Shown here: piece after piece, positions 1 to 64,000 of the stretch | Position numbering within the stretch: position 1 is the first letter of the stretch | Layout of the letters: the number at the start of each line of letters is the position of its first letter | The notes under the pieces: model-generated | Databases searched by the model: none | The model's input: only the letters and a program-made list of their open reading frames with translations | Told to the model about the DNA's origin: nothing | Source of the DNA: Cognaticolwellia beringensis | Lineage (GTDB): Bacteria; Pseudomonadota; Gammaproteobacteria; Enterobacterales; Alteromonadaceae | Direction: 5' to 3' | Length of the DNA: 64,000 nucleotides | Assembly (NCBI RefSeq): GCF_002076895.1 | Contig: NZ_CP020465.1 | Coordinates: forward strand, 434,001 to 498,000 | Made by a program: the position numbers and the translations under genes

Positions 1-2
1 TT

Positions 3-1211
3 GCAGAACAACTACGATGCATAAATCAATCAGGTGCTATTGTTTTAGAGCCAGTTGGCAGAAACACGGCTCCTGCTATAGCCTTAGCTGCAAATATTGT
101 TATGCAATCAAAAGATAATTTAATTTTAGTATTAGCAGCAGATCATGTTATCGAAAATGAAGCAGCGTTTATTGCAGCTGTCAATAAAGCGATTCCTTTA
201 GCTGAAAAGGGTAAATTAGTTACCTTTGGTATAGTGCCGACAGAAGCACATACCGGCTACGGTTATATTAAACGTGGTACAGAAATTGATAACGATGGTT
301 ACCAAGTAGATGCATTCGTCGAAAAGCCTTGTACAGAATTAGCAACTCAATATTTTGAAGGTAAAGAGCATTACTGGAATAGCGGCATGTTTTTAATGAA
401 AGCAAGTCGATATTTAGAAGAGTTAAAGCAGTTTAGACCCGATATTTATCAAGCATGTGAAAATGCTTTAGCAAATACCTCAAATGATGCTGACTTTATC
501 CGAATTGATCAAGTAGAGTTCGAAAAATGTCCCGATGAATCAGTAGATTATGCCGTGATGGAAAAAACAGCAGATGCCGTTGTAGTAACATTAGATGCGG
601 GATGGAGTGATATTGGCTCTTGGTCTGCATTATGGGATGTAAATAACAAAGATACTAACGGTAACGCTATTTCTGGCGACAGTATAAATCATGAAACGAC
701 TAACACTTTAATTCAAGGTGGCGAAAGGCTAATTGCAACGGTTGGCATTGATAACTTAGTGATAGTCGACACCAAGGATGCATTACTTGTTGCGACAAAA
801 GATAAAGTGCAAGACGTTAAGAAAATTGTTGAGCAATTAAAGGCAGAAGGTCGAACTGAGTTTAAAAATCATCGCGAAGTTTATCGCCCTTGGGGTAAAT
901 ATGACTCTATTGATAATGGTAGTCGTTATCAAGTTAAACGGATAACGGTTAAACCAGGTGAAAAGCTTTCTATTCAAATGCATCACCATAGAGCTGAACA
1001 CTGGATAGTGGTATCAGGTACGGCAAAAGTAACAAATGGCGATAACACCTTCCTAGTAACAGAGAATGAATCTACTTACATACCTATTGGTGTGGTTCAT
1101 GCTTTGGAAAACCCCGGTCAATTACCCTTGGAAATAATAGAAGTTCAATCAGGTTCATATCTTGGCGAAGATGACATAGTGCGCTTTGAAGACCGATACG
1201 GCCGAGCATAA
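3..1211 (+). CDS. manC: mannose-1-phosphate guanylyltransferase / mannose-6-phosphate isomerase (5' end missing)
   Basis: Makes GDP-mannose from mannose-1-phosphate and GTP in the cytoplasm, feeding the gmd/fcl pathway downstream. The reading frame is open to the left edge of the window, so the start and the N-terminal nucleotide-binding signature lie outside; the first visible conserved block is [15 protein letters not shown], upstream of the first ATG at 102. The C-terminal third is a type II phosphomannose isomerase cupin with the metal-site block MHHHRAEHW near base 978. The stop codon overlaps the Shine-Dalgarno of the phosphomannomutase gene, so the two are cotranscribed. Family assignment is firm; only the missing start is uncertain. 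Confidence 0.95.
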
Positions 1212-1221
1212 GGAGATTAAC

Positions 1222-2643
1222 ATGACTGAACTTAGTTGTTTTAAAGCATACGATATTCGTGGAGAGTTAGGTGTTGAGCTTAATGAAGATATAGCCTATC
1301 GAATCGGACGTGCTTATGCTTTATACCTTAAGCCTAAAAGGGTCGTGATAGGTGGCGATATTCGCTTAACAACAAAGGCATTAAAACTAGCATTTTCTGA
1401 TGGGCTACGTGATGAAGGTGTTGATGTTTTTGATATTGGCATGACAGGCACTGAAGAGATTTATTTTGCCACTAAAAATTTGGCTATGTGTGGTGGTGTG
1501 GAAGTAACTGCCAGTCATAACCCGATGAACTACAATGGTATGAAATTGGTTAGAGAAGATTCTAAGCCGATTAGTGGTGATACTGGCTTAAATGCAATTA
1601 AAGCACTGGCCGAAAGTCTGCCCTGGAAAGATAACGGTGCAACTAAGCAAGTAAGCCCAAGAGGGCAATATCAAAAAATTTCTAATTTAGATGCCTATGT
1701 TGAGCATTTGCTGACCTATATAACGCCAAGTAATATCACGCCACTTAAATTAGTGGTTAACTCTGGTAATGGTGCTGCAGGACATGTTGTTGATGCATTA
1801 GAGATAGCCTTTAATAAATTCAATATACCTATTGAATTTATTAAAGTGCATCATGATGCCGATGGTAATTTCCCTAATGGTATTCCGAACCCATTACTAA
1901 TAGAAAATAGAGAAGATACCGCTAAAGCAGTTCGTGAGCACGGCGCGGATATGGGCATAGCATGGGATGGGGATTTCGACAGGTGCTTCCTTTTTGATGA
2001 AACAGGTGAATTCATTGAAGGTTATTATATTGTTGGTTTATTAGCTGAAGCGTTTTTGAAAAAAGATACTAGTGGTAATTCAAGACGTCAAAAAATAATT
2101 TACGATCCACGTTTAACCTGGAATACAGAGCAAATTATTAAAGAGAATAATGGCGAAGCTATTATGTCTAAAACTGGCCATGCCTTTATTAAAGAACGCA
2201 TGCGTGAAGAAGATGCGGTTTATGGTGGCGAAATGAGCGCTCATCATTATTTTCGTGACTTTGCTTATTGCGACAGTGGCATGATCCCTTGGTTATTGGT
2301 CGCCGAATTATTATCAGTAAAAAAACAAGCATTATCTGAAATGGTGAAAAACCGTATTGCAGCTTTTCCTAGTTCAGGCGAAATAAATTCAAAACTCGAA
2401 AACCCTAAGTTAGCGATTGAACGAGTTTTAAATCACTATAGTGAACAGGCAGTTGATATTGATTATACCGACGGTATAGGGCTAGCATTTAACACTGTAA
2501 ATGACAGTGGAAGTTTTGAATGGCGTTTTAACTTAAGAAGCTCAAATACCGAGCCTGTTGTTAGGCTTAATGTAGAATCGAAAGGCAATATTGCTTTAAT
2601 GCAAGAAAAAACCAATGAATTATTAGAGTTGTTAAGAAAATAA
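1222..2643 (+). CDS. manB: phosphomannomutase
   Basis: Interconverts mannose-6-phosphate and mannose-1-phosphate, the substrate of ManC. The 473-residue product has the phosphoserine loop TASHNP at residues 96-101 (Ser98 expected to carry the phosphate) and the magnesium loop DGDFDRC, and ends with the sugar-phosphate domain block [12 protein letters not shown] chose the ATG at 1222 because AAGGAG lies 6 bases before it and the product then begins with the family-typical [12 protein letters not shown] segment; an in-frame ATG at 1186 would lie inside manC. The name cpsG is also used for this gene in polysaccharide clusters. Confidence 0.95.
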
Positions 2644-2672
2644 CAACTTTACACCAGAATTAGGAATTAGAA

Positions 2673-3806
2673 ATGACACAAGCAAAAGTAGCTTTAATAA
2701 CAGGTGTTACAGGACAAGATGGCTCATACCTCGCAGAGCTTTTATTAGAAAAAGGTTATGAAGTACATGGTATTAAGCGTAGAGCTTCATCATTAAATAC
2801 TGAACGCGTAGACCATATTTATCAAGATAATCATGAAAAAAACCAAAAGTTTTTTTTGCATTATGGTGACTTAACTGATTCTTCAAATTTAACGCGTATT
2901 TTAAAAGATGTTCAGCCTGATGAAGTATATAACCTAGGCGCTCAGTCGCACGTTGCTGTTTCATTCGAATGTCCTGAATATACTGCTGATGTAGATGCCA
3001 TGGGCACACTTCGTTTATTAGAAGCAATTCGGTTTTTAGGCATGGAAAAAACAACTAAATTTTACCAAGCGTCTACTTCAGAGCTTTATGGTGAAGTACA
3101 AGAAATACCACAAAAAGAAACTACCCCTTTTCATCCTCGTTCACCTTATGCAGTAGCAAAAATGTATGCCTACTGGATTGTAGTTAACTATCGTGAATCA
3201 TATGGTATGTATGCGTGTAATGGTATTTTGTTCAATCACGAGTCGCCTCGCCGTGGTGAAACGTTCGTAACAAGAAAAATTACCCGTGCCATTGCTAATA
3301 TTTCACAAGGATTAGAGAGTTGCTTATACCTTGGTAATATGGATGCATTACGTGATTGGGGCCATGCAAAAGACTATGTTCGTATGCAATGGATGATGTT
3401 GCAACAAGATGTTGCAGATGATTTTGTTATCGCCACAGGTAAACAAATTAGTGTACGTGAGTTTGTTAGTTTGTCAGCTAAAGAAGCGGGTGTTGAATTA
3501 GAATTTACAGGTGAAGGTCTTGAAGAAGTAGCAATAATTAAGTCTATCACTGGTGATAACGCACAAGCATTAAATGTTGGCGATGTTATTGTGCGTGTTG
3601 ACCCTCGTTATTTCCGGCCAGCTGAAGTTGAAACGTTACTCGGTGACCCGTCAAAAGCAAAAGAAAAGTTAGGTTGGGTACCACAAATAACAGTAGAAGA
3701 AATGTGTGCTGAAATGGTGCAGAATGATTTAAGTAAAGCAAAACAACATGCATTACTTAAAGCACATGGCCATAGTGTTGCTATGTCCATTGAAAATCAA
3801 GGTTAA
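2673..3806 (+). CDS. gmd: GDP-mannose 4,6-dehydratase
   Basis: Converts GDP-D-mannose to GDP-4-keto-6-deoxymannose, the first step toward GDP-L-fucose. The 377 residues match the usual length (about 373). Visible features are the NAD(P)-binding glycine motif GVTGQDG at 11-17, the STSE block around 134-137, and the catalytic pair Tyr159/Lys163 (YAVAK) of the extended short-chain dehydrogenase family. It follows manB by 29 bases and is followed after 4 bases by the GDP-fucose synthase gene, so the four genes form one GDP-sugar operon. Confidence 0.96.
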
Positions 3807-3810
3807 CAGT

Positions 3811-4782
3811 ATGACAGCGTTAAATTCCAAAATATTTGTCGCGGGTAACCGCGGCATGGTGGGCTCAGCTATTGTTCGTCAGCTTGAAACTAGTGGACAT
3901 ACTAATATTATTACCCGTACGCGAACTGAATTAGACTTAACGAATCAGCAAGCAGTGCTTGAATTTTTTCAAACAGAAAAAATAGACCAAGTTTACTTAG
4001 CCGCCGCTAAAGTAGGGGGGATTGTTGCAAATAACACTTACCCTGCTGACTTCATTTACGAAAACCTAATGATTCAGTGCAATATAATCCACAGTGCACA
4101 CTTGGCTAATATCCAGCAGTTGTTGTTTTTAGGTTCTTCTTGTATTTACCCTAAACTCGCTGAGCAACCAATGAAAGAGTCCGCTCTTTTAACCGGTACA
4201 CTTGAAGAAACCAATGAACCCTATGCTATTGCTAAAATAGCAGGAATCAAGCTGTGTGAAAGTTATAACCGTCAGTATGGTCGTGATTATCGCAGTGTAA
4301 TGCCAACTAATCTTTATGGCGCTCATGATAACTTTCACCCTGAAAATAGCCATGTTATCCCTGCATTACTGCGTCGTTTTCATGAAGCTAAATTAAATAA
4401 CGATAAAGAAGTTATTGCATGGGGCAGTGGTAAACCTATGCGTGAATTTTTATATGTTGATGATATGGCTGCTGCCTCGGTTCATGTCATGAATTTAGAT
4501 AAAGTCACTTACGATGAAAATACAGATCCAATGCTTAGCCATATCAATGTAGGGACAGGTGTAGACTGTACCATTCGAGAATTAGTTGAAACTGTTGCCA
4601 AAGTAGTTGGTTTTAAAGGTCAAATTAAGTTTGATAAAACAAAACCTGATGGTGCGCCACGTAAGTTAATGGATGTAGGCAGACTTAAGTCTTTAGGTTG
4701 GCAATATTCGGTTGTGTTAGAAGACGGTTTGAGATTGGCTTATCAATGGTTTGTCGATAATCAAAATGAATTTAGAAGTTAA
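3811..4782 (+). CDS. fcl: GDP-L-fucose synthase (epimerase/reductase)
   Basis: Carries out the 3,5-epimerisation and NADPH reduction that turn GDP-4-keto-6-deoxymannose into GDP-L-fucose. The 323-residue product has the Rossmann motif GNRGMVG at 12-18, the SSCIYP block at 109-114 and Tyr138/Lys142 (YAIAK). The ATG at 3811, 4 bases after the gmd stop, gives the family-typical N terminus; an upstream ATG at 3748 would overlap gmd by nearly 60 bases. Also called wcaG. Paired with gmd it indicates that fucose or a fucose-derived sugar is part of the polysaccharide. Confidence 0.95.
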
Positions 4783-4833
4783 TCAAGTGTATAATTAAAC
4801 TAACAAAAAATTTTAGATAAGGTATAAGTTAAA

Positions 4834-5847
4834 ATGTTAAATAATAAAGTTGTTTTGATCACGGGCGGTACCGGCTCTTTTGGTAAAAAGTTCATTGAGA
4901 CTATCTTAGACCGATATCCAGATGTTAAAAAAATAATTATCTATTCACGCGATGAATTAAAACAATCGGTGATCAAACAAAAATATCCAGGATTTGATTT
5001 TCCTCAATTACGATTTTTTATTGGTGATGTCCGTGATAAAGACCGTATGACACAAGCCTGTGAAGGTGTCGATGTTATTATTCATGCCGCAGCTATCAAA
5101 CAAGTTGATACAGCGGAATACAATCCTACGGAATGTATTCGTACCAATATTGACGGTGCAGAAAATGTTATTCATGCAGCACTTGCTTGTGGCGTAAAAG
5201 ATGTTGTAGCTTTATCAACTGATAAAGCTTGTGCGCCAATTAATTTATACGGCGCGACTAAGTTAGCTTCTGATAAATTATTTGCTGCTGCCAATAATAT
5301 CCGTGGATCAAAGGATATTAAATTCAGTGTTGTGCGTTACGGCAACGTAATGGGCTCTCGTGGTTCAGTGATTCCTTTTTTCATCGATAAAAAGAAAGAG
5401 GGCATGTTACCTATTACTCATGAAGAAATGACGCGTTTTAATATTTCGCTGCAAGATGGTGTAAATATGGTGATGTACGCTATTGGAAATCATATTGGTG
5501 GAGAAATATTTGTCCCGAAAATTCCATCTTATAAAATCGCTGATATTGCAACAGCTATAGCACCAGAATGTAAAACTCGTATAGTTGGAATTCGTCCAGG
5601 CGAAAAGCTACACGAAGAAATGATCACAGACAGTGACTCGTTAAATACGATTGATTTAGGTAAATATTATGCAATATTACCTTCAGTTTCGTTCACATAT
5701 GAAGAAGAAGATTATCTTAAGCATCATAAAGCCGTAAAAGTTCCTTTTGGTTTCAAATATAATTCTGGAACGAATACTGAGTGGGAAACAGTCGAATCTT
5801 TAAGGGATTTAATTGTTGAACATGTAGATCCTAACTTCGAAGTTTAA
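4834..5847 (+). CDS. pseB: UDP-N-acetylglucosamine 4,6-dehydratase (inverting), PseB-type
   Basis: Short-chain dehydrogenase of the FlaA1/PseB family, which dehydrates and C5-inverts UDP-GlcNAc as the first step of pseudaminic acid synthesis. The 337 residues match family length. Seen: glycine motif GGTGSFG at 11-17, the STDKA segment at 128-132 (Asp130, Lys131 of the family active site) and Tyr139/Lys143. About 50 bases separate it from fcl, possibly the start of a new module. A PseC aminotransferase would normally come next but is absent here; the next gene is a CMP-sugar synthetase. Confidence 0.9.
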   Translation: MLNNKVVLITGGTGSFGKKFIETILDRYPDVKKIIIYSRDELKQSVIKQKYPGFDFPQLRFFIGDVRDKDRMTQACEGVDVIIHAAAIKQVDTAEYNPTECIRTNIDGAENVIHAALACGVKDVVALSTDKACAPINLYGATKLASDKLFAAANNIRGSKDIKFSVVRYGNVMGSRGSVIPFFIDKKKEGMLPITHEEMTRFNISLQDGVNMVMYAIGNHIGGEIFVPKIPSYKIADIATAIAPECKTRIVGIRPGEKLHEEMITDSDSLNTIDLGKYYAILPSVSFTYEEEDYLKHHKAVKVPFGFKYNSGTNTEWETVESLRDLIVEHVDPNFEV

Positions 5848-5936
5848 TTAATCAAGTCTTGTTCAGAATATCAGGTAATTATTTTGATTTGTCATGTGAC
5901 TTACCTCGCTACTATTACTCTTTAAACCAAATATAA

Positions 5937-6644
5937 ATGATGACCATGAATAAAAAAACACTTGTTATTATACCTGCCAGAGGTGGTAGTAAACGTATAC
6001 CTCGTAAAAACATTAAACAGTTTTTAAGTAAAGCGATAATTGGCTATCCGATTGAAGCCGCACTTAATTCTAATGTGTTTGATAGGGTGGTGGTGTCGAC
6101 TGATGACCAGGAAATAGCTGATGTAGCACTGAACTTTGGTGCAGATATCCCTTTTTTGAGAACTACAAAAAACTCTGATGATTTCGCAACAACTTATGAT
6201 GTTATTCAAGAGGTGTTAGAGCAGTTAGACGAGGTTTATGATTACGTTTGTTGTATTTATCCAACTTCTGTTTTTGTTAATGCAGTTATTCTTAAAGATG
6301 CGTTGGATATTCTAGAGAAAACAAAAGATGCTACGAGTATTGTGTCAGTATTATCCTATTCACATCCGATTCAACGGGCGCTGAGTCTTCCTGGTAAGTA
6401 TTTGAGCTCCATTTCACCTGAGTTTTATAATACGAGAACTCAAGACTTAGAAACCCATTATCATGATGCGGGACAGTTTTATATTTTTAAGCCATTTTTT
6501 GTTGAACATGAAAAAAAGTTAGTCACAAATAAAGCTATCCCATATCTACTTCCTGAATCTAGAGCTCATGATATCGATAGTATCGAAGATTGGGAAGTGT
6601 CTGAAATAAAATATAAACGCCTATCTGGTAAAACAAGCGATTAA
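5937..6644 (+). CDS. pseF: CMP-nonulosonate (pseudaminic acid type) cytidylyltransferase
   Basis: Activates a nine-carbon acid sugar with CTP to give the CMP-sugar donor. The 235-residue product starts with the nucleotide-binding signature IIPARGGSKRIPRKNIK and continues with VVVSTDDQEIADVA, both typical of the PseF/NeuA family; the LRTTKNSDDFATT stretch looks closer to PseF than to sialic acid NeuA. Three ATGs (5937, 5940, 5946) are possible and none has a strong ribosome site; the one at 5946 would trim the product to MNKKTLV. It is followed by a 372-base gap rather than the next pathway gene. Confidence 0.85.
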   Translation: MMTMNKKTLVIIPARGGSKRIPRKNIKQFLSKAIIGYPIEAALNSNVFDRVVVSTDDQEIADVALNFGADIPFLRTTKNSDDFATTYDVIQEVLEQLDEVYDYVCCIYPTSVFVNAVILKDALDILEKTKDATSIVSVLSYSHPIQRALSLPGKYLSSISPEFYNTRTQDLETHYHDAGQFYIFKPFFVEHEKKLVTNKAIPYLLPESRAHDIDSIEDWEVSEIKYKRLSGKTSD

Positions 6645-6693
6645 GATAAATTTTTGGTTTTGCCCTAATCCAAGGGTTTAGAAAAGTTAAAAG

Positions 6694-6915
6694 TTACGAT
6701 TTTTGAGGTGCTAATAATTTATCATAAACATCTTGTAGAAAGAGTATGTTAAATAGTTCCTCTTTTTCGTGGTTTTGCAATATAGATTTTGTAAAAATAA
6801 CGTGATAGAAGCTTGTTTGTTCAAAATGAATATCAGATATTGTGTGTGCTGAATATATTTCATGTACTAGGTACTCATGCGTTTGATAAAAGAGGGGCTG
6901 TTTGTATTCTGTTAC
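6694..6915 (-). pseudogene. possible gene remnant in the gap after pseF
   Basis: On the - strand a frame of 73 codons runs from just after a TGA (6916-6918) to a TAA (6694-6696) with no ATG. Its residue mix (for example YLVHEIYSAHTISDIHFEQT) looks protein-like although the DNA is AT-rich. I cannot assign a family. It could be the 3' remnant of a deleted gene or chance. The rest of the 6645-7016 gap shows no other feature beyond AT-rich spacer. Confidence 0.25.
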
Positions 6916-7016
6916 TCAGGTTTTTGTCGAAATAAAAATGATATTATAACTCTCAATAAACTGATTAAATAATATGATGGTATTCCTCTCATATGAGACT
7001 TGAAGAGAACAATTTG

Positions 7017-7871
7017 ATGACTAAAAATATTTTAATTTGTGGTGGTACTGGGCTCTTAGGACCTATCGCTGGAAATGTCCTTTCTGGGCAGTTTTCCGTA
7101 CGAATTCATGGAAAAAGCAAAAAGGCAGATTGCCAGGGGAATTTAATTTCTTATGCTGAGACTGAAGCTTTATTAAATAAAGAAATGCCAGATGTTATAT
7201 TAAATTTAGTGGCTTTGACCAATGTTGACACTTGTGAAGAAGATCTGCAGCTAGCCTATAACTTAAATGTGGAAATACCTAAAAATTTAGCATTGTGGTG
7301 TAAAAAAAATAAATCACTACTTATCCAAATATCTACAGACCATATTTATAATTCAGCCTACGCTTCTGAAGAAGATGTTAATTTAGTTAATAATTATGCG
7401 CTTACAAAATTAGCTGGAGAAGCATCTGTTTTGATGGTTGATGGTATGGTTTTAAGAACGAATTTTTTTGGGAGAAGTCAAACAGAAGGCCGCGTATCCT
7501 TTAGTGATTGGGTTTTAAAATCTCTGAAAGCTAGAGAGCCTGTCAACTTATTTAAAGATGTATTTTTTAACCCTCTAAGTATGAAAACTTTAAGCGAATT
7601 ATTAGCGGTAGTAATAAATTCACCTCATCCAGGAGTCTATAATTTAGGTTCGCGTGAGGGGTTAAGTAAAGAAGATTTTGCGCGTACTTTAGGTGATATG
7701 GCTGGTTTACAGCATCATTTCGCTAAGTCTGTATCTTTTGCAGATTTAGATTTAAAAGCGGCAAGACCTTTAGATATGAGAATGAATGTTGAAAAATTTG
7801 AACTGACTTTTGAAGTCACTTTACCCACTCTTAAATCAGAAATTGAAGGAATATTAACAAGTGAAATTTAA
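7017..7871 (+). CDS. RmlD-like NAD-dependent sugar reductase
   Basis: Short-chain dehydrogenase of the dTDP-4-dehydrorhamnose reductase (RmlD_sub_bind) family. Seen: N-terminal Rossmann motif GGTGLLGP, the central ISTDHIYN segment that resembles the ST-D-F/Y region of RmlD, and YALTKLAGE supplying the Tyr/Lys pair. It is not the rhamnose enzyme itself, since a complete rmlACDB set lies 13 kb downstream; its position next to the NeuB-type synthase suggests it reduces a keto-sugar in the nonulosonic acid branch. I took the ATG at 7017 because the product then begins MTKNILICGG with a GAAGAG upstream; an ATG at 6993 would add 8 residues. Confidence 0.75.
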   Translation: MTKNILICGGTGLLGPIAGNVLSGQFSVRIHGKSKKADCQGNLISYAETEALLNKEMPDVILNLVALTNVDTCEEDLQLAYNLNVEIPKNLALWCKKNKSLLIQISTDHIYNSAYASEEDVNLVNNYALTKLAGEASVLMVDGMVLRTNFFGRSQTEGRVSFSDWVLKSLKAREPVNLFKDVFFNPLSMKTLSELLAVVINSPHPGVYNLGSREGLSKEDFARTLGDMAGLQHHFAKSVSFADLDLKAARPLDMRMNVEKFELTFEVTLPTLKSEIEGILTSEI

Positions 7872-8937
7872 TTCAAAAATAAAAATCGGGAATACTAATG
7901 TTGGTTTGAACGAACCAACCTTTTTCATTGCTGATATAGGGGCCAATCACGACGGTGATTTAAATAAAGCGAAAGAGTTGATTCATATGTGTGCCGAGGC
8001 TGGTGCTGATGTGGCAAAGTTTCAGCATTTTAAAGCACAATCTATTGTTAGTGACACTGGTTTTAAAAACCTAGGAAAACAGAGTACACACCAAGCGAAA
8101 TGGAAAAAAAGTGTTTATGAAGTTTATCAAGGGGCTTCTATTAACCTCGAATGGACAGATGAATTAGTCAAAACGTGTAAAGAAGCGAATGTTCAATTTA
8201 TGACATCTCCTTATTCGGCGGAATTAATCGATCATATTGATCCATTTGTGTCTGCATATAAAGTTGGTTCTGGTGATATTAATTGGGACTTGCTTGTCTC
8301 TCAAATGGCTGAAAAAGGTAAACCAATGCTATTGGCTAGTGGAGCCTCTAGTTGTGATGATGTTTACAACGCGATAAACGCATTAAGTAGTTACACCCAA
8401 GATATAGTACTTATGCAGTGCAATACAAACTATACGGCGAGTTTGGAGAATTTTAAATACATTCAGCTAAATGTTTTAAAAACCTATGCAAATATGTTTC
8501 CAAATTTGATTCTAGGGCTGAGCGATCATACACCCGGACACACAACTGTTTTGGGTGCTGTCGCTTTAGGGGCAAGAATCATCGAAAAGCATTTTACTGA
8601 TAATAATGACCATGATGGACCAGATCATAAATTTGCCATGAATCCTAAAGATTGGAAAGAGATGGTGGTTCGCACTCGCGAGTTGGAATTTGCGCTTGGA
8701 AATGGCATTAAGAAAATCGAAGAAAATGAAATGCAAACGGCCGTTCTGCAGCGCAGAAGTCTTCATTTGACTCGAGATATTAAAGCCGGTGAAATTATTA
8801 AAGAAAGCGATTTAGAAATATTGAGACCATCTCCTGAAGGGGCTCTACAACCAAATGACTTTAAATATGCGATAGGGAAAAAAGCACAAATTGATTTAGC
8901 CAAAGGAGGCAATCTCAAGTGGATGGATTTGAGGTAG
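7861..8937 (+). CDS. N-acylneuraminate/pseudaminate synthase family protein (NeuB/PseI-type)
   Basis: Condenses a six-carbon sugar with phosphoenolpyruvate to make a nine-carbon nonulosonic acid. The 358-residue product shows the NeuB barrel (FFIADIGANHDGD near the start, VAKFQHFKAQ, then SDHT and EKHFT metal/substrate blocks) and a C-terminal SAF antifreeze-like domain from about residue 295, beginning at RRSLHLTRDIKAGE. Translation starts at a GTG that overlaps the preceding reductase gene by 11 bases, with AAGGA about 10 bases upstream. Family membership is firm; whether the product is pseudaminic, legionaminic or another acid cannot be read from sequence. Confidence 0.88.
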   Translation: MKFNSKIKIGNTNVGLNEPTFFIADIGANHDGDLNKAKELIHMCAEAGADVAKFQHFKAQSIVSDTGFKNLGKQSTHQAKWKKSVYEVYQGASINLEWTDELVKTCKEANVQFMTSPYSAELIDHIDPFVSAYKVGSGDINWDLLVSQMAEKGKPMLLASGASSCDDVYNAINALSSYTQDIVLMQCNTNYTASLENFKYIQLNVLKTYANMFPNLILGLSDHTPGHTTVLGAVALGARIIEKHFTDNNDHDGPDHKFAMNPKDWKEMVVRTRELEFALGNGIKKIEENEMQTAVLQRRSLHLTRDIKAGEIIKESDLEILRPSPEGALQPNDFKYAIGKKAQIDLAKGGNLKWMDLR

Positions 8938-9569
8938 CAGCAGTTATTCCTGCTTTTAATGAAGAAAAATCTATTGCAATGGTAGTAGAGTCACTATTGC
9001 CTTACGCTAAAGTTATTGTTGTCAATGATCTTTCATCCGATAGCACAGCTAAATATGCTTTAGCAGCCGGTGCTGATGTGGTCAATCATAAAGTAAATCA
9101 AGGTTATGACGGAGCTCTTAATTCAGGGTTTTTAAGAGCTAAAGAATTGGGATTTAAGAAAGTGTTCACTTTTGATGCCGATGGGCAGCATCCAGTTGAG
9201 CAGGTAACTGAATTTATTAAAAAACTTGATAGCTATGATGTTGTTTTAGGTGTTAGACCCAAGGCTGCTCGATTTGCTGAGGGTGTTTTTGCTAGATTTG
9301 GGGCTGTTTTATGGGGGATCAATGATCCCCTATGTGGATTTAAGGCTTATAATATGAAGGTATATGATATGAATGGTGGTTTTGATAGTTGTAACTCTAT
9401 CGGAACAGAGTTGGCCATTCAAAGCTTTAGACGCGGCTTTTCTTTAATTAATATCCCTATTCCCATAAGTGAACGAGAGTTTGGAAAACCTAGGTTTGGC
9501 AAACTATTTAAGGCTAATTCGGTTATTTTTAAAGCCATGCTGAAAATGATATTTACCAAAAAAGTGTAA
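8919..9569 (+). CDS. family 2 glycosyltransferase, polyprenyl-phosphate mannosyltransferase-like
   Basis: A 216-residue GT-A fold transferase of the DPM1/GT2 type. It has AAVIPAFNEEKSI at the N terminus, VNDLSSDST for the nucleotide and the metal motif FDADGQHP around residue 87. No transmembrane domain follows, unlike the larger lipid-linked GT2 enzymes. The start is a GTG preceded 9 bases upstream by the near-perfect Shine-Dalgarno AAAGGAGG and overlaps the NeuB-type gene by 19 bases, so translation is coupled. It probably transfers a sugar during repeat-unit assembly at the inner face of the membrane. Confidence 0.85.
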   Translation: MDGFEVAAVIPAFNEEKSIAMVVESLLPYAKVIVVNDLSSDSTAKYALAAGADVVNHKVNQGYDGALNSGFLRAKELGFKKVFTFDADGQHPVEQVTEFIKKLDSYDVVLGVRPKAARFAEGVFARFGAVLWGINDPLCGFKAYNMKVYDMNGGFDSCNSIGTELAIQSFRRGFSLINIPIPISEREFGKPRFGKLFKANSVIFKAMLKMIFTKKV

Positions 9570-9618
9570 GGTTTAGTAAGTAGATAACTGTATATTTTGC
9601 ACTGTAAATATAGGCCAA

Positions 9619-9762
9619 TTGAATAAACAGAATATAAAAAAGTTAGATATTATTAGAGAGCGAGAAGATTACCCAAGATACGGCAACTTTTATTCTGCAA
9701 ATTCAAAGAAACTAACTAGCTTCTTCAGAACATTAAAGATTATACAGTTTTACCAACGTTAG
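9619..9762 (+). pseudogene. small open frame or gene fragment before the flippase
   Basis: A 47-codon frame beginning at TTG and ending at TAG, with a protein-like stretch DIIREREDYPRYGNFYSA. The resemblance to the N terminus of some hexapeptide acetyltransferases is too weak to name it. No convincing ribosome site is visible. It may be a leftover of a deleted cluster gene. Confidence 0.2.
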
Positions 9763-9868
9763 CTACTCTTTTTAAAGACCTATATTTTTTATTTTTAGCT
9801 AATTGGTATGTTTCACAATTGACTGTACAGTGTTGTTTTCTTTCAACTTTATTATTACAAAAAAAAGG

Positions 9869-11383
9869 GTGAGTTTTTTGGCATTATTTGACAGGTACCT
9901 TTCTAGTGTTGTAGGAAGTGTTTTACGTATGTTTCTTACTATGGCTTTAGGTTTTTTATTTGCTAGTCATCTAGGACCGGTTAAGTTTGGTGATTATAGT
10001 TATTTAGTTGTAATATTTACCTCTTTGATACGCTTTGTTGATCTAAGCGTATCAAAGGCCTATTTTACTTTTCTTTCTGCAAATAACACTAATAATAAGA
10101 ATTTAGTCGAATTTATAGTTTTTGCAATTGGTCAGTTAGTGCTATTTTTGTTGGTAATAATTTTTATTCCTAATTCATATTTAATTGAATTAGGTGTAGG
10201 GGATGACCGAATTCTTCTTGCGGTGGTTGTAACTTCCTTGTTTATTCAACAGCGACTTTGGAACTTCTTTAGTTATATTATTGAATATATAAGAGCAACT
10301 TTTGTTTTCCAAAAAATATCAACAAAGATCACAATGTTACATTTTGTTGTTATATGTTTGTTGTATTATGCAGAATACCTTAATATCTTCACAATATTTC
10401 TTTCAATATTATTTAGTTGGTCATTAGGTATATTTGTTTTTTTAAGTAATAAAGTCAGAATAAATGAAATTTCAAAATGTCTGAAAGGTAATCCATACAC
10501 AAAAATAGCTGACTATAAAGAGTATTGCTTTCCACTTATACCTTACTCTATATTAGTCTTGATATATGATGTATCTGACCGCTGGTTACTGCAAAAAATA
10601 AGTACGGCTGGTGAACAAGGCTACTTTGCATTATCAAAACAAATTTCTATCGTATCATTAATCGCGACTACATCAATTTTAAATGTATTTTGGCGAGAAC
10701 TAAGTGCGAGTAAAAACGACCTCATTAAAATTAATGAACTTGCCCAAAATACAACCATAAGTTTATTTCTATTCGCGTCATTTTTATCTTGCTTTGTTAT
10801 ACCATGGTCATCTGATTTATTACTCTATTTCTTTGGGGAAGAATATCTTAAAGCTAATTTAACATTTATGATCATGATGATTTTTCCTATCCACCAAGTG
10901 GTTGGTCAAATATCAAGTGTTATACTTTTGGCTCTAGGAAAAACGAAACTACAAATGATATTAGGTATCGTTTCTATTATTTTTAATTTGTCAGTATCAA
11001 TTGCTTTGTTCTTATTCGTCGATTACCGTATACTTGATACAGTCAGTTCAGAAGTGATTGCATTTAAATTGGTGGTAATACAGTTAGTTAGCACAAATTT
11101 GTTCCTGTTTTTTTTGCGAAAGTCACATGGAATCAATGTTATAGGTTTTAGTCAGTTTACTATTCCTATTTTACTTCTTTTTATTAGCTACCTTTGCCAA
11201 ATTATAATTCAACAATTCGGAGTCAGTGGTTTCCTTTTCAATATATCTTTATGTGGATTTCTATATTTTGGAGTGTTTACTCTTCTATTAATTAAGTTTC
11301 CAAGTCTATTAGGTATATCAGTTAAACAGGAAGATTTTCTAAGGGGAATGTTAATTAAGTGTAGGAAGTTACTGTCATTTTAG
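9869..11383 (+). CDS. wzx: Wzx-type polysaccharide flippase
   Basis: Moves lipid-linked repeat units across the inner membrane. The product, about 504 residues, is almost entirely hydrophobic segments with short polar loops, consistent with the 12-14 helices of the MATE/MOP polysaccharide transport family. The N-terminal block LGPVKFGDYSYL resembles the LGPxxFGxYS signature of the family. The frame stays open upstream to a TTG at 9803 but has no ATG there; I placed the start at the GTG at 9869, which gives a short cytoplasmic N terminus. Base composition here is markedly AT-rich, as is usual for O-antigen cores. Confidence 0.85.
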   Translation: MSFLALFDRYLSSVVGSVLRMFLTMALGFLFASHLGPVKFGDYSYLVVIFTSLIRFVDLSVSKAYFTFLSANNTNNKNLVEFIVFAIGQLVLFLLVIIFIPNSYLIELGVGDDRILLAVVVTSLFIQQRLWNFFSYIIEYIRATFVFQKISTKITMLHFVVICLLYYAEYLNIFTIFLSILFSWSLGIFVFLSNKVRINEISKCLKGNPYTKIADYKEYCFPLIPYSILVLIYDVSDRWLLQKISTAGEQGYFALSKQISIVSLIATTSILNVFWRELSASKNDLIKINELAQNTTISLFLFASFLSCFVIPWSSDLLLYFFGEEYLKANLTFMIMMIFPIHQVVGQISSVILLALGKTKLQMILGIVSIIFNLSVSIALFLFVDYRILDTVSSEVIAFKLVVIQLVSTNLFLFFLRKSHGINVIGFSQFTIPILLLFISYLCQIIIQQFGVSGFLFNISLCGFLYFGVFTLLLIKFPSLLGISVKQEDFLRGMLIKCRKLLSF

Positions 11384-11432
11384 AATTATCCTGCTTCATA
11401 CTTTAATATAAATTTTTAATAACGGTAATTTA

Positions 11433-12491
11433 ATGAATAATAAATTTTGGCCCGAAAAATTAAGCGAGTATAGCTCTGGTTTATCTGATGACGAGCTTGA
11501 ATTAATGATTGATAGAACCTTTCTTAAAGGCCTCGACAATACAATTGGTTACAAAAGTATTCCTTGGTTTTTCTGGGTAACAGAGATATATAGTTTTGGG
11601 AAATGCTACCGAGAAATATTTAATTGGCCTTGGTATTTACCGATCCCTTTATATGGTGATCATGGTGTATGTTTACTCTCATATTTTGAACCACATGAAG
11701 AAAAAAATGGAGCGTCCTATCATTTTAGTTGGTTTACTAAAAGAGTTTCTTCATTAAAAAATAATGAGGGGAATAAGTCGATTATACATATAACGCACCC
11801 CTGGGTTCTTTATCGTAGAAAGAAAGAATTAAATTTAGAAGACAAGTCTGAGGGAACTATTGTTTTCTATACTCACACGAATGATGGGATTGAGTTAGAC
11901 AATTTTGATGATGATAAATATTTTAACGAGTTAAGCGCATTACCAGCAGAGTTTCATCCGATCAGGATTTGTTTACATCAACATGACATTAATAAAGGCT
12001 ATCATAAGCGATTAAGAAAATATGGTTTTCCAATTTTGACTTTTGGGCTAACAACTTCTCCATTCTTTGTTGATCGTTTTTATGATGTTCTGACAAAAAC
12101 GAAATATGCAACTTCTGCCCATGGCGGAAGTGATTTATTTTATTGCCACGAACTTGGCGTAAAGTATTTTATTTTGGGAAAAGAACCAAAGTTAACCAAT
12201 ATTGGTCATAAAGAAAAACCTTTAGGGGAACTTTATACAAGTTCATGTAATTTATATAGATCAACAGAGGATATAAAAAGAAAGTTATTTTCAGTTTCTG
12301 AGATTAATAATATTGAGTTAGATCAAGACAGAGACAAATTTGTAAGAGAGGTTTTAGGGTTGGATTTATATAACAAAGACAATGATTATTTGGATATTCG
12401 GAAAATTTTATTCAAAGAAGTTTTTTCCAAAGCACACTTGTATTTATGGGTTCTTGTTAAAAAAACAGTTCAAAAAGTATTTAAAAATTAA
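11433..12491 (+). CDS. uncharacterised polysaccharide-cluster protein, possible glycosyltransferase
   Basis: A 352-residue soluble protein I cannot assign with confidence. It lacks a signal peptide; hydrophobic stretches occur only near the C terminus (HLYLWVLVKK). The pattern SAHGGSDLFYCHELGVKYFILG at about residues 230-250 resembles the C-terminal donor-binding loop of GT-B transferases (a Gly-rich turn followed by a conserved acidic residue and a Gly), and an ITHPWVLYRRK stretch precedes it. Its place between wzx and the WbsX gene, with the same AT-rich composition, supports a role in building the repeat unit. The alternative is a phospho- or amino-transfer decoration enzyme. Confidence 0.6.
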   Translation: MNNKFWPEKLSEYSSGLSDDELELMIDRTFLKGLDNTIGYKSIPWFFWVTEIYSFGKCYREIFNWPWYLPIPLYGDHGVCLLSYFEPHEEKNGASYHFSWFTKRVSSLKNNEGNKSIIHITHPWVLYRRKKELNLEDKSEGTIVFYTHTNDGIELDNFDDDKYFNELSALPAEFHPIRICLHQHDINKGYHKRLRKYGFPILTFGLTTSPFFVDRFYDVLTKTKYATSAHGGSDLFYCHELGVKYFILGKEPKLTNIGHKEKPLGELYTSSCNLYRSTEDIKRKLFSVSEINNIELDQDRDKFVREVLGLDLYNKDNDYLDIRKILFKEVFSKAHLYLWVLVKKTVQKVFKN

Positions 12492-12525
12492 TAGAATTTA
12501 AATTTTAAAATTAGAAGAAATCATT

Positions 12526-13602
12526 ATGAAGTATATTGCATTTTATTTACCACAATTCCACGAAGAACCTCTCAATGAGGCTATTTGGGGAAAAAAGTTC
12601 ACTGACTGGACGACAAGTCAAAACTCCAAGCCTTTATATATTGGTCACAGCCAACCTAAAGTTCCTGCATTTGAGCAGTACGATTTAGATGATAAAAGTC
12701 AAACAATAAGGGAGCAAGTAATTAAAGCTAAAGAAATCGGTATAGATGCGTTTAGTTTTTATTTTTATTCTTTTGATGAGCGAACCACTGCGCTTAGGAA
12801 ACCAGTTAAAGACTTTTTACATTCAGATATAGATTTCCCTTTTATTCTTACGTGGGCTAATCACTCATGGACTAAGGCTTGGGTCGGAGATCATAAAACA
12901 GTAATTGCAGAGCAAAAATTTGATAATGACCAAGTAGATGTTTTTATAAAAGATAGCTTAGAGTATTTATTAGATAGTAGGTATGAGACCATTGATGGTA
13001 GACCAGTTATATGTATATTAAACATAGAGAATTTAGATGTTAGTTATCTTAAGAAAACACTTGGTCAAGAAATAAACAAAGTAAAAGGTGTTTATATTGA
13101 GCCGTATATCGTGACAACATATTCAGAGAAAAATAACGTTACAGGTGTAGATCTCTTTATTGGGTGGCCACCTGGGGATGTTGGCTTACTTGGTATGCAA
13201 AAACTACCAAAGATTAAAAGAGTACTAAGGGGAACCCTATCCTCAATTGAGTCTTCATTTGTTTTTAAACATTTAAACCGAGGTTGTGAAAGGTTACTCC
13301 TGAGAAAACAGCAGTCTCTAGCTACTAACAATACTGATAACAATATATTTTTCTCACAAACTATATTAACAGGCTGGGATAATTCACCTAGATATTCATA
13401 TAAAGCTTATGAAGTGATGCCCTGTAAAGAAGATCATTATATAAAGCATGTAAGCGATATCATGATTAGTAACAAAGGTCGAAATGTACCTTTTACTTTT
13501 ATAAAGGCTTGGAACGAATGGGCTGAAGGTAATGTAATGGAAAAGTCTTTAAATGGAGTTGATTATGGGGAATTGATAAGGAAATGTATATCAGATGACT
13601 AA
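12526..13602 (+). CDS. WbsX-type protein (GH99-like domain) of polysaccharide synthesis
   Basis: Member of the WbsX family found in O-antigen and capsule clusters, a TIM-barrel related to glycoside hydrolase family 99 and usually listed as a putative transferase. Family signatures seen: the N-terminal FYLPQFHEEPLNEAIWG, then KFTDWTTSQNSKPLYIGHSQPK, the central FPFILTWANHSWT and the C-terminal FTFIKAWNEWAEG. At 358 residues it is a single full domain. It ends 8 bases inside the start of the polymerase gene (ATGACTAA), so the two are translationally coupled. Biochemical activity of this family is poorly known. Confidence 0.8.
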   Translation: MKYIAFYLPQFHEEPLNEAIWGKKFTDWTTSQNSKPLYIGHSQPKVPAFEQYDLDDKSQTIREQVIKAKEIGIDAFSFYFYSFDERTTALRKPVKDFLHSDIDFPFILTWANHSWTKAWVGDHKTVIAEQKFDNDQVDVFIKDSLEYLLDSRYETIDGRPVICILNIENLDVSYLKKTLGQEINKVKGVYIEPYIVTTYSEKNNVTGVDLFIGWPPGDVGLLGMQKLPKIKRVLRGTLSSIESSFVFKHLNRGCERLLLRKQQSLATNNTDNNIFFSQTILTGWDNSPRYSYKAYEVMPCKEDHYIKHVSDIMISNKGRNVPFTFIKAWNEWAEGNVMEKSLNGVDYGELIRKCISDD

Positions 13603-14755
13603 CAGAACGCTTAACAATATCTGTGTGGTATTGTTAATGTTATCTCTAATATCTGCTCTTCAATACCAACAACAGTTCTTATTGTATGATGTATTAGGTG
13701 GTGGAGTAATTGGCATTGTTCTTATATTCTTATTAGCTTCTATTGGCTTAGCATTATTTTCTAATTTTATTAATAGTAAAGATATTTTTCAAATTTTAAT
13801 TGTTGTTATTGTTTTTATGCTACCGGTGTTTTTTAACTCAATAATGTATATTGATAGGGTTCCTTTAGGTGTCGTCGTTGGCACTTTATCATCTATATTT
13901 CATGCTAAAATAATATGTAGTGAAAAAAAATATAACGATAAATTACTATTATTACCTTTTGTTTTTTATAGTGCGTATGTAATATCCCGGCTTTTAATAG
14001 ATCCTAACCCAAATGAGGTATTTATTAACTCTAAAAATTGGATATCCTTTTTTTTAGTGTTGACAGTTTTCCCTTATTACTGTAGTAGGTTTGTTGCGAA
14101 GGGGAGTGTTTCATATATACCTGCCTTTATATTGTTAATTTTATCGTTATATTCGTTATCACGCGCAGGAATAATTGCCTCGTTATTGGTATTATCAGCA
14201 ATTGTTATTTATAAAAAATATCCCAAGATTATAATTATAATCATCGTAGCTGTGTTTTTCTTACTCCTTAGCTCTTTATTCATCTATTTCAGAGAGTTTA
14301 TTTTCTCTAACGAGCTTTCGGCTATGAATCGTTTTAGTGTTGACGGTTTTTTTAAAGATGCTAGAAGTACCATATTTAAAGAATATGTGGACGCCTTAGG
14401 TGCTTTTAATTTTATTTTTGGTTTTGAGCAAAGGGAAATGTATTTTGAAATAATACAGTCTACTAACCCTCATAATTCTTTTTTGAAAGCAATAATAGGG
14501 GGAGGTGTTTTTTTTCTATGTCTTATTGTATATTGCGCTCTCATAAGCATATTTATTTTTAGAAAAGAAATACCTATATTATTGCTTATTTTAGCTTGTG
14601 CTTTTAGAATTTCAACAGATGCTGGTTCACTTATTACCTTTAATGATTCATTTCTATTTATCGGTCTTTTGTTTGCTCACTTTCATAAACAAAAAACGCA
14701 TTTTACTCAAATAAACTTCGAGTCAACCCCCCTTGCGTTGACTCGAAGTTTATAA
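13595..14755 (+). CDS. wzy: Wzy-type O-antigen polymerase
   Basis: A 386-residue polytopic membrane protein with roughly ten hydrophobic segments and a larger extracytoplasmic region near residues 225-290, ending in the NPHNSFLKAIIGGG block typical of the O-antigen ligase/polymerase (Wzy_C) superfamily; a second family feature is SLSRAGIIAS. It polymerises lipid-linked repeat units in the periplasm. The start overlaps the WbsX gene by 8 bases. Its last codons and stop lie inside a 17-base perfect inverted repeat (14711-14753). A ligase (WaaL) cannot be fully excluded, but cluster position favours Wzy. Confidence 0.82.
   Translation: MTNRTLNNICVVLLMLSLISALQYQQQFLLYDVLGGGVIGIVLIFLLASIGLALFSNFINSKDIFQILIVVIVFMLPVFFNSIMYIDRVPLGVVVGTLSSIFHAKIICSEKKYNDKLLLLPFVFYSAYVISRLLIDPNPNEVFINSKNWISFFLVLTVFPYYCSRFVAKGSVSYIPAFILLILSLYSLSRAGIIASLLVLSAIVIYKKYPKIIIIIIVAVFFLLLSSLFIYFREFIFSNELSAMNRFSVDGFFKDARSTIFKEYVDALGAFNFIFGFEQREMYFEIIQSTNPHNSFLKAIIGGGVFFLCLIVYCALISIFIFRKEIPILLLILACAFRISTDAGSLITFNDSFLFIGLLFAHFHKQKTHFTQINFESTPLALTRSL
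14711..14753. repeat. 17-base perfect inverted repeat over the wzy 3' end
   Basis: Arms 14711-14727 (ATAAACTTCGAGTCAAC) and 14737-14753 are exact reverse complements around a 9-base C-rich loop. The hairpin covers the last wzy codons and part of its TAA stop. There is no clear T run after it, so it is not a standard intrinsic terminator; transcript end stabilisation, attenuation or a protein site are possible. Confidence 0.75.
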
Positions 14756-14774
14756 TTATTAAGGAACCTTTTAG

Positions 14775-15683
14775 ATGTTAGCAGACGTTATTATATTTGG
14801 TTTTAATCGTTCAGATTTAATTGAACAACTCCTGTCCAACCTAGTTAAATGTACTTTAGCTAATGAATCTAATGTTCACATATTTATTGATGGCCCGAGA
14901 AATACTTCAGATGAAAATGAACGTGATAAAATAAGAGCTTTTCTTGAAAGAACGAACTTTCCATTCAAGTCTACTAACATTAACTATTCACCTGTAAATA
15001 AAGGGTTAGCTAAATCTCTTACTGAAGGTATTAGCAGTGTTTTTTTGAATACCGATAAGGTTATTGTACTTGAGGATGATTTAATTATTGCCTCAGATTT
15101 TCTTCTTTATATGAACAAGTCTTTAGATTTTTATGATGAGAATAAACGTGTAGGCTCAATTTCTGGTTATTCAATAAATATCAACTACCCCACAGAGAAA
15201 GATAATTTTTTTCACCCTCGCCCATGCTCATGGGGATGGGCAACTTGGAAAGACAGATGGCAAGAGTGTGATTGGAATTATGATGTTGGTGGTGTAATCG
15301 GTAGGTTGCTTTTATGGATAAAAACAAGAAAGGCAGGCCAGGATGTATACAGGATGTATCGTCATAATGAGTTAGGTAAAATTAATAGTTGGGCTATTTT
15401 ATGGACCATCTCGAACATTAATAGTAACCTACTTACTTCATACCCAACTAAATCTAGAGTGATAAACTCTGGTTTTAATGAAAATGCGACACATTGTAAA
15501 TCAGATAACCCATTCCCATCTAAACTTTATAGTGAAACTTCAGTTAAATTAGATTTTTGCAACAAAACTAAGCTTGACCCCAAAATATTAAAAAAATATA
15601 ATTTCTATTTTAGCAATATATACAAAGTTTTATTTAGGCTCAAACTTCCGCCTTTTTTGAGTAAACTAATTAATTATCCTTAG
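14775..15683 (+). CDS. GT-A glycosyltransferase, GNT-I/family 2-like
   Basis: A 302-residue cytoplasmic transferase. Seen: N-terminal IIFGFNRSDLIEQLL, VHIFIDGPRN, and the metal-binding VIVLEDDLIIASDFLLYM near residue 95, followed by the PCSWGWATWKDRW block that is common in polysaccharide-cluster transferases of this type. AAGGA precedes the ATG by about 10 bases. It transfers an unknown sugar to the growing repeat unit. Located between wzy and a GT4 gene; a possible weak terminator hairpin lies in the 150-base gap after it. Confidence 0.8.
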   Translation: MLADVIIFGFNRSDLIEQLLSNLVKCTLANESNVHIFIDGPRNTSDENERDKIRAFLERTNFPFKSTNINYSPVNKGLAKSLTEGISSVFLNTDKVIVLEDDLIIASDFLLYMNKSLDFYDENKRVGSISGYSININYPTEKDNFFHPRPCSWGWATWKDRWQECDWNYDVGGVIGRLLLWIKTRKAGQDVYRMYRHNELGKINSWAILWTISNINSNLLTSYPTKSRVINSGFNENATHCKSDNPFPSKLYSETSVKLDFCNKTKLDPKILKKYNFYFSNIYKVLFRLKLPPFLSKLINYP

Positions 15684-15768
15684 TTTCTTATAGCTCAGAT
15701 TTATTCAAGTTTCTTTATATACTGTTCTTTTAACTCGTATTATCTTAAAATAAAAATCTGTTCATTAT

Positions 15769-15798
15769 ATAGCACTTAATAGATTGTGCTATTTTATT
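15769..15798 (+). terminator. possible weak intrinsic terminator
   Basis: ATAGCAC (15769-15775) and GTGCTAT (15786-15792) form a 7-pair stem with a 10-base loop, followed by TTTATT. The stem is short and AT-rich; it may give partial termination inside the polysaccharide cluster. Confidence 0.35.
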
Positions 15799-15833
15799 AA
15801 GTTAACGTATTTATTTGTATCACAAGGTTCTTA

Positions 15834-16940
15834 ATGAAAAAACTACTGTGTATATTACACCGTTCACCACCCATGCATGGTGCAGCCAAAGTCGGTGATT
15901 TTATAGAAGCAAGTGAAAAGTTGAAATCAAATTATGATTGTAAATTTATCACAATAAAATCATCTGACAGCATCGCTGATATTGGTAATTTAAGTTTTAA
16001 GAAGATTTATTACATTATCGAATTATATTTTAAGGTGTTTATTGCGTTATTACTGTTTAGACCTGATAAAATATATTTTACTGCGTCAGTGAAAGGTTTG
16101 GCGTTTTACCGGGATCTTTTATTATCTTCATTGTGGAAGTTGTATCACTTAATGACAGCTGTTGATATCTATTATCATTATCATACAAAGGGGGTTGATG
16201 AATTTGTCTCTAGTTGCGATAGAAACTTAAAATTAACAAATTATTTTCTCAAGGGGGCTAATCTTATTCTATTAACCCCGATGCTAAAGAGTGATTTTGA
16301 TAAGACCGATTCTTTTAATAACATATTCTTTTTGCCAAATGGAGTAGGGAACCCTTTTGATGACACAGAATTTGAAACTTTTTTACAGGATAAATTTAGC
16401 AAAACACGAGGCCTAAATTTTTTGTATTTGTCTAATATGATAAAATCGAAAGGATATAATCACGTACTGGAGTTAGCAAAAACAATGAAATCACAGCCCG
16501 TCCAGTTTCATTTTGCTGGTGGTTGGCAAAGCCAGAAAGAGGAAGAGCTATTTACTGACTTTATTGATGAAAATAATCTTTCTGCTAATGTTGTTTTTCA
16601 TGGTTTTGTTAATGGTTCAGAAAAAGAAGAGCTGTTAAGGCTGGCAGATTTATTAATTTTTCCTACACGATATAAGTCTGAATCATTTGGGTTGGTTATC
16701 ATTGAAGCTTTTTCTTATGGTGTTCCTGTTCTCGCTACGGATGAAGGTTCAATACCTTATATTATAGATAATAAATGTGGTGTGATTATTGACAACACGG
16801 ATAAGCTATTTGGAGGTTTAGAACAGGCGAAATCTAACCTACTTAATAAAGAAACAGCTGAGTATTGTCGACAGCGTTATTTAAATAACTTTAGTTTAGA
16901 GCAATTTGAAATTAATTTAGTTGAGGTTTTCAATAACTAA
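15834..16940 (+). CDS. family 4 glycosyltransferase
   Basis: A 368-residue GT-B retaining transferase (Glycos_transf_1). The C-terminal half shows LYLSNMIKSKGYNHVLELA (start of the donor domain), FHFAGGW, FHGFVNG, and the nucleotide-sugar signature ESFGLVIIEAFSYGVPVLATD, in which the two Glu residues are the E-x7-E pair. The N-terminal acceptor domain begins KKLLCILHRSPPMHGA. It probably adds one sugar of the repeat unit at the membrane. The following WecG/TagA-type gene starts 1 base after its stop. Confidence 0.88.
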   Translation: MKKLLCILHRSPPMHGAAKVGDFIEASEKLKSNYDCKFITIKSSDSIADIGNLSFKKIYYIIELYFKVFIALLLFRPDKIYFTASVKGLAFYRDLLLSSLWKLYHLMTAVDIYYHYHTKGVDEFVSSCDRNLKLTNYFLKGANLILLTPMLKSDFDKTDSFNNIFFLPNGVGNPFDDTEFETFLQDKFSKTRGLNFLYLSNMIKSKGYNHVLELAKTMKSQPVQFHFAGGWQSQKEEELFTDFIDENNLSANVVFHGFVNGSEKEELLRLADLLIFPTRYKSESFGLVIIEAFSYGVPVLATDEGSIPYIIDNKCGVIIDNTDKLFGGLEQAKSNLLNKETAEYCRQRYLNNFSLEQFEINLVEVFNN

Positions 16941-16941
16941 A

Positions 16942-17679
16942 ATGTATAAAACAATAAACTTAATGGGGTATGATGTTTTTAACGATGACATATCATTGAT
17001 TGATATAGGAAAATCACAAGGGTTAATAGTAAATACTATTAACCCTCATTCCTACGTAACAGCAAAATCAGATACCTTATTTAAAGAGGCTTTACTGTCA
17101 TCTGATACTCTTATTGCTGATGGGAGCGGTATTGTACTAGCGGCTCAAAAAATTCATAATATATCTATGAAAAAAATTGCAGGAGCTGATTTACACCACT
17201 ATTTATTATTAGAATTAAATAAAACCAATGGTACTGTATTTTATATGGGGGCAGCGCCTAGTACTTTAGTTAAAATCCATGAAAAAACCTCAGTTGAATT
17301 TCCTAATATTACCGTAGAGTCATATTCACCACCTTTCAAATCCGACTTTTCTACTGTTGATAACGAAATAATTATTAATAAAATAAATACGTTCAATCCA
17401 GATGTTTTGTTTATTGGTATGACAGCACCTAAACAAGAAAAATGGCTTTATCAACATAAAGGCAAGCTAAATTTTAAGGTGGCATCTTCTATTGGAGCTG
17501 TTTTTGATTTTTATGCTGGTACCGTTGATAGGCCCTCACCGTTTTGGATAAAAATACATTTAGAGTGGTTACCAAGATTATTGAAAGAGCCTAGGCGACT
17601 ATGGCGAAGGAACTTCATTTCAACGCCTATTTTTTTATTTGATATGTTCCTTTATAAATTTGGCTATAAAAAAAATTAA
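16942..17679 (+). CDS. WecG/TagA/CpsF family glycosyltransferase (GT26)
   Basis: GT26 enzymes add a sugar to a polyprenyl-diphosphate-linked acceptor at the membrane. The product is 245 residues from the ATG at 16942, 1 base after the upstream stop; an in-frame TTG at 16921 would lie inside that gene. Family blocks seen: [59 protein letters not shown] and the C-terminal [15 protein letters not shown]. Which sugar is moved (for example ManNAcA or a hexose) cannot be told; the neighbouring ugd makes a uronic acid donor plausible. Confidence 0.88.
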
Positions 17680-17701
17680 CTCAAACTACTGGTCCACTAA
17701 A

Positions 17702-18868
17702 ATGAAGATTACAATTGTTGGAACTGGCTACGTTGGCCTATCAAATGCTGTATTACTAGGACAAAACAATGAAGTTATCGCACTTGATATAGATGAAGAA
17801 CGGGTTTCGTTAATTAATATTAAACAATCGACAGTTGCTGATGCTGAAATTGAATATTATTTATCGAATCGGCATTTAAACCTAAAAGCTACTTTAGATA
17901 AAGTGGAAGCTTACATAGAAGCGGATTATATAGTCATAGCAACACCTACTGATTATGATCCTGAAACAAATTATTTTAATACTTCTTCTGTAGAAGCTGT
18001 TATTAAAGATGTAATGGATATTAACCCTTCAGCCGTAATGGTTATAAAATCTACTGTGCCTGTAGGTTATACTGAAAGTATTAAAGCTAAGTTAAATTCT
18101 AATAATATCATTTTTTCTCCTGAGTTCCTTCGTGAAGGTAAGGCGCTTTATGATAACTTATATCCTTCAAGAATAATTCTAGGTGAACAGTCAGAACGAG
18201 CTAAAGTCTTTGCTAATCTATTAGCTGAAGGCGCAATAAAAAAAAATATTGAGATATTGTTTACAAATTCAACAGAAGCAGAAGCAGTTAAACTTTTTTC
18301 AAATACATATTTAGCGATGCGAGTGGCTTATTTTAATGAGTTAGATACCTACGCTGAAACTCATGGTTTAGATAGTAAACATATTATCGAAGGGGTTGGT
18401 CTAGATCCTCGTATTGGTGTCCATTATAATAATCCTTCTTTTGGTTATGGTGGTTATTGCTTACCAAAAGATACCAAACAGTTACGTGCAAATTATAAAG
18501 ATGTGCCTAATTCACTTATCAGCGCTATTGTCGATGCCAATACTACCCGTAAAGATCATGTTGCAGCGTCTATTGTTAAGCGTAATCCAAAAATTGTTGG
18601 GGTGTATCGTTTAATAATGAAAAGTGGTTCTGATAACTTTAGAGCATCGAGTATTCAAGGAATTATGAAGCGTATTAAAGCTAAAGGCATTGAAGTTGTT
18701 GTTTATGAACCTGAGCTTAATGAGTCTGAGTTTTTTCATTCTCGGGTGATTTCCAGTTTAGATGAGTTTAAAAATATGTCTGACGTTATAGTTTCTAATC
18801 GTATGGCAGATGATATAAGTGATGTGGCTGATAAGGTTTATACTCGAGATCTGTTTGGCAGTGATTAG
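17702..18868 (+). CDS. ugd: UDP-glucose 6-dehydrogenase
   Basis: Oxidises UDP-glucose twice with NAD to UDP-glucuronate. The product is 388 residues from the ATG at 17702, the same length as the short enterobacterial Ugd; an upstream frame opening at 17639 would lie in the previous gene. Seen: Rossmann motif [13 protein letters not shown] near residue 7, the TVPVGYT segment, [15 protein letters not shown], and the catalytic cysteine in [17 protein letters not shown]-glucose comes from galU further downstream. A glucuronate or derived sugar is therefore likely in the polysaccharide. Confidence 0.95.
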
Positions 18869-18917
18869 TTGTACTTAATTATTCGAATCTAAAATTATTA
18901 TAAGGTAGATTATATAA

Positions 18918-19796
18918 ATGAGAAAAGGAATTATTTTAGCAGGCGGTAGTGGAACTCGCCTCTACCCATTAACTAAAGTTGTTAGTAAGCAACTAATGCC
19001 TGTTTACGATAAACCTATGGTTTATTATCCTCTTGCAACATTGATGCAAGCGGGCATTCAAGAAATTCTCGTGATTTCTACACCAGACGAAATTCACCGC
19101 TTTGAGAATCTGTTAGGTGATGGCAGTAATTTTGGTATTTCCATCTCTTACAAAGAACAAACTAGCCCTGATGGGTTAGCGCAAGCTTTTATATTAGCTG
19201 AAGATTTTTTAGCGGGCAGTTCAGCGGTACTAGTACTTGGCGATAATATGTTTTACGGGCATGATTTAACCAAGTCGTTGCAAAATGCTAATGCTCAACA
19301 ATTTGGTGGAACCGTTTTTGGTTATCATGTGTCGAATCCTCGCTCTTATGGCGTAGTTGAATTCGATCATGCAGGTACAGCTATTTCCATTGAAGAAAAA
19401 CCCAAAGAACCAAAATCTAATTACGCAGTGCCAGGTTTGTATTTTTTTGATAAAAGCGTGGTTGAATACGCAAAAAATGTTAAGCCATCGGCTCGTGGTG
19501 AATTAGAAATTACAGATGTAATTGACCAATATTTAAAAGCAGGTGAATTAAAAGTTGAGATTATGGGCCGTGGTACTGCCTGGCTTGATACTGGAACTCA
19601 TGATGATTTACTAGCGGCTGCCAATTTCATTTCTACTATAGAGAAACGACAAGGATTAAAAGTTAATTGTCCTGAAGAAGTGGCTTTTCGTAATGGTTGG
19701 TTAAGTGCTGATAACTTACGTGAAATTGCTCAGCCGCTTCGTAAAAGTGGTTATGGTGAGTATTTGTTGAAGTTAATTGATGAACGAGTTTTTTAG
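18918..19796 (+). CDS. rmlA: glucose-1-phosphate thymidylyltransferase
   Basis: First enzyme of dTDP-L-rhamnose synthesis, joining glucose-1-phosphate and dTTP. The 292 residues match RmlA. Seen: N-terminal [22 protein letters not shown] nucleotide-binding loop, the LGDNMFYG magnesium segment near residue 110, [13 protein letters not shown] and [11 protein letters not shown]. It heads the rml set A-C-D-B, an order different from the common B-D-A-C. About 200 bases of repeat-rich DNA separate it from rmlC. Confidence 0.96.
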
Positions 19797-19807
19797 GTGC
19801 TTGCTTT

Positions 19808-19895
19808 ACAGGGAGGACAGAAGGAGAAGTGAAAGAGGTTTTTAATAAAAGAGCTTTTGGTTTTTCTTTTATCTCCTTTTTTTTTTTATCTCCTT
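19808..19895. repeat. solitary degenerate copy of the 39-40 kb nested palindrome
   Basis: The left arm ACAGGGAG (19808-19815), 8 bases, GAGAA (19824-19828), 5 bases, AGAGGTT reproduces the block spacing of the large array after putP. The right arm TATCTCC then a T run then CTCCTTGT is shorter than in the array. It lies directly before a GTAGG-type palindrome pair. Confidence 0.5.
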
Positions 19896-19965
19896 GTAGG
19901 GGCGACTTTAGTCGCTTTTTGGATTTATGATTAGGTTTTGCCACGGCGAATGAATTCGCCCCTAC
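19896..19965. repeat. REP-like palindrome pair with GTAGG ends
   Basis: GTAGGGGCGACTTTAGTCGC (19896-19915) and the inverted GGCGAATGAATTCGCCCCTAC (19945-19965) face each other; each has an inner short hairpin and a GTAGGGGCGA end. The layout matches the REP-pair (REPIN) arrangement and parallels the two large arrays downstream of cysN and galE, with different stem sequence. Confidence 0.65.
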
Positions 19966-19997
19966 ATAAGTTTATTTTAAAGTTTAGATGGAATTTT

Positions 19998-20546
19998 ATG
20001 AATTATATAGATACTGCTATTGCGGATGTTAAAATAATAGAACCGAAAGTGTTTGGTGATGAGCGTGGTTTTTTCATGGAAACCTTTCGTGTTGACGAGT
20101 TTACTGAGTACTGTTCAAAGCAAACCTTTGTGCAAGACAACCACAGCAAATCAAGTCACGGAATTTTACGCGGCTTGCATTATCAGCTGAAAAATACACA
20201 GGGCAAATTAGTCAGGGTAACATCAGGCGAAGTTTATGATGTTGCGGTTGATATGCGTAAATCATCACCCACGTATGGCCAGCATGTTGGCGTGGTACTT
20301 TCTGGCGAAAATAAGCGTCAATTATGGGTGCCAGAAGGTTTTGCGCATGGCTTTTATGTCATGAGCGACTCTGCAGAGTTCGTTTATAAATGCACTGACT
20401 ATTATGCCCCAGAGCATGAAGTGTCGTTATTATGGAACGATCCGGCGTTAAATATTCAGTGGCCACTACGCGATGGCAATAAACCTTCGTTATCTGCAAA
20501 AGATGAAGTTGGGCTGTTGTTCAAAGATGCGCCTACTTTTAAATAA
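19998..20546 (+). CDS. rmlC: dTDP-4-dehydrorhamnose 3,5-epimerase
   Basis: Third step of dTDP-rhamnose synthesis. The 182-residue cupin matches family length. Seen: FGDERGFFMETFRVDEF near the start, QDNHSKSSHGILRGLHYQ with the catalytic His, and the VPEGFAHGFYVMSD block. I chose the ATG at 19998 (GATGGAA upstream) because the alternative at 19938 would add 20 residues read from the palindromic repeat pair before the gene. Confidence 0.95.
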   Translation: MNYIDTAIADVKIIEPKVFGDERGFFMETFRVDEFTEYCSKQTFVQDNHSKSSHGILRGLHYQLKNTQGKLVRVTSGEVYDVAVDMRKSSPTYGQHVGVVLSGENKRQLWVPEGFAHGFYVMSDSAEFVYKCTDYYAPEHEVSLLWNDPALNIQWPLRDGNKPSLSAKDEVGLLFKDAPTFK

Positions 20547-20581
20547 ATACTTAGCTACATACTTAGCGAATTAGATAGATA

Positions 20582-21478
20582 ATGACAGATCACAACACAA
20601 TGAAAATAATCGTTATTGGAAAGTCTGGCCAACTTGCTTGGGAATTAAGTCAACTGTCGACACCTGAGCAAGAAGTTATTTGTTTAGGGCGTGACGATGT
20701 TGATTTGCAAGATGATTCAGCATTAGTAAGCTGTTTTAAGCAGTATAACGCCGATGGTGTTATTAATGCCTCAGCTTACACCGCAGTTGATAACGCTGAA
20801 GGTGATGTTGAAAGTGCCTTTGCGCTAAATGCCACGGCTGTGGGGAATTTAGCACAAGCGTGCAAAGCACTGTCATTGCCATTCGTACATATTTCAACAG
20901 ACTTTGTTTTTCATGGTGATAAAGGTTCGCCTTATTTACCCGGTGATGAAATAAACCCGTTAGGTGTTTATGGCGCCAGTAAAGCGCAAGGTGAACAGTT
21001 AATTGCCAATATTTACCCTGAGCATAGTGTGATTATTCGCACGTCTTGGGTGTATTCAACGCACGGTAATAACTTTGTAAAAACGATGCTGAATTTAATG
21101 GCATCTAAACCTGAACTGGGTGTGATTAGTGACCAAATTGGTACACCAACATACGCTAAAGGTTTGGCGCAAGCTTGTATCGCCAGTTTACATAGCCACG
21201 TTGTTGGTGTTCATCATTATACTGATACTGGTGTCGCTAGTTGGTATGATTTTGCTGTAGCAATTCAAAACATTGGTTTAGAACTGGGTTTATTAGATAA
21301 AAAAATTCCGATAAAACCTATTACAACAGCGCAATACCCAACCCCTGCCCAACGCCCGCATTACAGTGTGTTAGACAAAGCGAGTTTAGTTAAGGCTTTG
21401 CCTGAACTTTCGTTAATGCATTGGCAAGAACAGTTAACACATATGATGACAGCGTTAAAAAATGAGCGCGAAGCATAG
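20582..21478 (+). CDS. rmlD: dTDP-4-dehydrorhamnose reductase
   Basis: Last step, NAD(P)H reduction to dTDP-L-rhamnose. The product is 298 residues from the ATG at 20582, or 292 from the ATG at 20600, which gives the family-typical MKIIVIGKSGQLAWEL; no strong ribosome site decides between them. Seen: the glycine motif, VINASAYTAVDNAEGD, ISTDFVFHGDKGSPY, YGASKAQGEQL with the Tyr/Lys pair, and RTSWVYSTHGNNFVKTM. Cotranscribed with rmlC and rmlB. Confidence 0.94.
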   Translation: MTDHNTMKIIVIGKSGQLAWELSQLSTPEQEVICLGRDDVDLQDDSALVSCFKQYNADGVINASAYTAVDNAEGDVESAFALNATAVGNLAQACKALSLPFVHISTDFVFHGDKGSPYLPGDEINPLGVYGASKAQGEQLIANIYPEHSVIIRTSWVYSTHGNNFVKTMLNLMASKPELGVISDQIGTPTYAKGLAQACIASLHSHVVGVHHYTDTGVASWYDFAVAIQNIGLELGLLDKKIPIKPITTAQYPTPAQRPHYSVLDKASLVKALPELSLMHWQEQLTHMMTALKNEREA

Positions 21479-21507
21479 TTAAATAATATTATTAATTTGA
21501 GATTTTT

Positions 21508-22608
21508 ATGAAAAAATTATTAGTTACAGGTGGTGCAGGTTTTATTGGCGCTAATTTTGTCCATTATTGGATGGAAAAATATTCAGCCGATAAAGTTGTG
21601 GTACTTGACGCACTAACTTACGCGGGTAATATCGCTAACTTAGACAGTGTAAAGGACCATGCTAACTTTACTTTTGTGCACGGTAATATTTGTGACCAAG
21701 CGCTAATTGAAAGATTACTGGTTGAACATGGTATTGATACCTTAGTGCATTTTGCAGCTGAGTCGCATGTTGACCGTTCAATTACTGGTCCTGATGCGTT
21801 TATTGAAACTAATATCATGGGTACTTATAGCTTACTTAAAGCGGCTAAAAAAGTGTGGTTAGACGGCGAGAGTATTGTTGAAGGGCATAGGTTTCATCAT
21901 GTTTCTACAGATGAAGTGTATGGTACGCTTTCACCTACCGACCCTGCTTTTACTGAAGATACAGCTTACGCGCCTAATTCTCCTTATTCGGCGAGTAAAG
22001 CGGCTAGTGATCATTTAGTGCGTGCTTATCACCATACTTATGGTTTAAATGTTACCACCAGTAATTGTTCAAATAACTATGGGCCGTTTCATTTTCCAGA
22101 AAAGCTTATTCCTTTAGTTATTACTAATATTTTGCATGATAAAGCCTTGCCAATATACGGTGATGGTCAACAAATTCGTGACTGGTTATACGTTGAAGAC
22201 CATGCTTACGGCATTGACTTAGTATTACAAAATGGCCGCGTGGGTGAAAATTACAATATTGGTGGCGACAATGAATGGGCAAATATTGATATTGTTAAAA
22301 CTATTTCAAAATTGGTTGAACAAGAATTTGTTAAAAACAAAGCTTTAGCTACGCGTTTTCCTGCGGCTAAAGCGGCAATGGCGCAAAACACTGAGTCACT
22401 TATTACGTACGTGAAAGACCGACTTGGTCACGACCGTCGTTATGCCATTGACGCGACTAAAACTAACAATGAGTTAAACTATAAACCTAAAGAGTCATTT
22501 GAAACGGGCATTGCTAAAACCGTTGCTTGGTATTTGAATAATGAAGATTGGTGGCAAAGTGTAATGGATGGTTCATACCAAAATTGGATAGCTGAGCAAT
22601 ATTCATAA
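21508..22608 (+). CDS. rmlB: dTDP-glucose 4,6-dehydratase
   Basis: Second step of dTDP-rhamnose synthesis. The 366 residues match RmlB. Seen: GGAGFIGANFVHYW near residue 8, HFAAESHVDRSI, VSTDEVYGTL with the catalytic Thr-Asp-Glu, YSASKAASDHLVRAYHHTYG (Tyr/Lys) and the SNNYGPFHFPEKLIPL substrate segment. It is the last gene of the polysaccharide cluster; a strong intrinsic terminator lies 50 bases after its stop. Confidence 0.96.
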   Translation: MKKLLVTGGAGFIGANFVHYWMEKYSADKVVVLDALTYAGNIANLDSVKDHANFTFVHGNICDQALIERLLVEHGIDTLVHFAAESHVDRSITGPDAFIETNIMGTYSLLKAAKKVWLDGESIVEGHRFHHVSTDEVYGTLSPTDPAFTEDTAYAPNSPYSASKAASDHLVRAYHHTYGLNVTTSNCSNNYGPFHFPEKLIPLVITNILHDKALPIYGDGQQIRDWLYVEDHAYGIDLVLQNGRVGENYNIGGDNEWANIDIVKTISKLVEQEFVKNKALATRFPAAKAAMAQNTESLITYVKDRLGHDRRYAIDATKTNNELNYKPKESFETGIAKTVAWYLNNEDWWQSVMDGSYQNWIAEQYS

Positions 22609-22657
22609 ATATTACCCGTAGCTAAAAATATCTGAAATATATATAATTGTTACCATT

Positions 22658-22682
22658 AAAGGTCGGATTTCCGGCCTTTTTT
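22658..22682 (+). terminator. intrinsic terminator after rmlB
   Basis: AAAGGTCGG and CCGGCCTTT form a 9-pair stem with one G-T wobble around ATTT, followed by a T run. It marks the end of the polysaccharide operon. The rest of the 241-base gap to galU is AT-rich and may hold the galU promoter. Confidence 0.88.
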
Positions 22683-22906
22683 ACATTAAATTATAGTGCT
22701 GTTTTGACAAGCTTTGTTGATTGAAAATAGTGAGATGTTCTAGTTTGAGTTTAGGCCACATCTTATGTAATCATTTGAAGGAGACTTTAAACGCTGTAAT
22801 GATTTTATATCTAGACAATACGGCTTAAAATTTTTCACCTATAAATGTCATGACAAGCACTGAAACAACCCATACAATAAATACAAAGTTGCAAATAAGG
22901 ATAAAA

Positions 22907-23809
22907 ATGCCAAACAAGATCACAAAAGCGGTAATACCAGTCGCGGGTTTAGGAACACGGATGTTGCCAGCAACAAAAGCAATACCAAAAGAAATGTTAC
23001 CTATTGTTGATAAACCTCTTATTCAATACATTGTTAATGAATGCATTTCTGCCGGTATTAAAGAAATTGTGTTAGTTACGCATTCTTCTAAAAACGCCAT
23101 TGAAAACCATTTTGATAAGTCGTTTGAACTTGAAACAACGTTAGAAAAGCGTGTTAAACGCCAGTTACTTGATGAAATTCAAGCAATATGCCCGAAAGAC
23201 GTGACCATCTTGCATGTTCGCCAAGGCGAAGCAAAAGGTTTGGGCCATGCAGTATTAAAAGCGCGACCTATTATTGGTAAGGAACCGTTTGTCGTTGTAC
23301 TACCTGATGTTATTTTAGATGATGCTACGGCAGATTTAAAAACTGAAAATTTAGCGGCGATGTTGGCGCGTTATAACGAAGTAGGTGGTTATAGCCAAAT
23401 TATGGTTGAGCCTGTGCCTATGGAGCAAGTTAGTAGTTACGGTGTGGTTGATTGCGGTGGTGTTGAACTGGCACCTGGCGAGTCACAACCCATGACGGCT
23501 ATTGTTGAAAAACCAGCGGTTGAAGACGCGCCGTCAAATTTAGCTGTGGTTGGTCGTTATGTGTTATCTGAGAAAATTTGGGATTTGTTAAAACTAACAC
23601 CACCTGGTGCGGGTGATGAAATTCAATTAACTGATGCTATTGCGATGCTAATGGAAAAAGAAACCGTTGAAGCATTTCACATGACAGGTAAATCACATGA
23701 TTGTGGTTCTAAGTTAGGTTATATGAAAGCCAATGTTGAATATGGTTTACGTCACCCTGAGTTAGCTGTTGAGTTTAGAACATATTTAAATGAATTAATG
23801 AATAGTTAA
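22907..23809 (+). CDS. galU: UTP-glucose-1-phosphate uridylyltransferase
   Basis: Makes UDP-glucose from UTP and glucose-1-phosphate, the substrate of Ugd and GalE in this window. The 300-residue product has the GalU signature [25 protein letters not shown], followed by [37 protein letters not shown] and IVEKP. I chose the ATG at 22907 because AAGG lies 6 bases upstream and the product then starts [11 protein letters not shown]; an ATG at 22850 would add 19 residues of non-family sequence. Confidence 0.95.
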
Positions 23810-23818
23810 GTTAAGTTC

Positions 23819-23932
23819 AGCTATCAGTTTTAAGCTTTCAGTTTAAAGAAAAAAAAAGAATAGCAGACAGCTAAAAACTGAAAGCTATTTTTTGGTTTTT
23901 ACTGACAGCTGACAGCTTTAAACTTAAAGCTA
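23819..23932. repeat. AGCT/TCAG palindromic repeat, copy 1
   Basis: The left arm AGCTATCAGTTTTAAGC and the right side with ACTGACAGCTGACAGC and AAGCT are inverted versions of the same 7-10 base words, separated by an A-rich middle. Fills most of the galU-pgi gap. The same family recurs at 26661, 27282, 31985, 32719 and 38938. Confidence 0.7.
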
Positions 23933-23963
23933 TTATTTGCTTTTTTATTGGAAACATAGGTAT

Positions 23964-25610
23964 ATGGACGTAACTAATTTATCGCAGTTTACTGAACTGG
24001 CATTAACGCGCAATATTTTCTCATTGTTTGCAGACCGTGAACGCAGTGAAAATTATTCGGTTTCGGCAGCGGGTTTATTTTTAGATTATGCTAAGCAAAA
24101 TATTGTTGATAGTGAGTTTACACCGCTATTCGCATTAGCTGAGCAAGTTGATCTTGCCGGTAAAATAGCGGCTCAGTTTGCTGGAGAGGAATTGAACTCT
24201 ACCGAGCAACGCGCTGTATTGCATACGGTATTGCGCGCGCCTGATGCTATGAAAGTTGATGTATTAGGTGCTGAGGCTCAAGAGGTTATCGATACTGAAG
24301 CTAAAATGGCTAAGATTGTTGATGATGTGCAATCAGGCCATGTGCGCTCGATTACGGGTGAAAAGTTTACCGATATTCTCGCTATTGGCATTGGCGGCTC
24401 TTACTACGGCGTAAAAGTGGCTTTATCAGCACTGGTTCCTTATCATCAAAAAGGTTTGAAAGCCCATGTGCTAGCGAATGTTGATGGTGATGCTGCACAA
24501 GAAAAGTTTGCCAAACTTAATGCCTCAACCACACTCGTTGTGGTTATTTCTAAAACTTTTTCTACGCAAGAAACGCTACTGAATGCCACTATTGTTAAAG
24601 CTTGGATGCTCAACGCTTTAGCTGATACCCATAGTTCACCAGCTGACATTATTGCTCAACATTGGTATGCGGTTAGTACGAATATTGCGGCTGCTACCAA
24701 GTTTGGACTTAACGCGGAAAACATTCTGCCAATGTGGGATTGGGTCGGTGGCCGATTCTCTTTATGGTCAGCTGTTGGTTTGCCGCTAGCATTGATTATT
24801 GGTAATACGCACTTTAACGCTTTAAAAGCCGGTGCCCATGCAATGGACGAGCATTTTAAACATGCCGAGTTCGAGCAAAATATGCCGGTTATTATGGCCT
24901 TGTTGGGTATTTGGAATCGAAATGGCTTAGGTTACCCAAGCTTAGCTATTTTACCTTATAACCATGCGCTTAGAGCTTTACCTGGTTATTTGCAGCAAAC
25001 GGATATGGAGAGTAACGGTAAATCGGTTTCTGTTGACGGTAAAGCGCTTAATTATTTAACTGCGCCGGTGGTTTTTGGTCAAGAAGGTACGAATGGCCAA
25101 CATGCTTTTATGCAGTTAATGCATCAAAGTGCCGATATTATTCCTACTGATTTTATTCTTTCCCTTGCACCAACGAGCGAGCATTTAGCGAATCATGACG
25201 CTTTAGTGGCGAATTGTTTTGCCCAGAGTGAAGCGCTTATGCAGGGTAAAACGCTGGCACAAGCGAAAGCTGAGTTAATTAATGCTGGCGCAAGTGAGGC
25301 CGAAGCGAATAGATTAGCCGCGCATAAAACCATGAAAGGTAATACCCCAAGTAATACTATTTTGATGGAACGCTTAGACCCTCATTCCCTTGGTGCTTTA
25401 TTAGCCCTTTACGAGCATAAAATTTTTGTTCAAGGCGTTATTTGGCAAGTTAATTCATACGACCAGTGGGGCGTAGAATTAGGCAAACAACTGGGTAATG
25501 AAGTATTGAATGTGATGGCACAGCCCATGGCTGATATTGACAGTGAAAAGCTTTCTGCTTCGTCGCTAGCGTTGATCCGTCGTTACAAGAATAACTTAAC
25601 TCAACTTTAG
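23964..25610 (+). CDS. pgi: glucose-6-phosphate isomerase
   Basis: Interconverts glucose-6-phosphate and fructose-6-phosphate, linking glycolysis with the sugar nucleotide genes upstream. The product is 548 residues from the ATG at 23964, like the 549-residue E. coli enzyme; an in-frame ATG at 23937 lacks a ribosome site. Seen: AIGIGGSYYGVKVALSAL, VVVISKTFSTQETLLNA, the signature VGGRFSLWSAVGLPLAL, and near the C terminus IWQVNSYDQWGVELGKQL with the catalytic Lys. No terminator is clear in the 134 bases before cysD. Confidence 0.96.
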   Translation: MDVTNLSQFTELALTRNIFSLFADRERSENYSVSAAGLFLDYAKQNIVDSEFTPLFALAEQVDLAGKIAAQFAGEELNSTEQRAVLHTVLRAPDAMKVDVLGAEAQEVIDTEAKMAKIVDDVQSGHVRSITGEKFTDILAIGIGGSYYGVKVALSALVPYHQKGLKAHVLANVDGDAAQEKFAKLNASTTLVVVISKTFSTQETLLNATIVKAWMLNALADTHSSPADIIAQHWYAVSTNIAAATKFGLNAENILPMWDWVGGRFSLWSAVGLPLALIIGNTHFNALKAGAHAMDEHFKHAEFEQNMPVIMALLGIWNRNGLGYPSLAILPYNHALRALPGYLQQTDMESNGKSVSVDGKALNYLTAPVVFGQEGTNGQHAFMQLMHQSADIIPTDFILSLAPTSEHLANHDALVANCFAQSEALMQGKTLAQAKAELINAGASEAEANRLAAHKTMKGNTPSNTILMERLDPHSLGALLALYEHKIFVQGVIWQVNSYDQWGVELGKQLGNEVLNVMAQPMADIDSEKLSASSLALIRRYKNNLTQL

Positions 25611-25744
25611 TTATGACAGGAAATCTTACCCTTTTATTTTTTTATACCTTTTTGGTATAACCAAGCTTTTACTTATATGGATAATGATTTATCGCTGTGG
25701 CATGATGTTAGCCAATAATATCATGCTACCAATAGTGAACAGCA

Positions 25745-26644
25745 ATGCATTTAACCCATTTACAAAAGCTAGAAGCCGAATCTATTCACATTATTCGAGA
25801 AGTTGCCGCAGAATTTGATAATCCTGTGATGCTTTACTCGGTTGGGAAAGACTCTGCCGTTCTTCTTCATCTTGCCCGAAAAGCCTTTGCACCTGGAAAA
25901 ATCCCTTTTCCGCTTTTACATGTTGATACCAATTGGAAATTCAAAGAAATGATTGAATTTCGTGATCAAATGGCGAAGGAATATGGTTTTGACCTACTGG
26001 TACATAAGAACCCAGAAGGTATAGCCATGAATATTAGTCCTTTTGAACACGGTAGTGCTAAGCATACCGATGTGATGAAAACCCAAGGATTAAAACAAGC
26101 CCTTGATCAATATGGTTTTGACGCTGCATTTGGTGGCGCACGTCGTGACGAAGAAAAGTCTCGCGCGAAAGAGCGTGTGTATTCATTTCGTGATAAAAAC
26201 CATCGTTGGGACCCTAAAAGTCAACGTCCAGAATTGTGGAATATTTATAACGGCAAAGTTAATAAAGGCGAAAGTATTCGCGTATTTCCATTGTCGAATT
26301 GGACCGAGCTTGATATTTGGCAATATATCTATTTAGAAGGCATTAAAATTGTGCCGCTTTATTTAGCTGAAAAACGTCCTGTAGTTGAACGCGATGGCAG
26401 TTTAATTATGGTTGACGACGAGCGTATGCCAATTGGTAAAGATGAAGTGGTACAAATGAAAAGTGTGCGCTTTAGAACTTTAGGTTGTTACCCGTTAACT
26501 GGTGCAGTTGAGTCAACAGCAACGACGTTACCTGAAATTATTCAAGAAATGCTATTAACAAAAACCTCTGAACGCCAAGGCCGTGTTATTGATCACGATT
26601 CGTCTGGCTCAATGGAGAAGAAAAAAATGGAAGGTTATTTTTAA
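25745..26644 (+). CDS. cysD: sulfate adenylyltransferase subunit 2
   Basis: The ATP-pyrophosphatase subunit of ATP sulfurylase; with CysN it makes adenosine 5'-phosphosulfate. The 299 residues match CysD. Seen: the PP-loop [13 protein letters not shown] with SVGKDS at 32-37, [38 protein letters not shown], and a C terminus ending EKKKMEGYF. In most relatives cysN follows at once; here 792 bases intervene, holding two blocks of palindromic repeats and a four-helix-bundle gene. Confidence 0.96.
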
Positions 26645-26660
26645 AGCGAGATGTAAAAAG

Positions 26661-26920
26661 TTTTAAGTTTGAAGCTTTCAGCTTTCAGTTAAAGCAAGAA
26701 AATAAGCTATCAGTATTAAGCTAACAGCTTTCAGTTAAAAGACTAAAGACAAGAGGTCAGTTGGGCATTTTGGCTTTGTGTTTAGTGAAAGCTTCTAACT
26801 GACAGCTTACAGCTGTGTTGATGGGTAGTTTAATTGAAGTTTTGAGCTCATAGTTAAATCAAGTGCCATACTGATGGTTTTAGATTTTGCTGATAGCTTT
26901 AAACTGACAGCTTACAGCTA
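26661..26920. repeat. AGCT/TCAG palindromic repeats, copy 2 (two units)
   Basis: Contains runs such as AAGCTTTCAGCTTTCAG (from 26682) and inverted ones such as AACTGACAGCTTACAGCT (near 26796 and 26901). It reads as two successive left-arm/right-arm units and ends about 20 bases before the four-helix-bundle start. No coding frame was seen in it. Confidence 0.7.
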
Positions 26921-26940
26921 TATCTTAACAGGGATTTGTT

Positions 26941-27276
26941 ATGAACTTTGAAAAGCTAGATGTTTGGAAAAGAGCTGCTCGGTTATCTGCTGATATTTAT
27001 AAACAGACGAGTTCTTTACGTGATTTTGGGTTTCGGGATCAAATAACGCGTTCTGGTTTGTCAGTGCCAAGTAATATCGCAGAAGGTATGACACGCGAGA
27101 CGCCAAAAGATAAAAGGCATTTTATAACCATAGCTAGATCATCTTTGGCGGAGCTTCGAACACAAATTTATATTGGTATAGATATTGGCTATTTACCTAA
27201 AGATAAAAGCCAATACTGGATTAAAGAAACAGAAGAGTTATCAGCAATGTTAACAGGGCTGAGGAATTCGATTTAA
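26941..27276 (+). CDS. four-helix-bundle protein (23S rRNA intervening-sequence type)
   Basis: A 111-residue helical protein of the family first described from intervening sequences in 23S rRNA (S23/TIGR02436 type). Seen: N-terminal FEKLDVWKRAARLSADIY, the family signature SVPSNIAEGM at 41-50, and the C-terminal ARSSLAELRTQIYIG. AGGGA lies about 8 bases before the ATG. Function is unknown for stand-alone members; the Avd protein of diversity-generating retroelements is a distant relative, but no reverse transcriptase is present here. The gene interrupts cysD-cysN and is bracketed by palindromic repeats on both sides, which suggests it arrived as a cassette. Confidence 0.88.
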   Translation: MNFEKLDVWKRAARLSADIYKQTSSLRDFGFRDQITRSGLSVPSNIAEGMTRETPKDKRHFITIARSSLAELRTQIYIGIDIGYLPKDKSQYWIKETEELSAMLTGLRNSI

Positions 27277-27281
27277 GTAGA

Positions 27282-27410
27282 TAAGCTGTTAGTAAGAAAA
27301 ATAGCTATCAGATTTAAGCTTTCAGCTATCAGAAAGAAACTGGTTTAGTATTTTAGGTTTTACTGAAAGCTTAAAACTGACAGCTTAAAGCTTATTTTAC
27401 TGACAGCTTA
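27282..27410. repeat. AGCT/TCAG palindromic repeat, copy 3
   Basis: The left arm has AGCTATCAGATTTAAGC and TTTCAGCTATCAG (27303-27332); the right arm has TACTGAAAGCTTAAAACTG and ACAGCTTAAAGC (27361-27391). It follows the four-helix-bundle stop by a few bases and ends shortly before cysN. Confidence 0.7.
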
Positions 27411-27436
27411 TAACTATTAAGTAATTAGGAATAACG

Positions 27437-28861
27437 ATGATAGATTCACCTGAGAAAAATATAGTAGAAAATGGCTTACTTGAAACAGATATTGAAGCTT
27501 ATTTAAAGCAGCATGAAAACAAAGAAATGGTGCGCTTTTTTACTTGTGGTAGCGTTGATGATGGCAAAAGTACCTTAATTGGCCGGTTATTACACGATTC
27601 TAAAATGATCTTTGAAGATCAATTAGCGGCGATTAAAAACGACAGTAAAAAGTCGGGTACTACCGGTGAAGCAATTGACTTAGCCTTGCTAGTTGATGGT
27701 TTGCAGTCAGAACGCGAGCAGGGCATTACTATTGATGTTGCTTATCGTTATTTTGCCACTGATAAACGTAAGTTTATTATTGCTGATACTCCTGGCCATG
27801 AGCAATACACACGTAATATGGCGACAGGCGCCTCTACTTGTGACTTGGCAATTATTTTGATTGATGCTCGCCACGGTGTGCAAGTGCAAACTCGTCGTCA
27901 TTCATTTATTTGTTCTTTGTTAGGCATTAAGCATGTTCTAGTTGCTGTGAACAAAATGGACTTGGTTGACTATAGCCAAGAGCGTTACCAAGAAATTAAA
28001 AAAGACTATCGTAATTTTGCTGATGACTTAGCTTTTGAAGATGTGCGCTTTGTACCCATTTCAGCCCTAAATGGCGATAATGTTGTTGAAGAAAGTAGCA
28101 ATATGTCTTGGTATCCTGGTGCCACTTTAATGAAATTATTAAATACCATTAAAGTTGATGATCAGAAGAGCTTTACACAATTTCGTTTACAAGTGCAGTA
28201 TGTTAACCGCCCGAACTTAGATTTTAGGGGCTTTGCTGGCACAGTTGGCTCAGGACATGTTCGCGTTGGTGATGAAATTGTTGCTTTGCCATCAGGTAAA
28301 GAGAGCAAAATAAAATCTATAGTTACTTTTGAAGGTGACATTGAACGTGCTGACCACGGTATGGCTGTAACTTTAACGCTTGAAGATGAAATTGATATCA
28401 GTCGCGGTGAAATGATTGTTAAAAAAGGTCATATCCCTTCTTCAGCCAAAGAGCTAAGTGCCACTATTGTTTGGATGCACGAAGACGAGCTAGAACCAGG
28501 TCGTGAGTATTATATTAAGCACGGTAGTAAGCTTACTACCGGACATGCGGTTAAAATTGATCACCGTATTGATGTGAATACGTTAGAGAAATTCGATGTT
28601 GATCAATTAGCGCTAAATGAAATCGGTGTTGCACATTTTGAAGTTTCTGAAGCGTTACATTTTGATGCTTATGGTGATAATAAGGCCACAGGTGCTTTTA
28701 TTATTATCGACCGATTGAGTAACGTTACCGTGGGTGCGGGCATGATTAATGGCGCACTTGAAGCACAGCAAGAGCATCAGTACTCAGCGTTTGAAAAAGA
28801 ACTGAATACCTTAGTTCGTAAGCACTTCCCACATTGGGGCGCGCGCGATTTATTGAAGTAG
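27437..28861 (+). CDS. cysN: sulfate adenylyltransferase subunit 1 (GTPase)
   Basis: GTPase subunit of ATP sulfurylase, using GTP hydrolysis to drive adenylyl sulfate formation by CysD. The 474 residues match CysN. Seen: P-loop GSVDDGKST at 38-46, [15 protein letters not shown] switch region, [17 protein letters not shown] from 117, NKMD at 172-175, then the elongation-factor-like beta-barrel domains. It is not fused to the APS kinase, which is encoded separately by cysC about 3.3 kb downstream, beyond a repeat array and a permease gene. Confidence 0.96.
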
Positions 28862-28871
28862 TATTTGGTTT

Positions 28872-30127
28872 GATGGATTGAAGTCCAACCTACAAAGAGC
28901 TTACGGGTGATTTGTAGGTCGGCATTTATGCCGTCAACTTGAAGGCTATATCGATATCTATACAGTAATCTGTGCAGGTGAAGTCATAACGATAAGGCGG
29001 TTAAATTTCATTTAACTTGATGGACTGAAGTCCAACCTACAATGGGCTGCCAATGAGCTGTGATTTGTAGGTCGGCATTTATGCCGTCAGCTTGAAGGTT
29101 ATGTCCATACCTATACAGTAACCTGTGCAGGCAAGGTTATAACGATAGGGCTTGTTAAATTTCATTTAACTTGATGGACTGAAGTCCAACCTACATAGAG
29201 CTTACGGGTGATTTTTTGTAGGTCGGCATTTATGCCGTCAATGTGAAGGCTATATCCATACCTATACAGTAATCTGTGCAGGTGAAGTCATAACGATAGG
29301 GCTTGTTAAATTTCATTTAACTTGATGGACTGAAGTCCAACCTACAATGGGCTGCCAATGAGCTGTGGTAATTTGTAGGTCGGCATTTATGCCGTCAGTT
29401 TGAAGGCTGTAGTTGTACCTATACAGTAATCTGTGCAGGCAAGGTTATAACGATAGGGCTTGTTAAATTTCATTTAACTTGATGGACTAAAGTCCAACCT
29501 ACAATGGGCTGCCAATGAGCTGTGGTGGTTTTGTAGGTCGGTATTTATGCCGTCAGCTTGAGGGATTTAGCCATACCTATACAGTTATCTGTGCAGGCAA
29601 GGTTATAACGATAGGGCTTGTTAAATTTCATTTAACTTGATGGACTGAAGTCCAACCTACAATGGGCTGCCAATGAGCTGTGGTGATTTGTAGGTCGGCA
29701 TTTATGCCGTCAGTTTGACGGATTTAGCCATATCTATACAGTAATCTGTGCAGGTAAAGTTCTAACGATAGGGCTTGTTAAGTTTCATTTAACTTGATGG
29801 ACTGAAGTCCAACCTACAATGGGCTGCCAATGAGCTGTGGTGGTTTTGTAGGTCGGCATTTATGCCGTCAGCTTGAGGGATTTAGCCATACCTATACAGT
29901 TATCTGTGCAGGCAAGGTTATAACGATAGGGCTTGTTAAATTTCATTTAACTTGATGGACTGAAGTCCAACCTACAATGGGCTGCCAATGAGCTGTGGTG
30001 GTTTTGTAGGTCGGCATTTATGCCGTCAGCTTGAAGGTTATACCTATACATTAATCTGTGCAGGTGAAGTCATAACGATAGGGCTTGTTAAATTTCATTT
30101 AACTTGATGGACTGAAGTCCAACCTAC
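28872..30127. repeat. REP-like tandem array 1 (9 half-sites A, 8 half-sites B)
   Basis: Occupies the gap between cysN and the permease. Half-site A is GATGGACTGAAGTCCAACC plus TAC, starting at 28872, 29020, 29173, 29324, 29481, 29639, 29796, 29954 and 30106 (period 148-158). Half-site B is GTAGGTCGGCATTTATGCC plus GTCA, starting at 28914, 29068, 29218, 29375, 29533, 29690, 29848 and 30006. A and B face each other through CCTAC/GTAGG; each has an inner stem (GGACT/AGTCC and GGCAT/ATGCC). The 83-base stretch from B to the next A is also conserved and holds ACAG/CTGT and GTTAAAT/ATTTAAC palindromes. No gene is visible within. Confidence 0.95.
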
Positions 30128-30228
30128 ATAGAGCCTATAGGTGATTGTATTTGGTCTGTCATTTGTATTGTTGGTATTCTAAAAAATCGAGATATTTTAC
30201 CTTTAGAACATAGGATTAGGTTTACATT

Positions 30229-31956
30229 ATGTTGTTAACGCAGTGGCTACTGGTCGCAATATTTGCATTAACGTTGATCGGGCTGGTTTGTTTTCCTAAT
30301 AAACCCGAGCGCGTTTTTGGTAGCACAACGTTACTGTGTTTAGCGGCGTCATTTGTGAGTACTGATGATATTCTCAGTAATGCCGTTAATCCTGGCTTAG
30401 TCACGTTATTATTATTAGTGTTATGTTCATTTGCTTATGAGCGCACCAGTATTATAAGGCGTATATCTGCGTTAATGCTGAACGGAAAAGCTGCTACGGC
30501 AAGCTTTAGAACGCTTGTTTTTACGGCGTTAAGTTCAGCGTTAATCAGTAATACTGCCGTGGTTGCCACGCTAATTTCGGTAGTGAAAAAGAATACCGTG
30601 GTTAATCCTGGTAAATTATTATTACCTCTGTCATTCGCCGCTATTCTTGGTGGCACGTTAACCTTAATTGGTACTTCTACTAACTTAATTGTAAATTCAC
30701 TTTGGCTTGAACAAGGCCAAGAAAGCTTAGGTTTTTTTGACTTTACGTTAGTCGGTGGTTCGGCATTAATCGCTTGTTTGCTGATTATATTATTACGCCA
30801 AAATACCCTAGCTGATATGCCAAATGAGCAATTAGAGGTTAAGGAATACCTTGTTGAAGCACAAGTTAAACCAAACTCTAAACTTGTTGGCAAAAGCATT
30901 GAAGATAATGGCTTAAGAAATTTAGATACGCTGTTCTTAGTTGAACTTGTGCGCGACGGACGGCTGATTTCACCAGTGACACCTGATGAAGTTATTCAAC
31001 CGCAAGACAGACTTATATTTAGTGGAGATATCAGTAAAGTATTGGTATTACAGCAATTTGACGGTTTATCGTTATTTGCTGAAGAAGATGGTTTATTGCG
31101 TGAAAACTTGACTGAAGTCTTGATTAAACATGATTCTGCTATTGTTGGTGAAACCTTAAAAACGGCAGGCTTTCGAGCTAGATTTGATGCCGCAGTGGTT
31201 GCTATTCGCCGAGAGGGCACTTCGCTTTCTGGCAAGCTGGGTGATATTACCGTTCAAGCGGGCGATTTCTTAGTATTAGCGGTGGGCTCTGATTTTTGTG
31301 CTCGCACGAATTTAACGAAAAACTTTTTTATACTTTCCGGCCATAAACCTGACAACATGCTGTCAGGTTGGCGCGACTCTTTAGCTATTTTTGGTTTTAT
31401 TATTGCTATTGCACTGACCATGGTTACCAGCATAAGTTTATTATCGAGCTTAATGTTTTACCTTGCCCTGTTAATTTTATCAGGGTGTTTAACGGTTAAT
31501 GAAATTAAGCGCCGTTTTCCGATTGAAATATGGTTAATTGTGTTAGGTGCGTTAACTTTAGCGCAAGCGTTTGAGCATAGTGGCGTTGCAGCTGTTTTTG
31601 CCAATGAAATTGAACATTTATTGGCAGGGCAAAGTGCGATAATTGCCATGGTAGTGATATTTTTTATTACCTTGATATTGACGGAAGTTATCACGAACAG
31701 CGCCGCTGCCGCTTTGGTATTTCCTGTTGCTTACAATATTGCACTTGGTTTAGGGGTTAATCCTTTACCTTTGGTCATGGCGGTTGCCTTTGGTGCTAGT
31801 GGCAGTTTTATAAGCCCTTATGGTTATCAAACCAATATTATGGTGTTTAATGCCGGTAATTATAAAGTGGCCGACTTTATTAAATTTGGTTGGCCGATAA
31901 CGCTGACTTATAGTTTTGTAGTGTTAATGTTGCTACCTAAGGTTTTTCCGTTTTAA
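30229..31956 (+). CDS. SLC13/DASS-type permease with two TrkA-C domains, candidate sulfate transporter
   Basis: A 575-residue inner-membrane protein with a split hydrophobic core (about five helices before residue 195 and six after 380) and, between them, two soluble TrkA-C (RCK C) domains near residues 205-290 and 290-365. Family blocks seen: SALISNTAVVATLISVV and GGTLTLIGTSTNLIVNSLWL in the first half and TEVITNSAAAALVFPVAYNIA in the second. SLC13 members carry dicarboxylates or sulfate; its position between cysN and cysC points to sulfate uptake, an inference. Start ATG at 30229 has AGGATTAGG upstream. Confidence 0.88.
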   Translation: MLLTQWLLVAIFALTLIGLVCFPNKPERVFGSTTLLCLAASFVSTDDILSNAVNPGLVTLLLLVLCSFAYERTSIIRRISALMLNGKAATASFRTLVFTALSSALISNTAVVATLISVVKKNTVVNPGKLLLPLSFAAILGGTLTLIGTSTNLIVNSLWLEQGQESLGFFDFTLVGGSALIACLLIILLRQNTLADMPNEQLEVKEYLVEAQVKPNSKLVGKSIEDNGLRNLDTLFLVELVRDGRLISPVTPDEVIQPQDRLIFSGDISKVLVLQQFDGLSLFAEEDGLLRENLTEVLIKHDSAIVGETLKTAGFRARFDAAVVAIRREGTSLSGKLGDITVQAGDFLVLAVGSDFCARTNLTKNFFILSGHKPDNMLSGWRDSLAIFGFIIAIALTMVTSISLLSSLMFYLALLILSGCLTVNEIKRRFPIEIWLIVLGALTLAQAFEHSGVAAVFANEIEHLLAGQSAIIAMVVIFFITLILTEVITNSAAAALVFPVAYNIALGLGVNPLPLVMAVAFGASGSFISPYGYQTNIMVFNAGNYKVADFIKFGWPITLTYSFVVLMLLPKVFPF

Positions 31957-31984
31957 ACTGACAGAAAACAAAGAGATAAGATAT

Positions 31985-32090
31985 AGCTTTCAGTTTTAAG
32001 CTGTCAGCTTTCAGTAAGAAAATAAAGATCAGAGATTAGTTTTGTTTGGTTTTGATTTTACTGATAGCTTAAAACTGATAGCTTTAAGCT
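31985..32090. repeat. AGCT/TCAG palindromic repeat, copy 4 (clearest unit)
   Basis: A 106-base element. Left arm AGCTTTCAGTTTTAAGC then TGTCAGCTTTCAGTAA; right arm TTACTGATAGCTTAAAAC then TGATAGCTTTAAGCT. The arms are near-complementary over about 33 bases with a 40-base AT-rich loop. Lies between the permease and cysC. Confidence 0.8.
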
Positions 32091-32114
32091 TTTTTATAAT
32101 TTAATTGGAATAAT

Positions 32115-32720
32115 ATGAAAACTGAAAATACTGTTTGGCACACTCAGCAAGTGAGCAAAGCACAACGTGCTGAATTAAAACAGCAAAAAGCTTGTTTATT
32201 ATGGTACACGGGTCTTAGTGGTTCGGGTAAGTCAACCATCGCTAATGCTGTTGACGCTTTATTATTTCAACGCAAGTGTCATAGTTATTTGCTTGATGGC
32301 GATAATGTTCGTCATGGTTTGAATGGTGATTTAGGTTTTAGCGATGAAGACAGAGTTGAAAATATTCGTCGTATAAGTGAAGTAGGCCAATTGTTTGTTG
32401 ATGCGGGTTTAATTGTATCTACCGCCTTTATTTCACCATTTCGCGCTGATCGAGCTTTAGCCGCAAGTAAACTAGCACCTGGCGAGTTTATTGAAGTATT
32501 TATCGACACTCCGATAGAGATTTGTGAGCAGCGTGATCCAAAAGGTTTATATAAGTTAGCCAGAGCAGGTGAAATTAAAGACTTTACCGGTATTGATTCT
32601 GCTTACGAAGCCCCAGAAAATCCGCAAATTCATATCAATAGTGCAAATAAAAGTGTTGAGCAATGTGCGCAACAAGTGGTTGATTATTTAGTTGAGCAGG
32701 GGTTAATAGTTGAGAGATAG
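32115..32720 (+). CDS. cysC: adenylylsulfate kinase
   Basis: Phosphorylates adenosine phosphosulfate to PAPS, the step after CysDN. The 201 residues match CysC. Seen: Walker A GLSGSGKST at 33-41, LLDGDNVRHGLNGDLGFSDEDR, STAFISPFRADRALA and the DPKGLYKLARAGEIKDFTGI block. Located after the permease and followed by a repeat-rich gap and a DHH phosphoesterase gene. No PAPS reductase or sulfite reductase gene lies in the window. Confidence 0.96.
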   Translation: MKTENTVWHTQQVSKAQRAELKQQKACLLWYTGLSGSGKSTIANAVDALLFQRKCHSYLLDGDNVRHGLNGDLGFSDEDRVENIRRISEVGQLFVDAGLIVSTAFISPFRADRALAASKLAPGEFIEVFIDTPIEICEQRDPKGLYKLARAGEIKDFTGIDSAYEAPENPQIHINSANKSVEQCAQQVVDYLVEQGLIVER

Positions 32721-33020
32721 CTGTCAGCTTTCAGTTTTAAGCTTTCAGTAAAACAAATTAGCCAAACAAACTTTTAGCTTCGCATACTGTTAGCTTTTAA
32801 CTTGTTATTATTGTTCTTGCTTTTTACTGTCAGCTTTCAGTTTTAAGCTTTCTGTAAAAACAAATTAGCCAAGTAAACTTTTAGCTTCCCATACTGTCAG
32901 CTTTTAACTTGTTCTTATTGTCTTGCTTTTACTTATAGCTGACAGCTGAAAACTTATAACTTGTTCTTATTGTCTTGCTTTTACTGATAGCTGACAGCTG
33001 AAAACTTTTAACTTAAAACT
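32719..33020. repeat. AGCT/TCAG repeats, copy 5, with internal tandem duplications
   Basis: CTGTCAGCTTTCAGTTTTAA begins at 32721 and again at 32827, giving a 106-base tandem duplication. A shorter unit beginning AACTTGTTCTTATTG recurs at 32906 and 32958 (52-base period), each followed by ATAGCTGACAGCTGAAAAC. The block fills the 316-base gap between cysC and the DHH gene; no coding frame was seen. Confidence 0.75.
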
Positions 33021-33036
33021 TATTTAGGATTTTTTT

Positions 33037-33993
33037 ATGCATTATGATGTTTTTAATGGTGATGCGGACGGTATTATCGCTCTGCTACAATTACGTTTAG
33101 CGGAGCCTAAAGATTCCAAGTTAATCACGGGTGTTAAACGTGATATTCAATTGCTTCAGCAAGTGCCTACTGGCCTTGCAACGTCAGTGACCGTGCTTGA
33201 TATTTCGATGGAAAAAAATATTTCCGCATTAGCTGGCTTACTGGCTAATAATGTTGAGGTGTTTTATGTCGACCATCATCGCGCAGGCTTAGTGCCAAGT
33301 TCTCCGCATTTACACGATATTATTGATACTGACGCTAATACCTGTACCAGTTTATTGGTCAATAAATATTTGGCTGGTCAATACGCTTTATGGGCGATAG
33401 TCGCGGCGTTTGGCGATAATATGCTGGTTGCGGCAGAGCAGTTAGCGCAACAAGCCGGTTTATCAGCTACCGAACAAGCACAGTTGAAAGCCTTAGGGGT
33501 TTATATTAACTATAACGGTTACGGGCGCACGGTTGATGATTTGCATATCGCGCCTGATGCTTTATTTAACACCTTACTGAATTATCCTGACCCCTTTACC
33601 TTAGTTAACGAAGAAAACTCCATATTTACTGTGCTTGAGCAAGCTTACCTAAGTGATATGGCCCAAGCTAAACAAGCGAGTGTTTTGCATGATGATACGG
33701 CTTTGCAGGTTATTGAACTTGAAGATGCCGCATGGTCGCGCCGAGTTAGCGGTGTTTATGGTAATGAATTAGCCAATCAAAACCCTGACAAAGCGCATGC
33801 AGTGATCACTTTAAATTTAGATGGTAGTTACACGGTAAGCTTACGTGCTCCGATAAATAATAAAGTAGGTGCAGGCGAATTATGTGCGCAATTTGACACC
33901 GGTGGCGGTAGAGCAGCAGCGGCCGGTATTAACCAATTACCGAAAGAAAAACTTGGTAACTTCATGGCGTTAGTGTCAAAATATTATCAATAG
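33037..33993 (+). CDS. DHH superfamily phosphoesterase
   Basis: A 318-residue predicted metal-dependent phosphoesterase. Seen: N-terminal DVFNGDADG (Asp4, Asp9 and Asp11), the acidic LDISME near residue 55, the diagnostic YVDHHRAG with DHH at 79-81, and a C-terminal DHHA1-like GGGRAAAAG loop. Members include NrnA (oligoribonuclease and pAp phosphatase), RecJ and others. It follows cysC, where removal of pAp would be useful, but galE comes next, so the association may be incidental. The fold is firm and the substrate unknown. Confidence 0.82.
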   Translation: MHYDVFNGDADGIIALLQLRLAEPKDSKLITGVKRDIQLLQQVPTGLATSVTVLDISMEKNISALAGLLANNVEVFYVDHHRAGLVPSSPHLHDIIDTDANTCTSLLVNKYLAGQYALWAIVAAFGDNMLVAAEQLAQQAGLSATEQAQLKALGVYINYNGYGRTVDDLHIAPDALFNTLLNYPDPFTLVNEENSIFTVLEQAYLSDMAQAKQASVLHDDTALQVIELEDAAWSRRVSGVYGNELANQNPDKAHAVITLNLDGSYTVSLRAPINNKVGAGELCAQFDTGGGRAAAAGINQLPKEKLGNFMALVSKYYQ

Positions 33994-34046
33994 ATTATGT
34001 TGGCTTTTTTAAGCGTTAACTGAGTAAACCTTTATAAGGATTTAAA

Positions 34047-35057
34047 ATGAGTTTGTTGATCACAGGTGGCACAGGTTTTATTGGTAGCCATACGGTTGTT
34101 GAATTACTTGCACTAGATAAAGATATTGTTATTGTTGATAACTTATCAAATTCTTCTACATTAGTACTTGATCGTATTAAACAAATTACGGGGAAGTCGG
34201 TAACATTTATTCAAGCTGATATATGTGATCGCCAAGCATTAACGAAAGTATTTGAGCAGCACGACATTGACGCTGTTGTTCATTTTGCTGGTTTAAAAGC
34301 GGTTGGTGAGTCTAGTGAAATTCCGTTAAGTTATTATCATAATAATGTTTCTGGTTCGGTAACGCTTTTGCAAGTAATGGCTGAGCAGAATGTTAAAAAT
34401 TTAGTCTTTAGTTCATCAGCCACCGTTTATGGTGAGAATAATCCTTCGCCACTTGATGAAACCATGCCGACATCGGCGACCAATCCTTATGGTCAAACCA
34501 AATTGATGATAGAAAATATTTTGTTTGATTTGGCGCGCAGCGATGAACAATGGTCTATTGCTTGTTTACGCTATTTTAACCCGATTGGCGCACATGAGTC
34601 TGGCCTTATTGGTGAAAATCCTAACGGTATTCCGAATAATTTATTGCCTTACGTTTCACAAGTTGCTGTTGGCCGATTAGCGCAGTTACAAATTTTTGGT
34701 GATGACTATCAAACAGTTGATGGTACAGGCGTTAGAGATTACATTCATGTTGTTGATTTAGCGCAAGGGCATGTTAAAGCGTTAGAAAAATTAAGCGAAA
34801 TTAAAGGCTGTGTACCGATTAATTTAGGTACTGGCAATGGTACGTCGGTTTTAGAGATTGTTAATACCTTTAAAGAGATATCAGGACAAGATATACCGTA
34901 CAACATTGCCCCACGACGTGCTGGAGATATTGCTACGGTATATGCTGACGCGAGTGTCGCGAATACCTTGCTTGGTTGGCATGCTAAACGGGATTTAGCC
35001 ACGATGATTGCAGATACATGGCGCTGGCAGTCACAAAACCCTAATGGTTTTGAATAG
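34047..35057 (+). CDS. galE: UDP-glucose 4-epimerase
   Basis: Interconverts UDP-glucose and UDP-galactose. The 336 residues match GalE. Seen: TGGTGFIGSHTVVELL from residue 6, VVHFAGLKAVGES, FSSSATVYGENNPSP, NPYGQTKLMIENIL (Tyr/Lys), ACLRYFNPIGAHESG and TGVRDYIHVVDLA. It has AAGGA before the ATG. The last 30 or so bases of the gene (from about 35024) are reproduced in the spacers of the repeat array that follows. Confidence 0.96.
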   Translation: MSLLITGGTGFIGSHTVVELLALDKDIVIVDNLSNSSTLVLDRIKQITGKSVTFIQADICDRQALTKVFEQHDIDAVVHFAGLKAVGESSEIPLSYYHNNVSGSVTLLQVMAEQNVKNLVFSSSATVYGENNPSPLDETMPTSATNPYGQTKLMIENILFDLARSDEQWSIACLRYFNPIGAHESGLIGENPNGIPNNLLPYVSQVAVGRLAQLQIFGDDYQTVDGTGVRDYIHVVDLAQGHVKALEKLSEIKGCVPINLGTGNGTSVLEIVNTFKEISGQDIPYNIAPRRAGDIATVYADASVANTLLGWHAKRDLATMIADTWRWQSQNPNGFE

Positions 35058-35072
35058 TTAGCGTTTGTTATT

Positions 35073-35846
35073 GTAGGTCGGCATTTATGCCGTCATGTCT
35101 GGTGCTTATATATCCATAGAGCGATGGGCTGAAGCCCAACCTACAAAAAATCTGGCAGTGACAAACCTGAATAGGTAGCGTTGTTATTGTAGGTCGGCAT
35201 TTATGCCGTCATGTGTGGTGTTTATATATTCATAGAGCGATGGGCTGAAGCCCAACCTACAAAAATAGAAAACCTAATGATTTTGAATAGTTAGCGTTTG
35301 TTATTGTAGGTCGGCATTTATGCCGTCATGTCTGGTGTTTATATATTCATAGAGCGATGGGCTGAAGCCCAACCTACAAAAATAGAAAACCTAATGGTTT
35401 TGAATAGGTAGCGTTGTTATTGTAGGTCGGCATTTATGCCGTCATGTGTGGTGTTTATATAATTAATAGGGCGATGGGCTGAAGCCCAACCTACAAAAGA
35501 TCTGGCAGTGACAAACCTGAATAGTTAGCGTTGTTATTGTAGGTCGGCATTTATGCCGTCATGTCTGGTGCTTATATATCCATAGAGCGATGGGCTGAAG
35601 CCCAACCTACAAAAAATCTGGCAGTGACAAACCTGAATAGTTAGCGTTTGTTATTGTAGGTCGGCATTTATGCCGTCATGTGTGGTGTTTAGATAATAAA
35701 TAGAGCGATGGGCTGAAGCCCAACCTACAAAAAATCTGGCAGTGACAAACCTGAATAGTTAGCGTTTGTTATTGTAGGTCGGCATTTATGCCGTCATTTG
35801 TGGTGTTTATATAATAAATAGAGCGATGGGCTGAAGCCCAACCTAC
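35073..35846. repeat. REP-like tandem array 2 (7 units of about 117 bases)
   Basis: Each unit has GTAGGTCGGCATTTATGCC plus GTCA (first at 35073, last at 35774), about 27 bases, then GATGGGCTGAAGCCCAACC plus TAC (first at 35123, last at 35825), then a spacer of about 45 bases. Spacers come in two kinds, one with CTGGCAGTGACAAACC and one with AACCTAATGGTTTTGAATAG; both derive from the galE 3' end. The A-type stem is GGGCT/AGCCC instead of the GGACT/AGTCC of array 1. Confidence 0.95.
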
Positions 35847-35863
35847 AAAGAGCTGCAAAAACT

Positions 35864-35896
35864 AAAAAACCTAATATTTTCATATTAGGTTTTTTT
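35864..35896. terminator. bidirectional intrinsic terminator
   Basis: AAAAAACCTAATA and TATTAGGTTTTTTT form a long stem with a small loop, with T runs on both strands. It can end transcription from galE through array 2 on the + strand and from the EAL/HDOD gene on the - strand. Confidence 0.85.
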
Positions 35897-35929
35897 AATT
35901 TCGACTGTTGAACAATCATTATTTAACGT

Positions 35930-37150
35930 CTAATAATTGGCAATGGTTTGTTCATCGGCCCAGGCGATTGCTTCATTATAGCATTTAAGGACTTCCGCTT
36001 TTTCTAGGCCAAGCGTCTTCATTACTTCGGTGGCTTTTGACCATTCTGCTCGTTCGATAAACTCTAACAGCATAATTAAAGCAGCCATATCACCTTTACG
36101 GGTTAATAGGGTGTCTTTTATTTCTTGCGCTAGTGGGAGCTTGGTGAGAATGCTTTCTAAGTCTTCATCAACAATGGCATCTATTAACGACAATAAGCCG
36201 GTTAAGAAGGCGATAGCCTGATCTATGGGTGACTTGACTTGACTGGCCATTAAGTCACAAAATTTTGCTCGTGCCATGGCGGAGTTAATAAGCTCAGAAG
36301 GTTTCTCTGGGTTAATATTTGCGGCAAACATTAACCCAAGGAAACGTTTTAACTCGGCAGAGCCTAAGGTAACAAGCGCTTGTTTAATGGTAGATATTTC
36401 ACTTCTGCGCTTAAAAATAGCTGAGTTTGCATAGCGCAATAGTTTATAAGATAAGGTAACGTCACGTTCAAACACTGCGGTAATGCTGGTTAAGTTTAAT
36501 TCTGTTTGTGATGTTTCATAGAGTAATTCTGCCATGGCTATTTGCGATGGTGATAAACTTTTGGTTTTAACCATTTCAGGTTTGGCGAAAAAGAAGCCTT
36601 GAAATAACACAAAGCCTAACTCTAAGGCTTGATTATATTCCTCATAGGTTTCAACTTTTTCCGCGAGTAGTTTTATATGCGGATAACCTTCAATGGCAGT
36701 TTTTACTTCTTTTATGGTGTCTACTGTGGTGTCTTGCCAATCGATCTTAATAATATTTATAAAAGGGTAGAAATGGTGCCAAACGGCCTGATGAATATAA
36801 TCATCTAGCGCGATGGTGTAGCCTTTATCATGTAAATCTTTGCATATCGATAATAATTTTTTACCCGGTTTAACGGTTTCCAGTATTTCGACAACGACTT
36901 CATCTGTCGTTAAGGTTTCTGGGTAGCCTTTAATCAAGGTTTCTAAGGTGAAATTGATAAAAGCAGGTTTATTACCGGTAAATTCACTGATGCCGAGATT
37001 AAAGTTACTGGCCTCAATCATTTTTGTTGTTGCTTCGTCACCATCAATGTCTGGGAAAACGTTAATGATGCTATCGCGAAACAAAAGCTCGTAGGCATAT
37101 AAATTTTTATCTATATCTAGAATAGGCTGCCTAGCTGCGTAAAAGTACAT
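35930..37150 (-). CDS. EAL/HDOD domain signalling protein (YuxH type)
   Basis: A 406-residue cytoplasmic protein with an N-terminal EAL-like domain (about 1-200) and a C-terminal HDOD domain (about 200-390). The N terminus YFYAARQPILDIDKNLYAYELLFRD is the family hallmark; the EAL motif is replaced by ELLFR and the later LLAEKVETYEEYNQA is present, so phosphodiesterase activity against cyclic di-GMP is doubtful. HDOD domains relate to HD hydrolases but often act as signalling or docking modules. Monocistronic, convergent with galE and divergent from putP. Confidence 0.88.
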   Translation of the reverse strand: MYFYAARQPILDIDKNLYAYELLFRDSIINVFPDIDGDEATTKMIEASNFNLGISEFTGNKPAFINFTLETLIKGYPETLTTDEVVVEILETVKPGKKLLSICKDLHDKGYTIALDDYIHQAVWHHFYPFINIIKIDWQDTTVDTIKEVKTAIEGYPHIKLLAEKVETYEEYNQALELGFVLFQGFFFAKPEMVKTKSLSPSQIAMAELLYETSQTELNLTSITAVFERDVTLSYKLLRYANSAIFKRRSEISTIKQALVTLGSAELKRFLGLMFAANINPEKPSELINSAMARAKFCDLMASQVKSPIDQAIAFLTGLLSLIDAIVDEDLESILTKLPLAQEIKDTLLTRKGDMAALIMLLEFIERAEWSKATEVMKTLGLEKAEVLKCYNEAIAWADEQTIANY

Positions 37151-37395
37151 ACAAATTCCTAATTAATCCGATTTTGTAACAGATAATTTTATTATTATTG
37201 CTTGATATTATTCTTCGGCAAAATTAATTTGCACATTAGCTATCTTATTTATAACACAAATATTTGTGAATACTCACGAAAAAACATGGAAACTGCTATT
37301 AACTAAGCATATTATTGTTGCTCACGTTCAAATGTCTAGTGAATTGCTATATTTTTGAACAGTTTTAAATACCACATTGATTAATACTCGTTAAG

Positions 37396-37425
37396 TTAAA
37401 AATAGATCAGTTCAATGGGTATAAT
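37396..37425 (+). promoter_or_regulatory. candidate putP promoter
   Basis: TTAAAA (37396-37401), 18 bases, then a perfect TATAAT (37420-37425), just upstream of the CGGAGG ribosome site and the putP ATG. The resulting leader would be very short. The rest of the 291-base divergent gap is AT-rich with nothing else recognised. Confidence 0.45.
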
Positions 37426-37441
37426 GTTTTTCGGAGGTTAA

Positions 37442-38929
37442 ATGGCTGTAGGAACAATGATTTCATTGGCACTATATTTTGCTGTAATGTTAGGAATAGG
37501 TTTATATGCTTTTAAAAAGTCTACCAGTGACGTTTCTGGTTTTATGTTGGGAGGCCGTAGTTTAGGCCCAGGAGTAACAGCACTTTCTGCGGGTGCTTCT
37601 GACATGAGTGGTTGGATGCTGATGGGCGTTCCCGGACTTATGTACACCGTAGGCTTAAGTAGTGTGTGGATTTCTTTTGGCTTGATGCTGGGGGCATATT
37701 TAAATTATTTGATTGTAGCGCCAAGGTTAAGAACTTACACAGAAATGGCAAATGACTCGATAACCCTGCCAGATTTTTTTGAAAACCGTTTTGCTGATAG
37801 TTCTCGAGCATTACGAATCACTTCTTCGATTGTTATTATTTTATTTTTCACTCTTTATACCTCTTCAGGGATTGTTGCAGGTGGCAAGCTATTCGAAAGT
37901 TCATTTGGTTTAAGTTATGAAATAGGCCTTTATGTTACCGCTGGCGTTGTTGTGCTTTATACGCTGTTTGGTGGCTTCTTAGCCGTGAGTATGACTGACT
38001 TTGTTCAAGGCTGTATAATGTTTGTTGCTTTGGTACTGGTGCCATTTGTTGCGGTATCAGATGTTGGTGGCACTGACGCTATGCTTAAAACTATTGAACA
38101 GGTAAACCCTGAATTTTTAAACTTTTTTAGTGGTGTTAGTATTGTCGCTATAATTTCTGCAATGGCTTGGGGATTAGGCTACTTTGGTCAACCACATATT
38201 ATTGTGCGTTTTATGGCTATTCGTTCAGTCGACGATTTACCTGCTGCAAGAAGAATAGGTATGAGTTGGATGATCGTCTCGTTATTTGGTGCTATGGCGA
38301 CCGGCTTTGCGGGCGTGGCTTACGTGGCTAAAACAGGCTTAGTTGTTAATGATGCTGAAACGATATTTATTCTACTAGGGCAAGTGTTGTTCCATCCTCT
38401 TATTGCTGGCTTTTTACTTGCTGCGATTTTAGCGGCAATTATGAGTACTATTTCTTCGCAATTGTTGGTAACTTCAAGCTCATTAACCGGTGATTTTTAT
38501 CAAGCCTTTTTGAATAAGAATGCCAGTGAGAAGCAATTAGTATTTGTTGGCCGATTGTCAGTAGCCTTAGTGGCAATGGTGGCAATTTTCCTTGCCTATG
38601 ATCGAGAAAGTTCGATATTGACCTTAGTGAGTAATGCTTGGGCCGGTTTTGGTGCTGCATTTGGCCCGTTGGTTATTATGAGTTTGTATTGGAAGAAAAT
38701 GAACCGACATGGTGCGCTAGCAGGTATGTTAACTGGAGCGATTACCGTATTGATTTGGATTTACGCGCCGATAACCATTAATGGCCAATCTTTAAGTTCG
38801 GTTATGTATGAAATCGTACCTGGCTTTATTATGGCGAGTATTGCCATTGTATTGGTTAGTCGAATGACGACGAAAGAACAGCCAGAAATAGAAGCGGTAT
38901 TCGATCAGGTTGCAGCTAAGCATAGTTAA
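37442..38929 (+). CDS. putP: sodium/proline symporter
   Basis: Imports proline with sodium across the inner membrane. The 495-residue protein has about 13 hydrophobic segments of the SSS family. Seen: FMLGGRSLGPGVTALSAGASDMSGWMLMGVPG near residues 35-65 (substrate and sodium site of PutP), GGFLAVSMTDFVQGC, GYFGQPHIIVRFMAI and LAAIMSTISSQLLVTSS. GGAGG lies 5 bases before the ATG. A half copy of the AGCT/TCAG repeat and an intrinsic terminator follow it. Confidence 0.94.
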   Translation: MAVGTMISLALYFAVMLGIGLYAFKKSTSDVSGFMLGGRSLGPGVTALSAGASDMSGWMLMGVPGLMYTVGLSSVWISFGLMLGAYLNYLIVAPRLRTYTEMANDSITLPDFFENRFADSSRALRITSSIVIILFFTLYTSSGIVAGGKLFESSFGLSYEIGLYVTAGVVVLYTLFGGFLAVSMTDFVQGCIMFVALVLVPFVAVSDVGGTDAMLKTIEQVNPEFLNFFSGVSIVAIISAMAWGLGYFGQPHIIVRFMAIRSVDDLPAARRIGMSWMIVSLFGAMATGFAGVAYVAKTGLVVNDAETIFILLGQVLFHPLIAGFLLAAILAAIMSTISSQLLVTSSSLTGDFYQAFLNKNASEKQLVFVGRLSVALVAMVAIFLAYDRESSILTLVSNAWAGFGAAFGPLVIMSLYWKKMNRHGALAGMLTGAITVLIWIYAPITINGQSLSSVMYEIVPGFIMASIAIVLVSRMTTKEQPEIEAVFDQVAAKHS

Positions 38930-38937
38930 GGGATTAG

Positions 38938-38973
38938 CTGTCAGTTTTAAGCATTGAGCTTAAAGTTGTCAGA
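38938..38973. repeat. AGCT/TCAG repeat, copy 6 (half element)
   Basis: AGCTGTCAGTTTTAAGC followed by ATTGAGCTTAAAGTTGTCAG right after the putP stop. Only one arm is well kept, so it is a truncated or decayed copy. Confidence 0.5.
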
Positions 38974-39000
38974 TTCAATTTTAATTAGTTTAGATAATTT

Positions 39001-39030
39001 AAGCCGTTAATTAATACTTAACGGCTTTTT
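39001..39030 (+). terminator. intrinsic terminator after putP
   Basis: AAGCCGTTAA (39001-39010) pairs with TTAACGGCTT (39018-39027), followed by TTT. A standard stem and short T run 70 bases after the putP stop. Confidence 0.85.
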
Positions 39031-39106
39031 CATATGTACTTTCAAATGGACTTGTTGGAACAATGGGGGGGCTTGGTCATTATCTTTGAAGTCAGGAAGT
39101 CTGAAT

Positions 39107-40355
39107 TCCCTGTGAGATTTTAATGATCTTTGATTAATTTTACAGGGAGAAGTGAATGAGAAGGACAGGAGATATAGGTATACGTCTAGGCTGTGCTTTT
39201 AGGAAACCCGTGATTTGTCTTTACCTCCTTCAGTTCTCCTTATTTTCTCCCTGTGAGACGTTTTAAATAATTTTACAGGGAGGCGTGAATGAGAAGGACA
39301 GGAGGTATAGATTTTAGCATACGTATAGGCTGTGCTGTGCTTTTAGGAAACCCGTGATTTGTCTTTACCTCCGGCGGTTCTCTTTGCTTTCTCCCTGTGA
39401 GACATTTTAAATAATTTTACAGGGAGGCGTGAATGAGAAGGACAGGAGGTATAGGTTTTAGCATATGTATAGGCTTTGCTGTGCTTTGTTTTGCTTTTAG
39501 GAAACCCGTGATTTGTCTTTACCTCCGGCTATTCTCCTTGTTTTCTCCCTGTGAGACATTTTAAATAATTTTACAGGGAGGCGTGAATGAGAAGGACAGG
39601 AGGTATAGGTTTTAGCATATGTATAGGCTTTGCTGTGCTTTGTTTTGCTTTTAGGAAACCCGTGATTTGTCTTTACCTCCTTCAGTTCTCCTTATTTTCT
39701 CCCTGTGAGACATTTTTAATAATTTTACAGGAAGGAGTGAATGAGAAGGGAAGGAGATATAGGTTTTAGCATACGTGTAGGCTGTGCTTTGTTTTGCTTT
39801 TAGGAACCCCGTGATTTGTCTTTACCTCCGGCTATTCTCCTTGTTTTCTCCCTGTGAGACATTTTAAATAATTTTACAGGGAGATGTGAATGAGAAGGGA
39901 AGGAGATATAGGTTTTAGCATACGTATAGGCTGTGCTTTGTTTTGCTTTTAGGAAACCCGTGATTTGTCTTTACCTCCTTCAGTTCTCCTTATTTTCTCC
40001 CTGTGAGACATTTTAAATAATTTTACAGGGAGGCGTGAATGAGAAGGACAGGAGGTATAGGTTTTAGCATACGTATAGGCTGTGCTGTGCTTTGCTTTTA
40101 GGAAACCCGTGATTTGTCTTTACCTCCTGCTATTCTCTTTGTTTTCTCCCTGTGAGACGTTTTTATCAATTTTACAGGGAGGCGTGAATGAGAAGGGAAG
40201 GAGGTATAGGTTTTAGCATACGAATAAGCTGTGCTGTGCTTTGTTTTGCTTTTAGAAAACCCGTGATTTGTCTTTACCTCCGGCGGTTCTTCTTTTTTCC
40301 TCCCAGTGAGATATCTTTAATATTTCACCGGGAGGAAAGCATAAGAAGAGCAGGC
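39107..40355. repeat. tandem array 3 of nested palindromes (9 hairpins, period about 149)
   Basis: CTCCCTGTGAG-type left arms start at 39107, 39247, 39391, 39545, 39699, 39848, 39997, 40146 and 40300 (last copy CTCCCAGTGAG), each followed about 20 bases later by TTTTACAGGGAG (last CACCGGGAG). Between hairpins every unit carries GAGAAGGACAGGAGGTA, then about 70 bases with AGGAAACCCGTGATTTGTC, then TACCTCC, five variable bases and TTCTC. ACAGGGAG-N8-GAGAA-N5-GGAGGTA is matched by an exact inverted block set before the next CTCCCTGT. Short open frames inside (for example 39587-39769) are repeat artefacts. The remainder of the 1.5 kb gap, including 40356-40477, shows nothing else. Confidence 0.93.
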
Positions 40356-40477
40356 GTTGGCTTTTAATTGCAAAAACGTTTTATGTTTGCTCTTTTGGAA
40401 CTACTTGCTTCCTGCATGCGAACAAGTTTATTACATCAGTCATTATAAATTCACACGAATATTATCTTAATCAAATA

Positions 40478-41191
40478 CTAAATTGACCAAGTAATGCTTT
40501 TGTTAACGCGTTCTTGCCATTGTTGCATTGGCTCTTGTTTATCACCAACCACTATGATGTTTGAATGGTTAAAGTTTAGTGACTTACCTTGTAATTTATC
40601 ATTCGCAAAATTTGCAATAAATTTGATGTCTTCGTCTTCGGGTAGAATAAAGATATTAACGGGGCTTGATTGACCTTGAAAGACCAAGTGTAAGCTTTTG
40701 CTACCGTCAAAGCGACAATAATCAGCGAAGATTAGGGTGCCGAAGGTACTATCAAAACTGCCTTTAAATACGGCCATTTTCTCGTTTAATGATGCTAAGG
40801 TTACTGTTGGCTCTGCAGTGTTAGAAAAATGTTTTGCTTCATGATTAACATGGGCAATAGCATAGTCGCCTAAATTTTTATAAGTGCTAGAAAACATATA
40901 AAAATTTACGGTTAACCCCATCACAAATGCTACCGATGCCGCCATGGCTAAACGGACACGTGTTTTACGTTTTTGTTGCTGATGGCTGGCTAATGTTTGG
41001 CGTAAAATTAACTTATTAGCTAAATCGTCAGGCACCGGAATATTCATGGCTTGTGCGATTTTGTTATCTAAAGAGTCAATTTCTTGTACAAACTTTTGCT
41101 TTGCCGGATCATTTTTTATGCTGGCATTAGTATCATCATCACGATTTTTTGGATCGGCTAATATGCTACGTCTAAATTGCAAATCATCCAT
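40478..41191 (-). CDS. DUF3379-type membrane protein, probable sigma factor partner
   Basis: A 237-residue protein with a cytoplasmic N-terminal part of about 85 residues, one membrane segment (RLAMAASVAFVMGLTVNFYMF, about 83-103) and a periplasmic domain of about 130 residues. Topology and its 8-base overlap with the upstream ECF sigma gene (ATGGATGA) are those of an anti-sigma factor. It lacks an obvious zinc-binding HxxxCxxC motif. DUF3379 is my best family guess from overall pattern; the role as anti-sigma is inferred from position. Confidence 0.72.
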   Translation of the reverse strand: MDDLQFRRSILADPKNRDDDTNASIKNDPAKQKFVQEIDSLDNKIAQAMNIPVPDDLANKLILRQTLASHQQQKRKTRVRLAMAASVAFVMGLTVNFYMFSSTYKNLGDYAIAHVNHEAKHFSNTAEPTVTLASLNEKMAVFKGSFDSTFGTLIFADYCRFDGSKSLHLVFQGQSSPVNIFILPEDEDIKFIANFANDKLQGKSLNFNHSNIIVVGDKQEPMQQWQERVNKSITWSI

Positions 41192-41726
41192 TGTGTAGAC
41201 CTCTTAATTTTGGCTCGTCGTCTACGGCCTCTTTCAATTGATTTCGAGCACGAAATAATCGTGTCATAACGGTATTTTTATTCAGTGACAACATGGTGGC
41301 AATTTCTTCACCAGTAAAACCACCAATGACCTGAAGCACTAAGGGCTCGCGATACTCTTCAGGCATTTGAGCTATTTTTTCACGTAGCCAATGGTTTTCA
41401 ATGTCTTGCTCACTACTGGTTGCTTTTACATCGGTAATGGTTGCTTCTTCATATTCACTCATTTCAAAACGCTTGCGCTCAAAACGACGAGCGTTTTCTC
41501 TGCGCAGAATAGTAATTAACCATGACTTTGCCGCCTTTTCGTCTTTCAACGAGTCAAGCGCGCGCCATGCACGTAAAAATGTCTCTTGCACGAGGTCTTC
41601 AGCAATATGCTTATCGTGGCATAGCCAGTAGCCATAACGATATAAATCTGCATGTAATGCTTTAACGAGTGCTTCGTATCTAACTTGTTTTGTCGCCATG
41701 TTGTAAGAGACCTGAGGCTTTGTCAT
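41184..41726 (-). CDS. ECF-family RNA polymerase sigma factor
   Basis: A 180-residue extracytoplasmic-function sigma-70 factor. Region 2 is visible as LYRYGYWLCHDKHIAEDLVQETFLRAWRAL (residues about 28-58) with KSWLITILRRENARRF, and region 4 as MPEEYREPLVLQVIGGFTGEEIATML followed by NTVMTRLFRARNQL. An ATG at 41699 (MATKQVRYEAL) is an alternative start that trims 9 residues. Cotranscribed with the DUF3379-type gene downstream. The regulon cannot be read from the window. Confidence 0.9.
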   Translation of the reverse strand: MTKPQVSYNMATKQVRYEALVKALHADLYRYGYWLCHDKHIAEDLVQETFLRAWRALDSLKDEKAAKSWLITILRRENARRFERKRFEMSEYEEATITDVKATSSEQDIENHWLREKIAQMPEEYREPLVLQVIGGFTGEEIATMLSLNKNTVMTRLFRARNQLKEAVDDEPKLRGLHNG

Positions 41727-41878
41727 TTTATTTCACACGAATGCATTTATTTAGATAGTTACATTATAACGTGAAAAAATATTGCCGGTTAGCGGTAATG
41801 ATAAGAGTTTAAATAACGTTAATGAAGAGGGGCTTAATGGCATCGAATATCTTTGTAAATATTAAAAATTGTAGATAT

Positions 41879-41909
41879 AAAAAAGGAGCTAATGGCTATA
41901 GCTCCTTTT
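41879..41909 (-). terminator. intrinsic terminator of the bat operon
   Basis: AAAAGGAGCTA (41881-41891) and TAGCTCCTTTT (41899-41909) form an 11-pair stem with a 7-base loop; on the - strand it is followed by TTATATC. It lies 23 bases after the batD stop. Confidence 0.88.
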
Positions 41910-41931
41910 CCGATCAAACCGTTAAGATTGT

Positions 41932-43605
41932 TTAAGGGTTGATCTTGATTTCATCATCTGCTGATTTACTATGACCTTTTTTATGCAATGTCTGTATGGC
42001 GGTGAGCAGGTTGTTGCCTGACCATTGGCCTGGATTTTTGCCATAATAACGTTGTTGTAACTCAATAATAGCGTCAGTAAGGGCTTTGTCGTTGAAATAA
42101 TTATGTAATGAATCAAGTGTTGTGAGTAACTCGCTTTCGCTATTGCTTGATACCTGTGATTGTGCCCAAGGCAGTAAGCAGGCTAAGGCTAATTCGCCAT
42201 TATTTTGTTTACAGGCCGCCAACATTGCAAGATGTGCATTATTAACCTTACTGCTAGTGCCAGCATTTATTTTCTTTGACTGGAAAGGTCGCTTAGCGGA
42301 TATAAACCATGCTAATAAGGTTAATAGCCATAAAGCTAGAAATAGCCATTGTAGGGAGTTGTTCGGCTGAATTATTACCGTTTCTACAATCGGTGTTGGC
42401 GTTGTATTTTCAAGGGCAACGCTTGGTGGGGGTTGTGTGACGATTTGTGTTATATCAGCGTTAGGTAATACCGTGATTGTTTGAGCCGGTATTTTTGCTA
42501 CCTCTGCTTTATTTGTCACTGTATTCCACCAAGGTACTGTAATTTCAGGCAATTGATATTCACCTGCTTGACTGGCAACAATGGCAAAGTTGATGACTTT
42601 TTGACTGACTAAACGTTCATTGTTCAGGCCGGTGTGAAGCGTTGCTTGATCAGGATAAACTTTTAATCCTTGCGGTACTTCTATAGTAATTTCGGGTAAT
42701 TGCTCTTCTGAAAGGCCAGCAGCAGTAAGGGTGATTGTGCGAGTGATAGGTTCACCGACTTTAAATTGGCTTGGCTCAGGTTGCCATTCTTGATGTAAAG
42801 CCAATAACTCGCTGGGTAGCCATGCACCATTAACTTGAGCGGGAATAGCTTTAATCGTTAACTCAATGTCGTCGCCAACCACGCTAACCGGTTTTGTATC
42901 AGCGAAGCTTAAAAAGTTAGAGCGTCTGGCTGAAGGCATAATTATTTCGCCAGAAAAAATCGGCGATTTTATTGTTGCTTCACCACTTTCTTGCGGACTA
43001 ATGGCATATACCCGCTCGATAATACGATAACGTTTACCGTTGATAATATTTTCTGATTCTTTATCTTTGCCAACTTGTAAAATGTTAGCACCTGCTAAAG
43101 TCGGTTCAGTTAAACTGCCACGTTTTAACTCTGCCGCGAAGTGAAGTTTTACCGTTAAAGTAATTTGCTGTTGCACGTATATATCGTTAGCAGATACTTG
43201 TGTGGTGATAAATAAATCTTGCTGGGTCGATGCCGCTGATTTGTTGGCTGCTAACACGTCAAGCTTGATGACTTGTGTTTTTACGCCGTCAATATCAAAC
43301 GCTGGTATGTTAAGTTCACCGGACTGACGAGGTATTAATACGGTATTCCAGGTAGTGGTGCGGGTAGTGTTAAAGTTCACCATGCTAGTTTGTGAGTTAA
43401 CTGAGGTTCTACCAACAATAAAGTCGGCTAAAAGTGCTGATGTGTCTAAGGCATTTCTGTCAATATCGTCATCGGCGGTAACGGTTAATATTAACGATTC
43501 ATTGATCATCACCGGATTTTTATCTACCGAGGCGCTGACTTGTGTTAACGCGTAGCTATGAAATGAGATTAAAATAGCCAACAAAGAAATTATAACTCTT
43601 ACCAC
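41932..43605 (-). CDS. batD: BatD family protein
   Basis: A 557-residue protein of the oxygen-tolerance (BatD) family. It has an N-terminal signal peptide (VIISLLAILISFHSYA), long beta-rich repeats such as ASVDKNPVMINESLILTV and QVSANDIYVQQQITLTVKL, a membrane segment near residue 425 (WLFLALWLLTLLAWFISA) and a cytoplasmic tail. The start is a GTG overlapping the upstream BatB/C gene by 7 bases. Bat proteins were linked to aerotolerance in Bacteroides and stress tolerance in Leptospira; exact function is unknown. Last gene of the operon. Confidence 0.88.
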   Translation of the reverse strand: MVRVIISLLAILISFHSYALTQVSASVDKNPVMINESLILTVTADDDIDRNALDTSALLADFIVGRTSVNSQTSMVNFNTTRTTTWNTVLIPRQSGELNIPAFDIDGVKTQVIKLDVLAANKSAASTQQDLFITTQVSANDIYVQQQITLTVKLHFAAELKRGSLTEPTLAGANILQVGKDKESENIINGKRYRIIERVYAISPQESGEATIKSPIFSGEIIMPSARRSNFLSFADTKPVSVVGDDIELTIKAIPAQVNGAWLPSELLALHQEWQPEPSQFKVGEPITRTITLTAAGLSEEQLPEITIEVPQGLKVYPDQATLHTGLNNERLVSQKVINFAIVASQAGEYQLPEITVPWWNTVTNKAEVAKIPAQTITVLPNADITQIVTQPPPSVALENTTPTPIVETVIIQPNNSLQWLFLALWLLTLLAWFISAKRPFQSKKINAGTSSKVNNAHLAMLAACKQNNGELALACLLPWAQSQVSSNSESELLTTLDSLHNYFNDKALTDAIIELQQRYYGKNPGQWSGNNLLTAIQTLHKKGHSKSADDEIKINP

Positions 43606-45467
43606 TTTTTCTTAACTCCTACATTTCGGCGATCTTGATTACGTTTTTGATACTCTAACTGCATTTTATTTCTCAGTAGCATATAGGGATCATCTGTTAC
43701 TTTATTGAGCAACTGTTGATGTTTTTGTTCGGTTTCTTTGGCTAGTTGCTCTGCTAATTGTTGTGCTTCTGCGCTTTGTGCATCATTTGACTCTTCAGCG
43801 TCTTTGGCTTGCTGAGCCTCTTTAGCTTGTTGCTCATCTGTCTGTTCTGGTGGCTCACTGTCAGCTTGTTGCTGGTCTTTTTGCGCTTGTTGATCTTCAG
43901 AATCTTGTTGCTCAGATGACTCATCTTGTTCGGATTGGTCTTTTGGTTCAGAGTTTTGTTGACCCTCTTGATCACCTTGCTGCTCGCCTTCTTTACTTTC
44001 ACCGTCTTGGCTTTGGCTGTCTTGACTCTCGCCATCCTGATTTTGTTGCTCTTGATCTTCGTCTTGTTGTTGCTGTTCGTCACCAGATTGTTGGTCTTGG
44101 TTTTCTTGCTGTTGTTTTAACTGTTCAAGAATGGCTTTATTATTTTTTGCATCGGCTAAGTCGGGATCAAGCTGTAAAGCTTTATCATAGGCCGCTATCG
44201 CTTCGTCAACTTTTTGCAGTTTAGCCAAGGCGTTGCCTTGATTATATAAGGCGTCAGCGGTGTTCTCTTGTTGAAACGCAGCTAAGGCATGTTCGTAATC
44301 ACCTGCTTTATAGTGTGCACTACCTTGCCATAGTGGATTTTTAAATTCTGCTGCTGCTTGTTGGTATTGTTCACTTTTAAAATGGTCTTGGCCTTGTTGA
44401 TCTTTAGTTTTCCAAAGATCTTGCCAAAGATCTGCATGAGCGTTGTTATTAGGTATTAACATTAGGGCAAACGGCAGTGTTACCAATAGTGCGCCACGTC
44501 TAAAGTAACTTAGTAGCAGTGGCAAAACTAAGAGTAATAAATAAGGGCCAAATTCTTGCCATTGATCACCGGTATTTTCACTTTCTTTGGTGTTGTCGGT
44601 GTCTGTGACCATAGGTTTGTAGATCAGTCGTTCAATATCTTTATTGTCATGGGTTAGTGTGGTGTAGTTGCCTCTACCACGTTTCGCGAGACCTCGTAAT
44701 GTTTGTACGGGTAACTTCGGCACAATAATCGCGCCGTTATCGTCTTTCATTAATTCGCCATTACTGAGTTTAATAGGCGCGCCTGTTTTTGTGCCAACGC
44801 CAAGTATATTAAGACGATAAGGATGATCGCGCGACCATTGGGTTATATCTTGAATATCGATGTTATCAATGCCATCGGTAAACCAATATATATCCCCGTC
44901 GTTATGACCTGCGTTGACTAACATTTCATTGGCTAAGGAAAGTGCAGCGAAAGGGTTACTACCCAGCACTGGCATCAGATCAGGGCTTAATGACGGGAGT
45001 AATAACTTTATATTATTGCTGTCGCCCGTTAGTGGACTAATGTTGAAAGCATCGCCCGCATAAGCGATAAGGCCGATTTCACCTTCTTTGATATTATCGA
45101 GTAAATCTATGGCTTTGTAGCGCGCACGTGTCAGACGATTAGGTGCAACGTCGGTTGAATACATGGAGTAGGACATGTCCATGATCAAGACAGAACCTTG
45201 CGCTACTTGATATACTGGCTGTGGCAGCTTTTGCCAGCTTGGGCCTGCCATGGCTATTATGGATAGCAAGCCAATAAAAAAAGGTAGAACTAATGAGCTA
45301 GATTTCGCTTTTGTGTTGCCTTGCACTAGTACTTTCGCTAAATGAGCGGGTAAAAGTTGTTGCCAACCAGACTGTTTAACACGCAGTTTTTTTAGCATAA
45401 ACAACATGAAAATTAAGATTATAATGGCGAATAGCCAAAGCGGGCGAATAAAATGAAAGTCAGCCAT
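43599..45467 (-). CDS. BatB/BatC fusion: VWA domain plus TPR protein
   Basis: A 622-residue protein that joins a BatB-like part and a BatC-like part. Seen: two N-terminal membrane segments, a von Willebrand A domain (about 85-280) with MIDAS start DMSYSMYS, a third segment near residue 310, then TPR repeats (ALYNQGNALAKLQKVDEAIAAYDKAL, about 400-445) and an extremely Gln/Glu/Asp/Ser-rich tail of about 130 residues. In many genomes these are two genes. The tail is low-complexity, so antisense frames over it are artefacts. Starts 1 base after the BatA stop with GGAG upstream. Confidence 0.88.
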   Translation of the reverse strand: MADFHFIRPLWLFAIIILIFMLFMLKKLRVKQSGWQQLLPAHLAKVLVQGNTKAKSSSLVLPFFIGLLSIIAMAGPSWQKLPQPVYQVAQGSVLIMDMSYSMYSTDVAPNRLTRARYKAIDLLDNIKEGEIGLIAYAGDAFNISPLTGDSNNIKLLLPSLSPDLMPVLGSNPFAALSLANEMLVNAGHNDGDIYWFTDGIDNIDIQDITQWSRDHPYRLNILGVGTKTGAPIKLSNGELMKDDNGAIIVPKLPVQTLRGLAKRGRGNYTTLTHDNKDIERLIYKPMVTDTDNTKESENTGDQWQEFGPYLLLLVLPLLLSYFRRGALLVTLPFALMLIPNNNAHADLWQDLWKTKDQQGQDHFKSEQYQQAAAEFKNPLWQGSAHYKAGDYEHALAAFQQENTADALYNQGNALAKLQKVDEAIAAYDKALQLDPDLADAKNNKAILEQLKQQQENQDQQSGDEQQQQDEDQEQQNQDGESQDSQSQDGESKEGEQQGDQEGQQNSEPKDQSEQDESSEQQDSEDQQAQKDQQQADSEPPEQTDEQQAKEAQQAKDAEESNDAQSAEAQQLAEQLAKETEQKHQQLLNKVTDDPYMLLRNKMQLEYQKRNQDRRNVGVKKKW

Positions 45468-45468
45468 G

Positions 45469-46488
45469 TTAATGCTTCACTCCCGAAACTTTTTTGCTAC
45501 GAATGAAAAATTGGCCATTGGAAACACTCTTAATTAACAGGGTGAGTAAACTTATCAATAAAGCTAAACCTAAAGGCCAGTGGAACAATGCGGTTAGTGG
45601 GCGCATTTGTTGCTGTTCTTGCTCTACAGGTTCTAGATTATCCAATAATTTATAAATTTTACTCATGTCTTCACTGGCTCGGGCACGAAAATAGTAACCG
45701 CCGGTTTCATCAGCAATACGTTGTAAAGACTCTTCATCAAGTTCACTTGAAGGGTTAACGCGACGGGCGCCAAATAATGAATTTTGGATCATAATATCAG
45801 CACCAATACCGATGGTGTAGATAGTAATATCTTTTGCTACAGCTAATTCAAGTGCTTGATCGGGTGTGATTTTTCCTGCAGTGTTTTGGCCATCGGTTAG
45901 TAATAACAGTACGCGATTTGAATCTTTTTGTTCGTCAAAGCGTTTAACTGCCAATGCGATAGCATCACCGATAGCGGTTTGTTTACCGACTAGACCTAAT
46001 ACCGTTTCGTCGAGCATTTGTTGCACGGTTTTACGATCAAAAGTCATGGGCGTTTGCATGTAAGCATCGTCACCGAATAAGATCAAACCTAGCCTGTCAC
46101 CACTTCGGCGTTCGATAAATTCACCTAGCAATACTTTTAACATATCAAGGCGATTGACACTGCGACCATTCAAGGTCATATCTTCCACTTGCATGCTGCC
46201 AGATAGATCGACAGCGATCATCATTTCGCGGCCTTCAGTAGGAACATTAACTGCTTCGCCTAGCCATTGAGGCTGAGTGCTGGCTAGCACAACTAACAAC
46301 CAAATAAGGCTGAGGATCAGCAGTGATGTTTTTTTCTTTTCTGGGGCAAACTCTTGTGTTTGCATGCCTTTAATGATGGTTGGCATTTTAAGCGGTGCTG
46401 CTTGTACTTGTTTTTTAGCGGGCAGCCAATAAATAAGTAATGGCAGTGGTAGGGCGATTAACGCCCAGAGGAAATCAAAATGGATCAT
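45469..46488 (-). CDS. batA: BatA, VWA domain membrane protein
   Basis: A 339-residue protein with two N-terminal membrane segments, a von Willebrand A domain (about 88-285) with a complete MIDAS start DLSGSMQ and the later LLTDGQNTAG, and a C-terminal membrane segment (FHWPLGLALLISLLTLLI). The VWA domain is placed in the periplasm. It overlaps the DUF4381 gene by 4 bases (ATGA). Likely forms a membrane complex with BatB/C; MoxR would act as its cytoplasmic chaperone-like ATPase. Confidence 0.9.
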   Translation of the reverse strand: MIHFDFLWALIALPLPLLIYWLPAKKQVQAAPLKMPTIIKGMQTQEFAPEKKKTSLLILSLIWLLVVLASTQPQWLGEAVNVPTEGREMMIAVDLSGSMQVEDMTLNGRSVNRLDMLKVLLGEFIERRSGDRLGLILFGDDAYMQTPMTFDRKTVQQMLDETVLGLVGKQTAIGDAIALAVKRFDEQKDSNRVLLLLTDGQNTAGKITPDQALELAVAKDITIYTIGIGADIMIQNSLFGARRVNPSSELDEESLQRIADETGGYYFRARASEDMSKIYKLLDNLEPVEQEQQQMRPLTALFHWPLGLALLISLLTLLIKSVSNGQFFIRSKKVSGVKH

Positions 46489-47054
46489 GATTTGACTCCT
46501 TCATTTTTAACAATATCTTCAACGGATATATCTTCAATTTCTTTACTGTTATCTAGTGAAGCGCTAGAGTTTTTAGTTATAGCACTGGCTAACACAGGTA
46601 AGTCTTTTTTGGGTGGCAGAGCATAACTGAGCCATAACTTTGCTGCAGCAGAAAAATCATCTGTTTTTTGGCTAGCAGAATCACTTTGATAAACCGAATT
46701 AAAATGCTCGGCGCTTAGCTCAGAAAACTTATCTTGTTGCTTAGTCGGCAGTGTTGTAATTAAAAAGGTTTTAAACGCATCGCCAGTTAAGTGAGCTACC
46801 TTTTCTCGTGGAAAATATTGTAAAGCGGCCCATTTTAGCATGGCGACTATACTGCTTATTTCAGTTGCCGTGGTTAATTGTTTTAATGCTATTTTTTGTA
46901 CTTTACGCTTAATAAAATATTGACGAAGTTTTACTACAGTATAAATAATTAACGCTAAAGCGAGAATGGCTAGAAGCCACCAACCTGGGGCAATAGGATA
47001 ATTATGTACATTACTAGGCAGGTGAATATCACTTAGTTGTGCTAACGGATCCAT
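46485..47054 (-). CDS. DUF4381 family membrane protein
   Basis: A 189-residue single-pass protein. The N terminus LAQLSDIHLPSNVHNYPIAPGWWLLAIL with a membrane segment at about 25-42 is the DUF4381 hallmark, and this family regularly sits between DUF58 and BatA genes in gammaproteobacterial MoxR operons. The rest is cytoplasmic and helical. It overlaps the DUF58 gene by 13 bases. No enzymatic motif is visible. Confidence 0.88.
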   Translation of the reverse strand: MDPLAQLSDIHLPSNVHNYPIAPGWWLLAILALALIIYTVVKLRQYFIKRKVQKIALKQLTTATEISSIVAMLKWAALQYFPREKVAHLTGDAFKTFLITTLPTKQQDKFSELSAEHFNSVYQSDSASQKTDDFSAAAKLWLSYALPPKKDLPVLASAITKNSSASLDNSKEIEDISVEDIVKNEGVKS

Positions 47055-48052
47055 GACGCTACTCCGCGATGTAATTGGGTTTCGAGTGCTTCACTGGCAC
47101 AAAAGTGCAGTAAGCGTGCGCCAGCTTTAGTTAATTGTTGTTCTATGCTGTCGTTTAAGCTCATGGCTTGCTGGTGATATTTTTCAGCAAGTGCTTTGTC
47201 GCCGAGTATAAATTGTTGTCGCTCGTCATTATCACCGCTAGTAATAGCAACACTAATTTTTTGCGCACTATCGGGGAGTTGTTGCTCGAGCGGGTCGCTG
47301 ATCAAGCACACCACTAATTCACAGTGCCGGCTAATATTAGCTAAGTGACGAACTGCCTCATCAGAAAGGCTAAATGCATCGGTAATTAGATACACTAAAC
47401 TGCCAGGTTTTGCGAGCTGACGTAAACGTGCACAATTCTGTTCAAAGGCTAATTTTGTTCGTTCTCTATCTTCATTTTCGCTAGCAATTTGTATAGAGTC
47501 GGCATGGCTTTTGACTAGCGCATGCAAATAATGCAGAACACCTTGTTGTCGGCTACGGGGCTTTAATTCAGTGTGACTTTGTTGATTAAACACGACACCG
47601 CCGATGCGATCGCCACGAGACTTAGCATGCCAGGCTACAAGGGCAGCAACATGTGCTGCTTGTACAGATTTAAAAAGCAAGCGACTGCCAAACAACATGC
47701 TGGTGCTTAAATCAGTGGCGATAAGTACGGGGCGTTCAACTTCTTCACGAAATAATTTTGTATGTGTTTTGCCTGTGCGCGCGGTTACTCGCCAATCAAT
47801 AGCGCGAATGTCGTCACCGTTTTGATAATGGCGCACTTCATCAAACTCCATACCTCGTCCTTTACTACGAGCGAGGTAATTGCCTGACATTTTGCCATGT
47901 GAGCTTTTTGAGGCTGCTAAATTAATCAGTGAGCTTTTCGTTTGATAACGAATCAGCTCATCTATGGTTAATTCAATACCATTACTAACCAGTTCATCAA
48001 GCAAGGCTTGCGGGTTATCTTGTTCGGTCGATTTTTTTTGATTAAACCACAT
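47042..48052 (-). CDS. DUF58 domain protein
   Basis: A 336-residue cytoplasmic protein related to VWA domains. Family blocks seen: GRGMEFDEVRHYQNGDDIRAIDWRVTARTGK (about 65-95) and LFREEVERPVLIATDLSTSM, where DLSTSM resembles a MIDAS. No membrane segment. It follows the MoxR gene by 15 bases and precedes DUF4381, the conserved order of this operon. Probably a partner of the MoxR ATPase. Confidence 0.92.
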   Translation of the reverse strand: MWFNQKKSTEQDNPQALLDELVSNGIELTIDELIRYQTKSSLINLAASKSSHGKMSGNYLARSKGRGMEFDEVRHYQNGDDIRAIDWRVTARTGKTHTKLFREEVERPVLIATDLSTSMLFGSRLLFKSVQAAHVAALVAWHAKSRGDRIGGVVFNQQSHTELKPRSRQQGVLHYLHALVKSHADSIQIASENEDRERTKLAFEQNCARLRQLAKPGSLVYLITDAFSLSDEAVRHLANISRHCELVVCLISDPLEQQLPDSAQKISVAITSGDNDERQQFILGDKALAEKYHQQAMSLNDSIEQQLTKAGARLLHFCASEALETQLHRGVASWIR

Positions 48053-48067
48053 AAGGGTAACTTGCGC

Positions 48068-49024
48068 CTAGGCAACCGCCACTAAACTAAGTAAATGGTC
48101 AAGTAGTTGATTACTACTGATACCTTCTGCTTCAGCTTGATAGGTCATGATTATGCGGTGACGCAATACGTTATGAAAAACCGCTTGAACGTCTTCAGGA
48201 CTAACAAAATCTCGGTTATTTAACCAAGCTCTTGCTCGTGCACAACGGTCTAAGGCAATAGTGGCACGCGGGCTAGCACCGTATGCCAGCCACTGTTTTA
48301 ATTTATCGTCATACTTTTCTGGGTTACGTGTGGCCATTATCAAGTCAACAATATAGTTTTCTACCGCGGGGGCCATGTGAATTTGCATCACTTGCTCACG
48401 TGCAGCGAAAATGTCAGCTTGTGTAATTTCTTTAACAGCCTGCTTTTCTATTTTTAATGCTTCACCCCGGTTAAGTTTTAAAATTTCTAACTCGCTGGCT
48501 GCATCGGGGTAGTCAATTTCAACATGCATTAAAAAACGATCGAGCTGTGCTTCAGGTAATGGATAAGTACCTTCTTGCTCTATCGGGTTTTGCGTTGCCA
48601 TGACTAAAAATAATTCAGGAAGAGGGTAAGTGTTTCTTCCAACGGTAATTTGGCCCTCAGCCATAGCCTCTAATAAAGCAGACTGTACTTTTGCTGGCGC
48701 ACGGTTTATTTCGTCAGCTAGTACTAAGTTACGAAATAATGGCCCAGGTTGAAAAACAAAGGTACCATCTTCAGGGCGGTAGATATCGGTGCCGGTTAAA
48801 TCTGCCGGTAATAAGTCAGGCGTAAACTGAACTCGATGGAAGTCAGCTTCTAAGCCTTGCGCTAATGCGTTAACAGCACGAGTTTTTGCTAAACCCGGAG
48901 GACCTTCTACAATAAGATGACCATTAGCTAAAAGCGCAATGAGTAAGTTTTCAACCAGCGCATGCTGCCCGATAATTTGTGAAGATAAATGTTCTTTTAA
49001 TGAGGAAAAATGTTCAATAGCCAT
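48068..49024 (-). CDS. MoxR family AAA+ ATPase
   Basis: A 318-residue AAA+ ATPase. Seen: Walker A GPPGLAKT near residue 40, the LLPADLTGTD segment, Walker B LVLADEINRAPAKVQSALLEAM, the sensor segment MATQNPIEQEGTYPLPEAQLDRF and the C-terminal lid GASPRATIAL. MoxR ATPases act as chaperones that load cofactors or assemble VWA-protein complexes. First gene of the operon, divergent from fadI across 251 bases that should hold promoters for both. Confidence 0.94.
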   Translation of the reverse strand: MAIEHFSSLKEHLSSQIIGQHALVENLLIALLANGHLIVEGPPGLAKTRAVNALAQGLEADFHRVQFTPDLLPADLTGTDIYRPEDGTFVFQPGPLFRNLVLADEINRAPAKVQSALLEAMAEGQITVGRNTYPLPELFLVMATQNPIEQEGTYPLPEAQLDRFLMHVEIDYPDAASELEILKLNRGEALKIEKQAVKEITQADIFAAREQVMQIHMAPAVENYIVDLIMATRNPEKYDDKLKQWLAYGASPRATIALDRCARARAWLNNRDFVSPEDVQAVFHNVLRHRIIMTYQAEAEGISSNQLLDHLLSLVAVA

Positions 49025-49190
49025 AGTTTATCTTTCTTATTGATTATAAAAATTTAAGTCAGCAAGTCTGACCCATAGATTGATATAAGGTTCAGGTTTT
49101 AAAAAACAACCATAATGGCAAAATTGTAGGGATTTTTCTTTAGCTTTTTAATACCTTGGTATTATTTTTTTAACTTTTGTTAGCTAATGA

Positions 49191-49248
49191 TTGAATTATT
49201 TCTATTTATCGTTAGAATTATATTAAATCCGAAGAGGTCTGACCTCTT
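49191..49248 (+). promoter_or_regulatory. candidate fadI promoter with FadR-like operator
   Basis: A possible promoter TTGAAT (49191-49196), 16 bases, TAGAAT (49213-49218) is followed by the palindrome AAGAGGT-CTG-ACCTCTT (49232-49248). Its core GGTCTGACC fits the GGTCnGACC centre of known FadR sites. FadR represses fatty acid degradation genes in many gammaproteobacteria; binding here is inferred. Confidence 0.6.
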
Positions 49249-49275
49249 GAGCGTTGCAACAAGATGGAATTAAAA

Positions 49276-50583
49276 ATGACACAATCAAAATTAATAACAG
49301 GCAGCGGAGAACGCATAGCAATTGTCGCTGGCTTACGCACGCCTTTCGCAAAACAAGCTACCGCTTTTCATGGCATTCCTGCCGTCGACTTAGGTAAAAT
49401 TGTGGTCAATGAATTACTACAAAAGCATGACGTTGATCCTAAAATTATTGACCAGTTAGTCTTTGGGCAAGTTGTGCAAATGCCAGAAGCGCCAAATATT
49501 GCCCGTGAGATTGTTTTAGGCACAGGGATGAATGTTCATACTGATGCCTACAGTGTTTCACGCGCTTGTGCGACTAGCTTTCAATCAACCGTGAATGTTG
49601 CAGAGTCAATTATGGCGGGTTTTGTTGATGTTGGCGTTGCTGGTGGTGCAGATTCAACATCAGTTGCTCCTATTGGTGTTTCTAAGAAACTCGCACGCAC
49701 CTTACTTGATTTAAGTAAGGCTCGTTCATTTGGTGCGAAAATGGCGTTAATTCGTCAACTTAACTTTAAAGATATTTTACCGGTTCCGCCTGCCGTTGCT
49801 GAATATTCTACCGGCCTGTCAATGGGACAAACTGCAGAGCAAATGGCAAAAACCCATGGGATTACCCGTGAAGCACAAGATGCATTAGCTCATCGTTCAC
49901 ATACCTTAGCGACCAAAAGTTGGCAAGAAGGCAAGCTTGCGGGTGAGGTGATGACCGCACACAGCGAACCGTACAAGTCGTTTATTGAAAAAGATAACTG
50001 TATTCGTGAAAATTCTGAATTAGCCAGTTACGCAAAATTACGTCCGGTATTTGATCGCAAACACGGTACGGTAACTGCTGCGACAAGTACGCCACTTACC
50101 GATGGTGCTTCGGCAATTTTAATGATGCGTGAAGGTCGCGCGAAAGAACTAGGCTATAAGCCGTTAGGTTATATTCGCAGTTACGGTTTTGCCGCTATTG
50201 ACGTATGGGAAGATATGCTAATGGGGCCAAGCTATGCCACACCAATTGCCTTGCAGCGTGCAGGCATGAATTTAGCTGATTTAGATTTAATTGAAATGCA
50301 TGAAGCATTTGCAGCACAAGCACTTGCCAACGTAAAAATGTTTGCTAGTAATAAGTTTGCTCAAACCCATTTAGGTCGCGATAAGGCCATTGGTGAAATC
50401 GATATGGACAAGTTTAATGTTATGGGTGGTTCGTTAGCTTATGGTCATCCGTTTGCCGCAACAGGCACGCGCTTGATTGTACAAACATTGAATGAATTAA
50501 ACCGTCGTGGCGGCGGTGTTGGCTTAACCACAGCTTGTGCGGCGGGTGGTTTAGGTGCGGCTATGATTGTGGAGACAGACTAA
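49276..50583 (+). CDS. fadI: acetyl-CoA acyltransferase (3-ketoacyl-CoA thiolase), FadI type
   Basis: Thiolytic last step of fatty acid beta-oxidation. The product is 435 residues from the ATG at 49276 (GGA 8 bases upstream), like the 436-residue E. coli FadI; an ATG at 49264 would add 4 residues. Seen: nucleophile Cys98 in SRACATSFQ, the [12 protein letters not shown] block with its catalytic His, [16 protein letters not shown] and the C-terminal [16 protein letters not shown] with the second Cys. Its stop overlaps the fadJ ATG by 1 base. Confidence 0.95.
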
Positions 50584-52736
50584 TGACTGATACAACAAAT
50601 ATAGAACAAAAAGAGAATAATAAGACTTTTAGTTTAGCGCGCCAAGAAAATGGCATAGCACATTTGATTATGGACGTGAAAGGCGATTCCATGAACACAT
50701 TGAAAGCTGAATTTGCCGATGAAATCGCTGAAGTATTAAAAGAGATACGCGAAGATAAGACCATTATTGGCTTAGTGTTAACCAGTGGTAAAGCGGATTC
50801 TTTTGTCGCGGGTGCGGATGTACACATGTTAGCGAACTGTACTACTGCTTCTGAAGCAACAGCTCTGTCACGCCAAGGGCAAATGATTTTTGATCAACTT
50901 GAAAACTTATCTATTCCAGTTGTGGCTGCGATCCATGGCGCTTGTTTAGGCGGCGGATTAGAACTTGCTATGGCATGTCATGCCAGAGTTTGTAGTGACA
51001 GCCCTAAAACTGCATTAGGTTTGCCTGAGGTACAGTTAGGTCTGTTGCCTGGTGGTGGTGGTACACAAAGATTACCAAAACTTGTTGGTATTCAAAAGTC
51101 ATTAGATATGATGCTTACTGGCAAGCAATTGCGTGGCATTCAAGCGTTAAAAGCTGGCTTGGTCAATGATGTAGTACCGAATAGTGTTTTACTAAAATCT
51201 GCAGAGCAGCTTGCACTGTCAGGTAAAGCAAAACCTAAAGCGCGTAAATTATCAATGATGGATAAGTTACTTGAAGGTAATGGCTTAGGTCGAAGTGTTT
51301 TATTTAACAAAGCGACGAAAATGGTATTAAGTCAAACCAAAGGTAATTATCCAGCGCCTTTAAAAATAATTGACTGTATTCGAACTGGTGTTGAACAAGC
51401 ACCTTCAAAAGGTTATCAAGTAGAGGCGGACCATTTTGGTCAATTAGTGATGAGTGATGTTTCGGCTCAGCTTCGACAGGTATTTTTTGCCACCACTGAT
51501 ATGAAAAAAGAGCAGGGTGTTGAAGGTGTTGCTCCTGAAAAAATAACTAAAGCAGCGGTACTTGGAGGCGGCCTAATGGGTGGTGGCATCGCTTTTGTTA
51601 CTGCAACAAAAGCTAACTTGCCAGTGCGCATAAAAGATATTTCACATCAAGGTATTAGCTACGCTTTGAAATATGGTTATGACTTGTTAAACAAAAAAGT
51701 TAAACGACGCTTTATGCGACATAGCGAAATGCAAAGTCAGTTAGCCTTGATAACAGGTACTACAGATTATACTGGTTTTAGTCATATGGATATTGTTGTT
51801 GAAGCTGTATTTGAAGATTTAACTTTAAAACAAAATATGGTGGCTGAAATTGAAAGTCATTGTAAAGAAGGTACTATTTTCGCAAGTAATACTTCAAGTT
51901 TGCCCATCGGTAAAATAGCTGAGAAGGCTTTGCGTCCAGAAAATGTTATTGGTCTGCACTACTTTTCTCCGGTGGATAAAATGCCATTGGTTGAGATAAT
52001 TCCTAATGAAAAAACCTCAGACCAAACGATATCAACAACCGTTGCATTTGCGAAACAACAAGGGAAAACACCTATTGTTGTTAAAGATAAAGCGGGCTTT
52101 TATGTGAATCGTATTTTGGCACCTTATATGAATGAGGCCGCGATACTTTTACTTGAAGGTTGCTCTATTGAAGCGCTTGATAAAGCTATGGTGAAGTTTG
52201 GTTTTCCGATTGGCCCTATGCAGTTATTAGATGAAGTTGGTATCGATGTAGGGGCTAAAATTGGTCCAATTTTGCAAGCAGATTTAGGCGATAGATTTGC
52301 ACCTCCACCGGCATTTTCTAAATTAATTGATGATGGCCGTTTAGGTAAAAAAACCAAGAAAGGCTTTTATCAATACAATACTAAAAGTAAGAAAAAGCTG
52401 GTCGATAAAAGCGTATATACCCTGTTAGGACTGCAAGTTAGTAATACAAAGGTTACAGATGCGCAAGCTGAACGGTGTGTTTATATGATGCTTAATGAAG
52501 CTGCTCGTTGTTTAGATGAAAATATTATTCGTAATGCACGTGATGGTGATATTGGTGCTCTTTTTGGTATTGGCTTCCCTCCTTTTCTTGGCGGCCCATT
52601 CCAATATATGGATAAAATTGGCGCTATTACGGTAGTGAGTAAACTGAAACAGTGGCAAGCCGAGTTTGGTGATCGCTTTACACCCTGTGATGCGTTAGTG
52701 AAAATGGCAGAGCAAAATGATAGTTTTTATAAATAA
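50583..52736 (+). CDS. fadJ: multifunctional fatty acid oxidation protein alpha subunit, FadJ type
   Basis: Partner of FadI carrying enoyl-CoA hydratase and 3-hydroxyacyl-CoA dehydrogenase activities. The 717 residues match FadJ (714). The hydratase domain (about 1-200) shows GADVHML, HGACLGGGLELAMACHARV and LPEVQLGLLPGGGGTQRLP; the dehydrogenase domain (about 325-717) shows AAVLGGGLMGGGIAFVTA for NAD, FASNTSSLPI and GLHYFSPVDKMPLVEII. The ATG at 50583 overlaps the fadI stop (TAATG), which couples translation. An intrinsic terminator follows. Confidence 0.96.
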   Translation: MTDTTNIEQKENNKTFSLARQENGIAHLIMDVKGDSMNTLKAEFADEIAEVLKEIREDKTIIGLVLTSGKADSFVAGADVHMLANCTTASEATALSRQGQMIFDQLENLSIPVVAAIHGACLGGGLELAMACHARVCSDSPKTALGLPEVQLGLLPGGGGTQRLPKLVGIQKSLDMMLTGKQLRGIQALKAGLVNDVVPNSVLLKSAEQLALSGKAKPKARKLSMMDKLLEGNGLGRSVLFNKATKMVLSQTKGNYPAPLKIIDCIRTGVEQAPSKGYQVEADHFGQLVMSDVSAQLRQVFFATTDMKKEQGVEGVAPEKITKAAVLGGGLMGGGIAFVTATKANLPVRIKDISHQGISYALKYGYDLLNKKVKRRFMRHSEMQSQLALITGTTDYTGFSHMDIVVEAVFEDLTLKQNMVAEIESHCKEGTIFASNTSSLPIGKIAEKALRPENVIGLHYFSPVDKMPLVEIIPNEKTSDQTISTTVAFAKQQGKTPIVVKDKAGFYVNRILAPYMNEAAILLLEGCSIEALDKAMVKFGFPIGPMQLLDEVGIDVGAKIGPILQADLGDRFAPPPAFSKLIDDGRLGKKTKKGFYQYNTKSKKKLVDKSVYTLLGLQVSNTKVTDAQAERCVYMMLNEAARCLDENIIRNARDGDIGALFGIGFPPFLGGPFQYMDKIGAITVVSKLKQWQAEFGDRFTPCDALVKMAEQNDSFYK

Positions 52737-52800
52737 CATGATTTAACTTATGCCACCATTAACGGTATATATCTGCCGGGATGGTGGCAATTATTGACTA

Positions 52801-52832
52801 AAAAAGAGGCAGTTTTTTGCCTCTTTTTTTTT
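52801..52832 (+). terminator. intrinsic terminator after fadJ
   Basis: AAAAAGAGGCA (52801-52811) and TGCCTCTTTTT (52818-52828) form an 11-pair stem with a T-only tail of about nine bases. Confidence 0.92.
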
Positions 52833-52853
52833 ATGCATTTTAAACTTTAGTGT

Positions 52854-53020
52854 TATACCAAGTTGATTAATTAGCTGCTCATTTTTAATGGTTAAAATTA
52901 ATAATGACCGCGTTATAAGATTTATAAGTAGAATAACTACTGACTAAATTTTATGCCTTGTAATTATCCATTTTTCCTCATGAAAAAGTAGATCACTTAA
53001 TTAGTCAAATTGGTATTATA
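52854..53020. repeat. inverted-repeat element, MITE-like
   Basis: TATACCAAGTTGATTAATTAG (52854-52874) is the imperfect reverse complement of CTTAATTAGTCAAATTGGTA (from 52996). The 120 bases between are AT-rich and non-coding. The size of about 167 bases and terminal inverted repeats fit a small non-autonomous element. With the terminator it accounts for most of the 410-base gap after fadJ. Confidence 0.5.
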
Positions 53021-53146
53021 TTGACGCGAAAAAATGTCGATAAACTAGCTATAATAGTTTTGAATATTTACTCTAAACTTGCTAAAATCCATGCGTTTAG
53101 TAATCTTTTTCTTTTGTAAGTATAATGTTTTCGAAGTGAGTAGAGC

Positions 53147-53350
53147 ATGATTTTGTTATTAGGCGTGGCATTAAGTGTTGTTTTTTCTATATTTTTTTAT
53201 TGTCAGGCAATGAGCAGTGGCTTAGGTGTAAAGCGATGGGCAACAGCAGGTTTGATGTTTGGGCCTTTTGTATGGCCAATGTTCTGTATGAAAAAACGTT
53301 TAAAGACATATCAGCGTTTTGGTTTTGATTGTTTGTTATTTTCAGCATAA
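53147..53350 (+). CDS. small membrane protein of unknown function
   Basis: A 67-residue protein beginning with a membrane segment (ILLLGVALSVVFSIFFYCQA), then SGLGVKRWATAGLMFGPFVWPMFCMKKRLKTYQRFG, where a second hydrophobic turn is followed by a basic tail. GAGTAGAG precedes the ATG at a suitable distance. The layout resembles short conserved membrane proteins of Alteromonadales, but I cannot name a family. It is convergent with the small peptide operon on the - strand. Confidence 0.6.
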   Translation: MILLLGVALSVVFSIFFYCQAMSSGLGVKRWATAGLMFGPFVWPMFCMKKRLKTYQRFGFDCLLFSA

Positions 53351-53469
53351 TACGTCAACTATTCCTTGTTTTTATACTACTAGCGCTTAATATAAAGACG
53401 CTAACTTCCTTGTAGCGAAGTGTCCAATACTCTTATAACTCTATAGCTTACTAATATTGCTATGTGAGC

Positions 53470-53574
53470 TTAATTCCACCAAGTGCTTGCAGGCATTTCT
53501 TTTATTTCGATGCTTGCAGCGATAGTGTTTTCTATCTTTTCAGCTATAAATAATGCTTTAATTAAGTTAATCAT
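53470..53574 (-). CDS. 34-residue peptide coupled to the nonapeptide-repeat gene
   Basis: A tiny gene starting at an ATG on the - strand (53572-53574) and ending at TAA (53470-53472). The perfect Shine-Dalgarno AGGAGG (53579-53584) overlaps the stop codon of the upstream repeat protein, so translation is probably coupled. The peptide starts MINLIKALFIAEKIEN, is amphipathic or helical in its first half and ends with PASTWWN. No family recognised. Its ribosome site and spacing make it a better candidate gene than its length suggests. Confidence 0.6.
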   Translation of the reverse strand: MINLIKALFIAEKIENTIAASIEIKEMPASTWWN

Positions 53575-53582
53575 AAAGCCTC

Positions 53583-53894
53583 CTAGATGCGAACTACGCC
53601 ACGTTTAGTGCCAATACGAACTACACCACGTTTTGTTCCAGCTTCTACTGTATCTAATTGATCTTGATTAATGCGTACTACACCGCGTTTAGTACCAATA
53701 CGAACTACACCGCGTTTAGTACCAATACGAACTACACCGCGTTTAGTGCCGGCTTCTACAGTGTCTAATTGTTCTTGGCTAATGCGGACTACACCACGCT
53801 TAGTGCCTGCTACATCGGTTACTAATGTGTTGAGGTTATCGACTGATACTGGAGTTACTGACATTGTCAAAGATAAAATTAATGAACTAAGCAT
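53583..53894 (-). CDS. repeat protein with six GTKRGVVRI nonapeptides, unknown function
   Basis: A 103-residue protein with AAGGAAT before its ATG. Residues 1-29 form a short hydrophobic, leader-like segment (MLSSLILSLTMSVTPVSVDN) without basic residues. The remainder is built from GTKRGVVRI units, six in all, in groups of one, three and two, separated by the spacers SQEQLDTVEA and NQDQLDTVEA; the protein ends on the last unit. The six units are identical in amino acids yet their DNA differs at nearly every wobble position (Gly as GGC, GGT, GGA; Arg as CGT, CGC; Val as GTA, GTT, GTC), pointing to selection on the peptide. Each unit contains a Lys-Arg pair. It might be a multi-copy peptide precursor or a binding repeat. 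No processing or export gene lies beside it. Confidence 0.75.
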   Translation of the reverse strand: MLSSLILSLTMSVTPVSVDNLNTLVTDVAGTKRGVVRISQEQLDTVEAGTKRGVVRIGTKRGVVRIGTKRGVVRINQDQLDTVEAGTKRGVVRIGTKRGVVRI

Positions 53895-54032
53895 TGTATT
53901 CCTTATTAATAAATTAAGTTAATTTCAATATTAATAAAGCTAGAATCATGCCAATAATGAAAGCCTTTATTTATAGGCCTTCTAACGTGTTTTTACCACG
54001 AAATCACGGTGCCAAAAAATCGACACTTTATC

Positions 54033-57000
54033 TTAGATTGAACTATTTCCAAACGAAGTGGATTTATTCGTGATTTGAAAAGAAAGTAAATATTTTTGAA
54101 AGTCGCCTTGAGGAAGTGGTTTGCTATAAAGGTAACCTTGTAATTGCTCACACCGTAAGCCTGAAAGAAAGCTCAGTTGTTGGTTGGTTTCAACGCCTTC
54201 TGCGACAACTTGCATGCCTAGGTTATGCGCAATAGTTACTATGGTTGCTACCATGTTTCGACCTTGTTCAGATGTTTCTATATCATCAACAAAAGCTTTG
54301 TCTATTTTTAGCGTGTTTAATGGGAATTTTTTCAAATATGCTAATGAAGAGTATCCTGTACCAAAATCGTCTAATGATAAATGGATTCCCATCGCGCGAA
54401 TTTGTAACATAGTATCGATGGCTTTTTGTGGCGAATCCATTACCGTGCCTTCCGTTATTTCTAACTCTAGATACTTCGCTGGTAATGCACTTTCTTTTAA
54501 TGCATCAGCAATCATCGCCACTAAGTTGGGTTGAGTAAACTGCACGGCTGATAGATTAACTGCAACTCGGCCGTCAAAAAGACCTGAATCAACCCATTTT
54601 TTGGTGGCAATACAGGCCTTTCGTAGGACAACTTCACCAATATCTATAATTTGTCCTGTTTCTTCTGAAACTGGGATAAATACAACAGGACTAATTATGC
54701 CTTTTCTTGGTGTTTCAAAACGAACTAGGGCTTCCATTCCCGCTATTTTCCCTGTCGCGATCTCGATTTTAGGTTGATAAAAAACTGAAAATAAATCTTC
54801 TTTTAAACCGTGTCGTATTAAACTTTCTATTTGCAGGCGTTTAACCGCAGTTTTATTCATTGAGTCACTGAAAAACTGGTATTTATTACCACCAGTATTT
54901 TTAGCATGATACATAGCTGTATCAGCATTCTTGAGGAGTTCTTGAGGGCTTTTACCGTCTTCAGGGTAGAGTACAATGCCAATACTGCTATAAAGTACAA
55001 TTTCTTGGCTTTTAAGTCTCAGTGGGAGGGCAATAGACTTTAAAACCTCTTTGCCGATAGTGGTGATAGTATGAATATCATTGGTGTTTTCAATAATTAA
55101 ACTAAATTCATCACCACCTAATCGATATACGGTATCTTGACTTCGCCCTAAACTTCTAATGCGCTCAGCAACTTTGCAAAGTAAAAGATCGCCAACTTCG
55201 TGGCCCAAAGAGTCATTTACTTTTTTAAAGTTATCTAAATCGAAAACTAATAACGCATGTGGCATTTTATTGTTAACTAATTTTTGTTGATTAGTCTGGA
55301 AAAAAGCCCGGTTAGGTAGCCCAGTCAAGGTGTCAGTATTGGCAAGTTTTCTTAATTCGGCTTCTGTTTGTTTACGTTTAGTAATATCAGAGAAAACACC
55401 AACAAAGTGCGATATATTACCATTTTCATCACGAATGATATCAATATTTAAGTCAGTTAAATAAATGTCGCCGTTGTCACGAGTATTTTCAATTTCACCG
55501 TGCCAACTGCCTTTGGTAATTAAATGTTTTTTTACGTTTTGGTTAAAGCTGTCAGGGTATTGCTCAAATTTAAGCAAAGTCCCGCGCATTTGTAACTTAG
55601 TTCTTCCTGTAATACTTTGAAAAGCTTTATTAACATCAACGACGGTAAATTGACGATCGTAAATTACAATCGCATCTGAAATGTTTTCGATACATTTAGC
55701 AAAAAGCTTTAAGCGTTCATCCGCACGTTTTATTTGACTAATATCTTTCAGAGTTCCTGTCATTCGACTGGGTTTGTTCTTTTCATCTCGTTCAACAATT
55801 TTTCCGCGATCGAGAACCCAAATCCATTTTTCATCTTTATCTTTTACACGATAGGTCGCTTCAAAATGTTGACTACTGTCTTCAAAATGATCATTTAATG
55901 CTTCGCGCACACGAGGAATATCATGTTGGTGAATGTTAGTTTGATCGGCGCCAACATTTCGTTTGCCATCTTGCGGGAATTCTAGAATACCCCAGATATT
56001 TGATCGGAATATCTTTCCACTCTTAATGTTCCAATCCCACATTTCATCACCGCTGCCCCAAAGCGATAATTTAAGGCGCTCTTCACTTAACTTTATTTGT
56101 AAGTGATATAGTCGCTTATGTCTCATCTGTTGCAAAATATAAGCGAAAATTAACAGTGTAATTAGGCTATAGATTAATAGTGCGCTAGTCGATAACCACC
56201 ACGGTGGCATTATAGTAATATTTAGTGATTTTATTGCGCTTTCTTGTTTGTTTTGTAAGTCGTATGCTTGTACTTCAAAGAGATAGTCGCCAGAGTTCAA
56301 ATTAGTATAAGTTGCTCTTTGGTTGTTTTTGCCTGAATCAATCCACTTATCTTCCAATCCTATTAAACGGTAACGATAATTTAACTGGTTTGGTAGCTTT
56401 GTGTTAGGGGTTATAAATTCAATGCTAAATTGGGATTGTGTGTGTTTCAACGTAAGAGTGGTTAAAAAGTTAGGTGAATGCTCTAAATAAAATAAGTCCT
56501 CAGTAGTATTTGAGGGTAAAGTACTAGCTACAGGGACTTCTTTGTTTGCTATAAGTATATTAGAAATAATGGGGGGAGGTGTTTGTTGTCCTATCCGAAA
56601 AATTTCTTGAGGAATGAATGTATGAAAACCATTAATTCCACCGAAAAAAATTGTATCATCAGACGTGAGTAATGAGCTATCACTAATATACTCATTATCA
56701 CTTAATAACATATCTTTATTGTAAGACTTTACTAATTTACTGTTTGGATCAACTGAGTTGATACCTATATTCGTTGATAACCAACCTTTTCCTGTTGAAT
56801 CAATAACAATATCAGCAATAAAATTATTACTAAGGCCATTTTTTTCGTTAAAAAAAACATTAGTATCATTTTTTTTGTTTATTATTGCTAAGCCATTGCG
56901 ACGAGAACCTAACCAAATCCATTCATCGGACAAAGCAATCGTTGAAATTTCCCCAAATGTACTATTATTCGATAATTCGTATAAAATATCTGAAAAATCA

Positions 57001-58622
57001 GACTCTACTATATTAAAGGTTAAAATCTCACCCTTTTTGGTGGAAAGCCATATTTCATTACTCTTTTCGTAATTTAATGTTGTAAATATGCTACCACTTT
57101 CATTCTCATACGTTTCGAATTGATTGCTTTGAATGTCGAATGAGGCTAACTGCATTTCGCTATCAATAAACCATATTTTATGTTCTATTAAAAATAATTG
57201 GCTTAAATTATTGTGATAGGAATTGTTTTTCCAAAATTCATTTTCAGTTATAGTTAAAGTTTGAGTATCAAAGTAATAAAGGCTTCCTGGTTGGTTTGGA
57301 CTTTCTGGTTCAGCTCGGAACCAAAAATTATCCTTAGTATCTATCATTAAATGAGAAATAGATGACTTAGTCTCAACTTTTAAATGAGGAACCTTTTCAT
57401 CTGAATTTAAGTAACTTATTTTTCCATCATCAGTCGCAAACCAAGTCCTTCCATCTTTAGATTCAGCAAATGCATATACAGAGCTTGGAGCTTCATCATA
57501 GCTAAATAATCCATGTCGAATTTTTAACTGTAAGCTGTTGAAAGTGTTAATGCCGGTACCGTGGGTACCAATCCAAATATTATCAGCACTGTCTTTAAAA
57601 ATTTTTAAGATATAATTGTTGGAAATTGCATTTTTATGCTGAACTGTTTGATATGCAGCTACATTTCCAGATAACAGATTGATTATGTTTAGTCCATTTA
57701 GCGTACCAAGCCATACCATTGAATTATCTAACAATGTGATAGTTCTGACATTGTTAGATAATAACTTAACGTTTACATTTTCTTTATCCTCAGAGTAATG
57801 TTTTTTAATTTCATAATCTTGAGAGACGACAAAAAGGCCATTATTAGTAGCTAGCCAATATTGGTTATCTATAAATTTGAGATCGTAAAGGGCATCTGCG
57901 TTAAGTTTTAAGTTCCATTTATTTTCATCGCTTAAAGAAATTGCAAAAGTCAGTGTACTATTGGCTAAATATATACCTTTATCATAAGTACCAAGCCAAT
58001 AATTACCTTTTTTATCTTGAAAAATGGTTTTAATTTCTTTTAAAGCGGTATCAAAACCACGAATCCTTATTCGCGAAAAATTTTTATTCTCTGGATCGAA
58101 TTTATGTAGGCCTTCTTTGGTGGAAACCCAAGTGTTATTATTGGGGTCTTGATAGATATCCCAAATTTCGTTGTCTTTTAGTGAGTTACTATCGTTAGCT
58201 TGATGGAGAAAATTATCAAAATTATTTAATGATTCGTTATATCGGCTTAACCCTTCATTTGTACCAACCCAGAGAACGTCATTGTTATCTATAAAGACTT
58301 TTCGGATAAAGTTGTCAGCAATTGATTTTTTATCGGTGCTGTCGTGACGATAATAAACAAAGTTTTTACCATCATAACGATTTAATCCATCTTGGGTGGC
58401 TATCCATATAAAGCCATTTTTATCTTGAATAATATCGTAAACATAACTTTGGGACAGGCCTTCGGCGATAGAGATGCGTTCAAATTTCAGAGGGTTTTGA
58501 TTTATGTTGTTTTCTGAGGCTATAACTTTACTAACAGGGAATAGCAAAACCAGCATAGCTAAGACAGCAAGCGTAGTATGAAGTTGAGAAATTAATCTAT
58601 TTTTAAAAAGAAGCAAAAGCAC
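54033..58622 (-). CDS. beta-propeller sensor diguanylate cyclase/phosphodiesterase (PAS-GGDEF-EAL)
   Basis: A 1529-residue membrane sensor. Order: signal segment (about 17-35), two seven-bladed-type propellers made of Reg_prop repeats such as IWIATQDGLNRYDG and VWVGTNEGLSRYNE (about 45-690), a Y_Y_Y domain (about 720-800), a membrane helix (WWLSTSALLIYSLITLLIFAYIL), two PAS domains (about 845-1085), GGDEF (about 1090-1250) and EAL (about 1265-1510). GGDEF is intact (YRLGGDEFSL) and so is EAL (MEALVRFE, LDDFGTGYSSLAYL, VVAEGVET). It could both make and degrade cyclic di-GMP in response to a periplasmic ligand. The small peptide operon starts 138 bases downstream on the same strand. Confidence 0.94.
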   Translation of the reverse strand: MLLLLFKNRLISQLHTTLAVLAMLVLLFPVSKVIASENNINQNPLKFERISIAEGLSQSYVYDIIQDKNGFIWIATQDGLNRYDGKNFVYYRHDSTDKKSIADNFIRKVFIDNNDVLWVGTNEGLSRYNESLNNFDNFLHQANDSNSLKDNEIWDIYQDPNNNTWVSTKEGLHKFDPENKNFSRIRIRGFDTALKEIKTIFQDKKGNYWLGTYDKGIYLANSTLTFAISLSDENKWNLKLNADALYDLKFIDNQYWLATNNGLFVVSQDYEIKKHYSEDKENVNVKLLSNNVRTITLLDNSMVWLGTLNGLNIINLLSGNVAAYQTVQHKNAISNNYILKIFKDSADNIWIGTHGTGINTFNSLQLKIRHGLFSYDEAPSSVYAFAESKDGRTWFATDDGKISYLNSDEKVPHLKVETKSSISHLMIDTKDNFWFRAEPESPNQPGSLYYFDTQTLTITENEFWKNNSYHNNLSQLFLIEHKIWFIDSEMQLASFDIQSNQFETYENESGSIFTTLNYEKSNEIWLSTKKGEILTFNIVESDFSDILYELSNNSTFGEISTIALSDEWIWLGSRRNGLAIINKKNDTNVFFNEKNGLSNNFIADIVIDSTGKGWLSTNIGINSVDPNSKLVKSYNKDMLLSDNEYISDSSLLTSDDTIFFGGINGFHTFIPQEIFRIGQQTPPPIISNILIANKEVPVASTLPSNTTEDLFYLEHSPNFLTTLTLKHTQSQFSIEFITPNTKLPNQLNYRYRLIGLEDKWIDSGKNNQRATYTNLNSGDYLFEVQAYDLQNKQESAIKSLNITIMPPWWLSTSALLIYSLITLLIFAYILQQMRHKRLYHLQIKLSEERLKLSLWGSGDEMWDWNIKSGKIFRSNIWGILEFPQDGKRNVGADQTNIHQHDIPRVREALNDHFEDSSQHFEATYRVKDKDEKWIWVLDRGKIVERDEKNKPSRMTGTLKDISQIKRADERLKLFAKCIENISDAIVIYDRQFTVVDVNKAFQSITGRTKLQMRGTLLKFEQYPDSFNQNVKKHLITKGSWHGEIENTRDNGDIYLTDLNIDIIRDENGNISHFVGVFSDITKRKQTEAELRKLANTDTLTGLPNRAFFQTNQQKLVNNKMPHALLVFDLDNFKKVNDSLGHEVGDLLLCKVAERIRSLGRSQDTVYRLGGDEFSLIIENTNDIHTITTIGKEVLKSIALPLRLKSQEIVLYSSIGIVLYPEDGKSPQELLKNADTAMYHAKNTGGNKYQFFSDSMNKTAVKRLQIESLIRHGLKEDLFSVFYQPKIEIATGKIAGMEALVRFETPRKGIISPVVFIPVSEETGQIIDIGEVVLRKACIATKKWVDSGLFDGRVAVNLSAVQFTQPNLVAMIADALKESALPAKYLELEITEGTVMDSPQKAIDTMLQIRAMGIHLSLDDFGTGYSSLAYLKKFPLNTLKIDKAFVDDIETSEQGRNMVATIVTIAHNLGMQVVAEGVETNQQLSFLSGLRCEQLQGYLYSKPLPQGDFQKYLLSFQITNKSTSFGNSSI

Positions 58623-58817
58623 AAATACAACCTTTTGGTAGTGAAGCCCATACCTTAATAATTTGATTTATTAGGTATGCCATATATTTTTATTATTTTT
58701 GGATGCCACGTCCCATTACAAATGATGTGAGGAACTAAGTCAATGTTTGGTGTTATTGTGACGGGATGGCATGGTTATATCCCTGTTATAATCACATTTA
58801 TCTATGTATCGGCTAAA

Positions 58818-61613
58818 TTAATATTTTCTTTGACACTTTTTTAATAAAGTTTCGATATTTTCATTAATAGTGATACTTTTTGCCATTTGCTCTAATTGCG
58901 CGCCGTTTTCGTAACTCAATAATGCCAATCGATCTTTACTTTCTGCGCCATGAAAATTTTGCTGGAGGAATTCAGCGACATCGTTTATTGATAAACTTTC
59001 AATGATTGAGATCAGTTTTTGTTTTTGGCTAAATGATGCCTCTTTATTACAAATGGCAGCCCAATAACGCTGGCTTTTAATTCTCAAATTTGAGTCTTTT
59101 TCTTGTAACTGACTAGCTAAGCCAAATTGTAAATGCTGCCAATGCTCAGCAGGTAAATTTGTAATGTAATTGTTAGAACGAGCAATAAAGTCGTCCATTG
59201 CTTTTGTTAACGTAACAGAGTCGGTGTGTGGTGATTGAATATAAAAAGCAATGCCAGGATAGCGATTAATAGGGATAAAGCCGACACCAACTAAATAACC
59301 ATATTGCTTCTCTGTGCGCATTTCTTGGAAGAAGGTGGGAGATAGTAACTGATTAGTCAACATGGTTAATGCAACTGTACGTAAATCTTTGTTCGCCATG
59401 GGGTAGTAAAGTAGGGCTGCATGGTCATGCTCTGGCAGTTCCATGGGAAGTGTTATCGCTCCCAAACCTTGAATGTCGATACAAGGCGTTTGCACTTGAT
59501 TGCTTTCTGACAACTTGCCAGCAAATACTTGTTTGATATCTGTAATAATTTTGTCAGCAGATTGTTTGGACCAATTGCCGTGAATTAGCATATCTACTGC
59601 AGTGTTTTCAAATATTCGAGGTACAAAACTTTTAAACTGTTGAAACTCTATTTTTTCAAGGGCGTTAATTAAGGTTTGGCTACTAGGGCTTTTCGGTTGC
59701 ATTGTTGCGCTAAGGCTGGCAAATAATTGCGATATTGATTTGCTATTTTCTGCATTATGCCAATGACTGAGTAGTTGTTGCTTAAATAATTCGAATTTAT
59801 TTGGACAGAATTTTCCTTGCATCAGGCTGGCTAAAAGTAGCGGTAATAGCTGCTCTTGCTTGGTACTAATACCTGATAATTGCAGTGTTAACCCACTTTG
59901 GTGGGAATATAAATGATAGTGAATACCCGCTAACTCGGCATCGTAATGTTCTTCTGTAACTGCGTCGCTATATAAGTCAATAAATAACCGTGTCATTGCT
60001 ATTGTGCTTGCACTTTCTATCACTGCTGGAGAGTCTATGGATAGATAGATGTAGCCTTTGGGGGTATTAAAACTGGTGTCATGCTTAAACCAAACATTTA
60101 GTCCACTTTGTTGATATATAATTGCTGGCGGAGTCAGGTTGTTATTTTTTTCACTATCATCTTTTACTAGCTCTGGCCTAGCGACTATGTAAGGATTTTT
60201 GTTCGGTAATGAGAGCTCGGGTAAATAAGCCGCCTGTTGCCATTGCTCAATTTGTTGTTGCTCAATATCGTTGACCGTGTAGGGCACTTGATACCATTTA
60301 CTGGTGTTACTATGTGGCTGTTCAGGTCCATCTTTATCGATAGAAATGATACGCATATTGGAAGCCACCATAAACTCAAGTAAAGCAGTTAATGTTGCTG
60401 TGTTTTGTCCTTCCATCACGTAATCGCCAAAGATGTAATCTTGCTCAGGGTAATGCTGCATGTTAATGACGAGTTGGCTAACTGAGTCGAGTGGTGATAA
60501 CTTTTCCTGGTAAGAGAATGATAATTCAGCGAGTGATTTTTTTTCTTGGTAATATTGCTCGTTAAGTGGTTCTTTTCTTAATAGATTTAAGTAAGAGAAA
60601 ACGATGCTGACAATAGCTGTTATATTTTTCGCCCCTAGTTCTGAAAGCGAGATGCTAATATTGAAATCTTTAAAGTTAGAGCCATTAATACCTGAACCTG
60701 CCGTTAAAGCCAAAGCCCATTGTTTACTTTTTAACAATGACAAAATACTACCAGGGCCTTCATGACCAATTAAATAGGCCAGAATAGATTCAGGTTTTTG
60801 ACGATAAAATTTGTCAATACTTGGCATAGCGAAACTGATGATCAGTTGTTGATCATTTTTAACTGGTTGGACAGATATCCATTTTTGTTGATGCTTTGGA
60901 AGGTAAAGAGGATGGTTAATTTTAGCTTTCGAAATTCCATTAGATTTAACCTTAGAAAAATGGTTATTGGCTAAGTTTTCTAGTTCAGTGAGAGATTGCG
61001 GACCTTCTAACACAAGGGTCATAAAATTTGCTTGATAGTTTGCTTGAAAAAAATCACACAATTCTTCGCGTAAATTGTAACCATCTTTGTCTGCTAAGGT
61101 TTCACTGCTACCAACAGAAAATTTAGCGAAAGGGTGATCTTGGTTTATCGTTTCTTTATGAACGTCGTATAACCGTCGAATATCATCTTTAAGCTTGAGT
61201 TTGAATTCGGCGTCAATATTCTTACGTTCTTTATTAACAAATTCTTCAGATAATAATGGCGCGGTGAAAAATTCACCAAAACGTTCAATGGCAGAGCTGA
61301 AGTGTTGGTGTCCTATATCAAAGAAAAAGCAAGTATGTTCAGTTGCGGTCCATGCATTATTGCTGCCACCATGCTGATTAATAAATTGTTGGTATTCGCT
61401 GCCATCAGGGAAATTTTTTGTGCCAAGAAATAACATATGTTCGAGAAAGTGGGCAAGACCCTGGCGATGCGTAGGATCATCAAAGTGGCCAACGTTGACT
61501 GCTAATGCTGCGGCAGATTTATTTGATTCAGGATTATGAACCAATAAAGCTCTTAAGCCATTGCCTAGCGTAATTGTTTGATATTGTTTAGCGTCATTCG
61601 GGCTTTTTTTCAC
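58818..61613 (-). CDS. insulinase family (M16) zinc protease, pitrilysin-like
   Basis: A 931-residue M16A peptidase. Seen: inverted zinc motif HFLEH at 55-59 with the third ligand Glu136 (77 residues after the last His, as in pitrilysin), NNAWTATEHTCFFFD, and in the second half the substrate loop RTEKQYGYLVGVGFIP. No clear signal peptide is present, unlike E. coli pitrilysin, which suggests a cytoplasmic location. The start is a GTG at 61613 preceded by GGGAGCG. M16 enzymes degrade small peptides; a link to the nearby peptide genes is only positional. The 195-base gap downstream shows no clear terminator. Confidence 0.9.
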   Translation of the reverse strand: MKKSPNDAKQYQTITLGNGLRALLVHNPESNKSAAALAVNVGHFDDPTHRQGLAHFLEHMLFLGTKNFPDGSEYQQFINQHGGSNNAWTATEHTCFFFDIGHQHFSSAIERFGEFFTAPLLSEEFVNKERKNIDAEFKLKLKDDIRRLYDVHKETINQDHPFAKFSVGSSETLADKDGYNLREELCDFFQANYQANFMTLVLEGPQSLTELENLANNHFSKVKSNGISKAKINHPLYLPKHQQKWISVQPVKNDQQLIISFAMPSIDKFYRQKPESILAYLIGHEGPGSILSLLKSKQWALALTAGSGINGSNFKDFNISISLSELGAKNITAIVSIVFSYLNLLRKEPLNEQYYQEKKSLAELSFSYQEKLSPLDSVSQLVINMQHYPEQDYIFGDYVMEGQNTATLTALLEFMVASNMRIISIDKDGPEQPHSNTSKWYQVPYTVNDIEQQQIEQWQQAAYLPELSLPNKNPYIVARPELVKDDSEKNNNLTPPAIIYQQSGLNVWFKHDTSFNTPKGYIYLSIDSPAVIESASTIAMTRLFIDLYSDAVTEEHYDAELAGIHYHLYSHQSGLTLQLSGISTKQEQLLPLLLASLMQGKFCPNKFELFKQQLLSHWHNAENSKSISQLFASLSATMQPKSPSSQTLINALEKIEFQQFKSFVPRIFENTAVDMLIHGNWSKQSADKIITDIKQVFAGKLSESNQVQTPCIDIQGLGAITLPMELPEHDHAALLYYPMANKDLRTVALTMLTNQLLSPTFFQEMRTEKQYGYLVGVGFIPINRYPGIAFYIQSPHTDSVTLTKAMDDFIARSNNYITNLPAEHWQHLQFGLASQLQEKDSNLRIKSQRYWAAICNKEASFSQKQKLISIIESLSINDVAEFLQQNFHGAESKDRLALLSYENGAQLEQMAKSITINENIETLLKKCQRKY

Positions 61614-61858
61614 TGTCGCTCCCGCACAATTTACCCATAGCAGGGCTTTGCTATAGTTTATTGATGTTTTTTTTATCGTTCTAAATTACCTTAAGGAATA
61701 AGATGAGTCCATTTTATTCTTAACCGATGTAACAAAAAGATAAACAATTACTTTACTATAGCGCTATTTATTAAGATATATACCTAATGTATTATTAACA
61801 CTATATGGTTAGTGCTTTAATATAGTGGGTGTTTTAGTCTAACTAACTGAAAAAGCAT

Positions 61859-61878
61859 GTTCACTTCACTGGGTGAAC
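61859..61878. promoter_or_regulatory. short dyad upstream of sixA
   Basis: GTTCAC, 8 bases, GTGAAC lies about 30 bases before the sixA start. It could be an operator or a weak RNA hairpin. The remainder of the 294-base gap between the M16 protease and sixA is AT-rich with no other feature seen. Confidence 0.25.
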
Positions 61879-61907
61879 TATCAAATAGTGTTAAAATTAA
61901 GGTGTTT

Positions 61908-62387
61908 ATGCAAATTTTTGTTATGCGTCACGGACAAGCTGAAATGGTTGCTCCTACCGATGCGCTCAGACCGTTGACTGAAAATGGCGTTGAAGAAGCT
62001 AAAGTTATAGGGCAATGGTTACGAGAAAAAAATCAGCCATTTGATTGTATTTTTGTGAGCCCATATACAAGAGCCCAACAAACGGCCGATGCCCTAATAA
62101 GCCAGCTAAGTAATGTAGCTAACAGACAAACATTAAAAATTATTACACCTGAAGATAATGCTAAGGATGTACATGATTATTTAGATGCAGTTTGCGGAGC
62201 TGAGCAGTATCAAAATATTTTACTCGTGTCACACATGCCTTTAGTGAGTTATTTGGTTGCTGAGCTGACAAGTGACCACGCAATGCCAATATTTCAAACC
62301 GCCTCAGTAGCGCAAATTGAATATGATATGGATAAGATGCTTGGCGAGCTTATTACTTTAATTTCACCAAACGATATTAAGCTGTAG
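61908..62387 (+). CDS. sixA: phosphohistidine phosphatase SixA
   Basis: Removes phosphate from phosphohistidine in signalling proteins. The product is 159 residues from the ATG at 61908 (E. coli SixA has 161). Seen: catalytic RHG at residues 7-9 in FVMRHGQAEM, SPYTRAQQTADAL, and the second His in LLVSHMPLVSYLVAEL. An ATG at 61857 would add 17 non-family residues. In E. coli sixA directly follows fadIJ; here the accessory block separates them. Confidence 0.92.
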   Translation: MQIFVMRHGQAEMVAPTDALRPLTENGVEEAKVIGQWLREKNQPFDCIFVSPYTRAQQTADALISQLSNVANRQTLKIITPEDNAKDVHDYLDAVCGAEQYQNILLVSHMPLVSYLVAELTSDHAMPIFQTASVAQIEYDMDKMLGELITLISPNDIKL

Positions 62388-62426
62388 CTTTAAAATTATT
62401 GTTATTTTTGATTGTATTAATACGGC

Positions 62427-62969
62427 TTAATCACGAATGAATTTGTCTTTCAATTCAACTAAAACCAATATCGCGCCATTACCACCCCATTCTAATGGCG
62501 CTTGATGAAAGGCCATTACATCTGGGTGTTGTACTAACCAATGTGGTACTTTGTTTTTCAATACACGGCCACCTAAACCATGAACGATACAAACACATTG
62601 GGCATGTTCTTTGTCGCAAGCGGCCAGTAAAGCGGCAATTTCACGTTTCGACTGCTGTTGATCAAGGCCATGTAAATCTAAAATTAAATCTGGGGTATAT
62701 TGGCCTCGTCGTAAATTTTTGGCTTCAAAACTATCAACACCTTCACGAACATACTTAACCGGTCCATGACTATTTAAGTCAGGTTCAAATTCATCAGAGA
62801 AGTGAAACTCGGCTAGGGCTTTTTTATCTTTTTGTTTTGTTAACGACGTTTTCTGCTTGATGGTTCTTTTTTCCGGGTGTACCCTGTCTTGTACCATGGG
62901 TTTTACCTTACCGATGGCATCTTTAAATAACTTTTTTTCTTCCGCATTAAGTGCGTCTTTAAATTTCAT
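62427..62969 (-). CDS. smrB: endonuclease SmrB
   Basis: Smr-domain endonuclease that cleaves mRNA at collided ribosomes in E. coli. The 180 residues match SmrB (183). Seen: a basic helical N-terminal half and the C-terminal Smr domain with LDLHGLDQQQSKREIAALL (DLHGL), CVCIVHGLGGRVLKNKVPHWL (HGxG) and ILVLVELK at the end. Divergent from prmB across 62 bases, an arrangement shared with E. coli. Confidence 0.93.
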   Translation of the reverse strand: MKFKDALNAEEKKLFKDAIGKVKPMVQDRVHPEKRTIKQKTSLTKQKDKKALAEFHFSDEFEPDLNSHGPVKYVREGVDSFEAKNLRRGQYTPDLILDLHGLDQQQSKREIAALLAACDKEHAQCVCIVHGLGGRVLKNKVPHWLVQHPDVMAFHQAPLEWGGNGAILVLVELKDKFIRD

Positions 62970-63031
62970 TTGCGAAGTCTAAAAACATCGACGAACAATA
63001 ACAAGTGAAAGTATAATAAAAAACAAGAGTT

Positions 63032-63979
63032 ATGATGAAAAAACCTGAGGAAAGCGTGGAAATAATAAATATTGTAGAAGTAAGCGAGCAATTACATACC
63101 GTTAATGATTATGTGCGTTTTGGTGCTAGTCAATTTAATCAAGCCGAGTTGTATTTTGGCCACGGTACCAATAACGCTTGGCATGAAGCACTTACTTTAG
63201 TTATGCATCAACTTGCTCTACCTCAAGAAATAGCCAATGACTTAATGCAATGTCGGTTGCTAGCAGAAGAGCGAGTGGCAATTTTACAGTTATTTGAGCG
63301 CCGAATTGTTGAGGGGCTCCCCGCCGCATATTTAACTAATCAAGCCATGTTTTGTGGTTTACCCTTTTATGTTGATGAACGCGTATTAGTGCCACGATCG
63401 CCAATAGGTGAATTAATCGAGCATAATTTTTCAGGTTTAATCGATAATGCGCCAAATCGGATTTTAGATTTATGTACAGGTAGTGGTTGTATTGCCATAG
63501 CCTGCGCTGTAGCTTTTCCTGAAGCCGAGGTTGATGCGGTTGATCTTTCTATTGATGCACTTAATGTGGCGCAAATCAATATCGATGGTCATGGTTTATC
63601 AGCACAAGTTATTCCAATTCAATCTGACGTTTTTTCTGGGGTAGCGGGGCAAAGCTATGATTTAATAGTGACAAATCCACCTTATGTCGATCAAGAAGAT
63701 GTCGATTCATTGCCGCAAGAATATTTACATGAGCCAGTAATGGGCTTAGGTAGCGGTTTTGATGGCCTAGATATAGTACGACAAATTTTGGCACAAGCGG
63801 CGAACTACCTTAGCGATAATGGGGTATTGATTTGCGAAGTGGGTAATTCACAAATTCATTTAACGGCTGCTTTTCCAAATGTACCATTTCAGTGGTTGAA
63901 GTTTGAACGAGGCGGGCATGGTGTGTTTCGCTTAACTAAAGCACAATTAGAAAATCATCAGCTAGATTTCGAGCAATAA
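63032..63979 (+). CDS. prmB: 50S ribosomal protein L3 N5-glutamine methyltransferase
   Basis: Methylates the conserved Gln of ribosomal protein L3. The 315 residues match PrmB (310). Seen: SAM motif LDLCTGSGCIAIA at 145-157, VDAVDLSIDALNVA, the glutamine-binding NPPY at 215-218 in VTNPPYVDQEDVDSLPQEYLHEP, and a C-terminal GGHGVF. Start uncertain: ATG 63032, ATG 63035, or a GTG at 63057 preceded by GAGGAAAG. The gene that usually follows (aroC) would lie beyond the window. Confidence 0.94.
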   Translation: MMKKPEESVEIINIVEVSEQLHTVNDYVRFGASQFNQAELYFGHGTNNAWHEALTLVMHQLALPQEIANDLMQCRLLAEERVAILQLFERRIVEGLPAAYLTNQAMFCGLPFYVDERVLVPRSPIGELIEHNFSGLIDNAPNRILDLCTGSGCIAIACAVAFPEAEVDAVDLSIDALNVAQINIDGHGLSAQVIPIQSDVFSGVAGQSYDLIVTNPPYVDQEDVDSLPQEYLHEPVMGLGSGFDGLDIVRQILAQAANYLSDNGVLICEVGNSQIHLTAAFPNVPFQWLKFERGGHGVFRLTKAQLENHQLDFEQ

Positions 63980-64000
63980 TAATTAATAGCAACCAGATTG

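Follow-up and report, generated by a model that had tools for sequence, protein, structure and literature searches.

In the agr (AgrD/AgrC) and competence (ComC/ComD) systems of Gram-positive bacteria, a single-copy peptide precursor is encoded near the gene for its receptor, a histidine kinase with a membrane sensor domain, and the ligand and sensor domain are hypervariable while the output domain and the flanks are conserved. In yeast, a eukaryote, the precursor MFalpha1 is processed by Kex2 and its peptide is perceived by a GPCR. MFalpha1 is described as carrying several copies of the mature signalling peptide, in a number that varies among close isolates (PMC5850478), and fungal Kex2-processed repeat proteins and ustiloxin-type RiPP precursors are described as secreted precursors with repeated cores (PMC7329392). 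On the sensor side, the Bacteroides HTCS sensor BT4663 is described as binding disaccharides (PMC5121618), and the PDB title of its entries (4a2l/4a2m) names it a heparin/heparan-sulphate hybrid two-component sensor.

Here we describe a locus of Cognaticolwellia beringensis, analysed within a window of 64,000 nt, that can be compared with each of these systems. As in MFalpha1, one precursor contains multiple copies of a peptide; unlike MFalpha1, the system is bacterial, is paired with a Reg_prop GGDEF-EAL sensor, has acidic spacers in some species and has no recognised processing site. As in agr and ComCD, the precursor gene lies beside the gene of a putative membrane receptor (in 50 of 55 distinct loci), and the presumed ligand and the ectodomain are hypervariable while the output domain is conserved, without visible charge complementarity; unlike agr and ComCD, the partner is a cyclic-di-GMP enzyme with a large propeller ectodomain, and the hosts are Gram-negative. 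The sensor shares with BT4663 a double seven-bladed propeller and a Y_Y_Y periplasmic domain, judging from its domains and predicted fold, but carries a PAS-PAS-GGDEF-EAL output instead of a hybrid histidine kinase and has a linked peptide gene. The repeated cores recall ustiloxin-type precursors, except that no modification enzymes are recognised and dibasic sites are not conserved. We consider it probable that the precursor gives rise to an exported peptide ligand and that the adjacent sensor is its receptor, the two diversifying together and setting cyclic-di-GMP. The module has the look of a so far undescribed 'password' system of Gram-negative bacteria that is based on peptides; in the open-licence literature, a scope that takes in neither subscription papers nor preprints, none of the matches listed describes a pairing of repeat peptides with Reg_prop sensors.

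The repeat precursor and its relatives

The features of the locus are collected in Table 1. The original prediction had described the precursor as a leader of 29 residues and, behind it, GTKRGVVRI six times without change, arranged 1-3-2 around two decapeptide spacers, and the translation confirms this composition (29+9+10+27+10+18=103 aa). Searches against Pfam and NCBIfam gave no match for the precursor or for the 34-aa ORF behind it. The leader pattern MLSS.ILSL.MS..P is kept in most relatives, and a hydrophobic N-terminal stretch is found in all 60 precursors examined (60 of 61, L042 being excluded because its start is missing), the lowest best 10-residue mean hydropathy being 1.66. The window precursor has no basic residue in its leader, nor does the Colwellia leader generally, so the case for export rests on leader hydrophobicity, together with the more Sec-like leaders of the relatives L139 and L151. 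A promoter scan at the locus was uninformative (4 sites vs 3.3 expected), and no terminator-like site was found at the precursor locus.

Table 1. Features of the repeat-peptide locus and its flanks, in window coordinates.
Feature	Position	Strand	Basis
fadI, syntenic flank, divergence control	49264..50583	+	named by reading and by its place beside fadJ
fadJ, syntenic flank, divergence control	50535..52736	+	Pfam, recurring neighbour
34-aa ORF MINLIKALFIAEKIENTIAASIEIKEMPASTWWN, conserved accessory small protein, 8 nt after precursor	53470..53574	-	translation, relatives
AGGAGG of 34-aa ORF, overlapping precursor stop codon	53579..53584	-	read from DNA
Repeat-peptide precursor ORF, 103 aa, ATG start	53583..53894	-	stop included in coordinates
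GTKRGVVRI units 5-6, last unit at exact protein end	53586..53639	-	translation
Acidic spacer NQDQLDTVEA	53640..53669	-	translation
GTKRGVVRI units 2-4	53670..53750	-	translation
Acidic spacer SQEQLDTVEA	53751..53780	-	translation
GTKRGVVRI unit 1	53781..53807	-	translation
29-aa leader MLSSLILSLTMSVTPVSVDNLNTLVTDVA, hydrophobic N-terminus, export-signal-like	53808..53894	-	translation
AAGGAA, likely ribosome-binding site of precursor	53899..53904	-	read from DNA
Membrane sensor, 1529 aa from listed GTG: two Reg_prop propellers, Y_Y_Y, TM, PAS, PAS, GGDEF, EAL	54033..58622	-	Pfam domains, predicted fold
EAL domain, EAL and DDFGTG motifs present	54117..54818	-	Pfam, translation
GGDEF domain, GGDEF motif present	54882..55343	-	Pfam, translation
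Hypervariable ectodomain region, aa 401-720: most of propeller 2 and link to Y_Y_Y	56463..57422	-	sequence comparison
Sensor propeller 1, about aa 45-380	57483..58490	-	domains, predicted fold
Peptidase_M16, insulinase/pitrilysin-like, HFLEH zinc motif, directly upstream of sensor	58818..61613	-	Pfam M16 domains

The AGGAGG of the 34-aa ORF overlaps the precursor stop codon and the ORF starts 8 nt on, so the two genes are probably translationally coupled. Neither this small ORF nor the upstream sensor gene figures in the original prediction. A search with the 34-aa ORF found 28 loci, in Colwellia, Cognaticolwellia, Pseudocolwellia, Thalassotalea, Thalassomonas, Litorilituus and one further Alteromonadaceae. 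This small protein ends in ..EMPASTWWN, is more conserved than the peptide gene and is present in two copies in some genomes (L122, L125, L126); in other families of the order, a 36-38-aa ORF ending like ..LEVIQAKAWWK often takes its place. Between fadJ and the 34-aa ORF, on the fadJ strand, lies a 67-aa ORF (53147-53350, +) that has no Pfam match and has relatives in 45 of the 55 distinct loci.

Preserved relatives of the precursor exist, so neither of the outcomes that the original prediction had named as speaking against a functional peptide, a lack of relatives or frameshifted repeats, is what the genomes show. A single-sequence search found it in 23 of 98 genomes, the source genome included, among them 16 of the 17 of the genus, and a search with a 19-row profile found it in 65 of 395 family genomes and 15 of 52 genera. 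All 61 distinct proteins are open frames (L008, L015 and L042 are cut by contig ends), and their units are homogeneous in nearly all. Units were assigned by hand in 60 of the 61, L040 having no assignable unit, and amount to 55 different units of 6 to 10 residues across 60 precursor genes, with between 1 and 10 exact copies per gene. Almost all species have a unit of their own; examples are GTRRGTIRI, GTKRNQVRI, GTRPGTVRI, GKSHGKVRI, GRKASTIRI, DRKRRDVRI, GKNRGEGIRV, ARRNVRM and ASNKIRI. The unit forms the exact C-terminal end in 47 of 60 proteins, and in some species unit and spacer alternate in regular 9+10 repeats (e.g. L002, L007). The Lys-Arg pair, to which the original prediction had pointed in proposing a precursor that releases many copies of one peptide, is not general in the family, and a processing site of this kind is not supported as the key feature: the pair is missing from many units, e.g. 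GTRPGTVRI and GKSHGKVRI.

The six DNA copies in the window are, as predicted, all distinct and differ only at third codon positions, with a mean of 0.43 differences per codon. Across 779 within-gene copy pairs from 59 related genes, near copies included and copies with more than a third of their residues changed left out, pS is 0.353 vs a pN of 0.0085 (pooled pS/pN about 41), in agreement with the proposed purifying selection for copy identity. Synonymous divergence rules out a young duplication as the source of unit identity, as had also been argued, and together with unit homogeneity it supports the view of a protein built from many copies of one peptide. Relative to a random synonymous expectation taken from the codon usage of the window sensor, the codon mismatch between copies lies between 0 and 0.92, with a median of 0.39 (55 genes). 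It is 0.8 or more in 9 of the 55 genes, which are near synonymous saturation and whose protein units are still identical. In 8 of the 55 it is below 0.2; these arrays hardly differ in DNA, which shows that duplication or conversion takes place. Repeat arrays thus range from recently homogenised to near synonymous saturation, with protein units alike throughout. Concerted evolution by recombination alone, with no selection for unit identity, would produce arrays of the nearly identical kind, but it is extremely improbable as a general explanation in view of the near-saturated genes with identical units and the pooled pS/pN. L006 and L013 each have six units with near-saturated codons and differ by Ser/Thr in all six, the whole array having switched. 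Degenerate end copies occur in some genes (e.g. L012, L021, L028, L015, L071), and the L005 array mixes GTKRGEIRL and GTKRSEIRL.

Regular repeats raise the alternative of a structural or adhesive protein (solenoid, RTX-like or amyloid) in which selection for structure keeps the repeats alike. The 9+10 arrangement of L002 and L007 would suit such a protein, and surface repeat proteins can evolve in concert. The AlphaFold2 model of the precursor, however, is disordered (mean pLDDT 39.7, pTM 0.16, from an alignment of only 19 rows) and leaves a solenoid fold unsupported. The RTX calcium-binding repeat follows the motif GGxGxDxUx, which GTKRGVVRI and its relatives do not match, and the window protein has no Pfam match. 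Furthermore, single-copy homologues exist, the unit length is not constant, no Pfam repeat is matched, and the co-divergence with the ectodomain described below would be left unexplained; we regard a structural role as highly unlikely.

The adjoining sensor and its neighbourhood

The periplasmic half of the sensor is predicted to adopt the double-propeller fold of BT4663. This half is hypervariable, and the cyclic-di-GMP half is far more conserved. The neighbourhood sample comprises 66 loci longer than 6 kb, which represent 55 distinct loci. Linkage is conserved: where the two genes are neighbours, the sensor lies directly upstream of the precursor on the same strand (median gap 175 nt). On the other side of the repeat gene, FadJ is convergent in 50 distinct loci. 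The loci without an adjacent sensor are L042 and L079, where the repeat gene is at a contig end, L089, from a fragmented genome bin, and L076 and L077. In the latter two the repeat gene (SAKRGSRRL units) lies away from the sensor; each genome has a sensor orthologue (G322, G332) elsewhere, and the stretch read behind that orthologue contains no peptide gene.

The recurring neighbour clusters comprise the sensor, FadI/FadJ, MoxR-like and DUF58-like proteins, Peptidase_M16, small ORFs and others; the window's sensor, FadJ, M16 and small ORFs were checked against Pfam, and the remaining names were given by reading. The Peptidase_M16 gene recurs in 47 of the 55 distinct loci. Its best NCBIfam model is pitrilysin, at 534 bits vs a cut-off of 765, and it is PqqF-related but pitrilysin-like; the listed ORF has no obvious signal peptide. 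M16 peptidases cleave short peptides, which makes this gene a candidate for trimming or clearing the ligand. No RiPP modification enzyme was recognised among the recurring neighbours of the 66 loci (55 distinct), nor any dedicated exporter or maturation machinery. The original prediction had offered a RiPP-like or a signalling precursor; the signalling option gains from the linkage and from the co-divergence below, and the RiPP option loses with the lack of a recognised modification enzyme in the neighbourhood. Elsewhere in the window there are large tandem arrays at 28906-30128, 35051-35849 and 39194-40335, with periods of about 158, 117 and 149 bp, and GTAGGTCGGCATTTATGCCGTC occurs in the consensus unit of each of the first two arrays.

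Parallel divergence of the peptide gene and the ectodomain

Comparison of L025 with L028 reveals a 10.5-kb locus that is 0.88-0.99 identical per 200 bases outside two valleys. One valley covers the propellers (0.49-0.81) and the other the peptide-gene stretch (0.55-0.66), with about 2.4 kb at 0.88-0.97 between them; gaps count as mismatches in these windowed identities, as in those of the next two pairs. Both valleys recur, shallower and against a noisier background, in L025/L026 and L034/L096, where near-zero identity far upstream in the latter marks the end of the fetched L096 stretch. In 19 of 21 close pairs (the other two lacking a found 34-aa ORF), gap-excluded median DNA identity is 0.76 in propeller 1, 0.68 in propeller 2 and 0.85 in the cytoplasmic part, and 0.89 in the 34-aa ORF, 0.83 downstream and 0.73 in the peptide ORF, which is repetitive, so that its low identity is partly a matter of alignment and copy number. 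L036/L038, the only pair of the 19 that shares a unit, has not diverged in the peptide ORF (0.85, vs 0.83 downstream). The peptide gene and the ectodomain diverge in parallel.

Of all parts compared, the 34-aa ORF has changed least, which bears on the possibility that the peptide is an antimicrobial (bacteriocin) and that the sensor or the 34-aa ORF provides recognition or immunity. Units of the Colwellia group are basic, short and species-specific, and fast divergence is common in bacteriocin systems. An immunity protein would be expected to co-vary, unlike the 34-aa ORF with its median of 0.89; moreover, the partner is a cyclic-di-GMP sensor, units in other families are neutral or acidic (e.g. 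TAALPAIKVLDTQ, IEDQVGL), and export or maturation machinery is not recognised among the recurring neighbours. An antimicrobial role is therefore very unlikely in our judgement.

The mode of divergence differs between pairs. In L025/L028, about 2 kb of ectodomain is strongly diverged, the rest of the locus being about 95% identical. Here the pS of propeller 2 is 0.75 vs 0.20 for the cytoplasmic part, a contrast that speaks for a replaced ectodomain; exchange of alleles between species is a possible origin. In some pairs, such as ref/L021, pS is alike in all parts (0.55 and 0.56 in propeller 2 and the cytoplasmic part of ref/L021), amino-acid change alone is faster in the ectodomain, and pairwise dN/dS is 0.15, so neither replacement nor positive selection is supported there. 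Pairwise dN/dS in the hypervariable region is below 1 wherever computable.

Partial Mantel tests were made with 45 sensors, since 5 of the 50 have no FadJ/FadI in the fetched stretch; the partial L108 stands outside the sensor comparisons. Given the cytoplasmic part, FadJ and FadI, peptide distance correlates with propeller 1 (r=0.42, p 0.001), the middle region (r=0.43, p 0.001), the hypervariable region (0.26, p 0.001) and Y_Y_Y (0.20, p 0.004); the test ignores tree structure, and the correlation is weaker in the most variable region (0.26). Given propeller 1, the correlations of the peptide with the cytoplasmic part, FadJ and FadI are r=0.06, 0.03 and 0.03 (p 0.26-0.37), and that with FadJ given the cytoplasmic part and FadI comes close to significance (r 0.11, p 0.058). 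Three species pairs share one unit, and in two of them, L036/L038 and L046/L103, the hypervariable region still differs by 32-35%, so a new unit does not always accompany ectodomain change. Net charges of ectodomain and peptide show no complementarity (rho 0.003, n=69, with cores chosen by hand and L183 left out). In the same comparison, unit charge correlates with the charge of the cytoplasmic part (rho 0.53; 0.21, p 0.15, within the 50 Colwellia/Thalassotalea-type rows), which would be unexpected under the ligand model and probably reflects family structure.

The parallel divergence could be coincidental if the ectodomain and the peptide gene were independent hot spots, for example with an exposed receptor under pressure from phages or predators and the small gene changing for some other reason. 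Rapid divergence is common in exposed domains, and the same-unit pairs with divergent hypervariable regions are in line with such independence. Several findings speak against it: peptide and ectodomain correlate beyond what the cytoplasmic part and the flanking genes account for, a pN of 0.0085 shows that the peptide gene does not drift, the adjacency of the two genes is kept, and the genome's other Reg_prop sensors also lie next to repeats; we consider a coincidence of this kind quite unlikely.

Reach of the module and a proposed mode of action

The C. beringensis genome contains two further Reg_prop loci at E<=0.001, a hybrid histidine kinase and a Reg_prop-GGDEF protein, and both genes are preceded by a Peptidase_S8 gene with short C-terminal repeats, EGFIWRE and TDGMLWKT, respectively. 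Because both adjoin repeat genes, these sensors are unusable as a peptide-free control. The EGFIWRE subtilase (L189/L191, C1:1970500-1980000) has 697 aa and lies directly upstream of the kinase, and its repeat in G011 reads EGFIWNE; TDGMLWKT-type subtilases (L190/L192, L196-L208) lie upstream of the Reg_prop-GGDEF protein. Among 17 genus genomes, the source genome included, the EGFIWRE type is present in 3 and the TDGMLWKT type in 13. Across 16 subtilase loci, the repeats are mostly alike within a protein (copies are unequal in L194, L203 and L204) and differ between several, not all, species, the variants being TDGMLWKT, TDGMLWRT, TDGLLWKV, TDALIWKM and TDALLWRY, and EGFIWRE and EGFIWNE. A Reg_prop-like start follows the subtilase in 11 of 13 loci of the second type, and the kinase of the first type was seen in the source genome only.

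A sensor homologue was found at E<=1e-100 in 285 of 295 family genomes; many of the matches rest on the GGDEF-EAL part. Among 40 downstream stretches, from chosen homologues without an adjacent profile match, 28 carry, as judged by eye, a small leader-bearing ORF with a basic C-terminal or near-C-terminal peptide, in multiple copies in 17 and in a single copy in 11 (e.g. ..WKPGSVRI); 4 are ambiguous (L133, L136, L143, L148) and 8 have none. Of 20 such stretches from other families of the order, 14 are positive by eye, 5 lack such an ORF and 1 is ambiguous; the positives include L166, whose copies are unequal, and L159 and L168, in which no repeat is clear. Units there can be neutral or acidic (TAALPAIKVLDTQ, GAPNVRWLDTQVA, IEDQVGL), and several leaders resemble ordinary Sec signals (MIKGIIALSILSAFSSVVFA). 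For the sensor homologues of family f7, no small ORF was found in 4 of 4 stretches read, and the same holds for some other homologues.

The single-copy relatives, 11 of the 28 positives, are not obviously built for high secretion, and no dedicated exporter is recognised among the recurring neighbours. Both observations would suit a peptide that never leaves the cell that makes it and tunes the sensor according to conditions in that cell's periplasm (export rate, proteolysis or envelope state), without communication between cells, and the linkage and co-divergence data fit such a ligand in cis too. There would then be little reason, however, for such fast diversification or for exchange of ectodomains, and we think this reading unlikely, if worth serious consideration. 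The rapid paired diversification favours a signal that passes between cells.

For the exported ligand that we prefer, the domains and the comparisons above suggest the following sequence of events. The precursor would be exported through its hydrophobic leader and, in the Colwellia group, trimmed to peptides ending in ..(V/I)R(I/L/V) by the M16 neighbour or another peptidase. The linkage, fold and co-divergence suggest that the double beta-propeller ectodomain may bind the peptide, at one of its propeller faces, and binding would shift the GGDEF-EAL balance and thereby cyclic-di-GMP. Tandem copies would raise the dose per transcript, as in MFalpha1. Between species, peptide and ectodomain would diversify jointly, in the manner of the 'pherotypes' of pheromones and their receptors, with little change in the cytoplasmic output, the leader or the 34-aa ORF.

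A wider generalisation is tentative, and we put its chances at somewhat below even: Reg_prop sensors of marine Gammaproteobacteria may generally be receptors for ribosomal peptides from tandem-repeat precursors, free-standing or fused to a subtilase C-terminus, in a Gram-negative pheromone system often coupled to cyclic-di-GMP, with ligand and ectodomain exchanged like pherotypes. For most cyclic-di-GMP sensors no ligand is known, and little is known of ribosomal peptide pheromones in Gram-negative bacteria. With this module, a defined periplasmic receptor in dozens of species has a candidate ligand that is short, encoded in the genome and amenable to synthesis. Natural pairs of peptide and sensor predict specificity, and the ligand question becomes a one-peptide experiment. 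The module would be a clear bacterial case of receptor-ligand co-diversification legible from DNA.
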